In this document: one piece after another, positions 1 through 35,983 of the stretch | Layout of the letters: each line of letters begins with the position of its first letter | Position numbering within the stretch: position 1 is the stretch's first letter | DNA from: Candidatus Alloenteromonas pullistercoris | GTDB taxonomy: Bacteria; Bacillota_I; Bacilli_A; RFN20; CAG-826 | Reading direction: 5' to 3' | NCBI GenBank assembly: GCA_017694295.1 | Contig: JADINA010000002.1 | Coordinates: 1 to 35,983 of the forward strand | Length of the DNA stretch: 35,983 bases | The notes under the pieces: generated by a model | Databases searched by the model: none | Told to the model about the DNA's origin: nothing | The model's input: the letters and a program-made list of their open reading frames with translations, nothing else | Made by a program: the position numbers and the translations under genes

Positions 1-29
1 AGGGAAAATTTCGATGGCATCTAAGTTTT

Positions 30-1334
30 CTAACTTCTTTGCCGATAAATTATATGGATTGGGGTTCCGGTGAAGTCGAAGGTCTCGCGGAGCCTGTTCT
101 CGAGGTAGCGGGTATAGGAGAAATGGGCGTATTCGGGGTTGTTGCAGAAGAAGACGAAGGTCGGCGGGTTGGTCCCCACTTGGTTGGCGTAGACGATCTT
201 GAGCCGGCCGTGATTGAACTCCGGGGTCGGGTTCATCTGCTGGGCGTCGGAGACGATTTTGTTCAAAACGGATGTCGGGATGCGCCGGCAGCTCGCCTCA
301 TACGCCTCCTTGACGGAAGGAAGGATGGCATCGAGGTTCCGCCCCGTTTTGGCCGAGGTGAAGACGACTTTGGCGAAAGAGAGGAACTTAAACCTCGTCC
401 TGATCTCCTCCTCAAACTGCTGCTGCATCGCCCCGGGGGCGTGGGCGTCCCACTTATTGACGGCGATAACGATGGCCTTCTTCGCCTCCAAGGCGTAGCC
501 GGCCACGTGGCGATCCTGATCCAAAATGCCTTTTTCGGCGTCGATGACCAAGACGGCGACTTGGCTGCGGTCGATGGCCCGCATGGCCCGCAAGGCCGCG
601 TATTTGTCTATCGATTCGTAAATCCGCCCTTTTTTGACCAATCCGGCGGTGTCGATGGCCACAAAATTGCCTAAAGGCGAGCAAAAAGGGGTGTCGATGC
701 TATCCCTCGTCGTGCCGGCGAGGCTATTGACGATGACCCTTTCCTGGCCAAGGATCGCATTGGTGAGCGAGCTTTTGCCGACGTTTGGCCGCCCGATGAA
801 GCAAAAGCTTATGGCCCCGGGGTAATCGTCCTCCTCGGCTTCGGGCAAAAGTGAAATAACCCGGTCGAGCAAATCGCCGATCCCGATGCCATGGGCCCCG
901 GAGACGGCAAGTGGATCGCCAAGCCCCAAGGCATAGAACTCGCTTGCATCCGCGAGCTTTTCGATGTTGTCGATCTTGTTGACGGCCAAGATAATCGGCT
1001 TGCCCGATTTGTAAAGCATCTTGGCGACGGCCCTATCGTCGCCGGAAAGGCCCATCTTGCCATCGACGACGAAGACGATGACGTCGGCTTCCTCAATGGC
1101 AATCTGGACTTGGGCCCGGATCTCGGTTTGGAAGGGGGCGGAGGCGATTTCGACGCCGCCGGTGTCGACGACCCGGAAGCGGCGCATAAGCCATTCGGCA
1201 CTCCCATAAAGCCGGTCGCGGGTCACGCCCGGGGTATCCTCGACGATCGAGGCCCTTTGCCCCACCATCCTATTGAAAATCGTCGACTTGCCGACGTTTG
1301 GCGCCCCGACGAGGGCCACTAACCCTAACGGCAT
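30..1334 (-). CDS. der: Ribosome assembly GTPase Der (EngA)
   Basis: Double GTPase needed for late assembly of the 50S ribosomal subunit in the cytoplasm. Two G domains in tandem are visible: the first has a P-loop GAPNVGKS at residues 10-17, DTGG at 57-60 and NKID at 119-122; the second has GRPNVGKS at 181-188, DTAG at 228-231 and NKWD at 293-296. A KH-like C-terminal domain (about residues 350-434) follows. The length of 434 aa is normal for the family. The ATG lies inside the last codons of cmk (10-bp overlap) behind a GGGGGT ribosome site, so it is translationally coupled to cmk. Identification is very secure. Confidence 0.98.
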   Translation of the reverse strand: MPLGLVALVGAPNVGKSTIFNRMVGQRASIVEDTPGVTRDRLYGSAEWLMRRFRVVDTGGVEIASAPFQTEIRAQVQIAIEEADVIVFVVDGKMGLSGDDRAVAKMLYKSGKPIILAVNKIDNIEKLADASEFYALGLGDPLAVSGAHGIGIGDLLDRVISLLPEAEEDDYPGAISFCFIGRPNVGKSSLTNAILGQERVIVNSLAGTTRDSIDTPFCSPLGNFVAIDTAGLVKKGRIYESIDKYAALRAMRAIDRSQVAVLVIDAEKGILDQDRHVAGYALEAKKAIVIAVNKWDAHAPGAMQQQFEEEIRTRFKFLSFAKVVFTSAKTGRNLDAILPSVKEAYEASCRRIPTSVLNKIVSDAQQMNPTPEFNHGRLKIVYANQVGTNPPTFVFFCNNPEYAHFSYTRYLENRLRETFDFTGTPIHIIYRQRS

Positions 1335-2011
1335 TGGGGCTTCACCCCCGTTTTCTCTTCGACGATGCGCAAGATGGCGTCGACCACTTCGTCCACCCCC
1401 ATGAAGGAGGTGTCGAGGGGGACGGCGTCATTAGCTTGCTTAAGCGGGGCGAAGTCGCGGTGGGAGTCGATGTAGTCGCGTTTGCGCAAATCCGCCACCA
1501 CGTCCTCATAGCTCGTCTTTATGCCTTTGCCGAGGTTTTCCTCGTAACGCCTCTTCGCCCTTGTCTCGACCGAGGCGATTTGGAATATCTTCACATCGGC
1601 GTCAGGAAGGACATAGGTCCCGATGTCGCGCCCATCCATGACGACGCTTTTGCATTTGGCCATCGCCCTTTGCATTTCCACCAAAGCCAAGCGGATGTCC
1701 TTATAGGAGGCGATGTAGGAAACATTGGAGGATACAAACGGCTCCCGGATCGCCTTTGAGACGTCTTCCCCGTTGCATATGACCCGATAATCGGGGAGCA
1801 GCTCGATATCGACTTGGCCGATTATCGAGCATGCCTGGGCTTCGTCCTCCGGGTTTAAGCCCCGCTTTATGACCGCGTAGGTGAAAGCCCGATACATCGC
1901 CCCGGTGTCGATATAGACAAAACCCAAGGCTTTGGCGACGGCTTTGGCGACCGTGCTCTTCCCGGCGGCGGCCGGGCCATCGATGGCGATGGAGATGGCG
2001 TCGTGGTTCAT
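1325..2011 (-). CDS. cmk: Cytidylate kinase
   Basis: Phosphorylates CMP and dCMP with ATP in pyrimidine nucleotide salvage and supply. The P-loop GPAAAGKS is at residues 12-19, the nucleotide-binding DTGAMYR motif at 35-41 and DGRDIG at 126-131, followed by an Arg-rich lid region (RAKRRYEE). The length of 228 aa is typical. It lies 11 nt downstream of a small membrane protein gene and overlaps der by 10 bp, so the three form one operon. The cmk-der adjacency is common in Bacillota; the S1-like ribosomal protein gene that often sits between them is absent here. Confidence 0.97.
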   Translation of the reverse strand: MNHDAISIAIDGPAAAGKSTVAKAVAKALGFVYIDTGAMYRAFTYAVIKRGLNPEDEAQACSIIGQVDIELLPDYRVICNGEDVSKAIREPFVSSNVSYIASYKDIRLALVEMQRAMAKCKSVVMDGRDIGTYVLPDADVKIFQIASVETRAKRRYEENLGKGIKTSYEDVVADLRKRDYIDSHRDFAPLKQANDAVPLDTSFMGVDEVVDAILRIVEEKTGVKPQCR

Positions 2012-2022
2012 GGAAAGGCTCC

Positions 2023-2325
2023 TTAGACGAAAAGAAAATAGGCGCCGATCAATAGCCCAATGGCCAAGGCCAAGGCGGAAAGCTTGACGGCGAGGTACAT
2101 ATGGCGGCGCTTCAGATAAAGGGAATAGGGGGTTGAGGCCCCTTTAGACGATGATAGGGAGAGATCGCCCATCCCCTTCCCGGAATAGGAAATGGAGGAA
2201 GATGAAGGCGAGATGCCGAAATCGGATGGCGAATCGATATAGGAGCCGTCGGCCCTAAAAGAAGAAGAGGGCAAAGCCAAAATGGCCGCCCTCTTTTTCG
2301 CATATCTTTCCTTCCTGGTCTCCAT
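2023..2325 (-). CDS. Small tail-anchored membrane protein, unknown
   Basis: Unrecognised 100-aa protein. It begins with a basic stretch (METRKERYAKKRAA), continues with a Ser/Gly-rich, probably disordered middle (about 20-68) and ends with one hydrophobic helix (about 77-100) with no residues beyond it, so it should be C-terminally anchored with the body in the cytoplasm. It is first in the operon with cmk and der. The start is debatable: GGAGGG ends only 2 nt before the ATG, which is too close for normal pairing, and a TAAAAT box at 2334-2339 lies 8 nt upstream. The mRNA may therefore be leaderless. No function is assigned. Confidence 0.7.
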   Translation of the reverse strand: METRKERYAKKRAAILALPSSSFRADGSYIDSPSDFGISPSSSSISYSGKGMGDLSLSSSKGASTPYSLYLKRRHMYLAVKLSALALAIGLLIGAYFLFV

Positions 2326-2370
2326 ACCCTCCTATTTTAGGACAAGGAGGACGGGGAAATCATCAACAAT

Positions 2371-2386
2371 CGGCAATTACTTGCCG
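2371..2386 (-). terminator. Short hairpin at the end of the small membrane protein gene
   Basis: A perfect 6-bp stem, CGGCAA/TTGCCG, encloses the stop codon of the 2377-2607 gene in its GTAA loop. No clear U-run follows, so termination would be weak. It could also be a structural 3' end or an mRNA stabiliser. Confidence 0.35.
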
Positions 2387-2607
2387 GCGAAGATAAGGTG
2401 TTTGAAAAGCAGGCACCAGATGACGTCGATCCAGCCCAAGATGAAGCCAAGGCCGGGGATGGTGATGATGGCGATGATAAGGCGAATGAGGCCCGGCTTG
2501 TCGATGAAGGCGGTCCAGCGGACGACCATCTCGGTGATCCAGTTGACGCCTGGAATCAAAAGAAGAAGAATCTGCACGAGGCGAGATTGCTTATTGAACC
2601 ATTTCAT
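2377..2607 (-). CDS. Small two-helix membrane protein, unknown
   Basis: Predicted 76-aa integral membrane protein beginning MKWFNKQS. Two hydrophobic segments are seen, roughly residues 10-26 (VQILLLLIPGVNWI) and 40-70, the second with a Pro-Gly kink (IPGLGFILGW). The chosen ATG (2605-2607) is 8 nt after GGAGG (2616-2620); an upstream in-frame ATG at 2611-2613 is only 2 nt from that site and is unlikely. Short proteins of this shape are widespread in Bacilli and have no known function. It is divergent from the ferredoxin gene and has no operon partner. Confidence 0.7.
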   Translation of the reverse strand: MKWFNKQSRLVQILLLLIPGVNWITEMVVRWTAFIDKPGLIRLIIAIITIPGLGFILGWIDVIWCLLFKHLIFAGK

Positions 2608-2711
2608 TTGCATTACCTCCGAAAAGTTCAATAGAAATATTAGTACATCTTTGCGGGCTTTTCACGGACAATATTTGCCGTTGACCCATTATTTTAATAA
2701 TGAAGGGGGTA

Positions 2712-2740
2712 TTGCCCTTAGCAAGGCAAGGGCATATAAT
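2712..2740 (+). promoter_or_regulatory. Promoter of the ferredoxin gene
   Basis: TTGCCC (2712-2717), a 17-nt spacer and TATAAT (2735-2740), 28 nt before the ferredoxin ATG. This is a close match to the vegetative sigma consensus. Confidence 0.75.
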
Positions 2741-2768
2741 CGGCTATGTTGACGGAGGAAATCAACGC

Positions 2769-2948
2769 ATGAAGAAACTCAAAGTCGATGCCGACACCTG
2801 CCTTGGCTGCGGGCTCTGCGTCGGGACCTACCCCGATGCCTTTGCCTTCGATGCCGACAACAAGGCCGAAGTCACCGGCGAGCTCTCGGACGAAGACGCG
2901 GAAAACGCCATCGCCCAGTGCCCGGTCAGCGCGATTGCCGAAGACTAA
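2769..2948 (+). CDS. Ferredoxin, single [4Fe-4S]
   Basis: Small 59-aa electron carrier of the Bacillus Fer type. Cluster ligands are C11, C14 and C17 (CLGCGLC) and C51 (CPVSAI), giving one [4Fe-4S] cluster; the second motif of 2[4Fe-4S] ferredoxins is missing. It is strongly acidic, as expected. The ATG at 2769 is set by GGAGG 10 nt upstream; an ATG further up in the same frame would start inside the promoter and is rejected. It is monocistronic, with its own promoter and a terminator straight after. Iron-sulfur clusters would come from the Suf system encoded about 5-10 kb away. Confidence 0.93.
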   Translation: MKKLKVDADTCLGCGLCVGTYPDAFAFDADNKAEVTGELSDEDAENAIAQCPVSAIAED

Positions 2949-2970
2949 GTCGCCGAAAAAGCAGAGAATC

Positions 2971-2995
2971 GCCCGCCAAAAGGCGGGCTTTTCTT
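2971..2995. terminator. Intrinsic terminator between ferredoxin and ribU
   Basis: Stem GCCCGCC/GGCGGGC (2971-2977 and 2982-2988) with an AAAA loop, followed on the plus strand by TTTTCTT. It ends ferredoxin transcription. The ribU stop codon lies at its right edge, so read in reverse the same hairpin could also end the ribU mRNA. Confidence 0.88.
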
Positions 2996-3692
2996 ATCGC
3001 TCAAACCGCAGCATTTTGTGGATTGAGCGGTAGACGACGAAAGTCACGGCGACGACGATCGCGTCCTTTATTAGGTTGAAGGGCAAGACGGCGAAAAAGG
3101 CATAGGACCAGCCGACGTCCTTGATGGCCGGGTTGGCCAATTGCATGAGAGCCAATAAGCCTTCGGCGTTGATCCCGTATAGGTTCATGTAGAAGGGGAT
3201 CATGGCATAGACGTTAAGCAGCATCGCGACGACGACCTGCAGCAATGTCGAGGCCGCGAATCCGATGGCCACGCCCTTGAGGTTGCGCTTCCTTTTGTAA
3301 ATGAAGGTGGCGGTCCCCGCGTAAACGCAGGAAAGCAGGAAATCGGTCAATTCCCCCACGCATAGGGTGCTGGTCATCGGAAGCTTGATGATGGTTTTGA
3401 TGCCAATGACGGCAAAAGCGCACCACGGCCCATAGGCAAACCCGGCGATGAAGGCCGGGATCTCGTCGAAATGGAGGGAGAGGAAAGAGGGGATGAAGGG
3501 CAGGTTGACGGTGAATATCGGGACGACGTAGAGGATGGCCGAGAAAGCCCCGAACATCGCCACCCGGGCGATGAATTTGGTCGGGTTGTATTTCTTCTTC
3601 GGGAAAAAGGAGAAATAAAGCCGGAAGGTGGTTACGAGGACAAGGAAGCAAAAGGCAATCGAAAGCACCCCGATCAAAGTGGTCTGTTCCAT
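2994..3692 (-). CDS. ribU: Riboflavin ECF transporter S component
   Basis: Membrane substrate-binding subunit for riboflavin uptake, working with a shared ECF energising module that is not encoded here. The 232-aa protein has about six or seven hydrophobic helices and the RibU-like stretch PSFLSLHFDEIPAFIAGFAYGP (given here as spaced motif PSFL, FDEIP, FAYGP) after the second helix. The ATG at 3690-3692 follows GGAGG by 7 nt; a longer frame reaching into the riboswitch is rejected. An FMN riboswitch lies directly upstream, which fixes the substrate class. There is an extra N-terminal helix compared with minimal RibU proteins. Confidence is high because family and riboswitch agree. Confidence 0.93.
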   Translation of the reverse strand: MEQTTLIGVLSIAFCFLVLVTTFRLYFSFFPKKKYNPTKFIARVAMFGAFSAILYVVPIFTVNLPFIPSFLSLHFDEIPAFIAGFAYGPWCAFAVIGIKTIIKLPMTSTLCVGELTDFLLSCVYAGTATFIYKRKRNLKGVAIGFAASTLLQVVVAMLLNVYAMIPFYMNLYGINAEGLLALMQLANPAIKDVGWSYAFFAVLPFNLIKDAIVVAVTFVVYRSIHKMLRFER

Positions 3693-3721
3693 AAAAAAAC
3701 CTCCATGCAGCCGCAGGGAGG
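3693..3721 (-). promoter_or_regulatory. Expression-platform hairpin that hides the ribU ribosome site
   Basis: The CCTCC...GGAGG arms (3717-3721 with 3700-3704, extended by TGC/GCA around one mismatch) pair the ribU Shine-Dalgarno sequence, and seven U residues follow directly before the ATG. The structure can thus act both as an intrinsic terminator and as a ribosome-site sequestrator. Confidence 0.65.
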
Positions 3722-3736
3722 GGAAAATGCGCGCCT

Positions 3737-3877
3737 CTTCTTCCATCCGGACTGTACCGTTGGCATCGGAATCTCACCGATTCATGCGCCCTTTCCCACT
3801 TTGGCTATAACCAAGGGGGCTAGGTTGGACGCTCGCGGGCTTTACCGCCAGTCGACGTAATTCTCGTCGCCCTGAAG
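3737..3877 (-). promoter_or_regulatory. FMN riboswitch (RFN element)
   Basis: The minus strand contains the conserved RFN blocks in order: CTTCAGGGC (3869-3877), CTGGCGGTAAAGCCCGCGAG near 3835-3854, a GGTGAGATTCCGATGCC-like block near 3760-3780, ACGGTACAGTCCGGAT, and the closing GGATGGAAGAAG (3737-3748), whose GAAG pairs back to CTTC to form P1. Bound FMN should switch off ribU. Confidence 0.96.
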
Positions 3878-3884
3878 CCCCATC

Positions 3885-3912
3885 ATTATAAACCGGGTTG
3901 GCCGCTTGTTAA
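3885..3912 (-). promoter_or_regulatory. Promoter of the ribU riboswitch transcript
   Basis: TATAAT at 3885-3890 with a TTAACA-like -35 at 3907-3912 (16-nt spacer). The start point would fall near 3879, right at the 5' edge of the aptamer. Confidence 0.65.
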
Positions 3913-3921
3913 GCGATTTCG

Positions 3922-4761
3922 CTATTTTTGCTTCTTCAGCATCTTGAGGATGAACTTCCTTTTGTCCTCGGTCGAGGCGAAGCGGAAGGTCACCGATTTG
4001 GCCTGGATCGAGACGTCGGAGCATAGGTTATAGCGGGAAAGCAAAGCCTTTTCCTCCTTCGACTCAGTAAGCGATTTCGAATCGCGGGCCAAAGCCTCGG
4101 CGTCGCGGACGGAAAGCCCTTCGTCGTGGATCTTCCTAAGAAGCGGGCCGATTTGGGAAGGGGGAAGGGAGCAAAGGGCCTTGGCATGGCCGTAGCTAAG
4201 CTCCCCAAGGCTTATCAAATCGAGGACCTCGGAAGGGAGGGAGAGGATGCGGAGGATGTTGGTGATCTGGCTCCGGCTTTGGTGGGTGAGGTCAGCCAAG
4301 GTCTTCTGGGTGTAGTGGAAGAGGTCCATCAAAGCCTTGCAGATGGTGGCGAGCTCGACGACGTTGGTGTCGCGCTGATCGCGGGTATCGGCAAGCAGCA
4401 TAAGCAGGACCTCTTCGTCGCCGACGTTCAAGACGACGCAGGGAAGGGAGAGGATGCCGGCCCTTTTGGCCCCGAGGAAACGCTTCCGCCCCAATACCAA
4501 TTCGTAGCGGCCCCCCGCTTTCTCCCGGACGACGAGGGGGTTGTAAAAGCCCTTTTCCTGGAGCCCGGAGGCAAAAGCCTCGATGGTTTGCTCGCTCACT
4601 TTAACAAAGCTAACGAACGAGGTGTCGTCGATTAATGAGGAGGGGATAAGGCGCGTCGGGGAGGATTGGTACTCCTTCTCCATGACGGCGATGACGTCTT
4701 CCTGGGAGAATTTCTCAATGAGCTCGCTAAGCTTCGGAAGCGCCTTCTTGCCCCGGGCCAT
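3922..4761 (-). CDS. parB: ParB-family partition protein
   Basis: Centromere-binding partner of ParA in chromosome segregation. The 279-aa protein has an N-terminal ParB/Srx-type domain (about 34-125, with NPLVVRE at 74-80), a helix-turn-helix (TQKTLADLTHQSRSQI, about 151-166) and a C-terminal dimerisation region. In the CTP-binding box the usual GERRxRA is replaced by GRKRFLGA (91-98), a notable change. The ATG at 4759-4761 comes 1 nt after the parA stop with a GGGGGA site; a longer frame reaching back into parA is rejected. It is last in the long suf-mnmG-rsmG-parA operon. It could alternatively be a Noc-type paralogue. Confidence 0.9.
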   Translation of the reverse strand: MARGKKALPKLSELIEKFSQEDVIAVMEKEYQSSPTRLIPSSLIDDTSFVSFVKVSEQTIEAFASGLQEKGFYNPLVVREKAGGRYELVLGRKRFLGAKRAGILSLPCVVLNVGDEEVLLMLLADTRDQRDTNVVELATICKALMDLFHYTQKTLADLTHQSRSQITNILRILSLPSEVLDLISLGELSYGHAKALCSLPPSQIGPLLRKIHDEGLSVRDAEALARDSKSLTESKEEKALLSRYNLCSDVSIQAKSVTFRFASTEDKRKFILKMLKKQK

Positions 4762-4762
4762 C

Positions 4763-5548
4763 TTAGTTCCCCCTTTCGCGGTCAAGGAGTTCCCTCGCCA
4801 AGGAAAAATAGGCGGCCGCCCCCTGAGAGGAGGGCTTAAAGGCCGTAACCGGGGTTTGGCTGGCCTGGGAATCGACGATCGACTGGTTGCGCGGGATTTG
4901 GGTGAGGAAGGTGTTTTCCTTGAATAGGGAGCGGACCTCGCTGGAAATCTCGTTGCCAAGCTGGGTCCTCGCGTCGTACATGGTTAAAAGAAAGCCCTCG
5001 ATCTTCAATTTGGGGTTGAGGCGGCGCTGAACGTTGGAGATGGAGGAGAGGATGGCCCCGACCGCCTCCATCGCGAAGTATTCGCATTGGACGGGGATGA
5101 TGACCGAATCGGAGCATGTTAGGGCATTTAGGCTAAGGGCCCCAAGCGAGGGCGGGCAATCGACGATGACGTAATCGTATTCGCCCAAAACCGGTTCGAT
5201 GGCCTTGCTAAGCAGGAAGAAGGCGTCTTCCCGAGGCGAGGACACAAGCGAGGCCTCGAGGGCGGCGAGGCGGAGGTTGGAGGGGAGCAAACTGACCCCC
5301 TCAATCGAGGAGTCGACGATGGCTTGCCTAATCGAAGCGGAGCCGGAAAGCACCTCGAATGTCGTCTTCTCGGCCAAGGCGATGTCGACCCCGTAACCGC
5401 GGGCCGAGTTGCCTTGGGGGTCCATGTCGATTAGCAAAACGCGGCGCTTGAAAAAGGAGAGGGCGCTGGACAGGTTGATGGCCGTCGTGGTTTTCCCGAC
5501 TCCGCCTTTCTGGTTGGCGATGGCGATGACGCGCGCTTTTTTGCTCAT
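4763..5548 (-). CDS. parA: ParA/Soj-family partition ATPase
   Basis: Deviant Walker ATPase that moves ParB-bound DNA. KGGVGKTT is at residues 14-21, DMDPQG at 41-46 and the DCPPSLG Walker B region at 130-136; 261 aa is normal for chromosomal Soj. The start at 5548 (MSKKARVIAI) is chosen because its ATG overlaps the rsmG stop as ATGA, implying translational coupling; no Shine-Dalgarno sequence is visible, which fits re-initiation. It is followed by parB after 1 nt. The gene order mnmG-rsmG-parA-parB is the classical gid-par cluster found near many bacterial replication origins. Confidence 0.96.
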   Translation of the reverse strand: MSKKARVIAIANQKGGVGKTTTAINLSSALSFFKRRVLLIDMDPQGNSARGYGVDIALAEKTTFEVLSGSASIRQAIVDSSIEGVSLLPSNLRLAALEASLVSSPREDAFFLLSKAIEPVLGEYDYVIVDCPPSLGALSLNALTCSDSVIIPVQCEYFAMEAVGAILSSISNVQRRLNPKLKIEGFLLTMYDARTQLGNEISSEVRSLFKENTFLTQIPRNQSIVDSQASQTPVTAFKPSSQGAAAYFSLARELLDRERGN

Positions 5549-6252
5549 AGGGGTTTTTTGACGATGTCTTTCCAAAGACGGGGATATTTTAACGGGGTCT
5601 CGCCGATTTTCCTAAAAAACATTGCGGCCCGGGTTTGCTCTGACTCAGGCAAAAGGAAGCAATGCTCGCCCTCATAGGATAGGCCAAGGGCCTTGATGGC
5701 CTTTTTCGCTTGAAGAAGCTCCTCCTCGTGGCGAAGCCCCTTCATGGCCAATAGGCGGCCTCCCTTTTTTAGTAGTGGCGCCCCGACCTCGAGGAAAACC
5801 GAAAGGGAGGAGAAAGCCCGGCTAGTGGCGAAATCGAAGCTTCCCCTTCCTTCCTTCCATTCCTCAATCCGCCCGATATGGAAGGAAACGTTGGGGATTT
5901 GCAGCCTTTCCTTCACTTCCGAAAGGAAAAGGAACTTCTTCGATGTCGAATCGACCAAGGTGAAGCTCGCGTTTTCGAAAACAAGGGCGAGCAGCATTCC
6001 GGGGAACCCGCCGCCCGAGCCGATATCGCAGACGCTTAGGCCGCTAAGATCAGCCTCTTTGGCGATGAGCAGGCAATCGAGGAAATGCTTCTCGACGATC
6101 TCCCCCTCCTCGACGATCGAGGTGAGATTGATCCTCTTGTTCCAATCCCGAAGCAATTCCGAATAAAGACGAAGCTTGTCGATGAAGGCGGAGTCGATGG
6201 GCTTGCCGAGTATTTCCCCGCCAAGCGCCTCCTTAAGCTGTTCGTAATCCAT
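5545..6252 (-). CDS. rsmG: 16S rRNA (guanine527-N7)-methyltransferase RsmG
   Basis: SAM-dependent methyltransferase that modifies G527 of 16S rRNA. The SAM-binding motif DIGSGGGFPG is at residues 76-85, and the family stretches NLTSI and KHFLDCL lie before it (about 42-61). The length of 235 aa is typical. The ATG at 6250-6252 follows GGGAGG and sits 1 nt after the mnmG stop; its own stop overlaps parA. Formerly gidB. Confidence 0.97.
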   Translation of the reverse strand: MDYEQLKEALGGEILGKPIDSAFIDKLRLYSELLRDWNKRINLTSIVEEGEIVEKHFLDCLLIAKEADLSGLSVCDIGSGGGFPGMLLALVFENASFTLVDSTSKKFLFLSEVKERLQIPNVSFHIGRIEEWKEGRGSFDFATSRAFSSLSVFLEVGAPLLKKGGRLLAMKGLRHEEELLQAKKAIKALGLSYEGEHCFLLPESEQTRAAMFFRKIGETPLKYPRLWKDIVKKPL

Positions 6253-6253
6253 C

Positions 6254-8122
6254 CTATCGCCTCCCTTTCAGCTTCAAAAGCAAAATGGCGATGTCAGCCG
6301 GGTTGACCCCGCTTATGCGCATCGCCTCCCCCACGCTTAAAGGCCTGACCTCGTCAAGCTTTTGCCTCGCCTCAAGCCGGAGGCCGTCCATATGAAGGTA
6401 ATCGAGATCTTTGGGCAAGGGGGTGGACTCGGCTTTCCCCGACCCCTCGATCATTTTCTTTTCCTTGGCGATGTAGCCCGCGTATTTAACCCGGGTCTCC
6501 AGGGAAAGGATGTCGTCGTAATCGAGGCGGAGGGCGCTAAGCTCAGGCATCATCTCAATAATCCGGGGAAGGTGGAAGAAGGGGCGGCGGAGTATCTCGT
6601 CGCCATGGTAGCCTTGGCTTGCGGATGGAAACCCGTTTTCCGCCAAATAGGCGTTTAAGGCCTCCTTGTCGGAGATGACATTTTCCGCCAATATCCTCTC
6701 CCCCTCCTTGAGCCTATCCATCTTCCTTTTGAATTCATCATATCGCGAAGCGGATATAAGCCCCTGGGCAAAGCCGATGTCGGTTAGCCGCTCATCGGCG
6801 TTATCGTGGCGAAGCAGGAGCCGGTGCTCGGCCCGGCTGGTCAAAAGGCGGTAAGGCTCGTTGCCTCCCTTGGTCACAAGGTCATCGATCATGACCCCGA
6901 TGTAGGCCTGGTCGCGGCCGAGGATTAGGGGAGGCTTTCCCTGAAGCTCATTGGCGGCGTTTATCCCAGCCATAAGGCCTAGCCCCGCCGCCTCCTCGTA
7001 TCCGGAGGTCCCGCATATTTGCCCGGCGCAATAAAGGCCCTCGACCCCCTTGACCTTCATGGTGGCGTCGAATTGGAAGGGGGAAAGGGCGTCGTATTCG
7101 ATTTGGTAGGCGTATTTGAGTATCTCGGCCCTTTCCAACCCCGGAAGGGTATGGACCATCTCCTTTTGCAGATAATGAGGCATGCCGGTGGAAAATCCCT
7201 GGAGGTAGATGGAATCGCCATCGGCGAATTCGGGCTCGAGGAAAAGCTGGTGGCGCGGCTTATCGGCAAAGCGGACGACCTTGCTTTCGATGGAGGGGCA
7301 ATAACGCGGCCCATTGGAGGTGATGAGCCCATTGAAAAGGGCCGATTCCCCAAGGTGGCCTTTGATAAGCGAAATCGTTTCCTCGCTGGTGTAAAGCAAA
7401 TAGCAGGGAAGCTGCCTCGAGAGGGGGGTGAATTCGCTTGTCGAATAGGAAAAGCGAAGCGGCTCATCCGAGCCAAGCTGGATCTCGGATTTGGAGAAGT
7501 CGATGGTCTTTTTGCTTAGCCTAGGCGGGGTGCCGGTCTTTAGCCGGTATGTTTTGATGCCAAGCTGCTCTAGCGAGGCGGTGAGCCCGGTTGAGCTTTC
7601 CTCCCCGTCGGGGCCGCCGGGGACGGCGTCATTCCCGGCGATGATAAGCGAATTGAGGTAGGTCCCGGTCGTGAGGATGACGGTTTTGCAATGAAGATCG
7701 CCGCCCTTTTTCAGCTTTACCCCTTCAACCCTCTTGCCCTCGAAAAGCAAGGAAAGGACCTCATCCTCGATGATCTCAAGATTGGGCAAGGCGGACAAAG
7801 TCTTTTGGACGAAAGCCGGGTAGCCTTTTTTGTCCTGCTGGCTGCGAAGACACTGGACCCCCGGGCCTTTGCCGGTGTTAAGCATCTTCATCTGTAGAGG
7901 GCGGTGGTCGGCGGCGATGCCCATCAAACCCCCGAGGGCGTCGATCTCGCGGACCACGATCCCCTTGGCGCTTCCCCCAATATGGGGGTTGCAGGGCATG
8001 TTGGCGATCATCGACCGGTTAAGGCTGACCAAGGCAACCGAAAGCCCGCGGAGCGCGCAAGCCCGGCTTGCCTCCACCCCGGCATGGCCCCCGCCGACGA
8101 CGATGACGTCGAAACAACCCAT
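6254..8122 (-). CDS. mnmG: tRNA uridine-34 modification enzyme MnmG
   Basis: FAD-dependent subunit of the MnmE-MnmG complex that installs carboxymethylaminomethyl groups on wobble U34 of tRNAs. The dinucleotide-binding GGGHAGVEA is at residues 10-18, LKTGTPPR near 190, and the FAD/NAD loop AGQICGTSGYEEAAG near 365. The 622-aa length is normal. The start overlaps the sufB stop by 1 nt (TGATG), so it is translated as part of the suf transcript. Its partner mnmE is not in the window. Formerly gidA. Confidence 0.98.
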   Translation of the reverse strand: MGCFDVIVVGGGHAGVEASRACALRGLSVALVSLNRSMIANMPCNPHIGGSAKGIVVREIDALGGLMGIAADHRPLQMKMLNTGKGPGVQCLRSQQDKKGYPAFVQKTLSALPNLEIIEDEVLSLLFEGKRVEGVKLKKGGDLHCKTVILTTGTYLNSLIIAGNDAVPGGPDGEESSTGLTASLEQLGIKTYRLKTGTPPRLSKKTIDFSKSEIQLGSDEPLRFSYSTSEFTPLSRQLPCYLLYTSEETISLIKGHLGESALFNGLITSNGPRYCPSIESKVVRFADKPRHQLFLEPEFADGDSIYLQGFSTGMPHYLQKEMVHTLPGLERAEILKYAYQIEYDALSPFQFDATMKVKGVEGLYCAGQICGTSGYEEAAGLGLMAGINAANELQGKPPLILGRDQAYIGVMIDDLVTKGGNEPYRLLTSRAEHRLLLRHDNADERLTDIGFAQGLISASRYDEFKRKMDRLKEGERILAENVISDKEALNAYLAENGFPSASQGYHGDEILRRPFFHLPRIIEMMPELSALRLDYDDILSLETRVKYAGYIAKEKKMIEGSGKAESTPLPKDLDYLHMDGLRLEARQKLDEVRPLSVGEAMRISGVNPADIAILLLKLKGRR

Positions 8123-9531
8123 CAGCCGATCGACCCCGCCATGTCGAGCTTGATGAGCTGGTTGAGCTCAACCGCGTATTCCATCGGCAGCTCCTTTGAG
8201 AAGGGCTCGATGAAGCCCATGATGATCATCTGGGTCGCGTCTTTCTCGCTTAGCCCCCGGCTCATCAAATAGAAAAGGCGCTCCTCGGATATCTTCGAGA
8301 CCGTGGCCTCATGCTCGATGTAGGACGATTCGTCTTTTATCTCGTTGTTGGGGATGGTGTCGGATTTGGAAATGCCATCGAGTATGAGGGTATCGCATTC
8401 GACGTGGCTTTTGGCCCCAATCGCCCCTTCGTGGTGACGGACCGTGCCCCGGTAATTGGCCGCCCCGCCGCCTTTGACTATCGATTTGGAGATGATGGTC
8501 GAGGAGGTATTCCTCCCAAGGTGGATCATCCTCGCCCCGGCGTCTTGGAATTGCCCTTTGCCGGCGACGGCGATCGAGATGCAGTTGCCCTTGGCGTTGT
8601 CCCCGGCCAAAATGCATCCTGGGTATTTCATGTTGACCATCGACCCGATGTTCCCGTCGATCCACTCCATAAGCCCGTCTTCCTCGACATAGGCCCTCTT
8701 GGTGACGAGGTTCACGATGTTGTTGGACCAGTTCTGGACGGTCGAGTAGCGGCATTTGGCCCCTTTCCCGACGTAAATCTCGACCACCGCGGCGTGAAGG
8801 GAGTCCTTGGAGTAGATCGGGGCCGTGCAGCCCTCGACGTAATGGACGTCGGCGTAGTCGTCGACGATGATGAGGGTCCTCTCAAACTGGCCGCTTTTCT
8901 CGTTGTTTATCCGGAAATAGGACTGAAGCGGCTTCTCCAGGTGAACGCCTTTGGGGACGTAGATGAAGGAGCCGCCGCTCCAAACGGCCCCGTTAAGGGC
9001 CGAGAACTTGTTGTCGGCAAAGGGGACGATGGTCCCAAAGTACTTCCTGAAGATATCGGGGACCGTCTTCAAAGCCATGTCGGTCGAAAGGAAGATGACG
9101 CCTTTGTCTTGGACTTCCTTAAGCATGTTGTGGTAGACGACCTCGCTTTCGTATTGGGTCGAGACCCCGGCGAGGTATTTAGCCTCGGCCTCGGGGATCC
9201 CCAAGCGGGAGAAGGTGTTTTTGATCGTCTCCGGCACGGCGTCCCAGCTCGTCTCCTCCTTTTGCGAGGGGCGGGTGAAGTAGGTGTAGGAATCAAAATC
9301 CAAAAAGGAAAGGTCGGGGCCGAAACAGGGCATCGGCATCGCCTTGAAGGCCCTAAAGCTACGGAGGCGGAATTCCCTCATCCACTCCGGTTCGCCTTTA
9401 AGGGAGGAGATCTCCTTGACGACGTCTTCGCTTAGCCCTTTGCCGGTATTCAAAACCGAGACGTCCTCGTCTTTGAAGCCGTATTTGTATTCCTCGCCGA
9501 TTTTGGCGGCGTCGATATTCTCCTTAGCCAT
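8122..9531 (-). CDS. sufB: Fe-S cluster scaffold protein SufB
   Basis: Core scaffold of the SufBC2D complex on which Fe-S clusters are built. The 469-aa protein has the long beta-helix of the family, with a conserved Cys in CDTLI near residue 400 and the C-terminal signature [21 protein letters not shown]. The start at 9529-9531 ([10 protein letters not shown]) is chosen over a longer frame that only reads back through sufU in another frame; a GGGGAAGAG site precedes it. It overlaps sufU by 8 bp upstream and mnmG by 1 nt downstream. Confidence 0.97.
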
Positions 9532-9982
9532 TGCTCTTCCCCTTCTCAAGCAGTCCCTTGAAGGCGTCGAAGGCGATGGTGGCGCAGTGGATGCGGGCCG
9601 CCTGCTTCGAGGTGTTGGCGAAAGCCAAGGCTTCCTCGAGCTTCGAAGCGTCATAGGGCTCTTCGTGAATCATCTTCATGTACTCGCCGATTATCGACAA
9701 GGCCTCTTCCCGGGTTTTGCCGATAAGCAGGTCGCAAAGGATATCGCTGCTGGCCGTCGTGATGGCGCAGCTTACGCCATCCCAGCAGGCGTCTTTGACT
9801 TTGCCCTCCGGCGAAAAGGAAAGGTAGACGTCGATGTCGTCGATGCAATTGACCGAGGAGGAATGGGCCGTGAGGGCGCTTTCGTCGCCGCTTTTCCGCT
9901 TGTGGCGGGGGTTGGCGTTGTGGTCCATTATGATTTCCCTCATCATCTCGGGGGTAAGGGCGAATTCAGCGGAAGTAGGCAT
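9524..9982 (-). CDS. sufU: Zinc-dependent sulfurtransferase SufU
   Basis: Accepts persulfide sulfur from SufS and passes it to the SufB scaffold. The zinc ligands expected for SufU are visible: C46 and D48 (CIDD), C72 (DGVSC) and C133 (RIHC). The 152-aa length fits. The ATG at 9980-9982 follows GGAGGG by about 9 nt and lies 17 bp inside the end of sufS. The presence of SufU rather than SufE or IscU is a Bacillota trait. Confidence 0.96.
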
Positions 9983-11201
9983 TAAGGTAACCCTCCTTGC
10001 ATGTTTTCACGGCATCGACGAGCCGGTCGATGTCCTCTTTGGTGGTGTAAAGGTAGAAGCTCGCCCGCAAGGTCGCGACGGTTTGCAGGAAATCGATGAG
10101 GATCTTGGCGCAGTGCTGGCCGCTTCTAACCGCAATCCCCTTGGAATTGAAGTAAGTGGCCGCGTCTTGGGCGAACACCCCATCGACGTTGAAGGCGACT
10201 ATCCCGGCTTCCGAAAGGGGGTTGTAGATGGTGACGGCCCCGGTTTTCCTAAGTTCATCGACGCAATAGCGCTTTAGCATCGCCTCGTGGGCTTGGATCT
10301 CGTCAAGCCCAACCTTGTTTAGGTAGTCGATAGCGGCACCTAGCCCGACTATGCCCTCGAGGTTTTGGGTCCCGGCCTCAAAACGAAGCGGCGGCTGAAG
10401 GTAATTGACGTCGCCGCACATGTCGAACTTCGCGTTCATCCCCCCGCCGGTCATAAACGGATCGGTTTTCTGCAGCAACATGAATTTCCCATAAAGCACC
10501 CCGATGCCGGTTGGCCCAAGCATCTTGTGGCCAGAGAAGGAGAGGAAATCGACGTCGAGGTCCTTGACGTCGGTTTTTATATGGGGGACCGATTGGGCCC
10601 CATCGGCTACGAGCAAGGCCCCGTTTTGGTGGCAGATCGCGGCGATCTCCTTTAAAGGGGCGATATAGCCAAGGACGTTGGTCACATGGGCGATGCAGAC
10701 GAGCTTTACATGCGGGTTAATGGCCTTTTGCAGGCTTTCGGCGGTCAATCTCCCGTCTTTTTCAAGCGGGATATAGCCGATTTTGCACCCGGTCATCTCC
10801 GCCACCTTGAACCAAGGGAGGACGTTGGAGGCGTGTTCGGCCTGGGTGATGAGTATCTCGTCGTCGGGCTTAAGGTATTTGGCCCCATAGCCAAAGGCGA
10901 CCAAGTTGATGGAATTGGTCGTCCCGGAGGTAAAGACGATCTCGGTTGGGTCGGCGTTAAGGAAGGCGGCGACTTTGCCGCGGACCTCAAGGATCTTCTC
11001 GTCCATCTGGAAGCAAAGGTCGTAATCGCCCCGATGGGAATTCGAGGTATGGGATTCATAATAGGAGCAGACGGCCTTCTCGACCGAGTAGGGCTTGAAG
11101 GTCGTCGAGGCGTTGTCAAGCCAATCGATGGGCTGCCCCTGCATCTTGACCTTGTTGACAAACATCGGGAAGTCTTCCCGGATTTTCATCGGATCGATCA
11201 T
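9966..11201 (-). CDS. sufS: Cysteine desulfurase SufS
   Basis: PLP enzyme that removes sulfur from cysteine for Fe-S cluster assembly. H123 (AEHASN) and the PLP lysine K226 (SGHKMLGP) are in place, and the active-site cysteine C364 lies in RSGQHCA, the arrangement of class II (SufS/CsdA-type) desulfurases. The 411-aa length is normal. Its ATG overlaps the sufD stop (ATGA) and its end overlaps sufU, so sulfur donor and acceptor are made together. Confidence 0.97.
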   Translation of the reverse strand: MIDPMKIREDFPMFVNKVKMQGQPIDWLDNASTTFKPYSVEKAVCSYYESHTSNSHRGDYDLCFQMDEKILEVRGKVAAFLNADPTEIVFTSGTTNSINLVAFGYGAKYLKPDDEILITQAEHASNVLPWFKVAEMTGCKIGYIPLEKDGRLTAESLQKAINPHVKLVCIAHVTNVLGYIAPLKEIAAICHQNGALLVADGAQSVPHIKTDVKDLDVDFLSFSGHKMLGPTGIGVLYGKFMLLQKTDPFMTGGGMNAKFDMCGDVNYLQPPLRFEAGTQNLEGIVGLGAAIDYLNKVGLDEIQAHEAMLKRYCVDELRKTGAVTIYNPLSEAGIVAFNVDGVFAQDAATYFNSKGIAVRSGQHCAKILIDFLQTVATLRASFYLYTTKEDIDRLVDAVKTCKEGYLNAYFR

Positions 11202-11875
11202 AAAGAAGCCTCTATCGCCTCGCTTATCCTCTGCTTCAACCCTTCGTCGTCAAAATAGCTTAGGGCCGGGCGGAGGTAGCCTTCGAGGATCAATCGCCGA
11301 CCCGTCGCCTCGTCTAGGCCCCTGGAAAGGAGGTAGAAAAGGTGATCGTCATTAAGCCGGCCGACCGATGCCCCGTGGCTCGCCTCGACGTCGTTTTCGT
11401 CGATTTTCAAAACCGGCGAGCAACGGCCATCCGCCCCCTTGTCGAGGATGACGATTTTGGCCTCTTGCCTTGTTTTGCTCCGCTTCGCCCCGTTTTCGAT
11501 CTTCGAGACGCCGGAGAAGATGAGTTTGCCATCCCCCTTTGCCAAGCCGTAATTGGAGACGAAGGCCTCCGAGGCCTCGCCAATATGGAAGGCTGAGATG
11601 GCGAATTCTTTTTTGCCTTTAAAGCAAACGGAGGAAAGACGCCAGGAAAAATAAGCGCCTTTTGCAAGCTTGACGTCGATTGCAATCTTTCCGGAAAGGG
11701 CGGAAAAGTCCGCAAGAGCCGCCTCTAAGCGCGCGTTTTCCCCCACTTCGATGGATATTGCGGTGCTCGGGAAGGCGGAAAAGAAGGCGATGTTGAGCTT
11801 CGCCTCCTCCCCTTCCCCAATCTTCAACATCCCATCCGTGGGAAGGTCGCCATCGATCCAGGTGAGGGATCTCAT
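11198..11875 (-). CDS. sufD: SufD scaffold subunit, unusually short
   Basis: Partner of SufB in the SufBC2D scaffold. Only 225 aa against roughly 430 in typical SufD proteins: the N-terminal helical domain is missing and the protein starts in the beta-helix core. The family signature is kept (SHGASVGRLNDDHLFYLLSRGLD, read here in two parts, SHGASVGRL and DDHLFYLLSRGL), including the conserved His. The start MRSLTWIDG at 11873-11875 overlaps the sufC stop as ATGA. An ORF extending further upstream reads only out-of-frame sufC sequence. Identity is secure from position and C-terminus. Confidence 0.92.
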   Translation of the reverse strand: MRSLTWIDGDLPTDGMLKIGEGEEAKLNIAFFSAFPSTAISIEVGENARLEAALADFSALSGKIAIDVKLAKGAYFSWRLSSVCFKGKKEFAISAFHIGEASEAFVSNYGLAKGDGKLIFSGVSKIENGAKRSKTRQEAKIVILDKGADGRCSPVLKIDENDVEASHGASVGRLNDDHLFYLLSRGLDEATGRRLILEGYLRPALSYFDDEGLKQRISEAIEASL

Positions 11876-12702
11876 TTCCCCTCCTTGGAGGCGACCCGGG
11901 TGGCGCAGACGCCGATCGAAACCTCGTTCATGCCTTTGCTGGGTTTGGCTATTTCTATGCCGAGTTCCCTCTTTATCCATTCATACCCCTCGGAGTCGAT
12001 CCGCTTGATGAGCTCAGGCCCGCCGGAGACGGCGACTTTTCCATTGACGATGACGGCCGCCTTGGTTGGGGAAATCATCGAATATAGCCTCGCGTAATGG
12101 CTGACGACCAGGAAGGAACGGCCCTTAGCCTGCTCTTGCCTAATGACCTCAGACACCGTCTGCATGGCGTCAACATCAAGGCCGGAATCGATTTCGTCAA
12201 GCATGGCAAGCTTAGGCTCAAGTAGAAGCATCTGGAGCATCTCGCTGCGCTTCTTCTCCCCGCCGGAAAAGCCTTCGTTGAGGTTGCGGTTGTTCATCTC
12301 GAAGGGGATGCCGACCGCCTCATAGGCCTTTTGCAGTTTGTTGTAAAACTCGAAAAGCTTGATGGGGGCATCGCGATGGGCGTTGATGGCCGCCTTAAGG
12401 AAATCGGAGGCGTTGACGCCGGGGATCTCGGCTGGGTATTGCATGGCCAAAAACAAGCCGGATTTCGACCTTTCATCGACTGGCAAGGACAATAAATCGA
12501 TGCCGTCAAACTCGATTGTGCCGCTGGTGACTTCGTATATGGGATTGCCCATGATGGCCCCAAGAAGGGTCGATTTGCCATGGCCGTTAGGCCCCAATAG
12601 GGCTAACGTCTCGCCTTCGCCCACCTCCAAATCGATCCCGTTGAGGATCGGGGTGCCTTTAACCGAGACGTGGAGATCTTTGATTTTCAATAAACTGGAC
12701 AT
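11872..12702 (-). CDS. sufC: Suf system ATPase SufC
   Basis: ABC-type ATPase that drives conformational change in the SufB-SufD scaffold. Walker A GPNGHGKS is at residues 37-44, the signature FSGGEKKR at 145-152 and Walker B LAMLDE at 165-170, followed by the SufC-typical DSGLDVDA. At 276 aa it is slightly long; the extra part is a C-terminal tail after about residue 255. It is the first gene of the suf-mnmG-rsmG-par operon, with a GGGAG site 8 nt before the ATG and a promoter just upstream. Confidence 0.97.
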   Translation of the reverse strand: MSSLLKIKDLHVSVKGTPILNGIDLEVGEGETLALLGPNGHGKSTLLGAIMGNPIYEVTSGTIEFDGIDLLSLPVDERSKSGLFLAMQYPAEIPGVNASDFLKAAINAHRDAPIKLFEFYNKLQKAYEAVGIPFEMNNRNLNEGFSGGEKKRSEMLQMLLLEPKLAMLDEIDSGLDVDAMQTVSEVIRQEQAKGRSFLVVSHYARLYSMISPTKAAVIVNGKVAVSGGPELIKRIDSEGYEWIKRELGIEIAKPSKGMNEVSIGVCATRVASKEGK

Positions 12703-12725
12703 ACTTTGCTCCCGAAAGCCCGTAT

Positions 12726-12754
12726 ATTGTATAAACCTAAAAAGGCCGAGGCAA
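12726..12754 (-). promoter_or_regulatory. Promoter of the suf operon
   Basis: TTGCCT (12749-12754), 17 nt, TACAAT (12726-12731), about 23 nt before the sufC ATG. The -35 box lies inside the terminator hairpin of the upstream gene. Confidence 0.7.
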
Positions 12755-12783
12755 CAAAAGTGATAAACCTTTTCGCCTCAGCC
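12739..12783 (-). terminator. Terminator of the zinc-ribbon gene
   Basis: On the minus strand GGCTGAGGC (12775-12783) pairs with GCCTCGGCC (12744-12752), and U5 follows (12739-12743). The loop carries an inner AAAAG/CTTTT stem. It shields the suf promoter from upstream read-through. Confidence 0.75.
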
Positions 12784-12802
12784 CAAAGAATTAATTCTTT
12801 GC

Positions 12803-13303
12803 CTATAGCTTAAGCAGAGGGGCCCAGTAGGCTAAGTAGTAATAGTAGGCTGAACTCGCGATTTCGCCTAAAAGCCCGCTAAGCAAGACGGAATAGACGA
12901 CGAAGAAGATGATCCCTAGCACGATCCCCGCCACCGTGGCGATGACAAAGGTCAGGATCGCGGCTTTCTTTGCCTGCTCGTCGCCGAGTATGATGCAAAG
13001 GATAAGGCCGATGACCCCGGTGAAAAGGGCCAAAACCACGCCGAGGGCCGTGCCTTTGATTGGCTTGTCCTCCTCGGTTTTCTTCGCTTGGTAGCCGCTT
13101 TGGGTATTGGCGGCAGCCGTGTTATATCCGCAATAGGGGCAAGGGTGGTTCAAGTCGGGCACTTGGGCGCCGCAATGCGGGCAGCGGGCCCCGGATGGTT
13201 CGGCTTTAGCCGCTTCGACGGCGGCCCCGCAGATCGGGCAGAAGCGGTCTCCCTCGTGCAGAGACGTCCCACAATGGGGGCATTTGAATTCCTGGTTTTC
13301 CAT
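12803..13303 (-). CDS. Double zinc-ribbon membrane protein
   Basis: Predicted 166-aa protein with two zinc ribbons in the cytoplasmic N-terminus (C8/C11 with C22/C25, and C41/C44 with C55/C58), a polar linker to about residue 83, and a hydrophobic region (about 85-150) with two or three membrane helices. A Tyr-rich end follows (SAYYYYLAYWAP). The start MENQEF at 13301-13303 is the only one placing the ribbons at the N-terminus. There is no Shine-Dalgarno site and TATAAT is 9 nt upstream, so the mRNA may be leaderless. Proteins of this plan are common in Bacillota; function unknown. Divergent from the lipoprotein pair and ends in its own terminator. Confidence 0.85.
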   Translation of the reverse strand: MENQEFKCPHCGTSLHEGDRFCPICGAAVEAAKAEPSGARCPHCGAQVPDLNHPCPYCGYNTAAANTQSGYQAKKTEEDKPIKGTALGVVLALFTGVIGLILCIILGDEQAKKAAILTFVIATVAGIVLGIIFFVVYSVLLSGLLGEIASSAYYYYLAYWAPLLKL

Positions 13304-13312
13304 ACGCTGACG

Positions 13313-13341
13313 ATTATAAGATGACTGATCCCGTTTGTCGA
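13313..13341 (-). promoter_or_regulatory. Promoter of the zinc-ribbon gene
   Basis: TCGACA (13336-13341), 17 nt, TATAAT (13313-13318). Only 9 nt separate the -10 box from the ATG, which leaves a leader of about 0-3 nt. Confidence 0.7.
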
Positions 13342-13459
13342 CATAAGACGCAAAGCGGAGGCAAAACGCCAAAGATATATCTTTGCCCGATTTTGGCCTT
13401 TTTTGCCCAAGAAGTGAGAAAAGCAAGTCGGCAAGCCCATTTTCCTAAGAAATTTCATG

Positions 13460-13488
13460 TTGTAACAATACTTGTTAAAGCATATTAT
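13460..13488 (+). promoter_or_regulatory. Promoter of the lipoprotein pair
   Basis: TTGTAA (13460-13465), 17 nt, TATTAT (13483-13488), 40 nt before the first ATG. Confidence 0.6.
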
Positions 13489-13528
13489 TAACGCGCTACG
13501 TTCATGACGAAGGAGGAACGAGTCCAGT

Positions 13529-15658
13529 ATGAAGAAAACTAAACTCACCCTTGGTCTAGTCGGAGCCCTCGTCGCCACCGGCGCTTTGTCCGCCTGCAAC
13601 GAGGTCACTTACGACGAAGGCGTGGTGCTTACCTACACGGATGCCAACGGCAACAAAACCCGCTACACCGTCGAGGATCTGTTCGGCGATTACCTTAATT
13701 CGAGCAGCTCCGCCAGCACCGCCTATTCCAAGGTCAAGGAAGTCCTGATCCGCCAGTATTTCGAGGAAGACGCGCAAGCCGGTCAGCTCGCGCAGCTGCG
13801 GACCGAGGCCCAAAACGCCGTCGATGGCATCAAGAGCCAAGCTCTTTCCAACGCCGAATCCAACGGCACCACCTACCAAGAGGAATTCGAGGCCCTGCTT
13901 GAAAGCAACGGCGTCGATAACGTCGACGAGCTGCTCGAGAAGGAGCTCTACGACCTCGAGGAGGAAGCCTACAACACCAATTACTACACCCAGGCCAACC
14001 TCGCCCAGATGAGGGATGGGACGCTGTGGACCGATTTGCAAACCGCCGAGGCGGAAGAGGAATTCGGCCCCGTTTCCGACGGCTATCTCAAAACCGAGAT
14101 GCCCTACCACGTCTCCCACATCCTCGTCCAGTTCGACTCGGCCTCGAGCAACGAGCACGCCCAAGCGACCATCTCGGCCGCCGAATCGAAGAAGCTAGGC
14201 GACGTCGTCAAGGAGCTTGCCGGCGCCGACAACTCCGACTCGCAGGGCACCCAGATCGCCAATAACCGGTTCACCTTCGGCTCGATCGCCTACAACCTTT
14301 CCGACGACACCGAATCGAGCTCGCATTACGGCGACCTCGGGATCATGGACCTCTCGACCGAGTTCGTCCCCGAGTTCAAGCTTGGCCTCTACGCCTTCGA
14401 CGCCCTCTATTCCAACCAAAGCGACAACGCCTACGCCACCCAGGAGATGAAAGACCGCCTCCTGCCGAGCGAAGGCACCGAACTTGATGACGGGACCGAT
14501 GTCCGCCAGGCCTTCATCGACCGGGCCATCGGGACCATCCCCTACGGCGCGGCCGTCGCCCTCGGCGACCCCGACGTCTCCTGGATCAACAACGAAAACG
14601 GCGAGCCCGACTACGGCACCACCGTCAACGACAACTCGGAGACCTACTACCCGCGCAACATCCTCTTCAACAAATACTTCAACAACCACCAAATCGCCGT
14701 CATCACCCCGAATAAGATCGACTACAACGATTTCCTTAGCGGCGACCGCCAGCAAATGGCCGAAGACGCCTCAGCCTCCTGCTATTACAGCGGCACCTAC
14801 TTCGCCAAAGAAGTCAACGACGACGGCTTGCCCAACACCGAGGGCTCCTATAGCGCCGAATACGCCGCCCTCCCTGGCTTCAAAATCGACACGAAAGGCA
14901 TCATCGACGTCGGCGGCTCCAACGTCTTGACCAACGAGAAGGGGCAAATCGTCTTGGCCGTCAGGGCCGGCACCGACTCCTACCAAGGCGTCCACTTCAT
15001 CTGCGTCGACCGCTCGGCCCTCTCCGAATTCGGCATGAGCGTCGATGAGAATACCCTCAGCTACACCACCGCTGAGGAATACGCCGCCGTCTCAGCCAAT
15101 AGCGACGTCACCAGCCTCTCGGAGTACTACACCATGCAAACCCCGGACCGCGTCCCGTCCAACCCGGATTCGGTCACCGAGGAAAACAGCTACCGCTATT
15201 ATCCTTATTATGAGGAAGGCGACGGCGCAGTCGTGGCCAAGCACACCTTCGTCAACAAGCTGACCTCGACCGACTCGACCTACGCCGAAAACGCCGACAA
15301 GGTCACCGAGGCGGTCCGCAATTACGACTCCAACGTCGACAACTACATCTTCCAGGAGCTCCTCTCCGGCCAAGGGACCTCAAGCATCACCTTCAACGAC
15401 GAGGATTTCGGCAACCTCATCAAGAACTACATCAAGGCCACCAGGACCAAATCGGTCGAAGACACCCAAAAGGCCTTCGACGACGACTGGATCGAATACG
15501 CCGAGTATTTGGCCCAGCAGGACGCGGCCCGTCAAATGAACAGCAACGGCAACCAACGCCTCATCTCCGAGACCTGCGCCATCGGCTACACCTCCGATGC
15601 CGCGGCCGACGGAACCGGCGAATGGGGCCGCAATGGAGCTTGCTACGATGGAAAATAA
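13529..15658 (+). CDS. PrsA-like lipoprotein with parvulin core
   Basis: Exported 709-aa lipoprotein, probably an extracytoplasmic folding factor. The signal peptide ends in the lipobox LSAC with C23 as lipidation site. After a helical SurA-like N-terminal part (about 40-180) comes a parvulin-type prolyl isomerase region: HILVQF (about 196-201), a middle with IAYNLSDD, and HYGDLG...FVPEF (about 266-285). About 400 residues after the parvulin core are unassigned; they are acidic and Tyr/Asp-rich. PrsA proteins are usually near 300 aa, so this is more than twice that. AAGGAGG precedes the ATG. C-ending codons dominate, which suggests high expression. The stop overlaps the next lipoprotein gene. 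Confidence 0.8.
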   Translation: MKKTKLTLGLVGALVATGALSACNEVTYDEGVVLTYTDANGNKTRYTVEDLFGDYLNSSSSASTAYSKVKEVLIRQYFEEDAQAGQLAQLRTEAQNAVDGIKSQALSNAESNGTTYQEEFEALLESNGVDNVDELLEKELYDLEEEAYNTNYYTQANLAQMRDGTLWTDLQTAEAEEEFGPVSDGYLKTEMPYHVSHILVQFDSASSNEHAQATISAAESKKLGDVVKELAGADNSDSQGTQIANNRFTFGSIAYNLSDDTESSSHYGDLGIMDLSTEFVPEFKLGLYAFDALYSNQSDNAYATQEMKDRLLPSEGTELDDGTDVRQAFIDRAIGTIPYGAAVALGDPDVSWINNENGEPDYGTTVNDNSETYYPRNILFNKYFNNHQIAVITPNKIDYNDFLSGDRQQMAEDASASCYYSGTYFAKEVNDDGLPNTEGSYSAEYAALPGFKIDTKGIIDVGGSNVLTNEKGQIVLAVRAGTDSYQGVHFICVDRSALSEFGMSVDENTLSYTTAEEYAAVSANSDVTSLSEYYTMQTPDRVPSNPDSVTEENSYRYYPYYEEGDGAVVAKHTFVNKLTSTDSTYAENADKVTEAVRNYDSNVDNYIFQELLSGQGTSSITFNDEDFGNLIKNYIKATRTKSVEDTQKAFDDDWIEYAEYLAQQDAARQMNSNGNQRLISETCAIGYTSDAAADGTGEWGRNGACYDGK

Positions 15659-17231
15659 ACTTAAAGCACTGGCCCTCGCGGCCTTCGGCTTCGCCACCAT
15701 TGGCCTCGCTTCCTGCAGCGATATCGAAGCCACCCTCCCCGAGAACGTCGACAATGCCCCGATCCTCAACGTCGATGGCATCGTCAACAACAACATGGGC
15801 GAGATCTACGACGCCCTCGTCACCGCCGGCGACACCAACTCCGAGCGGGTCCTAAACAACGTCTTGGCCCTCTATTCCAAAGGCCTATTCGGCGAATTCT
15901 ACGGCGAAGGCGGGATGCTAGAGGCCATCGAATCCGATGACGGCGTCAAAGCCTACGCCGCCGCCCACCCCGTTTTCGGGGAAGGCGATGAGGCGGTTGA
16001 AAACTGCCGCGCCTTCATCAACCACATCATCGACTCGGTCAACGAGCAGATGTGGAGCATCGTCGAGAACTCGACCTACCAACGCCGCTCGATCTTCCTC
16101 GAAAAGGAGTTCTACCGGTCCCAGGTCGCCGAGCTTTACGACCTCAAGGCGGTCGAATCCTACAAGGAAGTCGCCCTCGACGGGGAAAAGGATTACCGCG
16201 ACGTGGAGGAATACTTCACCGACATGTACGTCACCTACGAGGACTACATCGAGCGCTCCATCCTCCCCGCCATCTACCGCGACGCCCTCGTTGAGCAATA
16301 CATCATCGAGAACAACTACGGCGTCTTGGGCCGCTCCTACGCCCGCAAGGTCCAGTTCATCGCCCTTCCGAACATCGAAAGCGACGAAAACGCGACCCGC
16401 CGGCTCGTCACCTCCTACGCCAAGCTCGTCTTGGCCAACGAGGAGGCCGATGCGCAATACCGCGACCTCCATTTCCTCGATCGCCTCTACAAAGGCTACA
16501 TCACCGATCCCGAGGAGCTGGCCTTCGCCCAAACCATCTACACCGACGCCGAGTTCTCCCCCATCGCCAAAACCGATGACACCGTCGCCACCTACCGCGG
16601 GACGACCTATGGCGACATCGCCTTCGACTACAACGGGCTCTCCGACGACCGCAACGTCATCGGCTCGACCACCGATTTCACCAATTCCGGCGCCTACACC
16701 AAGGAAGTCGGCTTGGAGATAAAGACCCGCGAGACGGTCGCCACCAGCCACGTCACCGAGGGCTGGTATACCTCCTCAGGCCTTTCTGAGCTCGCCTCCT
16801 CGATCTCGACCCGCCTATTCAAGATCACAGTCGCCAACGAAGTCGACCGCGAAGGCGCCTCGGAGGAAAACGCCAAGGGCAACTTCGGCTGGTACGTCAA
16901 TGGGTCCTACTACATGGTCCCAGAGACCTACGAATCGAACAACGACGTCCCCTACTGCATCTACGACAAGGATTCTTCGACCTGGTACATCGTCAGGGTC
17001 GACGAAGCCGTCAAGGCCCCGAAGCTCGTCTTCGGCGGCGACTCCTCCTACGAAACCATGGAGGGGAAGAACATCTACGACATCGTCTACTCGGTTGCCG
17101 GCCTCGTCTCGGGCACCCAGTCCTACCGCGACGCCGCCAACCAGCACTATGTCGAGAAGATGGCCATCTCCTACCACGACCAAACCATCTACGATTACTT
17201 CGAGGCGACCTTCCCCGATCTCTTCGATTGA
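15648..17231 (+). CDS. Lipoprotein, possible SurA/PrsA-like partner
   Basis: Predicted 527-aa lipoprotein; the lipobox LASC places the lipidated Cys at C23. The start at 15648 (MENKLKALAL) is the one that gives a proper signal peptide; GGAG lies 9 nt upstream, and it overlaps the previous gene by 11 bp. The mature part is acidic and largely helical up to about 270, then more beta-like. The N-terminal layout (short NVDG-type strand, then long helices) resembles chaperone parts of SurA/PrsA proteins, but no clear parvulin motif is seen, so the assignment is inference. Same strong C-ending codon bias as its neighbour; the two probably act together outside the membrane. Confidence 0.75.
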   Translation: MENKLKALALAAFGFATIGLASCSDIEATLPENVDNAPILNVDGIVNNNMGEIYDALVTAGDTNSERVLNNVLALYSKGLFGEFYGEGGMLEAIESDDGVKAYAAAHPVFGEGDEAVENCRAFINHIIDSVNEQMWSIVENSTYQRRSIFLEKEFYRSQVAELYDLKAVESYKEVALDGEKDYRDVEEYFTDMYVTYEDYIERSILPAIYRDALVEQYIIENNYGVLGRSYARKVQFIALPNIESDENATRRLVTSYAKLVLANEEADAQYRDLHFLDRLYKGYITDPEELAFAQTIYTDAEFSPIAKTDDTVATYRGTTYGDIAFDYNGLSDDRNVIGSTTDFTNSGAYTKEVGLEIKTRETVATSHVTEGWYTSSGLSELASSISTRLFKITVANEVDREGASEENAKGNFGWYVNGSYYMVPETYESNNDVPYCIYDKDSSTWYIVRVDEAVKAPKLVFGGDSSYETMEGKNIYDIVYSVAGLVSGTQSYRDAANQHYVEKMAISYHDQTIYDYFEATFPDLFD

Positions 17232-17250
17232 TCCGGATTGGATGTATAAT
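17223..17250 (+). promoter_or_regulatory. Promoter of the HIT gene
   Basis: TATAAT at 17245-17250 with a TTCGAT-like -35 at 17223-17228 (16-nt spacer), over the last codons of the lipoprotein gene. Initiation near 17257 would remove part of the terminator's left arm, so the new transcript escapes termination. Confidence 0.5.
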
Positions 17251-17251
17251 G

Positions 17252-17284
17252 AAAGGGCAGGCAAAGCGCTTGCCCTTTTCTTCT
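17252..17284 (+). terminator. Terminator of the lipoprotein operon
   Basis: AAAGGGCAGGC pairs with GCTTGCCCTTT (one G-U pair) around an AAAGC loop, followed by a T-rich run. It lies between the lipoprotein stop and the HIT ribosome site. Confidence 0.8.
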
Positions 17285-17299
17285 ATAAGGAGGCGGAAA

Positions 17300-17716
17300 A
17301 TGAAAGACGTGTTTTGCAGGATAATCGATGGCGAACTGCCATCTTCGAAGGTTTACGAGGACGATGACGTCTTGGCCATCCTCGACATCTCCCAAACGAC
17401 AAGAGGCCATACCTTGGTCATGCCGAAAAAACATTGCACCTCGTTCCTTGATTGCGACTCCGAAACCCTCCATAAGGTATTCGACGTCGCCAGGCGCATC
17501 GGACAAGCCGAAGTCGCGGTTTTGGGGGCCAAGGGGGTCAACGTCCTAACCAACGTCGGGGAGATGGCCGGGCAAAGCGTCCCCCACTTCCACGTCCACG
17601 TCATCCCGCGTTACGCCCTTGGTGAAGGCGGGTTCCAAATAACGATGAAAGAGCAGGACACCTCGAAGATGAACCTGCCCGCTTTGGCTTTAGACATCGC
17701 CGCCGCCCTAAAGTGA
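17300..17716 (+). CDS. HIT-family nucleotide hydrolase
   Basis: Histidine-triad protein of the Hint/HinT branch, which hydrolyses phosphoramidate or dinucleotide substrates such as AMP-lysine or Ap4A. The catalytic HFHVH triad (H96, H98, H100) and the N-terminal CRIIDGELP segment are typical. 138 aa. The ATG at 17300 is set by AGGAGG 6 nt upstream; longer frames start inside the terminator. Its stop codon abuts the convergent yhaM stop with no base between. Exact substrate cannot be told from sequence. Confidence 0.93.
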   Translation: MKDVFCRIIDGELPSSKVYEDDDVLAILDISQTTRGHTLVMPKKHCTSFLDCDSETLHKVFDVARRIGQAEVAVLGAKGVNVLTNVGEMAGQSVPHFHVHVIPRYALGEGGFQITMKEQDTSKMNLPALALDIAAALK

Positions 17717-18763
17717 TTATTTGATGGCTTCCATTTCCTCTTCTAGGCTAAGCCCAGCCGGGGAGGGGTTTTCCTTGGCGTAGGTCGGCTTATAGAAGTA
17801 ACGGTCGTCCATCGAGAATATCTTGGCGGTCGATTCCCCGGGCATGATCGGCTCATAGGCCTTGTCGAGGATCATCATCTTCGCGTCGAAGTCGTCGATG
17901 AAGGAAACGGCGAGGGCCTCCCTGGTAAGGGGGATGACGGGGCTGCCGAATTCCTGCTTGCCATGGTGGCTTAGCATTATGTGCTCAATGGTCACGGCCA
18001 ATTCCTTTTTCGCGTATAAAGGATGGTCGGGGGTCTTTTCCTCTTCTTTCAAATCGTCGAAGGCGAATAGCCCGATGTCATGGGCCGCCTTGTCGACGAG
18101 GGAAAAGCCAAGGCTCACGTGGCCGAGCAATTTCCCCTCAATGGTGAAGGAGCAGGCTTGGGGGCCGCTTAGCTCAATGGTTTTGCCAATGTCGTGGATG
18201 AGGGTGCCGGCTAAGACGATGTCGCGATTAAGGCTTGGGTAGACTTCGCACACCTTGACGGCCAAATCGGCCATAGTGAGGGAATGGTAAAGGAGCCCGC
18301 AGGTGAACTCGTGGTGGTTCCTAACGGCCCCGGGCCAATAAAAATACCTTCCTTGGCTAAGCCTCACGACCTCCTCGACGAGCTTCCTAATATCCGGATT
18401 GGCAAGGCTATCGAGGTAGGCTTGATACTTTTTGGTGAGCTCTTCCTGGGTTAGAGGGGCGCTTTGGAGAAGCTCGCCCCAGTCGATCTCCTCAGTCGAA
18501 ACCTGGGAGCCCGATTTGATCTTCATCTGCAGCGCTTTGTTGTAAAGCAAGACGTCGCCTTCAATCCGGAGCACCTTTCCCTTGGCGAAAAGCTCCTCGT
18601 CCCCTTCGTCGACATCCCATTTCTTGGCCTCGATGACCCCGGTTTTGTCTTGGAGGGAGAGGCTTAGGTAGCTTTTCCCCTTGCCTGAGAGGCAGCGGCG
18701 CATATCGGCGACCAAAAGCCTCCCGAAATAGTGGTCCCCGTCGCGTAAATCCTTGATGCTCAT
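17717..18763 (-). CDS. yhaM: 3'-5' exoribonuclease YhaM
   Basis: OB-fold plus HD-domain exoribonuclease that trims RNA 3' ends in Bacillota. The OB-fold part spans about 1-100 (YLSLSLQDKTGVIEAKKW), and the HD domain about 150-310 has HHEFTCGLLYHS and the metal-binding HDIGK. At 348 aa it is slightly longer than the roughly 314 aa of the Bacillus protein. The start MSIKDLRDGD (18761-18763) follows the recX stop after 1 nt and has a GAGGAG site. Last gene of the flippase-glycosyltransferase-recX operon. Confidence 0.93.
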   Translation of the reverse strand: MSIKDLRDGDHYFGRLLVADMRRCLSGKGKSYLSLSLQDKTGVIEAKKWDVDEGDEELFAKGKVLRIEGDVLLYNKALQMKIKSGSQVSTEEIDWGELLQSAPLTQEELTKKYQAYLDSLANPDIRKLVEEVVRLSQGRYFYWPGAVRNHHEFTCGLLYHSLTMADLAVKVCEVYPSLNRDIVLAGTLIHDIGKTIELSGPQACSFTIEGKLLGHVSLGFSLVDKAAHDIGLFAFDDLKEEEKTPDHPLYAKKELAVTIEHIMLSHHGKQEFGSPVIPLTREALAVSFIDDFDAKMMILDKAYEPIMPGESTAKIFSMDDRYFYKPTYAKENPSPAGLSLEEEMEAIK

Positions 18764-18764
18764 G

Positions 18765-19553
18765 TCAATGTTCTCCTCGGTTAATATACTCCTTAATCCT
18801 CTCTGGGTCATAGCCTTTCCGGGCTAGACAAAGGAATAGCTTCCGTTTGCCCCCTTCCTTGTCTTTATAACGGGCCCAAAGGGCGTTGGCCTCCCTAAGG
18901 AACCTTTCCTCCTCCCTTGCTGGGTCAGCGCTAGGCAAGGCATTAGCAACCGCCTGCTTGGCAAGATCAAGGTCAAAGCCGCGGCTAAGCAAGGCGGAGA
19001 TGGCCTTCTCCTCCCTTTTCCTTTTCGGATAGGAAGCAAGCTTATTCGAGCAAAGATGGAGGTAGGCTTTGGCTTTTTCCATCTCTTCATCGTCGGTTAG
19101 GCCAAGCTGGCTCACCGCCTCCTCCCCAAAGCCCTTTCCCCGAAGCTCATGGCGGATGAGGTTTTCCCCGATTAGCCGCGACTTGGCCGCCTCGGCGTAT
19201 TCCTTTAAATAGGCTTCGTCGTCGAGGAGTTTGGCAGCCGAAAGCCTCTTGCAAACCTCCACGCACGTCTTTTCCTCGTGCCCCTTAGACTTTAGCTTAT
19301 CCAAAAGCTCGTTTTCGCCATATGGCCTTCTGGAAAGGCAAGAAAGGGCATCGCGGTAGCAGCTATCCTGCTTGGCGAAGGATTTGGCCTTCCTCCACTC
19401 CGCCCCCTCGACCCTTTTGCCGATGTAGAAGCGGAACTCAGTGAAGGCGTCCGCGCTTAAAAGCAGCTCCTCGCCACTAGAGAGGACGACGTTTATAAGC
19501 CCTTTCCTCTTGGCGATGTCGACTATTCTCTCACCAGCATTTTTTGCACACAC
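18765..19553 (-). CDS. recX: RecA regulator RecX
   Basis: Modulator of RecA filaments, made of repeated three-helix units; here about 262 aa. The repeats are seen as CLSRRPYGENELLDKLKSKG (about 74-93), then LIGENLIRHELRGKGF, KREEKAISALLSRGFD and GKRKLFLCLARKGYD. No ATG fits the N-terminus. The GTG at 19551-19553 is preferred since GAGG lies 9 nt upstream and the resulting overlap with the glycosyltransferase gene is short; an ATA or ATC start just downstream of that gene's stop cannot be excluded. Followed by yhaM after 1 nt. Confidence 0.85.
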   Translation of the reverse strand: MCAKNAGERIVDIAKRKGLINVVLSSGEELLLSADAFTEFRFYIGKRVEGAEWRKAKSFAKQDSCYRDALSCLSRRPYGENELLDKLKSKGHEEKTCVEVCKRLSAAKLLDDEAYLKEYAEAAKSRLIGENLIRHELRGKGFGEEAVSQLGLTDDEEMEKAKAYLHLCSNKLASYPKRKREEKAISALLSRGFDLDLAKQAVANALPSADPAREEERFLREANALWARYKDKEGGKRKLFLCLARKGYDPERIKEYINRGEH

Positions 19554-20706
19554 GTTTGTACACCTCGAATATATTGCGGTAAAACCTCTCCATCGAATAA
19601 GGCTCGATTGAGCGCGAGGCCTCCGTCCCCAGTTTGGCCAAGCCCCCCTTCCCAAGGGCGATCATCGCCGAAAGCTTATCGGGGAAGTCGTGGCAATCGA
19701 GGAAGAAGAAGCCGTTTTGCCCGTCTTTGACCGTGCCGGAGAGGTTATCGTCGTATCTGGCCAAGACGGGGAGACGGGCGGCCATCGCCTCCATGAAGGT
19801 GAGGCCCTGCGTCTCGGTGACCGAGGCCGAGGCGAAGACGTCCCCCAAATGGTAATATAGCTGGGTTTTCTCTGGGGGGCACTTGCCGGCGAAGATGACC
19901 TTATCGGCGATCCTTAGCCTCGAGGATTGCTCCTTAAGCTCATCCTCCCCCGGCCCCCAGCCGACGATGAGGAGCTTCGCCTTAAACTTGGGTTGGGATT
20001 TCAAAAACAAATCGAAGCCGTCGATGAGGACGTCGATGCTTTTTTCCTTGGCGATGCGGCCAAGGGAAAGCAAGACGAAGTCGTCCTCCCCAATGCCTAG
20101 TTCCCTTTTCAGCCTCGCAGTCTCGGCCTTATCCTCGTTTTTCGGGTCGAAGCGGTCGAAATCGATGCCGGTTGGGATGATGGAGACGGTCGCGTCGACC
20201 CCGATGGAGCGAAGGTAGTCCTTCGTCTTTTGCGATGGGGCGATGAATTCCTCGTAGACATTGCTTTTCCGCCTTAAGTAAAAGCGGATCGCCTGCCTGG
20301 CGAAGCGGTCAAAATGGCCTTTGGTGAGGTAATAGGCGTAATCCTCGTAAAGGGTGTGGCAGGTGTAAACGGCCCCGATGTGGAGGCGCGAGGCGGCTAA
20401 TGTCCCGAATATCGAGACCCCGGCGTCATGCTGGCAATGGATGATGTCGGGCCGAAACCTCTCGATTATCCGCATCGCCTCCCCCGAGTAGAAGGCCGAG
20501 GCCCGGTAGTCGTAAAGACGCTTCAGCTTAAGCCCGGGAAGGCGGATGATCCCGTCCTCGAAGCTAAGCTGCTTGGAGAAGGGGTTGGTGGTGACGACCA
20601 AAACGGCATGCCCATGGCTAAGCAGGCATTGCCGCAGATTGGCGGTTGAGGTCGCCACCCCGTTGATCTCGGGCGGGTAGGTATCGGAGAAAATGGCGAT
20701 GTTCAT
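19531..20706 (-). CDS. GT4-family glycosyltransferase, likely glycolipid synthase
   Basis: GT-B fold retaining glycosyltransferase of 391 aa resembling diacylglycerol glucosyltransferases of Bacilli and mollicutes. N-terminal MNIAIFSDTYPPEINGVA, a CHTLYEDY motif near 116-123, PTGID at 178-182 and the EX7E nucleotide-sugar motif E298...E306 (ETQGLTFME) are visible. The start overlaps the stop of the flippase-like gene (ATGA), so the two are made together: a monoglucosyl-diacylglycerol or related glycolipid could be made here and moved by the neighbour. The acceptor lipid is inferred from family and context. Confidence 0.88.
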   Translation of the reverse strand: MNIAIFSDTYPPEINGVATSTANLRQCLLSHGHAVLVVTTNPFSKQLSFEDGIIRLPGLKLKRLYDYRASAFYSGEAMRIIERFRPDIIHCQHDAGVSIFGTLAASRLHIGAVYTCHTLYEDYAYYLTKGHFDRFARQAIRFYLRRKSNVYEEFIAPSQKTKDYLRSIGVDATVSIIPTGIDFDRFDPKNEDKAETARLKRELGIGEDDFVLLSLGRIAKEKSIDVLIDGFDLFLKSQPKFKAKLLIVGWGPGEDELKEQSSRLRIADKVIFAGKCPPEKTQLYYHLGDVFASASVTETQGLTFMEAMAARLPVLARYDDNLSGTVKDGQNGFFFLDCHDFPDKLSAMIALGKGGLAKLGTEASRSIEPYSMERFYRNIFEVYKRVCKKCW

Positions 20707-22136
20707 AGGCTAAGATCGTCCCACTCCCCATAGACGTCTTGGTCTTTCATTGCCCTTTGTTTTTCCTTTGGCTTGATTTTGGATATGGCCGGCTCCGCCT
20801 TGGCCTTAGGCAAAGGGACGCTTTCTTTTTTAGTCGCGACCGGAGGCAGTTTGGGCGCGCTGCTTTCCTTTGGCTCAGGGGATTTCTTTTTGGAGAAGGA
20901 GAGCGTCTCGGAAAGCTTTTTTTGCAAAGCGAGGCGGGAAAGCTGCCTGGTCTGGAAAAGGGTATCGGCGCTTCGTTTCCTTTCATCAAAAGTCGATAGC
21001 TGCAAATCGATGAAGGTGTTGCGGTTGGCGTAATGCATCGGCTCTTTGGGCCTGGAACGGTAAAGCGCGGAGACCAAGCCGGAGACGAGGAAGACGGCGT
21101 GGAAGGTCGCGGTGCGCCAAAGCAATTGCATGGAGCTGCGCACCGCCCTATTGGGGACGGAATTGGAGAAAAGGGCATCGAAGAAAAACTCGGAGACGCC
21201 GGCTGAGCCCGGAAGGGGGATGACCCCGGTCATCATCTGGTGGAAGGAGGAGAGGAGGACGGAATGGGCGTAGGCAGGGAAACTCGGGTCGGTGAAGCCC
21301 CCGACGGCGAGCCCGGCGAAATAGGGGACGGAATTGCGAAGCGTCAGCATCACGATGAAAAGGATGGTCTGCAAAATCAAAACCGGGATGTTCGACATAA
21401 GGCGGCGGAGCTCGATTTTGAAGTTCTCGACCTGGGCGCGGGCCCGTTCGCGGCTAAGCTCGACGTTTTTGACGATCCTTATCTTCCCCAAAAACCCGAT
21501 GACGTAGACGATGATGAAGTTGTGGAACCGGTGGGAATAACTCATGACCACGAGCAGGAAGATGATCGAGATGTTGAGCAAGAAACCGAGGACGATGATC
21601 GGGATGATGGGGAGGTTGATGGTCGTGCCGAAGGCACCGAGGGTGTAAACCGGGGTCGCGATGACGGTCTTAAGCTCGAAGATGAAGGCGACCACGTCGA
21701 AGCCGACTAGCACCGACTGGTAGAGGATGAACCACATGACGAAGATCGAGGCGGCGTTGGAGATCGGCACGCCCTGCGACTTAAGGGTGTAGGCCTGCAT
21801 GACCTGCCCGCCGGAGGAGCCCGGGGTGACGTTGGAATAAAATTGCCCCACAAGCGAAGCCGCGAGCCCTTGGTGGAAATAATATTTCCTGGTGTAAAGG
21901 CGGCAGAACACCAAAATGATGAGGCCATCGACCAAATAGGAGGCGGCCACCAAGGCGAAGATGATGAGGACGTAACGCCAATCGGCGGAGCCCAGGGTGG
22001 AGATAACCTCGTTGAATTGGCCGTTGAGCGAGAAGAAAAGGGAAAGCCCGGTCGCGATTAGGACGATTAGGATGTAGATTACGTATTTAAGCGTTTTCCT
22101 ACGCGACGTTTCCAGCGGGGCCTTGGCTTTTTCCAT
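20703..22136 (-). CDS. Flippase-like (lysylphosphatidylglycerol synthase TM region) protein
   Basis: Integral membrane protein of the UPF0104/LPG_synthase_TM family, 477 aa, with about eight hydrophobic helices (from about 15 to 365) and family motifs such as TPGSSGGQVMQAY (about 103-115) and PLPGSAGVSEFF (about 297-308). The last 110 residues are a Lys/Ser/Pro/Glu-rich cytoplasmic tail. It is the first gene of an operon with the glycosyltransferase, recX and yhaM, consistent with moving the glycolipid across the membrane. No Shine-Dalgarno site is present before the ATG; a TAAAAT -10-like box ends 7 nt upstream, so the mRNA could be leaderless. Confidence 0.88.
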   Translation of the reverse strand: MEKAKAPLETSRRKTLKYVIYILIVLIATGLSLFFSLNGQFNEVISTLGSADWRYVLIIFALVAASYLVDGLIILVFCRLYTRKYYFHQGLAASLVGQFYSNVTPGSSGGQVMQAYTLKSQGVPISNAASIFVMWFILYQSVLVGFDVVAFIFELKTVIATPVYTLGAFGTTINLPIIPIIVLGFLLNISIIFLLVVMSYSHRFHNFIIVYVIGFLGKIRIVKNVELSRERARAQVENFKIELRRLMSNIPVLILQTILFIVMLTLRNSVPYFAGLAVGGFTDPSFPAYAHSVLLSSFHQMMTGVIPLPGSAGVSEFFFDALFSNSVPNRAVRSSMQLLWRTATFHAVFLVSGLVSALYRSRPKEPMHYANRNTFIDLQLSTFDERKRSADTLFQTRQLSRLALQKKLSETLSFSKKKSPEPKESSAPKLPPVATKKESVPLPKAKAEPAISKIKPKEKQRAMKDQDVYGEWDDLSL

Positions 22137-22143
22137 CTGGGCT

Positions 22144-22175
22144 ATTTTAGCCCATTAATTTGTTCTAATGAACAA
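22144..22175 (-). promoter_or_regulatory. Promoter with 16-bp dyad upstream of the glycolipid operon
   Basis: TTCATT (22167-22172), 17 nt, TAAAAT (22144-22149). A perfect dyad TTGTTCTAATGAACAA at 22160-22175 covers the -35 box and looks like a repressor operator. GGGCT/AGCCC arms (22139-22143 and 22149-22153) flank the -10 box. Confidence 0.5.
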
Positions 22176-22215
22176 AAGGCGAATACGAAAGGGGATTTCA
22201 AGCAAAATAGGCGGG

Positions 22216-22260
22216 TTTTGCATCGAAATCGCGCGTGATTTCAAATTAATTGATGCAAAA
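22216..22260. repeat. Nested inverted repeats upstream of the glycolipid operon
   Basis: Outer arms TTTTGCATC (22216-22224) and GATGCAAAA (22252-22260) are perfect; inside them GAAATC (22225-22230) and GATTTC (22237-22242) form a second dyad around GCGCGT, so 22225-22242 is a near-perfect 18-bp palindrome. No U-run follows on either strand. Probably a protein-binding site or an RNA structure. Confidence 0.5.
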
Positions 22261-22266
22261 AGGGCG

Positions 22267-22300
22267 AAAAAAATACCGGCAAGGAGGTTTTGCCGGTATT
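22267..22300 (-). terminator. Terminator of the tetR gene
   Basis: AATACCGGCAA (22272-22282) pairs with TTGCCGGTATT (22290-22300) in an 11-bp stem, followed by a T-run on the minus strand (22267-22273). Confidence 0.9.
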
Positions 22301-22331
22301 CAGCAAGGGATGGGCCAACCTATGTCTGACG

Positions 22332-22859
22332 TCAATCGGCGGCGTGCCGCTTTAAGGCGTTGACGCATTCGGTGAGCTTGTCCATGAATTGGGGGACGGT
22401 CATCTTCCTGTCCCCGTTAAGCCAATGCCGGAAAAGCCCGATCGAGCCGTAGGTGATGAAGGAGGCGAGGTAATCGGAAAGCGAATCGTTTTTGACCGTT
22501 TCCATCTGCTGCACGATAGGCTCGATTTTGGCGGAGAGCTGATGGATGAGATAGCCTTCGTCAACTTGCAAAAGCACCCCGATCTCGTCGGCGTTTTTCC
22601 TTAAATACGCCCCCACCTTCGACAAAGCCTCGGAGGGAAGGACCGTTTCGACAACGGCGACGATGGTGTCGATCACCCCATCGGATATCTCGTGGACCAC
22701 GTCCTCGACCGATTTGTAGTGCAAATAGAAAGTCGATCTCGATAAATCGCAGGCCTCGCAAATCTCGGAGACCGAGAAATCGGAGATGTCCTTCTCCTTA
22801 AGCTGGGAAAGGACGTAACGCCGGATAGCGCTGCGAGTTCTGACTATTCGTTTATCCAT
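22332..22859 (-). CDS. TetR/AcrR-family transcriptional regulator
   Basis: 175-aa one-component repressor type. The N-terminal helix-turn-helix is at about residues 29-48 (FSVSEICEACDLSRSTFYLHY), typical for TetR, and the rest is helical ligand/dimer domain that does not point to a ligand. It follows the SDR gene by 72 nt on the same strand and precedes the glycolipid operon, either of which could be its target. A TATACT box (22880-22885) and a pair of 8-bp inverted arms (CCCCTATA 22867-22874, TATAGGGG 22916-22923) suggest own promoter and autoregulation. Confidence 0.9.
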   Translation of the reverse strand: MDKRIVRTRSAIRRYVLSQLKEKDISDFSVSEICEACDLSRSTFYLHYKSVEDVVHEISDGVIDTIVAVVETVLPSEALSKVGAYLRKNADEIGVLLQVDEGYLIHQLSAKIEPIVQQMETVKNDSLSDYLASFITYGSIGLFRHWLNGDRKMTVPQFMDKLTECVNALKRHAAD

Positions 22860-22866
22860 TTTAAAT

Positions 22867-22923
22867 CCCCTATAAGTGTAGTATATCGTACATTTACCGA
22901 AAAGTGTAAAAAACCTATAGGGG
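22867..22923. promoter_or_regulatory. tetR promoter region with inverted and direct repeats
   Basis: CCCCTATA (22867-22874) and TATAGGGG (22916-22923) are perfect inverted arms 41 nt apart; AAGTGTA occurs twice as a direct repeat (22874-22880, 22902-22908). The tetR -10 box TATACT (22880-22885) lies between them. Likely operator region, by inference. Confidence 0.45.
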
Positions 22924-22930
22924 GATGGGC

Positions 22931-23695
22931 TTAAGCGCCCTTTTTCATCGTTTTCGCGCTGGTTTTGGCAATGAAACGGCGGGATACAAATCGGGAAGCG
23001 AACACCGTGAGCTTGTTTTTGAACCCGATGACCGCCAGCGATTTGCCCTGATCGCTTTTCCTTTTGCCGTATTCGGCGACATAGGCGGCGCTGACCGGCT
23101 TGATTTTGGAAAAGGTGTAATCGTTATGGGCCTTTTTGACGAAATCGGATTCGAATGGGCCAGGGCAAAGGGTCAAAAGCTTAACCGGGCTCTTCCTGAT
23201 TTCGTAGGAAATCGATTCCCCCAAAAGGAGGAGGAACCCCTTGGTCGCGTGGTAGGTGCACATATAGGGGCCGGGGTAGAAGCCGGCTATAGAACAGACG
23301 TTGATGATGTGCCCTTCCCCATTTTGGAGCATTTCGGGGAGGAAGACGCGGCAGAAATACAATGGGGCGTTGCAGTTGACCTCAGTCATGTCCAGCTGCT
23401 TGGCGACCTTCATGTCGATGAAGTCGCAGCGATCCCCAAATCCGGCGACGTTCAATAGGCAATTGACGAAATAGCCGTTTTCCTGGCAATGGGAATAAAC
23501 CTTCTCAAGTTCCTCCCTCTTGCTTAAATCGGCGGTTAAGACCTCAACGTCCCCGCCGATTTCCTCTTTGGTATTCCTAAGCCCCGCCGCATCCTTATCG
23601 ACTAGCAGCAAGGCGTTGCCTTGCCTCCCGTAAAGAAGGGCGAATTCCTTCCCCAGCCCGGAGGCGGCCCCGGTTATCAAGGTTATCTTCTTCAT
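22931..23695 (-). CDS. Short-chain dehydrogenase/reductase
   Basis: NAD(P)-dependent oxidoreductase of the classical SDR family, 254 aa. The cofactor motif TGAASGLG is at residues 8-15, NVAG at 83-86, and the catalytic Ser136 (CSIAG), Tyr149 and Lys153 (YHATK) are all present. D34 after the second strand (LLVDKD) favours NAD. The C-terminal 40 residues are basic with a short hydrophobic stretch, as in SDRs that sit at the membrane. AGGAGA precedes the ATG. Substrate unknown; the neighbouring tetR may control it. Confidence 0.9.
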   Translation of the reverse strand: MKKITLITGAASGLGKEFALLYGRQGNALLLVDKDAAGLRNTKEEIGGDVEVLTADLSKREELEKVYSHCQENGYFVNCLLNVAGFGDRCDFIDMKVAKQLDMTEVNCNAPLYFCRVFLPEMLQNGEGHIINVCSIAGFYPGPYMCTYHATKGFLLLLGESISYEIRKSPVKLLTLCPGPFESDFVKKAHNDYTFSKIKPVSAAYVAEYGKRKSDQGKSLAVIGFKNKLTVFASRFVSRRFIAKTSAKTMKKGA

Positions 23696-23719
23696 GTCTT
23701 ATTCTCCTAAGCGTCCCTA

Positions 23720-23749
23720 ATTATAGTAAGCGGGCAATCGGGAATTAAA
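23720..23749 (-). promoter_or_regulatory. Promoter of the SDR gene
   Basis: TATAAT at 23720-23725 with a weak TTTAAT -35 at 23744-23749 (18-nt spacer), 24 nt before the ATG. Confidence 0.55.
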
Positions 23750-23941
23750 GGGCTCGGGGGTTAGTCACGCTTTGACAAATGGGCAACGCTTTCCATAGTC
23801 AATCCAAACAAAGGGGGACTTCGCCGTTCTCCTAAATGCAGCCTTTTGGCAATATGCATACCTGCCTAGCGGCAAACTCAAGCGAGGTGATTGGGGAAAG
23901 AAGCATTGCCCCTAGCATCTGCCCCGCCATAGGCGATAAGG

Positions 23942-23977
23942 GCAAAAGGAAAGCCAGACTGCGCGCGGCAATCTGGC
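23942..23977 (-). terminator. Terminator of the Big2 lipoprotein operon
   Basis: On the minus strand a 10-bp stem (GCCAGATTGC with GCAGTCTGGC, one G-U pair) around a CGCGC loop, then TTTCCTTTT. It lies about 58 nt after the stop of the lipoprotein gene. The rest of 23750-24034 holds nothing else I can support except a TTGACA/CATAGT pair at 23772-23799 facing right with no gene behind it. Confidence 0.7.
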
Positions 23978-24034
23978 AATCGATTGTTAAGCCTCTAGCG
24001 TGTTCGCTACAAGCCCGATGCGGCTAAGCACCCA

Positions 24035-26599
24035 TTAGAGCATATAGACGTGGTCGTGGTAGGTTTCGTAATAACCGTCTTGGTAGTTGATGTCGATGGT
24101 CTTCATCGATCTGAACACGAAGGTCTCCCCGTAATCAGGAGGCATGAATTCGGTGTAGCCGTCATCGCATTCGAACGCGAATTCCGACATGGAGACTTCC
24201 CCTCCCGCAACCTCAAAGGTCCCGGTGAAGGTCGTTGGGGTGTAGCCATCGTAGAGGAAGGAATAGACGTATGTCCCCGATGTTGGGCCGGTGGCGGCGA
24301 ACTCCAAGGTATTCTCCCCGGAAGCGAACTCCGATTCGCAAAGCAGGCTGGTTATGCCTTCGTCGGTTGAGGGGTAAACCTTGACCGTCTTGGTCAAAGC
24401 ATGCTCGCTGCCTAAGGAGGAATCGTAAACCTCGACGGTGAACTCGCCCTCGCTTTGGGCGCTCACCTCGATTGAATCCGGGTCATCATCAGGCACGGTC
24501 ACGCTCGCATTGGCCGTGTTCTCCCCTACTATCCTGGCTTCCAAGTCGAAGGAGGCGTTGGAGGGGACCGGGACTATCCGGGCCTCATGGGTCGACCCGG
24601 CCAAGATGGCGGAGGGCAGGAAGTCGTTGAAATTGTAGTTGGGCGAGGCCCAGTTAAGGCCGGTTAGGGCCGGGGCGATGACATCGGCCTCGATGGTCTT
24701 GGTGACGTTGGAGGTTTTGACGGTGAAGGTGTAATGCCCGGCTTCCGAGAAGACGATCGAAGCCCAATACTCCATATAGGAGCTCGAGGCGACGGACAAA
24801 CTCACCCCAGTCGAGGGCGAAACGGTGATCTCCGGCTTATCGGCATCGAAGAAGGCGGTCGTGGGCAGGATATCCTCCGGGTAGAGGTAAACGCGGTCAC
24901 CGGTTTCAAACTCATTGCTTTGTACCGGAACGGGCGTCCCATAAGACGAGAAGGAGAAATAGAGGCCATAGTCTTGATAAAGCAAACTCGACTCATCGAG
25001 CAAATGCCCATCCGAGGCTTCCCTTTCGCCGGATGTTTGGGTGAACGAGAACGTCGTTTGATCAGCTATCTCCTCGGTCGGGGCGCCGCTATCCAAATCA
25101 AGCGCATAGGAGACCTTAGTAAACGATCCGGAGACGATTAAACCCGACTCATCGATGGTTATGGAGAGGGAAAGCTCATCGAAGGACGAATACGACTCAT
25201 AGGCGCAACTTAAGGTGTAGGTCGAGCCGTCTATGGCGAGCTCAAGGGAATCAAGGGCATCGGAAGCGCCGAATCCGGAATAGGAGAAGTATTCGTCAAG
25301 CAAATAGGCGGAAATGCCCGGGTCCCCATAGGTATCTGGGAATAGCGGCAAATTGACGTGCCCTAAAGCCTCCTGCGAGGACATCTCGTCCCAAGCGGGG
25401 TCTTCGTCGTTTATGACGGTATCCTCAATCGATTCGACCAAGCCATCGCGGATGGTGGTTTCCCGCAAAACGCCATCGCCTATCTTCTTTTCCACGATTT
25501 CGACCCCATCGTCGGAGGTGATGGTCGATTTGGCGGCGGAGTCGGAGTAGAACTCGTAATCGGCTTCGCCGGTAAAGGCGGAATAGAGCTCGGTCGATTC
25601 GCCTTCGACGTGGGCTGAAGACAAAACCCCGGTCCGCTCAACCTCGGCGGAGGCGGTCAATAGCCCCTTGAAAGTCGAAAGGAAGATCGGCCCGGCCTCC
25701 CCGATGGTGACTTCGGCGGAATCGGTAAGCCCATTGGGGGTGGAGACGGTGACGACGATTGGGTCCACGCTTGTCCTCTTGGCGGTTATCTCATGCCCAT
25801 CGACCCCAAGGTAGATCTCGTTGGAGACGCTTACCGTGTATTCCTGCGATGCCGTCGAAGGCAAAATGGTCGCCTCCACCGTCAAGGTTTGCCCAACGTA
25901 CATCGCGGTCGCGTCAAGATTGATTTCAATCGATTCGGCATCGGGCAAAGAAACGGAAAACTCAACCGAGTCGGAGGCCTCCCCGACTGTTAGGGTGATG
26001 GTGGCCTTTCCCGAGGAAAGCGCGGTGACGTTTCCTTCCTGATCGACGGAAATTACGCCCTCGTCGCTAGAGGAATAAACAAGAGGCAGCCCGTCGATGT
26101 TGTTCTCGACCTTGGCCTCCAGCTTAAGGGTCTCGCCAATTTTGAGCTCGGTTTTCGCCGGGGCCAATATCTCAACGATCAACTCGGGGTTCTCGACGGT
26201 GATGGTCAACGGCTCGCTTTCAACCTCCCCGATAGAGGCGACTATCTGGGTTATGCCCGCCTTTAGGGCCGTCAAGGTCCCGTCTTGGGCAACGCTCACG
26301 ACGCTTGGGTCGGAGGAGGAAAACCCAATCACGCCGCCTTCTGGCATGTTCTCGACCTTCGTCTGCAGCGTTATCGACTCCCCCACTTCCAAGGTCGTCT
26401 TCTCGGGGGCGAGGATGGCAATGCTCACCTCGGGGATGGGCGATTCGCTTGAAGAGGATTCGACGAGGCTAGACGATGATTCGCTTGAGCCTTCCAATGA
26501 GGAGGAAGGCGAGGATGATGATGCGCTTGGATCGGCGCAGGCGGCCAATCCGAGCAACGCCGTCGTCAAAGATAGCAGCAGCTTTTTCACTCTTTTCAT
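24035..26599 (-). CDS. Lipoprotein with three Big2-type Ig-like domains
   Basis: Exported 854-aa surface lipoprotein; lipobox LAAC, lipidated C21, then a Ser/Glu-rich stalk (about 22-56). Three bacterial Ig-like (Big2) repeats follow at about 57-137, 142-218 and 223-302, each with a VGESITLQ-like strand and a GxxxALxxGxxxI motif. Residues 305-640 are an unassigned, acidic region; more beta-rich Ig-like sequence follows to about 770, and the end is a small domain rich in Tyr and Asp. Probably an adhesin or cell-surface binding protein. AGGAGA precedes the ATG, 9 nt after the stop of the gene before it, so it is the last gene of a three-gene operon. Confidence 0.85.
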   Translation of the reverse strand: MKRVKKLLLSLTTALLGLAACADPSASSSSPSSSLEGSSESSSSLVESSSSESPIPEVSIAILAPEKTTLEVGESITLQTKVENMPEGGVIGFSSSDPSVVSVAQDGTLTALKAGITQIVASIGEVESEPLTITVENPELIVEILAPAKTELKIGETLKLEAKVENNIDGLPLVYSSSDEGVISVDQEGNVTALSSGKATITLTVGEASDSVEFSVSLPDAESIEINLDATAMYVGQTLTVEATILPSTASQEYTVSVSNEIYLGVDGHEITAKRTSVDPIVVTVSTPNGLTDSAEVTIGEAGPIFLSTFKGLLTASAEVERTGVLSSAHVEGESTELYSAFTGEADYEFYSDSAAKSTITSDDGVEIVEKKIGDGVLRETTIRDGLVESIEDTVINDEDPAWDEMSSQEALGHVNLPLFPDTYGDPGISAYLLDEYFSYSGFGASDALDSLELAIDGSTYTLSCAYESYSSFDELSLSITIDESGLIVSGSFTKVSYALDLDSGAPTEEIADQTTFSFTQTSGEREASDGHLLDESSLLYQDYGLYFSFSSYGTPVPVQSNEFETGDRVYLYPEDILPTTAFFDADKPEITVSPSTGVSLSVASSSYMEYWASIVFSEAGHYTFTVKTSNVTKTIEADVIAPALTGLNWASPNYNFNDFLPSAILAGSTHEARIVPVPSNASFDLEARIVGENTANASVTVPDDDPDSIEVSAQSEGEFTVEVYDSSLGSEHALTKTVKVYPSTDEGITSLLCESEFASGENTLEFAATGPTSGTYVYSFLYDGYTPTTFTGTFEVAGGEVSMSEFAFECDDGYTEFMPPDYGETFVFRSMKTIDINYQDGYYETYHDHVYML

Positions 26600-26608
26600 G
26601 GTTTTCTC

Positions 26609-27940
26609 CTATTTGCCGGTGAATCCATCCGGCATCGCGGTCGTCCCGATGTTGACGTATTGCATGTCGATGTCGCGGCTTAGCTCAAAGCCCTGAGAGT
26701 CTTCGTAGGTGTAGCCGACGGTGACGGTGTCGATTTGCCCGTTGGCCTTAAGCTTGATGGTCGCCTTGTCGGTTTCCCCATCGGTGAAGTAGGTGATGTG
26801 GCGGACGCCGGGAGAAAGGGGGTTGCCCATATAGCCGAGGGCGTCGAGGTTGTCGCAGACGTAGACGTCCTCCTCTGCGTCGTAGCTAAACAAATAGGGG
26901 GAAGTCGAGGCCAATAGGGGCAAAAGCTCGGCATAGGGCGAAGGCGAGGAATTGTAGGAACGGGTCGAGACGGCCTCGTAATACTCCCACTCGCCGGTCT
27001 CGTCGTTATAGCCATGGCAATAGAGGTTGCCGTCGGGCCGGGATTCGTCTTCGGCGTAATAAAGGCCGCTGGTGAGGTCGCCAAGGGTGATCTGGTGGTA
27101 GATCTCCTCCCCGTCGAAATACATGACCATGTCGTAATCGTGGTTGGGCTCATAGTCCCGGTCATGCTCGCTTATGACGATGGTGAAGTTGTCCCCGATG
27201 CCCTTTAAGGCGGCTTCGAGTTTCTGCTCATGCTCCTCATCGCGCGAAGTGGCTTCCTCGATGCCGGGGAAAACGGCGCTCCCAAGTTCAAATAAGCGGG
27301 CCTCGGCATGGGATTCGACGTTTATTTGGATGTATTCGTAGGTGTAGGCGTCCTGGGTGACCCCGACCGAGGGGGTGGCATCGATCGCTATCCGGTCAAG
27401 CGATCCGTCGTCATTGAAATACAAGGCGACGTCGTCAAGGGGATAGTCGATCCGCATCAATCGATAGGCGAATTCCCATTGCTTAAGCTCGGTAAGGTGG
27501 TAAACGCCATCTTCGTCAAGCGAGAAATCATCGACCGAGACATAGGCGAAGGGGTTGCCGTAATCCATGTCGTAGGAGGCGTTGCTTAGGGCATGGGTTT
27601 GGATGGTGTTGTCGTAGGCCAAATACTCATCAGAGAGTCGCCCCGACGAATCGCGGACGACCTTGGAAACGATCTCGTTCTCCCCATAGCTGATGGCCTC
27701 GGAGGAGGCGTCGCGGGTCTTGACGATGTCGTAACGATACTCGTTTTCAAACATGTAGGCCCCGTTGTCGTGCCTTGAGACGGTCTCGGTCTCGGTGCCG
27801 AGGAGATGGTAGTTGACCCGGGCCTTGGCGAGGAAATCACCAAGCGGGTTGGCTTCGGCCTCCATCCCCAAGGCCGAGCCAACGGGGATCAAGGCGGCGG
27901 TTAAGGCGGCAAGCGCCAAGCCGATGCAATGCTTTTTCAT
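26609..27940 (-). CDS. Secreted protein of unknown function, paralogue of the next lipoprotein
   Basis: 443 aa, with a signal peptide (MKKHCIGLALAALTAAL to about residue 25) but no lipobox Cys, so it is likely released or loosely wall-held. It shares block-wise similarity with the 462-aa lipoprotein encoded upstream: FENEYRY against FDNEYTY, VRDSSG against VRDDSG, NPFAYV against NPFLYL, GDNFT against GDNYT, YFDG in both, and an end with NIGTT against DIGTT. It is acidic and Tyr-rich with no known enzyme motif. It lies 13 nt downstream of the lipoprotein gene and 9 nt upstream of the Big2 gene. Function unknown. Confidence 0.8.
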   Translation of the reverse strand: MKKHCIGLALAALTAALIPVGSALGMEAEANPLGDFLAKARVNYHLLGTETETVSRHDNGAYMFENEYRYDIVKTRDASSEAISYGENEIVSKVVRDSSGRLSDEYLAYDNTIQTHALSNASYDMDYGNPFAYVSVDDFSLDEDGVYHLTELKQWEFAYRLMRIDYPLDDVALYFNDDGSLDRIAIDATPSVGVTQDAYTYEYIQINVESHAEARLFELGSAVFPGIEEATSRDEEHEQKLEAALKGIGDNFTIVISEHDRDYEPNHDYDMVMYFDGEEIYHQITLGDLTSGLYYAEDESRPDGNLYCHGYNDETGEWEYYEAVSTRSYNSSPSPYAELLPLLASTSPYLFSYDAEEDVYVCDNLDALGYMGNPLSPGVRHITYFTDGETDKATIKLKANGQIDTVTVGYTYEDSQGFELSRDIDMQYVNIGTTAMPDGFTGK

Positions 27941-27953
27941 CTTCTTTGCCTCC

Positions 27954-29342
27954 TTAAATGCTCACCGGGACGACGGTGGTCCCGATGTCGGTGTAGACGT
28001 ATTCGTACATCAGCTCGTAGTAGCCGATGTTCGAGGGAACGACGAAATCGACTAGGAGGGTGAGGCTATCCGAGGTGAAGGAAATGTCTATCCCAAGGAT
28101 ATAGCCGATGTCGTAATATGGGTTGGAGCAGACGCCGGGGAGGAAGGCGTTCCCGCAATAGCGGAGGGCGCTTTCGTTAATGACGGTTAGCCCAGTCGCC
28201 CCCGGACCGATGATTGAGGGCGAGACGGTGTTTTGGGCGAGGGAGAAATACTCAATGCCCTTTGGATCGACGTTATAGGCCGAGGAGGAGTCGGCGGGGG
28301 CCTTGCCCCAGCTTTCCCCGTCATAGGCATATTCGTAAAGCAGGCCATCGCCCTCATAGGGGTCGGGGGCATATATAACGTCATTGGTAAACGTCGGGTC
28401 GCCAAGCTCGTAATCGACGTAGCAGGTCGAGCCGTCGAAATAGGTTGTCGAGGTCAGGGTCGGGTCTTTGGGGGTGCCGGCGAGGTAGACGTTGGAGGAG
28501 AGGGTGTAGTTGTCCCCGACCTTGTTAAGCAAATCGACCACCGGGGCCCCATAAGTGCCCTCAGGGCTAAGCTTTGGGCTTTCGACTCTATAGCTTCCGG
28601 CCCCCTCGAAGGTCATGGTCGCCTCGAAGTAATAGTAGATTTGGTAGTATTCGTCGGCCTGGGTGCCGTCTGGGAGGTCCATGGTGAAGCCGTCGACCGG
28701 GTAGGTTTGGATATGCCCGCCGGTGAAATCGGTCCCGTCGAAATACAGAATCATCGACTCGACCGGATGGGTGTTGCCGAAGAAGAGGAAGGATAGGTAA
28801 TCGCGGATCTCGGCGTTGACCTCATACCCGCCTTCGACTTCGGTTAAGTCGGCCTCGGTGAGATAAAGGAAGGGGTTGGAATAGTAATGGTCATAGCCGA
28901 ACCGATAGCCGTCGGCATCGTAAACGGGGGCGAGGGAGAGCTCGTTTTTGGCGTTTACGTATTCGACCGCCGCATACCCGGAATCGTCACGGACATAACT
29001 TTGGGTAAGGGAGAGCCCGCTTTCGGTCGTGTAGCTTTGGGCGGTCTTGACCTGTTCGTGGGCGTCGAAACCGTAGATGTAGGTATATTCGTTGTCGAAT
29101 ACCGGCTCATCGGTTTTGGAGTTGAAGACGCGCTGGAAGTTTTCGGTGGTGATGTTTACCGATAGCCTCGCCTCATCGATGGCTTTCGTGATCGGGGTTC
29201 GGGGGTCATCCTCGGAGGAACCGATGTCGCTTGAGGAGCCCGGAACCGATGACGAAGCGCTTGGATCGTTGCATCCGATAAGGGCCAAGGCCGTCAAAGG
29301 CAAAAGAAGAAATGGCTTAAATTTCATAAAGCCTCCTTTCAA
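27954..29342 (-). CDS. Lipoprotein of unknown function, first of a paralogous pair
   Basis: 462-aa lipoprotein; lipobox LIGC with C19, followed by a Ser/Gly/Asp-rich linker to about residue 45. The mature protein is acidic and rich in Tyr, Thr and Gly, and looks beta-strand dominated. It is a diverged paralogue of the secreted 443-aa protein that follows. GGAGG lies 6 nt before the ATG and a promoter is at 29350-29377, so this is the lead gene of the three-gene surface operon. The pair plus an Ig-domain lipoprotein suggests a surface complex, but this is inference. Confidence 0.8.
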   Translation of the reverse strand: MKGGFMKFKPFLLLPLTALALIGCNDPSASSSVPGSSSDIGSSEDDPRTPITKAIDEARLSVNITTENFQRVFNSKTDEPVFDNEYTYIYGFDAHEQVKTAQSYTTESGLSLTQSYVRDDSGYAAVEYVNAKNELSLAPVYDADGYRFGYDHYYSNPFLYLTEADLTEVEGGYEVNAEIRDYLSFLFFGNTHPVESMILYFDGTDFTGGHIQTYPVDGFTMDLPDGTQADEYYQIYYYFEATMTFEGAGSYRVESPKLSPEGTYGAPVVDLLNKVGDNYTLSSNVYLAGTPKDPTLTSTTYFDGSTCYVDYELGDPTFTNDVIYAPDPYEGDGLLYEYAYDGESWGKAPADSSSAYNVDPKGIEYFSLAQNTVSPSIIGPGATGLTVINESALRYCGNAFLPGVCSNPYYDIGYILGIDISFTSDSLTLLVDFVVPSNIGYYELMYEYVYTDIGTTVVPVSI

Positions 29343-29349
29343 AAGCCGA

Positions 29350-29377
29350 AATATAAATGACGGATGCTTTTTGTAAA
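29350..29377 (-). promoter_or_regulatory. Promoter of the surface-protein operon
   Basis: TTTACA (29372-29377), 16 nt, TATATT (29350-29355), just upstream of the GGAGG site of the lipoprotein gene. Confidence 0.6.
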
Positions 29378-29477
29378 GTAAAATTCAAACACTCGAAGGA
29401 ATTTTGCTTCTTTTGCGCGTTTTTGTTTGCAAATCGGGGACAAAACGATGGGATTTTAAAGGGCTTTCTACCCGATA

Positions 29478-29506
29478 AGGAGCCATTGAAAAGGCAATTG
29501 GCTCCT
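29478..29506. repeat. Hairpin-forming inverted repeat in a 300-bp gap
   Basis: AGGAGCC-ATTG (29478-29488) pairs with CAAT-GGCTCCT (29495-29506) with one bulged base and an AAAAGG loop. No U-run follows on either strand, so it is not a clear terminator. The rest of the gap 29378-29642 is AT-richer and shows no gene that I can support. Confidence 0.4.
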
Positions 29507-29642
29507 AAATTGGCGATTTGGGATAAGTCAAAAGGCTTTTGCGAGTTATTCGTCGTTTTTCCTTGGCTATTAACGCTGCTTCGCCTCAACCGTCGACTCG
29601 AGGGAAAGCAAAAATACGAGGCTGCATTAGGGCAAGGTCTAT

Positions 29643-30191
29643 TTATATGGAATTGATGTTCCCAAGATAGACGATGGTTGAGACGACGAGGGTCATCGGG
29701 TATATATAGGTGAAATTCTGCGTCCGCCTGGTTAGGAAGGTCATCCCGTCGGTTATTTCGTCTAGGGGTATTTCCGTCCCGTCGGCTTTGGTGAAGGGGA
29801 CGTGGCCATAGACGCCCAATTCATATTCCCCTTCGTCGGAAAGGGAATAAAGAAGGTAATTGTCACGGTAATCGTCCTCCGGGGAAGGCTGATAATAGAG
29901 GCTGCCGAAATAAGCGGTTGGGTATAGCCTCTCCTCGATTTGACGGAGGTCGGTCACGTCTTCCGGGGGGTTATCGTAATTGCCAAGCAGGAGGAGCTCG
30001 CCCCTTTCATCCCTTTTGGCCACGATGTTGGACCAGAAGAAATCAAGGCCGCTTTCCTCGGCTTGATCGTTCTCCATCTTAGCCCGGAGGATGACGTTTT
30101 CCAGCGGGTCGCCCCCTTCCTTAGGCGAGGATGGCCCGCAGGAAGCCAAAGACAGCAACGGAAGCAGAAGCAACGCCAAGAGCTTTTTCAT
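29643..30191 (-). CDS. Small lipoprotein coupled to a secreted protease
   Basis: 182-aa lipoprotein with a very hydrophobic signal peptide ending in LASC (lipidated C18). The mature part is acidic with several Tyr-rich patches and ends in a short hydrophobic stretch (TLVVSTIVYLGNI). The ATG at 30189-30191 overlaps the protease stop (ATGA), and the GGAGG used lies inside the protease gene. Such coupling suggests that it assists, anchors or inhibits the protease. No homologous family recognised. Codon use is GC-richer than that of the protease, so the two genes may have different origins. Confidence 0.75.
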   Translation of the reverse strand: MKKLLALLLLPLLSLASCGPSSPKEGGDPLENVILRAKMENDQAEESGLDFFWSNIVAKRDERGELLLLGNYDNPPEDVTDLRQIEERLYPTAYFGSLYYQPSPEDDYRDNYLLYSLSDEGEYELGVYGHVPFTKADGTEIPLDEITDGMTFLTRRTQNFTYIYPMTLVVSTIVYLGNINSI

Positions 30192-31093
30192 GACTTTTCG
30201 ATTTCCTCCTCTATCCAACCAACAATGTAATCCGATACTTTACACGCTTGATCTAAAGTTGAGCTATAACCGCCAGAATGAATACCTACAACAGTCGATG
30301 TTCCTTTTGTAATTGGACCACCGCTTGAACCGGCAATAGCATCACAATTGTGACAAAATTTAAATGTTTCGACGTTGCTCACAATGCCCGGTCCATAACC
30401 AAGTTGAGTTTCTAAATCTCCGTGATAGCCATATAGCCGAACAGTATCTCCGTTGCTAAGAGAAGAAGAAACACCCATATACCCAATTTCTTCCCCGATA
30501 GCCGTATCTAAACTGATAATAGCCCAGTCGTCCGCATGATCTTTCGTTCGAAAATACACTCCGATAGTCCATTGTCTTGAACGAATCTCGCCATATGGGG
30601 CTACAAGTGATCCATTAGAATCGTTGTGTCCGCCCGGATAAACATAAACACTAACGGGCCAAGAATCGCCATATATGAGATGCGATGCAGTCAAGACAGT
30701 TTTTGGACCAACAAGAACTCCTGTACCGACTCCCCAAACATCAACGTCTCCGTCCCCATCATTATCACGACCTGTGTGAATAAGACAAACTGTCCTATAT
30801 GGAAATTTCTTGTAATCATCTTCGTCCGTCAAAACAGTCCGATCATCCGACCCGAAAATAAGCAAAGGATCAATGTAATCTGACGGATCTGGGGAATAAA
30901 AAGTTGTGCTTCCGGCAGAACTTGGTGAAAAATCCTTGGAATATAAATCAGTCACATTTCCGTTCTCGTCACAAGTTTGCGCGATAGGAGTATCATCGAC
31001 TTCTCCAACGAATCCATTGGAAACAGGGGTGGAATCGACAAAGCAAAGCGAAAATACAGACATTAAGGCTAACCCTAGTGATGCAAACAACAT
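30188..31093 (-). CDS. Secreted trypsin-like serine protease
   Basis: 301-aa S1/V8-type protease. An N-terminal signal peptide (about 1-19) is followed by a propeptide-like stretch. The catalytic triad is in order: H138 (TASHLI), D189 (DDWAIISLD) and S257 (GSSGGP). Between the first strand and the His region lies an Asp-rich loop RDNDGDGDVD (109-118) that resembles a calcium-binding DxDxDG loop. C41, C247 and C250 could form disulfides. GGAGG is at good spacing. The gene is clearly AT-richer than its neighbours, with many A- and T-ending codons, which suggests recent transfer. Likely cleaves extracellular or wall proteins; specificity unknown. Confidence 0.9.
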   Translation of the reverse strand: MLFASLGLALMSVFSLCFVDSTPVSNGFVGEVDDTPIAQTCDENGNVTDLYSKDFSPSSAGSTTFYSPDPSDYIDPLLIFGSDDRTVLTDEDDYKKFPYRTVCLIHTGRDNDGDGDVDVWGVGTGVLVGPKTVLTASHLIYGDSWPVSVYVYPGGHNDSNGSLVAPYGEIRSRQWTIGVYFRTKDHADDWAIISLDTAIGEEIGYMGVSSSLSNGDTVRLYGYHGDLETQLGYGPGIVSNVETFKFCHNCDAIAGSSGGPITKGTSTVVGIHSGGYSSTLDQACKVSDYIVGWIEEEIEKS

Positions 31094-31118
31094 ACAAACC
31101 TCCTTTTTTGATATTAAT

Positions 31119-31147
31119 AATTTAATAGAGTTTTAGAAACCGGTCAA
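31119..31147 (-). promoter_or_regulatory. Promoter of the protease-lipoprotein pair
   Basis: TTGACC (31142-31147), 17 nt, TAAATT (31119-31124), 26 nt before the protease ATG. Confidence 0.6.
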
Positions 31148-31235
31148 CAAAAGTTCCGGGCGTTGTAGTTATCCGGTTATTTGTTTCCAATTAAATGCCT
31201 CCCGGATGCGATGATTCCCTCGGAGGCTTTCACAT

Positions 31236-31301
31236 ATGAAGGGACTAAGCGACGCCTACGTGGAATCGGTGATCCGGGCGTTCGTCGTGCTCACCAAATA
31301 A
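31236..31301 (+). CDS. Possible 21-aa micro-ORF or gene remnant
   Basis: A 21-codon frame (MKGLSDAYVES..., ending FVVLTK) with ATG at 31236, preceded by GGAGG exactly 9 nt upstream. GC-rich codons stand out against the AT-rich gap around it. The GGAGG is one arm of GCCTCC/GGAGGC (about 31198-31227), so the ribosome site can be hidden in a hairpin. It could be a real small protein or the surviving end of an old gene cut by rearrangement. The remainder of 31302-31583 is AT-rich and shows no feature. Confidence 0.3.
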   Translation: MKGLSDAYVESVIRAFVVLTK

Positions 31302-31583
31302 TAAAACCAACAAATATCAAATAGTTAAAAGTACAAAATGCAAAGCAATCGCAATGCAAAGACTTCCATATATGCAGAAAACGATTGGAAATAAACCATA
31401 AAACTGCATTTCCTTATGAATATCTAGCAAAAACCTTCAGTGGTGAGAATCGCCCAAAAACCAAATTGGTTCTTCTTACTGCGCCACAGCACATTCTTCC
31501 CCCAATTTACTTCTTTTTTAATAAGGTTTTAGCAATCATTCGTTAAATTCAAGCGACATTCAAAAGGTCAGTTACCAAATTGC

Positions 31584-31617
31584 GAAATTTGAAAAGATTC
31601 CCAAAATCACAAATTTC
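31584..31617 (-). terminator. Nested inverted repeat after the DUF898-like gene
   Basis: GAAATTTG (31584-31591) and CAAATTTC (31610-31617) are perfect arms; GATT (31596-31599) and AATC (31605-31608) pair inside. It lies 27 nt after the stop codon on the minus strand. No T-run follows, so it is at best a weak terminator. Confidence 0.35.
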
Positions 31618-31643
31618 AAAGCTAAACAGCAATTTATCAACCA

Positions 31644-34301
31644 TTAAGCGCCGATATCAGGGGCGAGGGCATTGAACTCAACGATATTGTCGAAATAGGT
31701 TGGGAGGCATTCCCTTGCCTCCTCCTCGCTTCCGCCGAAATGGATATCCGCGTTGCTGGAGAAGGCGCCATCCTCGATTTCGGCGTTGACGTCAAGCAAA
31801 TAGATCTCATAAGTGCAAACAATCGCGCGCGATTTGATCAAAACCTCGTCGAGGGAAGTGTCAATGACGATGGTTGAAGGCGCATACCAGCCGTCGCTCG
31901 TCCAGGCATTCTCGTCGGCATAAAGCCGCGGGGTGTCGATGACGAATTCCGTGTTTGAATAGTTACGGAAAGACGCCCACGCCATAGGAGTCAAAACATA
32001 ATCGCCGACGAAGGCCTTATCGTCTGGCCATTCAGTGTAAAAACCATATCTGATGTCCAGATCACCGATCGGGAAATCGTCGATCGTGCCATCAAATTCG
32101 AAGTCGACGATTTGGTTGCTTAGCGAATACGGGAAGGCAGAGGATGGTCTCTCCTCAACCCAGGAGAAATCGCAACATTCCTCGCCAAAGCGAACCACAT
32201 AGCCTTCATCGGCAAAAGGGAGGAAGAGCCGCCAAGGCTTGGGATGGGCGCAGTTGAGGGTCAAAGTGGAGGCAAAGCCCCGTTGATAATCAAGCACATA
32301 ATCGCCGCTAATGGAGGAATAATCGTATTCAATTTCGAAACTCGACCTGGAAAGCTCATTGAAATAAACGCCCTGGCTTACCCTTCCATCAAAGGAAATC
32401 GCCTCATAGCTGGCATCGGAGCTAAAACGGGACACCGCTCCGGATTGAAGCACGTACTCTTGGTAAAGGTATTGGGATGCGAAATCGCCCGAAAGGAATA
32501 GGAAGCAATCGAATTCATCGCCGAATAACGCCGACATGAAGAAATCGTCGACCTGCAAAGGACGCAAAACCCCGTCCGGGGAATTAATAAGGTTCTCGGT
32601 TAGCGAATCGTAATAGGTATAGACGCCGTCGACATAGCCGAAATCGAATGGATCGAATTCGATGGGGTCGTCGGAAGCAAGGAAATCCTCGTATTGGCCT
32701 TCGGTGGGGAAGGCGTAAAGCCCAAGCAACCCAGTCGAATCAAAATAGGCAATACCCTTCTTAAAACTCGCCGGGCCGATGGAGAAATCAACATAAACGT
32801 TGGCCGTCCATTCCTCGCCTATGGAAGAGGAAACGTTGGGCCCAAACATGCTTTCGAGCTCTTGCTCGGACATACCGAGTTCAAGTTCCTTCGACAACGT
32901 ATCGGCGCCGTAATCATTGAATAACGACAGCAGGATCCTGGCGCCGTTATAAATGGATAAGCCGGCGAAAAAGCCGTCAAATGGGCCGACTAGTATAAGG
33001 GGGATGATGATGGCGAGGACGCTAGCCGCCTTGGTTGGGAATTGGCCTTTAAGCTTCTCCGCCTTCTTGGATTCTTCTTCGATTTCCTGGACGAGGATAA
33101 GCTTTTTGATGGCATTGGCCTCAGGGACTGGCAAAGCGGCGATGGTCGTTAGCCCATAGAAAGGCGAGGCGGTGGGGTCATCGCCCTCTTTCAAGACGCT
33201 CGGATCGAAATAGGTTTTGCCAACGCCCCACTTTATCAGCCTAGTCGGGATGAAAAGGGCGAAAATGCCAAACGTCGGAATGCAAAGAAGCCACCAAAGG
33301 ATGTAATGCCCAAATAGCGAGGTCCCGGTGCCGAGGAACAACAGCTTGCGGCCCGAAATTACGGAATGTGAGACGTAATAACGCTCAACATAGGCTTTGG
33401 CCCAGCAAAGGCCAAGGCCGAGGGTGAGGACGCTTACGATGCCGCCGAGGATAAGGTGGCCCATATAGCCAATCGGCTTCATCGTGTTGGTCGATTCGCC
33501 CTCCTCCCCTTCGATATGGGTATTCGAATCGATCCAGATCTTCACCTTCCCCGGCACCCAAAGGAAATAGATGCCAAAGGTGATTATGGAAAGGAACCAC
33601 CACAAGATGTAATGGCCAAGCAAGCTCGAGAACTTGCCGTCGAAGCGCAGCCTCTTGCCACCGATGGTTTTGTGGGCGCAAAGGTGGCGCTGGAGGAATA
33701 TCGATTTCAAGGGCATGCATATGCCAAGGGTCAAACAGGCCAAAACAAAGCCGCACCACTTCCAAAAAAGGCGCTGGATCAGATAGCCATAATAGGTCGA
33801 GGCTTCTTTCGACTTAAAGTCGAAGTAGCCGGGGTTATGGGCGTCGAATTCCGCTTTCGCCGGGATGGCCTTCTGCTTAACCCAGTCATCGTAAAGTCCG
33901 CAGTAGCGGTCAAGCAAATCGCTTAGGCCCTGGAAATCCTTTTTCGCCAGCGCGGCGTCGATGTCGTCGCTATTGCCGTTGAAGGTGATGGCGGCCTCCT
34001 TGCCTTTGTTGAACTTTTTCTTGATCGAGAAATGGAGAACAAGGCCGCAGATGCCAAAGAACAAAAGAATGAAGGAAATGACGGAAACGGCCAAAAGAGA
34101 GCCGAAAGGCGCCAAATAGATTAGGGAGTCGCCGGTCCTTGAGGCCAAATCCGCCTCAAAGCTTTCGAAAAATTCGTAATTCAACAAGAAAAACGAAGCC
34201 ACCACCAAGGGGGCGACGAAGAAATAAAAGGTTACTATTATCAACGCGACGCTTATCCCGGCGCGCAGATGCTTTTTCAGGCATTGTGCCTGCTTTGTCA
34301 A
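31644..34301 (-). CDS. Large DUF898-like membrane protein with extracytoplasmic C-terminal part
   Basis: 885 aa. Two N-terminal helices (about 13-39, 55-80) are followed by three related membrane repeats of the DUF898/YjgN kind, with GKRLRFDG...SLLGHYILWW...TFGIYFLWVP (about 215-255) and GRKLLFLG...SLFGHYILWW...TFGIFALFIP (about 315-355) as the clearest copies. A further helix near 440 leads to a large acidic C-terminal region (about 470-885) starting with an SmpA-like GMSEQELESMFG. The start is a TTG at 34299-34301 with only a weak GGAAAA upstream; no in-frame ATG fits. Single gene between AT-rich gaps. Function unknown. Confidence 0.8.
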   Translation of the reverse strand: MTKQAQCLKKHLRAGISVALIIVTFYFFVAPLVVASFFLLNYEFFESFEADLASRTGDSLIYLAPFGSLLAVSVISFILLFFGICGLVLHFSIKKKFNKGKEAAITFNGNSDDIDAALAKKDFQGLSDLLDRYCGLYDDWVKQKAIPAKAEFDAHNPGYFDFKSKEASTYYGYLIQRLFWKWCGFVLACLTLGICMPLKSIFLQRHLCAHKTIGGKRLRFDGKFSSLLGHYILWWFLSIITFGIYFLWVPGKVKIWIDSNTHIEGEEGESTNTMKPIGYMGHLILGGIVSVLTLGLGLCWAKAYVERYYVSHSVISGRKLLFLGTGTSLFGHYILWWLLCIPTFGIFALFIPTRLIKWGVGKTYFDPSVLKEGDDPTASPFYGLTTIAALPVPEANAIKKLILVQEIEEESKKAEKLKGQFPTKAASVLAIIIPLILVGPFDGFFAGLSIYNGARILLSLFNDYGADTLSKELELGMSEQELESMFGPNVSSSIGEEWTANVYVDFSIGPASFKKGIAYFDSTGLLGLYAFPTEGQYEDFLASDDPIEFDPFDFGYVDGVYTYYDSLTENLINSPDGVLRPLQVDDFFMSALFGDEFDCFLFLSGDFASQYLYQEYVLQSGAVSRFSSDASYEAISFDGRVSQGVYFNELSRSSFEIEYDYSSISGDYVLDYQRGFASTLTLNCAHPKPWRLFLPFADEGYVVRFGEECCDFSWVEERPSSAFPYSLSNQIVDFEFDGTIDDFPIGDLDIRYGFYTEWPDDKAFVGDYVLTPMAWASFRNYSNTEFVIDTPRLYADENAWTSDGWYAPSTIVIDTSLDEVLIKSRAIVCTYEIYLLDVNAEIEDGAFSSNADIHFGGSEEEARECLPTYFDNIVEFNALAPDIGA

Positions 34302-34426
34302 TTTATTTTTTCCATGGAGTCAACTGTACCCATCACACAATAACTTTCAATATGGCTCGGCAAGGAATTGGCTCATTGAAAAAAGAAACTCCGGACAGTC
34401 TACCAAAGCAAACGGTTAAAAATAAT

Positions 34427-34490
34427 TCGTTCCGATAAGTGCTGATTCCGTTCAGATTTGGTTTATATCGTTCCGATAATATGACATAAT
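34427..34490 (+). promoter_or_regulatory. fic promoter with duplicated operator-like repeats
   Basis: TCGTTCCGATAA occurs as a perfect direct repeat at 34427-34438 and 34468-34479, 41 bp (about four helical turns) apart. The second copy lies between a TTTATA -35 (34462-34467) and an extended -10 TGACATAAT (34482-34490). A protein on the repeats would block transcription. Confidence 0.55.
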
Positions 34491-34508
34491 CTGCAAAAGG
34501 AGAAATGC

Positions 34509-35393
34509 ATGAACACGAAAGAAGCCGCCAATAAATGGGGCATCTCCGACCGAAGAGTGCGTATCCTTTGCCAACAGGGAAAGATTGATGGTGCCCGACT
34601 GGAAGGGAAAACTTGGGTTATCCCAAATAACGCCGTCAAACCGGCGGATGGCCGGGAAAGCATCCCCTCGTATTTAAATACGATCAAACAGATGAAATCG
34701 GAACTCGACTCGAAGCGCCCGCTCACCCCATTGGAAACCAAGGCCTTGAACGAAGAATTCGCCATTGAATACACCTATGATTCCAACGCTATTGAAGGAA
34801 ACACCCTCTCCTTAAGGGAAACCGATATGGTTTTGCGCGGCCTAACCATAGACAAAAAACCGCTGAAAGACCATCTTGAGGCAATCGGCCACAAAGAAGC
34901 GTTCGACTATGTCTGCAGCCTCGTCGAAAGCAAAGAACCGCTTAACTCATGGACAATCAGGCAAATCCATTCGCTCGTCTTAATGGGCAGCACAAGCGAC
35001 AAAGGCGTTTACCGAAGGATCCCCGTCGTAATATCAGGCGCCAAAACGATGCCGGCCGAACCTAGCCTTATCCCAGAAAAGATGGAGGCTCTTCTTTCCT
35101 GGTATAACAATGCAAAAGAAGATGATTTCCTCACTCTTCTTGCCAAGTTCCATATCGAATTCGAATCTATACACCCCTTTATTGACGGCAACGGCAGAAC
35201 CGGAAGATTGCTTATCAACTTGGAACTTATGAAGCTTGGCTACCCCCCAATCGACATCAAGTTCACCGACAGGAAAGCTTATTACGACGCGTTCGACAAA
35301 TATTGTGCCGGCGGCTCAGCAAACGCGATGGCTAAGCTATTCGCCAAATACCTGACTCAAATACTAAGGAAATATCTCTCGGCTATAAAATGA
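34509..35393 (+). CDS. Fic-family AMP-transferase with N-terminal helix-turn-helix
   Basis: 294 aa. The N-terminus (about 1-40, TKEAANKWGISDRRVRILCQ) is a MerR/excisionase-like DNA-binding fold. The inhibitory motif SNAIEG (92-97, E96) is class II-like, placed before the Fic core, and the catalytic HPFIDGNGRTGR lies at 222-233 with H222. Fic enzymes transfer AMP or other NMPs to target proteins. AAAGGAG precedes the ATG by 6-8 nt. The gene stands alone, AT-richer than the core genes, near an integration scar. No cognate antitoxin gene is seen, and the built-in inhibitory helix makes one unnecessary. Its DNA-binding domain probably acts on its own promoter repeats. Confidence 0.93.
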   Translation: MNTKEAANKWGISDRRVRILCQQGKIDGARLEGKTWVIPNNAVKPADGRESIPSYLNTIKQMKSELDSKRPLTPLETKALNEEFAIEYTYDSNAIEGNTLSLRETDMVLRGLTIDKKPLKDHLEAIGHKEAFDYVCSLVESKEPLNSWTIRQIHSLVLMGSTSDKGVYRRIPVVISGAKTMPAEPSLIPEKMEALLSWYNNAKEDDFLTLLAKFHIEFESIHPFIDGNGRTGRLLINLELMKLGYPPIDIKFTDRKAYYDAFDKYCAGGSANAMAKLFAKYLTQILRKYLSAIK

Positions 35394-35528
35394 AATGAGC
35401 GCTTACGATAAATATCGGACCACAAGCAATCCTCGATTATCCGATTATTCATTCAAAGCCGGCCGATGCAAAAGATAATGCAAGAGTTTTTCTCCTTCGT
35501 CTTTTTTCCTCATATCAATATGAAACCC
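35394..35528. other. Gap between fic and the tRNA terminator
   Basis: AT-rich intergenic stretch with no gene I can support. A TATCGGAC sequence near 35413-35420 partly resembles the reverse of the fic promoter repeats, but is not a full copy. Confidence 0.4.
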
Positions 35529-35554
35529 AAAAAATAAAAACCCGATTTCTCGGG
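35529..35554 (-). terminator. Terminator of the tRNA-Leu fragment
   Basis: CCCGA/TCGGG with a GAAA tetraloop on the minus strand, then TTTTTATTTTTT (35529-35540). It lies 14 nt beyond the tRNA CCA end and is the tRNA's own terminator. Confidence 0.88.
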
Positions 35555-35568
35555 CATATTTGGTTTTA

Positions 35569-35621
35569 TGGTGCGCCAGACAGGACTTGAACCTGCACGG
35601 TTGCCCACATGATCCTAAGTC
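35569..35621 (-). tRNA. 3' half of a tRNA-Leu(UAG) gene, truncated att site
   Basis: On the minus strand the sequence runs from the anticodon loop (CTTAGGA, anticodon TAG) through the long variable arm and an intact T arm (GCAGG TTCAAGT CCTGT) to the acceptor strand CTGGCGC, A73 and an encoded CCA (35569-35571). The 5' half (acceptor start GCGCCAG, D arm) is not found upstream; the sequence becomes unrelated right after the anticodon stem begins. This is what an integrase that recombines in the anticodon loop leaves at the far end of an element. Confidence 0.8.
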
Positions 35622-35749
35622 TTACGTGATGCCAGGAACGGACCTGGGATTTTGGAATCGAGAGGAACATTTTGCCCATGTATGGTTGATTTTCCTCTCT
35701 GTCCGACTACTTCTTCAGGAATCCCTAGGAACCCCGATGAATGGCGGAT

Positions 35750-35780
35750 GCGGACGAATTGCGGACGAATTGCGGACAAC
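35750..35780. repeat. Tandem 11-bp repeats beside the tRNA fragment
   Basis: GCGGACGAATT at 35750-35760 and 35761-35771, then GCGGACAAC at 35772-35780, about 130 bp from the truncated tRNA. The size and placement fit integrase arm-type binding sites (inference). Confidence 0.6.
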
Positions 35781-35882
35781 TATGGCTAATTATCCGAACC
35801 ACTCCAGGCAACGAAGGCGAATCTTTCGGAACGGCCTCCGTTCTTTGTTTTAAAAGTCCTAAGGTGCACACGGGTGATCTAA

Positions 35883-35891
35883 TGGTATAAT
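35883..35891 (+). promoter_or_regulatory. Extended -10 promoter at the right edge
   Basis: TG-G-TATAAT (35883-35891), a perfect extended -10 element; no clear -35 is seen at the right distance. An 8-bp dyad CGCGGATG/CATCCGCG (35892-35899, 35905-35912) lies directly over the expected start point. Confidence 0.6.
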
Positions 35892-35897
35892 CGCGGA

Positions 35898-35983
35898 TGC
35901 GGTTCATCCGCGTTTCAATGGCCCTTGTGGGCCTTCCCGTTTGAGAAATCAGCAGCTCCCCGGGCAGGCCCCCAAGGGACGGG
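35898..35983 (+). ncRNA. Candidate structured non-coding RNA, cut by the window end
   Basis: GC-rich sequence after an extended -10 box, with no start codon plus ribosome site and several stems: GCGG/CCGC at the 5' end, GGCCC-TTGT-GGGCC, and CCCGT pairing with ACGGG at the very end. It does not match tRNA, tmRNA, SRP or the RNase P cores I can recall. It could be a known Bacillota RNA such as the raiA motif, but I cannot verify this. The 3' end is outside the window. Confidence 0.35.

What the first reader, a model, noticed from the sequence alone, without database searches (positions are those of the whole stretch)
35569..35983. End of an integrated element at a tRNA-Leu anticodon loop
A tRNA-Leu(UAG) 3' half with its native terminator is cut at the anticodon loop. 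Tandem 11-bp repeats follow 130 bp away. The element should extend to the right, with an intact tRNA and probably an integrase at its other end. The fic gene lies just outside on the host side.
Basis: partly seen in the sequence, partly recalled or inferred. Interest (0 to 1): 0.6.

Follow-up and report, generated by a model that had tools for sequence, protein, structure and literature searches.

The report
Mobile element splits and replaces tRNA
A mobile DNA element has cut a gut bacterium's gene for one leucine tRNA in two at the anticodon and supplied a complete foreign copy of that tRNA instead of repairing the old one, so the host probably depends on the element's tRNA.

Summary
In detail: window 35569-35621(-) is the 3' half of a tRNA-Leu(UAG), cut in the anticodon loop, with a terminator and a 230-bp arm holding three 11-bp integrase-type repeats.

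The expected tRNA restoration is absent. The missing 5' half is on another contig of the same genome (C25:26457-26495), beside rarA, where relatives carry the intact tRNA. The two halves join into a perfect 83-nt tRNA-Leu(UAG). About 230 bp inside the element lies a complete tRNA-Leu(UAG) that is not a repaired copy: 78% identical, different acceptor stem, and the only intact UAG isoacceptor found.

The same layout occurs in relatives. G228 and G596, of different families, carry about 95% identical ICE segments and an identical (86/86) substitute tRNA-Leu(CAA), inserted in host tRNAs only 74% alike. G596 also has an integrase-bearing version at tRNA-Leu(UAG) with the window's TGCGGAC repeats. 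Some substitute tRNAs were themselves split by later elements.

My reading: tyrosine-integrase elements that split tRNA genes and bring complete replacements, whereas textbook tRNA islands restore the gene with a fragment. I found no description of this in the open-access library searched. Function of the substitute is inferred.

The parts
35569..35621 (-). 3' half of the host tRNA-Leu(UAG), from the anticodon loop to CCA (attR, host side)
   Evidence: joins with C25:26457-26495 to a complete 83-nt tRNA-Leu(tag).
35613..35621 (-). Crossover core GACTTAGGA (anticodon loop CTTAGGA plus stem bases), shared by attL on C25 and attR here
   Evidence: attL ...GCATGACTTAGGACCATAC, attR ...CGTAAGACTTAGGATCATG.
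35530..35554 (-). Terminator-like hairpin and T-run after the tRNA 3' half (host side)
   Evidence: Sequence; similar terminator after the 3' half in G255.
35622..35852 (.). Right arm of the element
   Evidence: Conserved beside truncated tRNA-Leu(UAG) in G255 (86% over 144 bp) and G007 (78% over 189 bp).
35749..35781 (+). Three tandem 11-bp arm-type repeats TGCGGACGAAT / TGCGGACGAAT / TGCGGACAACT, presumed integrase arm sites
   Evidence: same motif and 11-bp spacing in the G596 right arm, same motif in the C25 left arm.
35853..35983 (.). 131-bp sequence identical to the end of contig C25 (34132-34262), inverted relative to it on the joined map; assembly-breaking repeat, probably an insertion sequence end or long inverted repeat
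34509..35393 (+). fic gene, outside the element on the 3'-half side; not part of the element
   Evidence: PF02661 Fic, E=4e-23.
22931..23695 (-). Short-chain dehydrogenase whose homologue (76%) directly follows the intact tRNA-Leu(UAG) in G014; ties this contig to the tRNA locus

Best explanation
The feature is the right end (attR) of an integrative element, probably an ICE, that a tyrosine integrase inserted into the anticodon loop of the host's tRNA-Leu(UAG). Unlike ordinary tRNA islands, the element's attP carries only the short core, not the tRNA 3' part, so integration leaves the host tRNA as two separated halves. The element compensates by carrying a complete, different tRNA-Leu(UAG) with its own terminator about 230 bp inside its left end. 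Shown: the two halves, their exact fit, the complete foreign tRNA, the arm repeats on both sides, the same layout in relatives, and closely related elements with the identical tRNA in two different hosts. Inferred: that the recombinase is like the integrase seen in the related G596 element, that the substitute tRNA is expressed and charged, that host CUA decoding depends on it, and that the order of contigs is C25 - gap - reversed C15.
For: (1) C25:26457-26495 is a tRNA-Leu(UAG) 5' half (97%) next to rarA, the conserved tRNA place in relatives; joined with the window's half it gives an 83-nt tRNA-Leu(tag) with 7/7 acceptor pairs, 93% identical to the intact tRNA of G009. (2) C25:26732-26815 is a complete tRNA-Leu(tag), acceptor GCGGACA, 78% identical to the split one; it is the only intact UAG isoacceptor among the leucine tRNAs found. 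(3) TGCGGAC repeats: 3 in each arm, 5 in 69.3 kb elsewhere; the first lies 64 bp from the core in the left arms of C25, G596 and G236. (4) G596: tRNA-Leu(UAG) 5' half, left arm, substitute tRNA and AP2-like ORF at one contig end; integrase (449 aa), TGCGGAC x3 at 11-bp spacing and 3' half at the other; the halves join to a tRNA-Leu(tag). (5) G228 and G596 (different families) carry ICE segments about 95% identical over 22 kb, with identical substitute tRNA-Leu(CAA) (86/86) but split host tRNAs 74% alike. (6) Nested cases: G015 has two successive 5' halves each followed by a left arm; the 3' halves in G236 and G007 are followed by the AP2-like gene that normally follows a substitute tRNA.
Against: The middle of the element in this genome is missing (gap at the 131-bp repeat), so its integrase, if any, was not seen. 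The bin is 87% complete, so another tRNA-Leu(UAG) cannot be excluded. The join of C15 to C25 rests on the tRNA halves, the arms and synteny, not on reads. No expression or genetic data.
Confidence: 0.92

Rival explanations
1. Ordinary tRNA island: attP carries the tRNA 3' part, integration restores the target, and the window holds the displaced 3' fragment.
For: 3' fragment, terminator and arm repeats are as expected. Such cases occur in the same genus: G013 has an intact tRNA and an almost identical duplicated part flanking a 1.6-kb ATPase cassette.
Against: No copy of the 3' half exists elsewhere in the genome; the intact tRNA on C25 has an acceptor stem that cannot pair with the window's half; a separate 5' half is present.
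Confidence: 0.04
2. Binning or assembly artefact: C15 and C25 come from different strains or species, so the two halves only look like one gene.
For: The genome is a draft bin in 40 contigs and both contigs end in the same 131-bp repeat.
Against: Exactly complementary halves, matching arm motif, contamination estimate 0.07%, and the same split-plus-substitute layout inside single contigs of G228 and G596.
Confidence: 0.03
3. Decayed duplicate: the window fragment is an old pseudogene piece of a second tRNA-Leu gene, unrelated to mobility.
For: Stacked 3' halves without a nearby integrase occur in G236, G221 and G255.
Against: The cut is at the anticodon loop in these cases, with a conserved arm and repeats attached, and the matching 5' half carries the matching opposite arm.
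Confidence: 0.01

Closest known systems
tRNA-targeting genomic islands as defined by Islander (PMC4383910)
   Same: Tyrosine integrase family, tRNA target, crossover at the anticodon loop (their class A), displaced tRNA fragment at one end.
   Different: There the island's attP holds a tRNA fragment that restores the gene; here nothing is restored, both halves are displaced, and a complete foreign tRNA is carried inside. A search for an intact tRNA plus a fragment of the same tRNA could miss or misread it.
Integrative and conjugative elements (MobL relaxase, VirB4/VirD4 type)
   Same: The G228 element has an integrase, MobL relaxase, T4SS coupling protein, TraG/VirB4-like ATPase and ArdC-like protein.
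   Different: Integration disrupts a tRNA gene and replaces it wholesale. Conjugation genes were not recovered in the window's own element.
Archaeal integrases at tRNA anticodon loops (SSV1, pTN3; review PMC8371274)
   Same: Overlap region equals the anticodon loop.
Caldiarchaeum tRNA-Thr locus (Sugahara 2012, PMC3293823)
   Same: A tRNA 5' fragment close to a complete but different version of the same tRNA, with a recombinase-coding insert.
   Different: Archaeal, intron-containing tRNAs; proposed as a route to introns and scattered fragments, not as an element carrying a substitute tRNA.
Phage-borne tRNA-Leu genes
   Same: The D-arm GGCGTAATGGNAGCCGCG of the G000 and G228 substitutes also occurs in viral tRNA arrays; IMG/VR contig L257 has acceptor and D-arm like the G000 substitute.
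   Different: Those lie in tRNA arrays and are not tied to a split host tRNA.

Membership tests
tRNA island (Islander definition) | Target gene is a tRNA, crossover within it | tested here: met
   Core GACTTAGGA in the anticodon loop at both ends.
tRNA island (Islander definition) | attP contains a tRNA fragment so that integration restores the target | tested here: not met
   No duplicate of the 3' half; separate 5' and 3' halves; intact tRNA of different sequence.
tRNA island (Islander definition) | Tyrosine integrase in the element | tested here: inconclusive
   Not in the recovered part of G000; present in relatives with the same layout, G596 at Leu(UAG) and G228/G596 at Leu(CAA).
Tyrosine-integrase attachment site with arm-type sites | Repeated short sites in both arms around a short core | tested here: met
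   TGCGGAC x3 in each arm, about 180-fold above background, conserved 64-bp offset in left arms. Binding itself not tested.
ICE | Conjugation genes (relaxase, coupling protein, T4SS) | tested here: inconclusive
   Present in G228; the window's own element is missing its middle.
Split (trans-spliced) tRNA gene | Halves expressed and joined as RNA | not testable with these tools
   No RNA data; no such system is known to me in bacteria; a complete substitute tRNA makes it unnecessary.

The most novel reading that the evidence does not exclude
A family of conjugative elements uses obligatory tRNA replacement: each integration destroys the host's tRNA and makes the host live on an element-borne (perhaps phage-derived) tRNA. 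That tRNA becomes the target of the next element, so a host's tRNA-Leu(UAG) is exchanged repeatedly, and decay of the displaced halves locks the element in.
Probability: 0.6. Interest if true: 0.85.

Novelty: new variant of a known kind. Interest (0 to 1): 0.76.

Why it matters
tRNA genes are the classic landing sites of mobile DNA, and the standard explanation is that integration is harmless because the element restores the tRNA. Here a family of elements does the opposite: it destroys the gene and supplies a foreign one. That would be a new way for an element to become indispensable, a route for horizontal replacement of a tRNA the cell needs, and a class of insertions that tools relying on tRNA duplication may overlook. 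It also explains why tRNA-Leu(UAG) fragments with different acceptor stems pile up at one locus.

Tried and rejected
Exact-pattern scans of the 11-bp repeat in IMG/VR and GTDB contigs gave mostly chance hits in unrelated phyla; only G007's contig and G255's gave extended similarity. A search for the AP2-like protein in viral contigs found no relative, and the G228 integrase found only one distant match there, so a free phage form is not supported. The scan for the substitute tRNA D-arm in 392 genomes of the phylum found only this genome; it proves little because the D-arm varies between substitutes. Rfam gave nothing but a sub-threshold match. The three tyrosine recombinases of G000 are one beside a trmFO-like gene (XerC-like), one XerD-like, and one beside tRNA-Arg(CCG), none linked to this locus. 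The phage record MT837436 that matched the tRNA half carries an intact tRNA-Leu(UAG) and a phosphoglycerate-kinase-like ORF, so it looks like chromosomal DNA. The intact tRNA on C25 was first considered the restored target and rejected on its acceptor stem. Ten literature searches found no description of complete substitute tRNAs; subscription papers were not covered.

Full report
**What is in the window.** The window is a complete contig, C15 of a 1.42-Mb draft genome in 40 contigs. Window 35569-35621 on the minus strand is the 3' half of a tRNA-Leu(UAG), cut in the anticodon loop and followed by a terminator-like hairpin. No complete tRNA is present. To the right lies a 230-bp arm with three 11-bp repeats, then 131 bp that also form the end of contig C25, where the assembly stops.

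**The other half.** No second copy of the 3' half exists in the genome. In relatives the same 3' half sits in intact tRNA-Leu(UAG) genes, typically beside rarA. In this genome rarA is on contig C25. About 930 bp after it lies a tRNA-Leu(UAG) 5' half, C25:26457-26495, ending in GACTTAGGA. Joined at the shared core, the C25 and C15 halves give an 83-nt tRNA-Leu(tag) with all seven acceptor pairs, 93% identical to the intact tRNA of G009. C15 is also tied to this locus by a dehydrogenase gene (22931-23695) whose homologue directly follows the intact tRNA in G014. So the host gene was cut in two and nothing restored it.

**The substitute.** Inside the element, about 230 bp from the 5' half, C25 carries a complete tRNA-Leu(tag) at 26732-26815 with a different acceptor stem (GCGGACA), 78% identical to the split gene. 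It is followed by a terminator and a small ORF with AP2-like relatives. The leucine tRNAs found in the genome have anticodons UAA, GAG, CAG, CAA and this UAG, and CUA makes up 59 of 735 leucine codons in window genes. The host therefore probably needs it, with the caution that the bin is 87% complete.

**Attachment arms.** TGCGGAC occurs three times in the window's right arm and three times in C25's left arm, against five times in 69.3 kb elsewhere. The first repeat lies exactly 64 bp from the core in the left arms of C25, G596 and G236. A short core, repeats on both sides and an anticodon-loop overlap are what established knowledge of lambda-type tyrosine integrases predicts.

**Autonomous relatives.** In G228 (same family) a 33.6-kb ICE with integrase, MobL relaxase, coupling protein and VirB4-like ATPase lies between the two halves of tRNA-Leu(CAA) and carries a complete tRNA-Leu(CAA) just inside the 5'-half end. 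In G596 (another family of the order; one 2.08-Mb contig) ICE segments about 95% identical over 22 kb lie between halves of tRNA-Leu(CAA). The substitute tRNA is identical, 86 of 86 bases, while the split host tRNAs are only 74% alike. This indicates that the complete tRNA travels with the element. The inferred attP has two cores, TTCAAAA and CTCAAAA, and each host's insertion used the one matching its own anticodon loop (inference).

**The matching UAG element.** G596 also has an insertion at tRNA-Leu(UAG): 5' half, left arm, substitute tRNA, terminator and AP2-like ORF at one contig end; ICE-type genes, a 449-aa integrase (47% identical to G228's), a GmrSD-like gene, a right arm with three TGCGGAC at 11-bp spacing and the 3' half at the other end. 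The halves join to an 85-nt tRNA-Leu(tag). This is the best guide to what is missing between C25 and C15. In G043 an integrase of the same group lies beside a complete tRNA-Ser(CGA) and a truncated second copy cut in the anticodon loop, which suggests a third target.

**Repeated replacement.** G015 shows two 5' halves in a row, each followed by a left arm. In G236 and G007 the displaced 3' half is followed by the terminator and AP2-like ORF that accompany a substitute tRNA, so a substitute was later split itself. G236 keeps three 3' halves and one intact tRNA; its outermost 5' and 3' halves join to a tRNA-Leu(tag) with a mismatch in the acceptor stem, consistent with decay once the gene is displaced.

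**Mechanism.** Shown by sequence: cut position, fit of the halves, foreign complete tRNA, arms, closely related elements with the same tRNA in two hosts. Inferred: the integrase recombines attP and the anticodon-loop core; integration splits the tRNA; the element's tRNA takes over; precise excision would restore the host gene until its halves decay, after which the element cannot be lost without losing the tRNA. The substitute may derive from phage tRNA-Leu genes, since its D-arm and, in one viral contig, its acceptor recur there; this is weak evidence because similarities to annotated phage tRNAs are about 75-83%.

**Comparison with the literature.** Islander (PMC4383910) defines tRNA islands by restoration of the target through a tRNA fragment in attP. 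The archaeal review (PMC8371274) says integration events restore an uninterrupted copy. [quoted passage not shown] None describes two displaced halves plus a complete foreign tRNA. The nearest precedent I found is the Caldiarchaeum tRNA-Thr locus (PMC3293823). Only open-access papers were searched, so prior description elsewhere is possible.

**Limits.** The centre of this genome's element is not assembled, its integrase is unseen, and there are no expression data. The 131-bp repeat is unexplained beyond being an assembly-breaking repeat.

Noticed in passing
L080:4515-6197 (G013:C28), L272:11516-13435 (G596:C1): Single-gene cassettes of about 1.6-1.9 kb, each holding one AAA_14/DUF4143 ATPase gene and no integrase, flanked by near-identical tRNA-Leu(UAG) parts. 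They look like minimal non-autonomous elements of the ordinary, tRNA-restoring kind. G255 has an ATPase_2 gene in a similar place (L172:17711-18796).
   Followed up: partly
35853-35983 and G000:C25:34132-34262: 131-bp identical sequence at the ends of both contigs, inverted relative to each other on the joined map, rich in hairpins and with a TATAAT-like box; could be an insertion sequence end or the arm of an invertible segment.
   Followed up: partly
G000:C25:26816-34131: Cargo of the element's left part has genes of defence-like type: two related proteins (one matching the FRG domain), an HNH_5 endonuclease, a DUF4365 protein.
   Followed up: partly
L249 about 18693 and L248 about 5160 (G228); G596:C1 about 127240 and 173360: The Leu(CAA) ICE attP seems to hold two alternative overlap cores (TTCAAAA and CTCAAAA), each used in the host whose anticodon loop matches.
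   Followed up: partly
23700-35568: This stretch between the tRNA 3' half and the downstream dehydrogenase is absent at the same place in G014 and holds fic, DUF6693/DUF898 and Big_2 proteins; possibly an older island.
   Followed up: no
L263:9485-9748 (G043:C58): Intact tRNA-Ser(CGA) next to an integrase, with a truncated tRNA-Ser part cut in the anticodon loop at the contig end: probable third tRNA used by this strategy.
   Followed up: partly
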